From: Chloroflexota bacterium
GTDB taxonomy: Bacteria; Chloroflexota; UBA6077; CF-72
Length of the DNA stretch: 8,225 nt
NCBI GenBank assembly: GCA_019247135.1
Contig: JAFAPL010000207.1
Location: 1 to 8,225 of the forward strand
Direction of reading: 5' to 3'
A program made the position numbers and the translations under genes. Numbering within the stretch: the first letter of the stretch is position 1; every line of letters starts with the position of its first letter. Below the pieces are notes generated by a model. That model searched no databases. It was not told the origin of the DNA and worked only from the letters and a program-made list of their open reading frames with translations. Shown here piece by piece: positions 1-8,225 of this stretch.

Positions 1-974
1 CGCAGCTCCGGCGGAGTCCATACAAGACCGAGCCGCTCGTACAGCTCGACTTCGCTCTCACCCGCGAGGCGCTGCCCGGTCAGCTCGTCTTCGAGACCGA
101 GTGCCGAAAAAGTCCAGCCGCGCTCGGAAGCCAGTTGTTCGAGGCGCGTCACATGCGCGTGTGAGCCCGTGTACCACACGAGCGCGCTGCCCCATGCCAT
201 GCGCGGGACGATGATCAGGCGCACGTCGAGGCCGCCGTAGAGGCGCACGGTTGCGCTGTCGGACGCACGCTCGCGCACCTCGACCAGGTTCGGCAATCGC
301 AGGAGCCCGTCGACGAGCCGCTCGGCTTCCTCGAGATCGTCGCGCGCGGCGAGCAGGTCGACACCGCCGACGGTGTCCTGCATGCGGCGGACGCTGCCGA
401 CCACCGCGATTCTGTCCGCCTCGGTGGGCGAGCCAAGTGCTTGTTGCACCTGGTGGACGGCGACCCACGCGTCAGACAGCAAGCTGCGACCGGACCGCTG
501 TTTCAGGCGCTCCAGGCTGGCCAGCACGTTCTCGGCGAGCTTGTCGCTGAATCCAGGCACGTCTCGGAGTCGGCCGTCACGTGCGGCCTGCTCGAGTTCC
601 GCCGCGGAGCTGACGCCCAGTTGTTTGTAGAGCGCCCGCGCCTTGCTCGGGCCCAGTCCTGGGACTTGCATGAGCGACGCCAATCCCGCCGGGAAGTCGC
701 GGCGGATCTGGTCGAAAAACTCCATCCGACCGGTGGTCAGGTACTCGATGATTTTTGCCTCGAGCGCGCCGCCGACACCCGGCAACTGCCGAAGGCGGCC
801 TTCCTTGAACAGGTCGTCCAGACGCTCGGTCGCGCTGCCGACGCTGCGTGCGGCCGTGCGATAGGCGTTGTAGCGATAGATGGGCTCGCCTTTGAGCTCG
901 AGGATGTCACCGATCTCGGCGAACAGCCGCGCCACTTCGGCGTTCGCGTTGGAACGCGGCTCGTCCTCGGACAT
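1..974 (-). CDS. polX: PolX family DNA polymerase/PHP protein, N-terminal 324 residues (C-terminus beyond window)
   Basis: The minus frame is open from ATG 974 to the window edge, giving 324 visible residues with no stop. Bacterial PolX is a gap-filling repair polymerase with a C-terminal PHP exonuclease domain. Seen here: the N-terminal 8-kDa-like domain (NAEVARLF, then LELKGEPIYRYNAYRTAAR, residues 12-43); helix-hairpin-helix turns at LPGVGGALEAKI (64-75), VPGLGPSKA (104-112) and VPGFSDKL (139-146); the nucleotidyltransferase signature GSVRR (193-197); and the TGS element (269-271). The visible part ends in WTPPELR, the usual junction to the PHP domain, which must lie to the left of the window. 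The first catalytic Asp of the DxD pair is Gly204 (VGGVD), and the third Asp is replaced by Arg252 or shifted to Asp250, so polymerase activity is doubtful. The start is 19 bp from the divergent E1-alpha start. The family call is secure; activity is not. Confidence 0.93.
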   Translation of the reverse strand, partial: MSEDEPRSNANAEVARLFAEIGDILELKGEPIYRYNAYRTAARSVGSATERLDDLFKEGRLRQLPGVGGALEAKIIEYLTTGRMEFFDQIRRDFPAGLASLMQVPGLGPSKARALYKQLGVSSAAELEQAARDGRLRDVPGFSDKLAENVLASLERLKQRSGRSLLSDAWVAVHQVQQALGSPTEADRIAVVGSVRRMQDTVGGVDLLAARDDLEEAERLVDGLLRLPNLVEVRERASDSATVRLYGGLDVRLIIVPRMAWGSALVWYTGSHAHVTRLEQLASERGWTFSALGLEDELTGQRLAGESEVELYERLGLVWTPPEL

Positions 975-981
975 GCAGCGT

Positions 982-987
982 TAGCAT
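982..987 (+). promoter_or_regulatory. Candidate leaderless -10 hexamer of E1-alpha (TAGCAT)
   Basis: TAGCAT fits TANNNT and lies exactly 6 nt before ATG 994, so the expected +1 base is the A of the start codon. An AGGAG string (988-992) sits only 1 nt from the ATG, too close to work as a ribosome-binding site. The same TANNNT-N6-ATG arrangement precedes the paaK and dpgC-like genes in this window. Confidence 0.5.
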
Positions 988-988
988 A
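983..988 (-). promoter_or_regulatory. Candidate -10 hexamer of polX (TATGCT)
   Basis: On the minus strand TATGCT (4 of 6 matches to TATAAT) lies 8 nt before the polX ATG at 974. There is no Shine-Dalgarno sequence between them, so a leaderless or near-leaderless transcript is likely. The hexamer shares five bases with the plus-strand -10 candidate of the E1-alpha gene. No convincing -35 was seen; a 17-nt spacer would put it inside the E1-alpha coding sequence. Confidence 0.4.
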
Positions 989-993
989 GGAGC

Positions 994-2052
994 ATGTCAT
1001 CAGCGCCGTCGGAGTTACGGCGCAGTGGCCCGGACACGCGCGGCGTCACGGGCGCACATCGACGCGGGCCGCGAGCGGTGCATCGCGCCTTCGGTCTTTC
1101 CGACCAGGACGCGCTCGACATGTACTACGCGATGCTGGTCACCCGTCAGCTCAGCCAGCAGGCGCTGCGGCTCGCGTTCCAGGGCACCATCGACGTGTCG
1201 ATTCCGTCCGACGGGCACGAGGCCGCCCAGATCGCCAGCATGCGCGCGCTGCGGCCGACCGATCCCGTGTACCTCTTCTATCGCAGCGTGCCAGCCGCGT
1301 ATGCACGTGGGATGACGGCACGTGAAATCTGCCTGGGCTATTTCGGACGCGCCGACGACCCCTCCTCCGGTGGTAAGAACCTGGCTGGCCACTGGGCCAA
1401 ACGCGAGCTGTGCCTGATGAGCGTCTCGGGTTCGGTGGCCACACAAATCCCGCACGCGGTCGGCTCGGCGCTGGGCGCCAAGCTGCGCGGCGAAGACAGC
1501 GTCTCGGTCGCCTATTTCGGCGACGGCGGTTCGTCCAAAGCCGACTTCCACGAGGCGCTGAATTTTGCCGCGGTGCAGCAGCTGCCGGTGGTGCTGTTCT
1601 GCGAGAACAACGGGCTGGCGATCTCGGTGCCCTTCGATAAGCAGTCGCCCGTTGCGCGCGTGGCCGACCGAGCCGTTGGCTATCACGTGGTCGGCATCAG
1701 CGTCGATGGTGCGGACCCACTGCAGGTGTACCGGGTGATGCGCGAGGCGGTCGAGGCGGCGCGTGCCGGGAGTGGTCCAGCGCTCATCGAGGCACGCGTC
1801 ACGCGGCTGGGGCAGCACACGTCGCAGGTGGGCGACGAGCGCAGTCCACGCGAGGTGGCCGCGGCGCGCCGGGCGGACCCCATCCCGCGATTCGCGCGCT
1901 ATCTCAGGCATGTCGGACTGCTCGATGACTCGCGCGAGCACGAGCTGGAACAGCGCGCTGAGGCGGAAGTTGCCGACGCGGTTGAGTTCGCCCGACAAGC
2001 TCCGATGCCGCCCGTCGCGCGGGCGTTCCAGGACGTCTACGGCCCGGAGTAG
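994..2052 (+). CDS. 2-oxoacid dehydrogenase E1 component, alpha subunit (branched-chain type), without an adjacent beta subunit
   Basis: 352 residues, normal for an E1-alpha subunit. The family binds thiamine diphosphate and Mg2+ and, with E1-beta, decarboxylates 2-oxoacids and passes the acyl group to an E2 lipoyl domain. Seen: GHEAAQ (74-79), FYRS (95-98), the GHW...REL and TQIPHAVG block (132-157) typical of branched-chain E1-alpha, the ThDP motif GDG (176-178) with NN at 205-206, and the His loop RLGQHTSQ (271-278) with candidate catalytic His275. The first 34 residues lie before the conserved domain (starting near LSDQDAL). GTG 1078 is an alternative start, but the -10-like hexamer 6 nt upstream favours ATG 994. 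No E1-beta, E2 or E3 is adjacent: the next gene is convergent and their stop codons touch. The true substrate is unknown; a product of the neighbouring dioxygenase (an arylglyoxylate) is possible. Confidence 0.9.
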   Translation: MSSAPSELRRSGPDTRGVTGAHRRGPRAVHRAFGLSDQDALDMYYAMLVTRQLSQQALRLAFQGTIDVSIPSDGHEAAQIASMRALRPTDPVYLFYRSVPAAYARGMTAREICLGYFGRADDPSSGGKNLAGHWAKRELCLMSVSGSVATQIPHAVGSALGAKLRGEDSVSVAYFGDGGSSKADFHEALNFAAVQQLPVVLFCENNGLAISVPFDKQSPVARVADRAVGYHVVGISVDGADPLQVYRVMREAVEAARAGSGPALIEARVTRLGQHTSQVGDERSPREVAAARRADPIPRFARYLRHVGLLDDSREHELEQRAEAEVADAVEFARQAPMPPVARAFQDVYGPE

Positions 2053-3342
2053 TCAGCGAGGGCGTTTGTCGATGACGCGCACGGCTTTGCCTTCGCTGCG
2101 CGGCACGCCGCCGGGTTGGCACAATTGAATGTGCATCGTGAGACCGGTCGCCTCCCGCAGCGCATGTTGCAGACGATGCGCGAGGGTGTCCGAATTGTCT
2201 GACGCGGCGACGGGTTCGCACAGCACGGTCAGCTCGTCCATGGGCCCGGGCCGCTCGACCACGAGCTGGTAGTGCGGCGTGAGCTCTCCCACCTCCAGCA
2301 GAACGCGCTCCACTTCGGACGGGTACAGGTTGACGCCGCGGATGATGAGCATGTCGTCGTGACGACCGCGGACGCGGCTCATGCGCACCGTCGTCCGCCC
2401 ACACGGACATGGTTCATTCATGAGTGCGGCGATGTCGCCAGTTCGATACCGCAGCATCGGCAGGGCTTCTCTGGTCAGGGTGGTGAAGACGAGCTCACCC
2501 TCACCGCCAACCGGCACAGCCGCAGCGCTGGAAGGATCGATGACTTCGACCAGAAAATGATCTTCCTGGATGTGTGCACCGTTTCGGCCCTCGATGCACT
2601 CGGCCGCTACGCCGGGACCCACAATTTCAGAGAGGCCGTAGACGTTCAGCGCCACGATTCCGAGCTCACGCTCGATGGCGGCGCGCATGGCTTCGGTCCA
2701 CGGCTCGGCGCCGAATATGCCGACTCTTAACGCCAGGCGGTCGCGGCTGATGCCTGACTCGGCGACTGCCTGGGCGATATTGAGCGCATACGACGGCGTG
2801 CAGCACAGCACCTCGCCCTGCAGGTCCTCCAGGAGCAGCACCTGGCGTTGGGTCAGTCCACCCGAGATCGGAATGACCGTACAGCCCATGAGCTCGGCGC
2901 CCTGATGAAAGCCGAGACCGCCCGTGAACAGCCCGTACCCGTACGCGTTGTGCACAACCATGCCCTGCTTTACTCCCGCGCCCGCGAGCGTACGCGCCAC
3001 CACCTCTGACCAGACATCCAGGTCGGCTCGCGTATAGCCGACGACGGTTGGCTTGCCACGCGTGCCGCTCGAGGCGTGGACACGCACCACCTGCTCACGC
3101 GGAACGGCGAACAGGCCAAAGGGGTAGTGCTCGCGCAGGTCCGCCTTGGTCGTAAACGGCACGTCCTTCAGGTCCGCCAGCGACTGAACCTCTTCGGCGG
3201 CCTGGAGCCCCGCCCCGCGCAGCACGTCGCGGCGAGGACGCACGTGCTCGAGCTGGCGCTGGATGGTCGACCGCACGCGGTCGAGCTGCAGGGCTTCGAG
3301 GCGGTCGCGTGGCATGCTCTCGAGCTCGGGATTCCAGAGCAT
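2053..3342 (-). CDS. paaK: Phenylacetate-CoA ligase family protein (arylacetate-CoA ligase)
   Basis: 429 residues, the usual PaaK length. PaaK uses ATP to form an acyl-adenylate and then the CoA thioester of phenylacetate or related aryl acids in the cytosol. Seen in order: the N-terminal WNPELESM; the phosphate-binding loop HASSGTRGKPTV (89-100); YGLSE (235-239); the acidic EDHFLVEVIDP (260-270); YRTGDIA (299-305); a CPCGR element (312-316); hinge and C-terminal domain RGRHDDMLIIRGVNLYPSEVE (325-345); and EGKAVRVIDKR (417-427) carrying the likely adenylation lysine K419. ATG 3342 is supported by TATCGT exactly 6 nt upstream. It is divergent from the DpgC-like gene (38 bp), which would consume an arylacetyl-CoA, and its stop abuts that of E1-alpha. 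No phenylacetyl-CoA epoxidase (paaABCDE) genes are in view, so the classical paa route is not supported here. The exact substrate is not predictable. Confidence 0.93.
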   Translation of the reverse strand: MLWNPELESMPRDRLEALQLDRVRSTIQRQLEHVRPRRDVLRGAGLQAAEEVQSLADLKDVPFTTKADLREHYPFGLFAVPREQVVRVHASSGTRGKPTVVGYTRADLDVWSEVVARTLAGAGVKQGMVVHNAYGYGLFTGGLGFHQGAELMGCTVIPISGGLTQRQVLLLEDLQGEVLCCTPSYALNIAQAVAESGISRDRLALRVGIFGAEPWTEAMRAAIERELGIVALNVYGLSEIVGPGVAAECIEGRNGAHIQEDHFLVEVIDPSSAAAVPVGGEGELVFTTLTREALPMLRYRTGDIAALMNEPCPCGRTTVRMSRVRGRHDDMLIIRGVNLYPSEVERVLLEVGELTPHYQLVVERPGPMDELTVLCEPVAASDNSDTLAHRLQHALREATGLTMHIQLCQPGGVPRSEGKAVRVIDKRPR

Positions 3343-3348
3343 GCCGCA

Positions 3349-3354
3349 ACGATA
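3349..3354 (-). promoter_or_regulatory. Candidate leaderless -10 hexamer of paaK (TATCGT)
   Basis: On the minus strand TATCGT fits TANNNT and lies exactly 6 nt before the paaK ATG at 3342. No Shine-Dalgarno sequence is present. No TTGACA-like -35 is visible. A -35 region at normal spacing would fall at about 3372-3377, on top of the -10 of the divergent gene. Confidence 0.5.
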
Positions 3355-3368
3355 TCGCGCGGACGGCT

Positions 3369-3374
3369 TACAGT
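3369..3374 (+). promoter_or_regulatory. Candidate leaderless -10 hexamer of the dpgC-like gene (TACAGT)
   Basis: TACAGT (4 of 6 matches to TATAAT, fits TANNNT) lies exactly 6 nt before ATG 3381, predicting a transcript that starts at the initiation codon. There is no purine-rich ribosome-binding site. The -35 position at normal spacing (about 3346-3351) overlaps the -10 of paaK, so the two promoters share one RNA-polymerase footprint. Confidence 0.5.
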
Positions 3375-3380
3375 TTGAGC

Positions 3381-4769
3381 ATGGCGATCGCGTTCGAGCC
3401 GGGTGCGCTCAGCGGCGCTGGCTTGCCCGCGCACGAGCTGCGCGAATGGGCCGCATCGCAACCGCGCGATGTTGCTGATGCCGCGGCGAGTTCGCGATTT
3501 CTGTTGACTGGCGAACGACTACTCGGGCGGTTGCCGCCACGGCCCAAACGCTCTACAGCCGAGCAAGCCGCGGCCGAAGCGTTGTGGGCCGAGCTGCGAG
3601 CTGTTCGGCGGCGCTTTTTACGGGTTAGCGCTGGATCGTTGTACGCACGCTTGACCGATGACTTAAGCAAGTGCGTTCGTGTCGAAGAGCTGGTGTACGA
3701 CGCCGCGGCTGCCGTGCCCGGACTGGTGCCCACGCGTGAGCAGGTCAGGGCCGATCGCGAGCGTCTGCAGAAAGACAAGGAAGGCTTCGAGATCGACCAG
3801 GGCGTTTTTCTGGCCCAGGTCCTGAGCGATCCTGCCGCCGGCAGCCATCTGATCTACTCGATGCTTCGGCCGCGGCACGAAGCAGTCGAGCTGTTCGGGG
3901 AGTTCCAGCGATCTGGCCGCGTCGACATCGGCGATACGAGCGTCGAGCGGCGGGGGAGCGTCGGTTACGTCCTGCACGGCAGCCCGCGCTTCCTCAACGC
4001 CGAGGATGACGCGACCACAACGACGCTCGAAATCGGCGTCGACCTGGTGCTGCTCGACCCTGCAATTGAGGTCGGCGTGCTGCGCGGCAAGCCAGTGACA
4101 CACCCCAAGTACGCGGGCCGAAGGTTGTTCAGCTCCGGGATCAACCTGACGCACCTGTATCACGGACTGATCTCGTTCGTGGATTTCTTCATCAGCCGCG
4201 AACTCGGGCTCGTCAACAAGCTCTATCGCGGCCACAGCCTGGCCGAGTACGTGTCGCACGCGGTCGAAGAAACGTCCTCTGAGAAACCGTGGATTGCTGC
4301 CGTGGAGGGGTTCGCGATCGGCGGCGGATGTCAGATCCTGCTGACGATGGACTACGTGCTGGCCGAGCAGTCGAGTTTTTTCAGTCTGCCGGCTCGAAAG
4401 GAAGGGATCATCCCTGGCGTGTCGAACATGCGCCTTTGGCGCTTCGTCGGCGATCGCCTGGCGCGGCAAGCGATCCTGTTCGACCGCCAGTTCCCGGCCG
4501 ACTCAGCCGAGGGACGTCTCATCTGCGATCGGGTGGTGCCCGACGGGGAAATGGACGCTGCGCTTTCGGAGACGCTGGTGGCGCTGACGACCTCAGGCGT
4601 GGTCAGCGCGGCAGGCAACCGCAAGGCGATCCGCGTCGGCCAGGAACCGATCGACGTGTTTCGCCAGTACATGGCGGTGTACTGCCGCGAGCAAGCCCTG
4701 TGTCATTACAGTCCGCAGTTGATCCGTAACCTGGAGTTGAACTGGGACGCGCAGCGACGAAAACCGTAG
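3381..4769 (+). CDS. DpgC-like cofactor-independent arylacetyl-CoA dioxygenase (crotonase superfamily)
   Basis: 462 residues. DpgC of glycopeptide-antibiotic pathways uses O2 without metal or flavin to turn 3,5-dihydroxyphenylacetyl-CoA into 3,5-dihydroxyphenylglyoxylate and CoA. This protein has the same layout: a helical N-terminal domain (about 1-200, including the KDKEGFEIDQGVF segment, 131-143) and a C-terminal crotonase fold with HPKYAGRR (241-248), SSGINLTHL (251-259), RELGLVNK (273-280), EKPWIAAVEGFAIGGGCQ (301-318) and SLPARKEGIIPG. The DpgC residues I recall as important (Glu189, oxyanion Ile235 and Gly296, Arg254, Gln299) fall at a constant +19 offset on E208, I254, G315, R273 and Q318, all identical. 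ATG 3381 was chosen over an upstream ATG (3309), which would overlap paaK head-on and adds 24 residues that look unlike the family. No dpgA, dpgB or dpgD is visible. It is divergent from paaK, a plausible supplier of its substrate. The aryl group used is unknown. Confidence 0.88.
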   Translation: MAIAFEPGALSGAGLPAHELREWAASQPRDVADAAASSRFLLTGERLLGRLPPRPKRSTAEQAAAEALWAELRAVRRRFLRVSAGSLYARLTDDLSKCVRVEELVYDAAAAVPGLVPTREQVRADRERLQKDKEGFEIDQGVFLAQVLSDPAAGSHLIYSMLRPRHEAVELFGEFQRSGRVDIGDTSVERRGSVGYVLHGSPRFLNAEDDATTTTLEIGVDLVLLDPAIEVGVLRGKPVTHPKYAGRRLFSSGINLTHLYHGLISFVDFFISRELGLVNKLYRGHSLAEYVSHAVEETSSEKPWIAAVEGFAIGGGCQILLTMDYVLAEQSSFFSLPARKEGIIPGVSNMRLWRFVGDRLARQAILFDRQFPADSAEGRLICDRVVPDGEMDAALSETLVALTTSGVVSAAGNRKAIRVGQEPIDVFRQYMAVYCREQALCHYSPQLIRNLELNWDAQRRKP

Positions 4770-4775
4770 CTGCGC

Positions 4776-5027
4776 TCAGAACAGGCGCAACCACTGCTGG
4801 GCGAGTCGGGTATGGGCTTTGCAGCGCGCGCTGCCGGCGACGCCGTCCCATTCCGCGTGCGGCCAGAAGAGCACGTGCCGCAGGCCATCCTGGTCAGTCA
4901 TGACTGCGTAACGGCCGATGACGGCATCGCAACGCTCGCATTGCTTCGCGTACGGATCGAAGCACCACTCGCCCGGGTGGAACTCCTTCATGGCGCGGGC
5001 GTTATAGGCAACTCGCCCGTCGAACAC
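4776..5027 (-). CDS. Small 83-residue protein with a putative CCCH zinc site, function unknown
   Basis: I do not recognise this family. The frame is codon-biased towards G/C in third positions like its neighbours, which supports real coding. Cys30-x2-Cys33 and Cys69-x2-His72 could form one zinc site, with Cys22 as an additional candidate. The middle is rich in aromatic residues (VLFWPHAEW, 52-60). There is no signal peptide or membrane segment. It starts at GTG 5027, preceded by a strong GGAGG with a 10-nt gap. ATG 4991 (residue 13) has no ribosome-binding site. It lies 27 bp downstream of the glycosidase gene on the same strand and is probably the last gene of that operon. Its stop is 6 bp from the convergent dpgC-like stop. 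Confidence 0.65.
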   Translation of the reverse strand: MFDGRVAYNARAMKEFHPGEWCFDPYAKQCERCDAVIGRYAVMTDQDGLRHVLFWPHAEWDGVAGSARCKAHTRLAQQWLRLF

Positions 5028-5037
5028 AATAGCTCGC

Positions 5038-5042
5038 CCTCC
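5038..5042 (-). promoter_or_regulatory. Shine-Dalgarno GGAGG for the 83-residue gene
   Basis: On the minus strand a G-rich run (5037-5045) contains GGAGG, 10 nt before GTG 5027. It decides the GTG start over the internal ATG at 4991. A short CCCC-AAAC-GGGG stem (5042-5053) just after the upstream stop codon could pair with part of this run and damp translation; the stem is only 4 bp, so this is speculative. Confidence 0.55.
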
Positions 5043-5054
5043 CCCGTTTGGGGC

Positions 5055-7022
5055 CTAGCTCAACTCGATCTCGTAGCGTTGGCCGGCCCGAACGGGAAAC
5101 CGATGCGCCGCGACCGAGCCCCGGCTCTCATCGTGAAGTCGGCGCGCGCTGGCGTCCAACACGCGGCACCGACGCGGCCAATCTCCGAAATCGAGCAGGG
5201 CGGTATCGCCTTCGTACCACAATGAGAACCGCTGACCACGATACGTGAGAGGCCCGATGCCGAGCCGACCGCCTTCGAGAAGACGGGACGGCAGGCCAGG
5301 ACAGAGCTCGAACACGTACGCGTCCGTCCGTCTGCTTTCTCGAAATCCGAGTAGATGGCGGATGACCAGGTTGGTCGTCGTCGCCCCCCAGCCGTAGGCG
5401 TCGTGACCGTCGAACGTCGACCAGTCCCGCGGCCAGAACTCGGGGGATGCGCCGGGCATGGGGCGACCCGGCTGGTCAGGTTCGCGGCGGGTGGTGACGC
5501 GATAGACACGGTCGACCAGTTCGGCCTGCAGCTCACGCATGCGGGCGTCGTGCCCGAGGGCTGCCGAGGATTCGACCAGTACGTACGTCCACGAAGGCCA
5601 CATGCTCCAGGGAGGTGTCGCGTGCCGCCAGACCTCTTCAGCATCGAGCGGCAATCCGAGCAACAGCGGTGTCAGGGAGAGCGCGGAGTAGCGCAGCGGA
5701 TCGACGCCCCAGTACGGCTGCGAGTCCCGCGGTTGCAATGCCCAATCTCGATACCGGCCTTCGCGCGCGTCATAGAGCTGGCGCGTTCTGTTCGTGTAGT
5801 CCAGGTCGATCTCGCGCCAGTGCTCGGCGGGCTCGGCAAGCTCGGTCGCAAAAAACGACAACACACGCGCGGCGTACGCGACCGTCGCCTGAAGCTCGAC
5901 AGGACGAATGCGTCCGCTGATGTCCGCGTCGCCGCTGCCTGTCGGGTCGAGCCTGGGGTTGCCGTCCTCACCGGCTTCCCACGTGCACTTGTAGACGATC
6001 CACCCGTCGGCATCGCGCCGATGTTCCAGCCACCACTCCAGATACGCGCACGCATATGGATACAGCTGACGCAGCCACTCGCGGTCCAGCGTGCGCAGGT
6101 ACATGAGCTCGAGATTCAGGAATGGCAGGCACCACGCGGGCGACGTGCCGCACACGCTGCCATCGACGGCGACCATGTTCGGCGAGCCGTCGAAGAAGAC
6201 GCAGGGCACATTGGGCCGCGGCGCGTCTCTGAACATGCTGAGGACGGCGCGCTGTGCGAGGTGTGGGTCGGCGTAGGCCAGCCGCAACATGTCGAGCGCG
6301 CCCTCGGCCAGAACCACTCGCGGCCAGCTGACCATCCAGGCCGACCAGACGTCGGTGAAGATGCCCGATGCCGGTTGGACGAGCATGCGCGTGGTCTCGA
6401 AATCGTGGAACATCCCCTCGCGCCAGCCGGCTGGCCAGTCGCCTTGCAACCCTGGACAGTTTGCGTAGAACGCGTCGTCCTCGGCCTTCAGCCGGGCGTG
6501 CGTCGCGTCCATTGCTGGTAGCACTCGTTGCGCCATGGTCTGTGCGTTGGCGCCGCGAGCGAGCACTGCCTGGGAGAAATCTGCTGTTGCGAGTGCGAAA
6601 TGCTGGTCCGACAGCACGCGGTCGAAGCTCACGATGCGTTCGTCGTCGACTGCCAGAACCGTTGCGTTCACGGTGCGAGCACACAGGGCGTCCTCGCCGT
6701 CCAGAAAGAACTGCGCCGACGCGCTGCCACCGGGCCAGGTCAGCTCGAACTCGAAGATCAGGCAGGAGTGGTGCGTACAACGGACGCGCACGCCGGCTAT
6801 ATCGAAGTCACGCCGGCTCTGGAGGAGGCGGCCGTCCAGCTCCAGCGCGAATGCGAGGCCCACGCGTCTGTGCGGCTGCCGCTGCGTCGGATAGACCCAC
6901 TCGATACCGAGGCGGTCGAGCATCGTTCGCAAGTTGCCGCCTTGCGTGTCGCGCCAGGAGCGGGCGCGGTGGCCAGGGTTCTTCAGGTAGCCGAAGGGCG
7001 TGAAGTCGGCATCGACACTCAC
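5055..7022 (-). CDS. Six-hairpin glycoside hydrolase (GH63/trehalase-like (alpha/alpha)6 fold), substrate unknown
   Basis: 655 residues from GTG 7022. The N-terminal part (about 1-150) looks like a beta-sandwich domain, followed by an (alpha/alpha)6-barrel. Barrel signs: SGIFTDVWSAW (219-229) with repeated helical hairpins; KCTWEAGEDGNPR (345-357), matching the GH63/mannosylglycerate-hydrolase WE-x-G-x-D-x2-PR motif and giving Asp353 as likely general acid; and PEFWPRDW (527-534) followed by GWGATTTNLV (544-553), giving Glu528 as likely base. In-frame sequence continues upstream to 7169, but the residues there are Arg-rich and out of character. GTG 7022 overlaps the lipoprotein TGA as GTGA, the usual translational-coupling arrangement. 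There is no signal peptide, so it is probably cytosolic, acting on an alpha-linked sugar or glycoside. The exact family and substrate cannot be decided by eye. Confidence 0.8.
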   Translation of the reverse strand: MSVDADFTPFGYLKNPGHRARSWRDTQGGNLRTMLDRLGIEWVYPTQRQPHRRVGLAFALELDGRLLQSRRDFDIAGVRVRCTHHSCLIFEFELTWPGGSASAQFFLDGEDALCARTVNATVLAVDDERIVSFDRVLSDQHFALATADFSQAVLARGANAQTMAQRVLPAMDATHARLKAEDDAFYANCPGLQGDWPAGWREGMFHDFETTRMLVQPASGIFTDVWSAWMVSWPRVVLAEGALDMLRLAYADPHLAQRAVLSMFRDAPRPNVPCVFFDGSPNMVAVDGSVCGTSPAWCLPFLNLELMYLRTLDREWLRQLYPYACAYLEWWLEHRRDADGWIVYKCTWEAGEDGNPRLDPTGSGDADISGRIRPVELQATVAYAARVLSFFATELAEPAEHWREIDLDYTNRTRQLYDAREGRYRDWALQPRDSQPYWGVDPLRYSALSLTPLLLGLPLDAEEVWRHATPPWSMWPSWTYVLVESSAALGHDARMRELQAELVDRVYRVTTRREPDQPGRPMPGASPEFWPRDWSTFDGHDAYGWGATTTNLVIRHLLGFRESRRTDAYVFELCPGLPSRLLEGGRLGIGPLTYRGQRFSLWYEGDTALLDFGDWPRRCRVLDASARRLHDESRGSVAAHRFPVRAGQRYEIELS

Positions 7023-7426
7023 TGGCTGCACAGAATGACGCGGCCGCGCGCGTCGGAGTGGTACTCGAGCTGCTGGCCGCCGCCGCTCACGACGATCAAA
7101 TACCCCGGCGTGACCACCTGAGCATACACATCGCCCTGGCGCGGACAGCCGAGGGATGCGTCGGGCCATTGCCGCGGCTCAACCCGATCGACGCTGATAT
7201 CCGTATCCGAGACGCTCAGCCGTTGCGCGGCATCGTGCGTGGCCTGGTTGACGGCCTGTTGTGCTTCTGGGCCGGGACTGGCACTAGGGCTCACGCCAGG
7301 CTTCGGACTTGCGACGCTGGCTGGCGCCGCCGCTGGGCTCGGGCCCGGGGTTGGCGGGACATTCGATGCTGCGCACGCGCTGCTCAGGCCCACCAGACAC
7401 AGGTACAGGTACAGCAACGCGCGCAT
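7019..7426 (-). CDS. Exported lipoprotein-like protein with a WPDASLGCP C-terminal domain
   Basis: 135 residues from ATG 7426. A hydrophobic leader (MRALLYLYLCLVGLSSAC, 1-18) ends in a relaxed lipobox (SSAC, Cys18); cleavage by signal peptidase I near ACA (17-19) is the alternative. It is followed by a Pro/Ala/Ser-rich linker (about 22-55) and a compact domain (64-135) with QWPDASLGCP (87-96), VVTPGYLIVVSGGG (104-117), LEYHSD (120-125) and a terminal Cys133 that could pair with Cys94. I know this domain only as a conserved hypothetical in small exported proteins, often from Chloroflexota and Cyanobacteria. An in-frame TTG at 7462 would extend the protein by 12 residues ahead of the leader, and it lies almost at the predicted transcription start, so it was rejected. 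It is the first gene of the minus-strand operon, and its stop overlaps the start of the glycosidase. Confidence 0.75.
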   Translation of the reverse strand: MRALLYLYLCLVGLSSACAASNVPPTPGPSPAAAPASVASPKPGVSPSASPGPEAQQAVNQATHDAAQRLSVSDTDISVDRVEPRQWPDASLGCPRQGDVYAQVVTPGYLIVVSGGGQQLEYHSDARGRVILCSQ

Positions 7427-7474
7427 CAGATCGCACTCTACTGCGCTGCGCGGCTTCAACAATCCACGACCCGC

Positions 7475-7502
7475 GGTTTACTTGTGCGACACAAGTTGTC
7501 AA
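7475..7502 (-). promoter_or_regulatory. Promoter of the lipoprotein-glycosidase operon
   Basis: On the minus strand a perfect TTGACA -35 (7497-7502) is followed by a 16-nt spacer and TAAACC (7475-7480) as a weak -10 (3 of 6 matches). Transcription would begin near 7466-7469 and give a leader of about 40 nt before ATG 7426. This supports ATG 7426 over the TTG at 7462. The spacer is almost filled by a palindrome, so the promoter is probably regulated. Confidence 0.5.
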
Positions 7503-7503
7503 C
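7481..7503. promoter_or_regulatory. Nested palindromes, candidate operator between divergent genes
   Basis: CTTGTG-CGA-CACAAG (7481-7495) is a perfect 6-bp dyad with a 3-nt centre. It overlaps ACAA-G-TTGT (7491-7499) and GTTG-T-CAAC (7495-7503). The first dyad fills the -35/-10 spacer of the minus-strand promoter, where a bound repressor would block RNA polymerase. GACAAC at 7520-7525 is a further inverted copy of GTTGTC (7495-7500). No regulator gene is visible in the window. Confidence 0.45.
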
Positions 7504-7514
7504 GTGTGCGCCGC

Positions 7515-7518
7515 AGGA
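7515..7518 (+). promoter_or_regulatory. Shine-Dalgarno AGGA for the zinc-ribbon gene
   Basis: AGGA lies 8 nt before ATG 7527. The alternative in-frame ATG at 7518 overlaps this element and has no ribosome-binding site of its own, so 7527 is the preferred start. Confidence 0.5.
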
Positions 7519-7526
7519 TGACAACC

Positions 7527-7694
7527 ATGTCCACCAGTTCGGGAGGCTCCGCCAGAGACGTCCATCTGCGGTGCGCATGCTGCGGCGAGTCGTTCGTGTA
7601 TTCGGCTGGCGAGCAGGAGCTGCATGCGCTGCGGGGTGTCGTCCGCGAGCCGCGCGCGTGCCCGGGCTGCCGCAGGCGACTCGGCGCCTCCTGA
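7527..7694 (+). CDS. Small zinc-ribbon protein (zf-trcl / zinc-ribbon_3 type)
   Basis: 55 residues from ATG 7527 (58 from the in-frame ATG 7518). Two CxxC knuckles are present: Cys16-x2-Cys19 in LRCACCGESF and Cys45-x2-Cys48 in CPGCRR. Between them is the family hallmark FVYSAGEQELHALRG (23-37), which matches the widespread small zinc-ribbon family with an F-x-(F/Y)-(T/S)-A-G-E-Q core. That family has no settled function; nucleic-acid binding or a redox or regulatory role is usually assumed. The protein is cytosolic, with no leader. It is divergent from the lipoprotein operon across a palindrome-rich gap, and its stop lies 16 bp from the convergent GT-C-type gene. Confidence 0.78.
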   Translation: MSTSSGGSARDVHLRCACCGESFVYSAGEQELHALRGVVREPRACPGCRRRLGAS

Positions 7695-7710
7695 CCGTGC
7701 CAGGCTGACC

Positions 7711-8225
7711 TCAACGCGGCGGCCGCATCGCGGCCAGTGGCTGCACGTCTGTATACACCCGGTACCCCCCGATGTCGCTGATGTGCGCCTGCCCGCCGAC
7801 GGTTCCAAGCTGGTCGAGAAACATTGTCTCCGGAAGCGTGTCCGGCACGAACACCCAGGCCGGGTTCGGCGTGCGCTGCACGTTGTCCGCCGGCGGCACA
7901 TACCGATTGAAGCCACCCGAGATCACGTACGCGAGCACGGTCTCGCGTGTCTCGAACATGATCGGGTAGCCGATCCAGTAATCGGTGTACATCTGGTGGC
8001 GGTCCTGAGCGACCAGAAAATCCACTAGCTGGGACCGCGTTGCGGCCGTGCTGTCCAGCGCGTCTTCCGGTCGCCACAAACGTGGGTCGGTCGTCAGCAG
8101 ACTCCAGACGTTCAAGAACACCAGGCCCACCACCGCGAGCCAACGTAGAACGGGTCGTAGCGACCACACGGCGCCGAACAACAGCGGCACCGTCGAGTAC
8201 AGCGGTAACGCATAACGCGGCTCGG
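7711..8225 (-). CDS. GT-C-type membrane glycosyltransferase-like protein, C-terminal 170 residues (N-terminus beyond window)
   Basis: The frame is open from the right edge to the TGA at 7711-7713. The visible part begins EPRYALPLYSTVPLLFGAVW, resembling the (E/P)RY-x-LPLY stretch near the end of the membrane part of GT39-like (ArnT/PMT) proteins. One or two hydrophobic segments follow (LLFGAVWSL and VLRWLAVVGLVFLNVWSLL), then a soluble tail of about 130 residues with YTDYWIGYPIMFETRE and HISDIGGYRVYTDV, typical of the extracytoplasmic C-terminal domain in such proteins. An internal GTG (8190) could be taken as a start, but the upstream residues fit the family, so the gene continues out of the window. 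The family would transfer a sugar from a polyprenyl-phosphate carrier; the acceptor is unknown. The catalytic N-terminal half is not in view. Confidence 0.72.
   Translation of the reverse strand, partial: EPRYALPLYSTVPLLFGAVWSLRPVLRWLAVVGLVFLNVWSLLTTDPRLWRPEDALDSTAATRSQLVDFLVAQDRHQMYTDYWIGYPIMFETRETVLAYVISGGFNRYVPPADNVQRTPNPAWVFVPDTLPETMFLDQLGTVGGQAHISDIGGYRVYTDVQPLAAMRPPR

Follow-up and report, generated by a model that had tools for sequence, protein, structure and literature searches.

A candidate aerobic arylacetate alpha-oxidation module with PaaK, a DpgC-type oxygenase and an E1-alpha subunit in Chloroflexota

Introduction

DpgC is known mainly as an oddity of antibiotic biosynthesis. 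The glycopeptide enzyme is a 3,5-dihydroxyphenylacetyl-CoA 1,2-dioxygenase which occurs in the context of type III PKS and NRPS genes, whereas the DpgC-like gene described here lies beside genes for PaaK and E1, and its relatives elsewhere lie beside IOR or box genes. Anaerobic alpha-oxidation of phenylacetate leads via phenylglyoxylate to benzoyl-CoA and is carried out by PadBCD/PadEFGHI. The same intermediates are proposed for the locus described here, but oxygenation would be O2-dependent and cofactor-free, and E1/E2 or IOR would replace the Pad enzymes. The aerobic Paa hybrid pathway begins by activation to phenylacetyl-CoA (PMC4498308), which is also the first step proposed here. It then uses the PaaABCE epoxidase, whose place a DpgC-type enzyme would take over. 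Another related system is the L-phenylglycine operon pglA-E of pristinamycin biosynthesis, as far as the consulted sections of its description go (PMC7089894). It includes a PDH-like E1 alpha/beta (PglB/C) and phenylglyoxylate as an intermediate, in both of which it resembles our locus. In contrast, it is biosynthetic, PglB/C act before phenylacetyl-CoA, and no PaaK is named in these sections, which present PglA as a dioxygenase in the text and as a dehydrogenase in a table (PMC7089894).

Results

Gene organization and proposed route

The window, i.e., the whole stretch of 8,225 nucleotides analysed here, contains the following features:

3..974, minus strand: PolX-type protein (flank)
994..2052, plus strand: E1-alpha subunit of a ThDP-dependent 2-oxoacid dehydrogenase, BCKDH/PDH type (PF00676, E=6e-70; GDG...NN motif)
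2053..3342, minus strand: PaaK-type arylacetate-CoA ligase (TIGR02155, 560 bits; PDB 2y4o, E=1.8e-133)
3343..3380, no strand: divergent intergenic stretch of 38 bases between the starts of PaaK and DpgC, from the gene coordinates
3381..4769, plus strand: predicted DpgC-type cofactor-free arylacetyl-CoA 1,2-dioxygenase of the crotonase superfamily (from fold and active site)
5055..7169, minus strand: MGH1-like glycoside hydrolase of 704 aa (flank beyond DpgC)

That PaaK, DpgC-like and E1-alpha genes are neighbours had been noted in the preliminary description and is confirmed in the window. The start at 3381 matches that of a 462-aa homolog from a Chloroflexi MAG (P0001, 99% identical). The ligase scores under the 646-bit cut-off of TIGR02155; its homology to the solved PaaK extends across residues 17-440, nearly the whole length. 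Gene calls and profile searches of the window revealed neither E1-beta nor E2, and no type III PKS or NRPS genes as in the glycopeptide context. Homologs of the glycoside hydrolase occur at the corresponding place in two related loci (L001 and L002).

We read the locus as a module for the aerobic alpha-oxidation of arylacetates, with arylacetyl-CoA at its centre and E1 as a feeder, and assign to this reading, which draws on sequence comparison, a probability of about 0.55. PaaK would convert arylacetate, CoA and ATP to arylacetyl-CoA, as its family and the conserved pairing with DpgC suggest. The DpgC-like enzyme would deprotonate the alpha carbon and add O2 without metal or flavin, yielding arylglyoxylate and CoA. 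This chemistry is known for DpgC, and fold and active site suggest it here. E1-alpha, together with E1-beta/E2 encoded elsewhere, would most likely form arylacetyl-CoA from arylpyruvate by oxidative decarboxylation. In Pseudomonadota, arylglyoxylate would most likely be converted to benzoyl-CoA and enter the box pathway, which would replace PaaABCE.

Pairing of PaaK with DpgC

DpgC loci were collected from GTDB species genomes (the best 80 of 103 confirmed). From 97 rows, L015, L111 and L174 were dropped because their open frame was too short, leaving an alignment of 94 DpgC rows. Of these 94 members, 42 have PaaK at most 4.5 kb away from DpgC (window included; some loci are counted twice), and 24 of 81 loci have it directly upstream on the same strand. 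The DpgC tree, which omits five more rows as presumed duplicates (one of them, L171, lies on a different contig from L054 and is no copy), contains one mostly proteobacterial clade with 33 PaaK-linked members out of 45. Beyond PaaK and DpgC, every gene family recurs in at most six of 33 PaaK-linked loci. This conserved tight pair supports the earlier proposal that PaaK and DpgC catalyze consecutive steps. Other ligases appear to stand in for PaaK at some DpgC loci: in L108 and L109, DpgC is immediately preceded by a FadD-type ligase gene, and six actinobacterial loci show a fused IOR, then DpgC, with a FadD-type ligase downstream.

Some further neighbours were observed. The Amycolatopsis locus L050 has, near its IOR-DpgC-ligase genes, unspecific matches to a PLP decarboxylase and to an aldehyde dehydrogenase. 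A SAICAR synthetase-like gene occurs near DpgC in two alphaproteobacterial MAGs (L005:1078-2064, by clustering; L007:4295-4924, by Pfam match). Family annotation of single neighbours in L013 (514 aa), L021 (257 aa) and L049 (499 aa) and of two in L028 returned no family match at the thresholds applied.

Co-occurrence with the box and Paa pathways

From the best 80 DpgC loci, 27 genomes were chosen. BoxB was found above cut-off in 21 of them (13/17 Pseudomonadota, 7/7 actinobacteria and 1/3 Chloroflexota), and G423 is a 22nd genome with BoxB, in pieces. In the 17 Pseudomonadota, PaaA/PaaC-family (PF05138) matches never exceed 92 bits. The seven actinobacterial carriers hold PF05138 matches of 317-330 bits plus BoxB, so that there DpgC is no substitute for Paa.

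A set of 200 genomes from the family of Acidisphaera sp. S103 (L024, G406) contains 11 DpgC carriers. With BoxB counted at E values up to 0.001, BoxB was present in 10/11 carriers compared to 36/189 others (Fisher p 1.7e-6), PaaA (TIGR02156, above cut-off) in 0/11 compared to 57/189 (p 0.036) and, among BoxB carriers only, PaaA in 0/10 with DpgC compared to 29/36 without (p 4.8e-6); the genomes are related and all three p values are thus optimistic. All but one of the 46 BoxB matches are above cut-off, the exception being a contig-cut piece in the carrier G540. G501 is the only one of the 11 carriers without BoxB. Those family-set carriers that are present in the DpgC tree occupy at least four separate places.

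Box genes are also physically linked to PaaK-DpgC in two distinct loci among the 97 rows searched. L168, which is on the same contig as L034, shows the co-directional order boxB-paaK-dpgC; the last two genes share 4 bases, and boxB is truncated by the end of the contig. In L023, boxC and boxB adjoin PaaK and DpgC. Together with the co-occurrence of BoxB, these loci indicate benzoyl-CoA as the product which enters central metabolism in Pseudomonadota, and support the proposed fate of arylglyoxylate there. No E1 markers were found in the Pseudomonadota DpgC loci, and IOR gave only weak matches in L011 and L046 (24-25% identity), at distances of 4.7 and 9.2 kb from DpgC. Around the box clusters of 20 genomes, no E1, E2, IOR, PaaK or DpgC marker exceeded 70 bits.

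Among 400 Chloroflexota genomes, 11 carry DpgC, with the nearest relatives of the window protein in G001, G002 and G003. PaaA above the TIGR02156 cut-off was found in one of 13 Chloroflexota genomes examined (G151, as a gene truncated at a contig end) and in none of the 11 carriers. G151, with PaaA and without DpgC, and the carriers, with DpgC and without such a PaaA, look like the two sides of a swap. However, in seven of the 11 carriers one contig encodes both members of a divergent PaaA/PaaC-like pair, which scores below the PaaA cut-off and is accompanied by a FeS-assembly (PaaD-like) gene in G001 and G093 and also by a PaaB gene in G093. This pair, together with BoxB in only one of three genomes tested, weakens the swap reading in Chloroflexota and, by the latter count, also the box link. 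The divergent pairs are located, for example, at L184:6419-8614 (with PaaD-like and PaaB genes) and L182:3765-6098 (with a PaaD-like gene). PF05138 matches in Chloroflexota were considered as ordinary PaaA and rejected, as G151 alone passed the TIGR02156 cut-off. The idea that aryl acids are broken down without ring epoxidation, put forward in the preliminary description, is thus supported in Pseudomonadota, is not borne out in the actinobacterial carriers, where PaaA/PaaC-family matches are strong, and is clouded by the PaaA/PaaC-like pair in Chloroflexota.

The place of E1

The linkage of E1-alpha and DpgC is real in the nearest Chloroflexota. Orthologs of the window-type E1-alpha, about 82, 80 and 66% identical (range 65-82%), lie beside DpgC in L001, L002 and L003 (genomes G001, G002 and G003). 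L001 and L002 contain E1-alpha, PaaK and DpgC; in L003, E1-alpha and DpgC lie on one strand. The lack of conserved linkage which the preliminary description had named as a refutation is thus not observed. In L001 and L002, E1-alpha was detected by tblastn with marker proteins, and longer antisense frames overlie both genes. Two further Chloroflexota genomes encode a window-type E1-alpha (82% and 54%) and show no DpgC match. One of them is G151, whose otherwise syntenic locus contains PolX, E1-alpha and PaaK, followed by a gene of the beta-lactamase superfamily and one similar in size to the glycoside hydrolase gene. DpgC is missing from this locus, and no match was found elsewhere in the G151 genome.

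In the order assumed by the preliminary description, PaaK and DpgC would be followed by E1/E2, which would decarboxylate the arylglyoxylate oxidatively to aroyl-CoA as an aerobic counterpart of PadBCD/PadEFGHI. Such a third step would supply the otherwise missing reaction to benzoyl-CoA that the BoxB results call for, and it agrees with the position of E1-alpha beside DpgC in the window and the three related loci and with the weak IOR-like matches in L011 and L046. Dedicated sets in other Chloroflexota also speak for it. In G222, PaaK and E1-alpha are followed by a fusion of E1-beta with an E2 catalytic domain (PF02779, PF02780, PF00198). In G399, the fusion is accompanied by genes for an amidase, E1-alpha (in two frames), lipoyl-E2 and PaaK and by an aminotransferase gene, and one contig of G379 carries amidase, E1-alpha, a lipoyl-domain protein, PaaK, aminotransferase and DpgC. 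The closest E1-beta relatives of the fusion (at least 62% identity, a cut chosen after viewing the list) occur in seven genomes, six of which are among the 11 DpgC carriers in 400 (p=5.8e-10).

Against a third step stands G151: as it has kept E1-alpha and PaaK without DpgC, and has a PaaA above cut-off, an E1 acting solely on the DpgC product would idle there. G081 and G394, two genomes in which DpgC was searched for without a match, also have E1/E2 sets next to PaaK-like genes. Moreover, the E1-alpha of the fuller E1/E2 set is of another type (38-41% identical to that of the window), so that the set offers no evident partner for the window protein. The search for a nearby E1-beta, suggested earlier, found none in the window. 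E1-beta/E2 fusions were detected in G001, G002, G222 and G399, and those in G222 and G399 lie with the other E1-alpha type. In G001 and G002 the fusion is followed by lipoyl-E2, in an operon without adjacent E1-alpha. This orphan operon was considered as the partner of the window-type E1-alpha, which was dropped because G001 has a second E1-alpha (L186), 74% identical to the one adjoining the fusion in G222.

Two sequence details of these sets were observed. In L187:5452-8489 and L188:6394-9037 the E2 domain of the fusion keeps HRALDG, and the motif of the following lipoyl-E2 is degenerate (DRRAFDD in G001). We take HxxxDG to be the E2 motif, and E2 functions may accordingly be split between the two proteins. 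In the loop GQHTSQV, the set-type E1-alpha has Asn instead of the His of the window type (L208:7663-8535, L104:1583-2542).

Precedents from the literature also point the opposite way. PglB/C were suggested to convert phenylpyruvate to phenylacetyl-CoA, according to the sections of PMC7089894 consulted. In the portions of PMC13285125 consulted, known IORs act on arylpyruvates, and a 2-oxoacid:ferredoxin oxidoreductase of Clostridium scatologenes makes p-hydroxyphenylacetyl-CoA. The gene combinations E1+PaaK+DpgC, E1+DpgC, E1+PaaK, PaaK+DpgC and IOR+DpgC+ligase would all be explained if arylacetyl-CoA were the product of E1, of IOR and of the ligases alike, and the third-step order would cover every combination except E1+PaaK without DpgC. 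On the strength of these combinations and precedents we give the feeder role somewhat better odds. Comparative evidence lends good support to the core idea, PaaK together with DpgC-type oxygenation; the third step is plausible but second-best, and on balance rather unlikely.

The DpgC-like protein is probably an oxygenase

The DpgC-like protein shows 46% identity to glycopeptide DpgC (PDB 2np9, 4ylh). It reaches 428.8 bits for the DpgC equivalog NF042432, under the cut-off of 530 bits. E189, R254, Q299 and A319 of DpgC are all identical in the window protein. R254K, A319C and V425T mutants of DpgC are named in PDB titles, and the window protein has Leu at position 425. An ordinary beta-oxidation function of the protein as hydratase/isomerase or thioesterase, with no oxygenase activity, would agree with its membership in the crotonase superfamily, with the names of the homologs listed (often thioesterase DpgC or enoyl-CoA hydratase, in other cases dioxygenase) and with FlK-type thioesterase and enoyl-CoA hydratase genes near some members. 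We consider it improbable, since the match to DpgC takes in the N-terminal helical part, where the next crotonases do not match, and all 94 aligned rows have Gln and Ala at the two positions which we equate with the two hydratase glutamates. The active site thus appears to be of the oxygenase type, as had been proposed. Genes of the FlK-type (fluoroacetyl-CoA) thioesterase family adjoin DpgC at L012:11380-11856, whose cluster spans six loci, and at L037:4989-5384.

A biosynthetic module, in which arylglyoxylate serves arylglycine formation as in glycopeptides or pristinamycin, is the least probable reading: biosynthetic DpgCs do fall within the same tree and an aminotransferase is located nearby in L025 and L104, but type III PKS, NRPS, DpgB-like crotonase and FMN-dehydrogenase/aminotransferase clusters (identified on one representative each) are found in 0/42 PaaK-linked rows, as far as clustered, BoxB co-occurs, and 13 alignment positions separate the PaaK-linked rows without overlap from 12 biosynthetic rows, a set which left out L071, L075 and L078, also holding a type III PKS gene. 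These 13 include the neighbour of Q299 (A298 in the reference, C here) and the neighbour of A319 (A320 in the reference, R here).

In DpgC, E189, R254 and Q299 are located close to the hydroxylated ring. That they are conserved here may point to hydroxylated substrates instead of phenylacetate itself. In L005:3694-5199, a UbiD/VdcC-like decarboxylase gene lies directly downstream of DpgC (128 bits, far below the VdcC cut-off); it may hint at hydroxyaryl products.

Discussion

The kinds of enzymes discussed here are known, and their joint use in a catabolic route standing in for PaaABCE appears to be new. In a literature search limited to openly licensed papers, no title or abstract showed a catabolic DpgC. 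As a tentative extension, which we regard as possible without favouring it, PaaK and DpgC-type enzymes might form a widespread route to phenylglyoxylate, with ThDP-dependent E1/E2 or a fused IOR leading on to benzoyl-CoA and the box pathway in place of PaaABCE, and glycopeptide DpgC might have been recruited from this route.

If the DpgC relatives are catabolic across Pseudomonadota, Chloroflexota and Actinomycetota, cofactor-free oxygenation would be a common attack on phenylacetate-like acids. Genomes without paaABCE would then have been misread as unable to use such acids, and the origin of the antibiotic enzyme DpgC would become testable.
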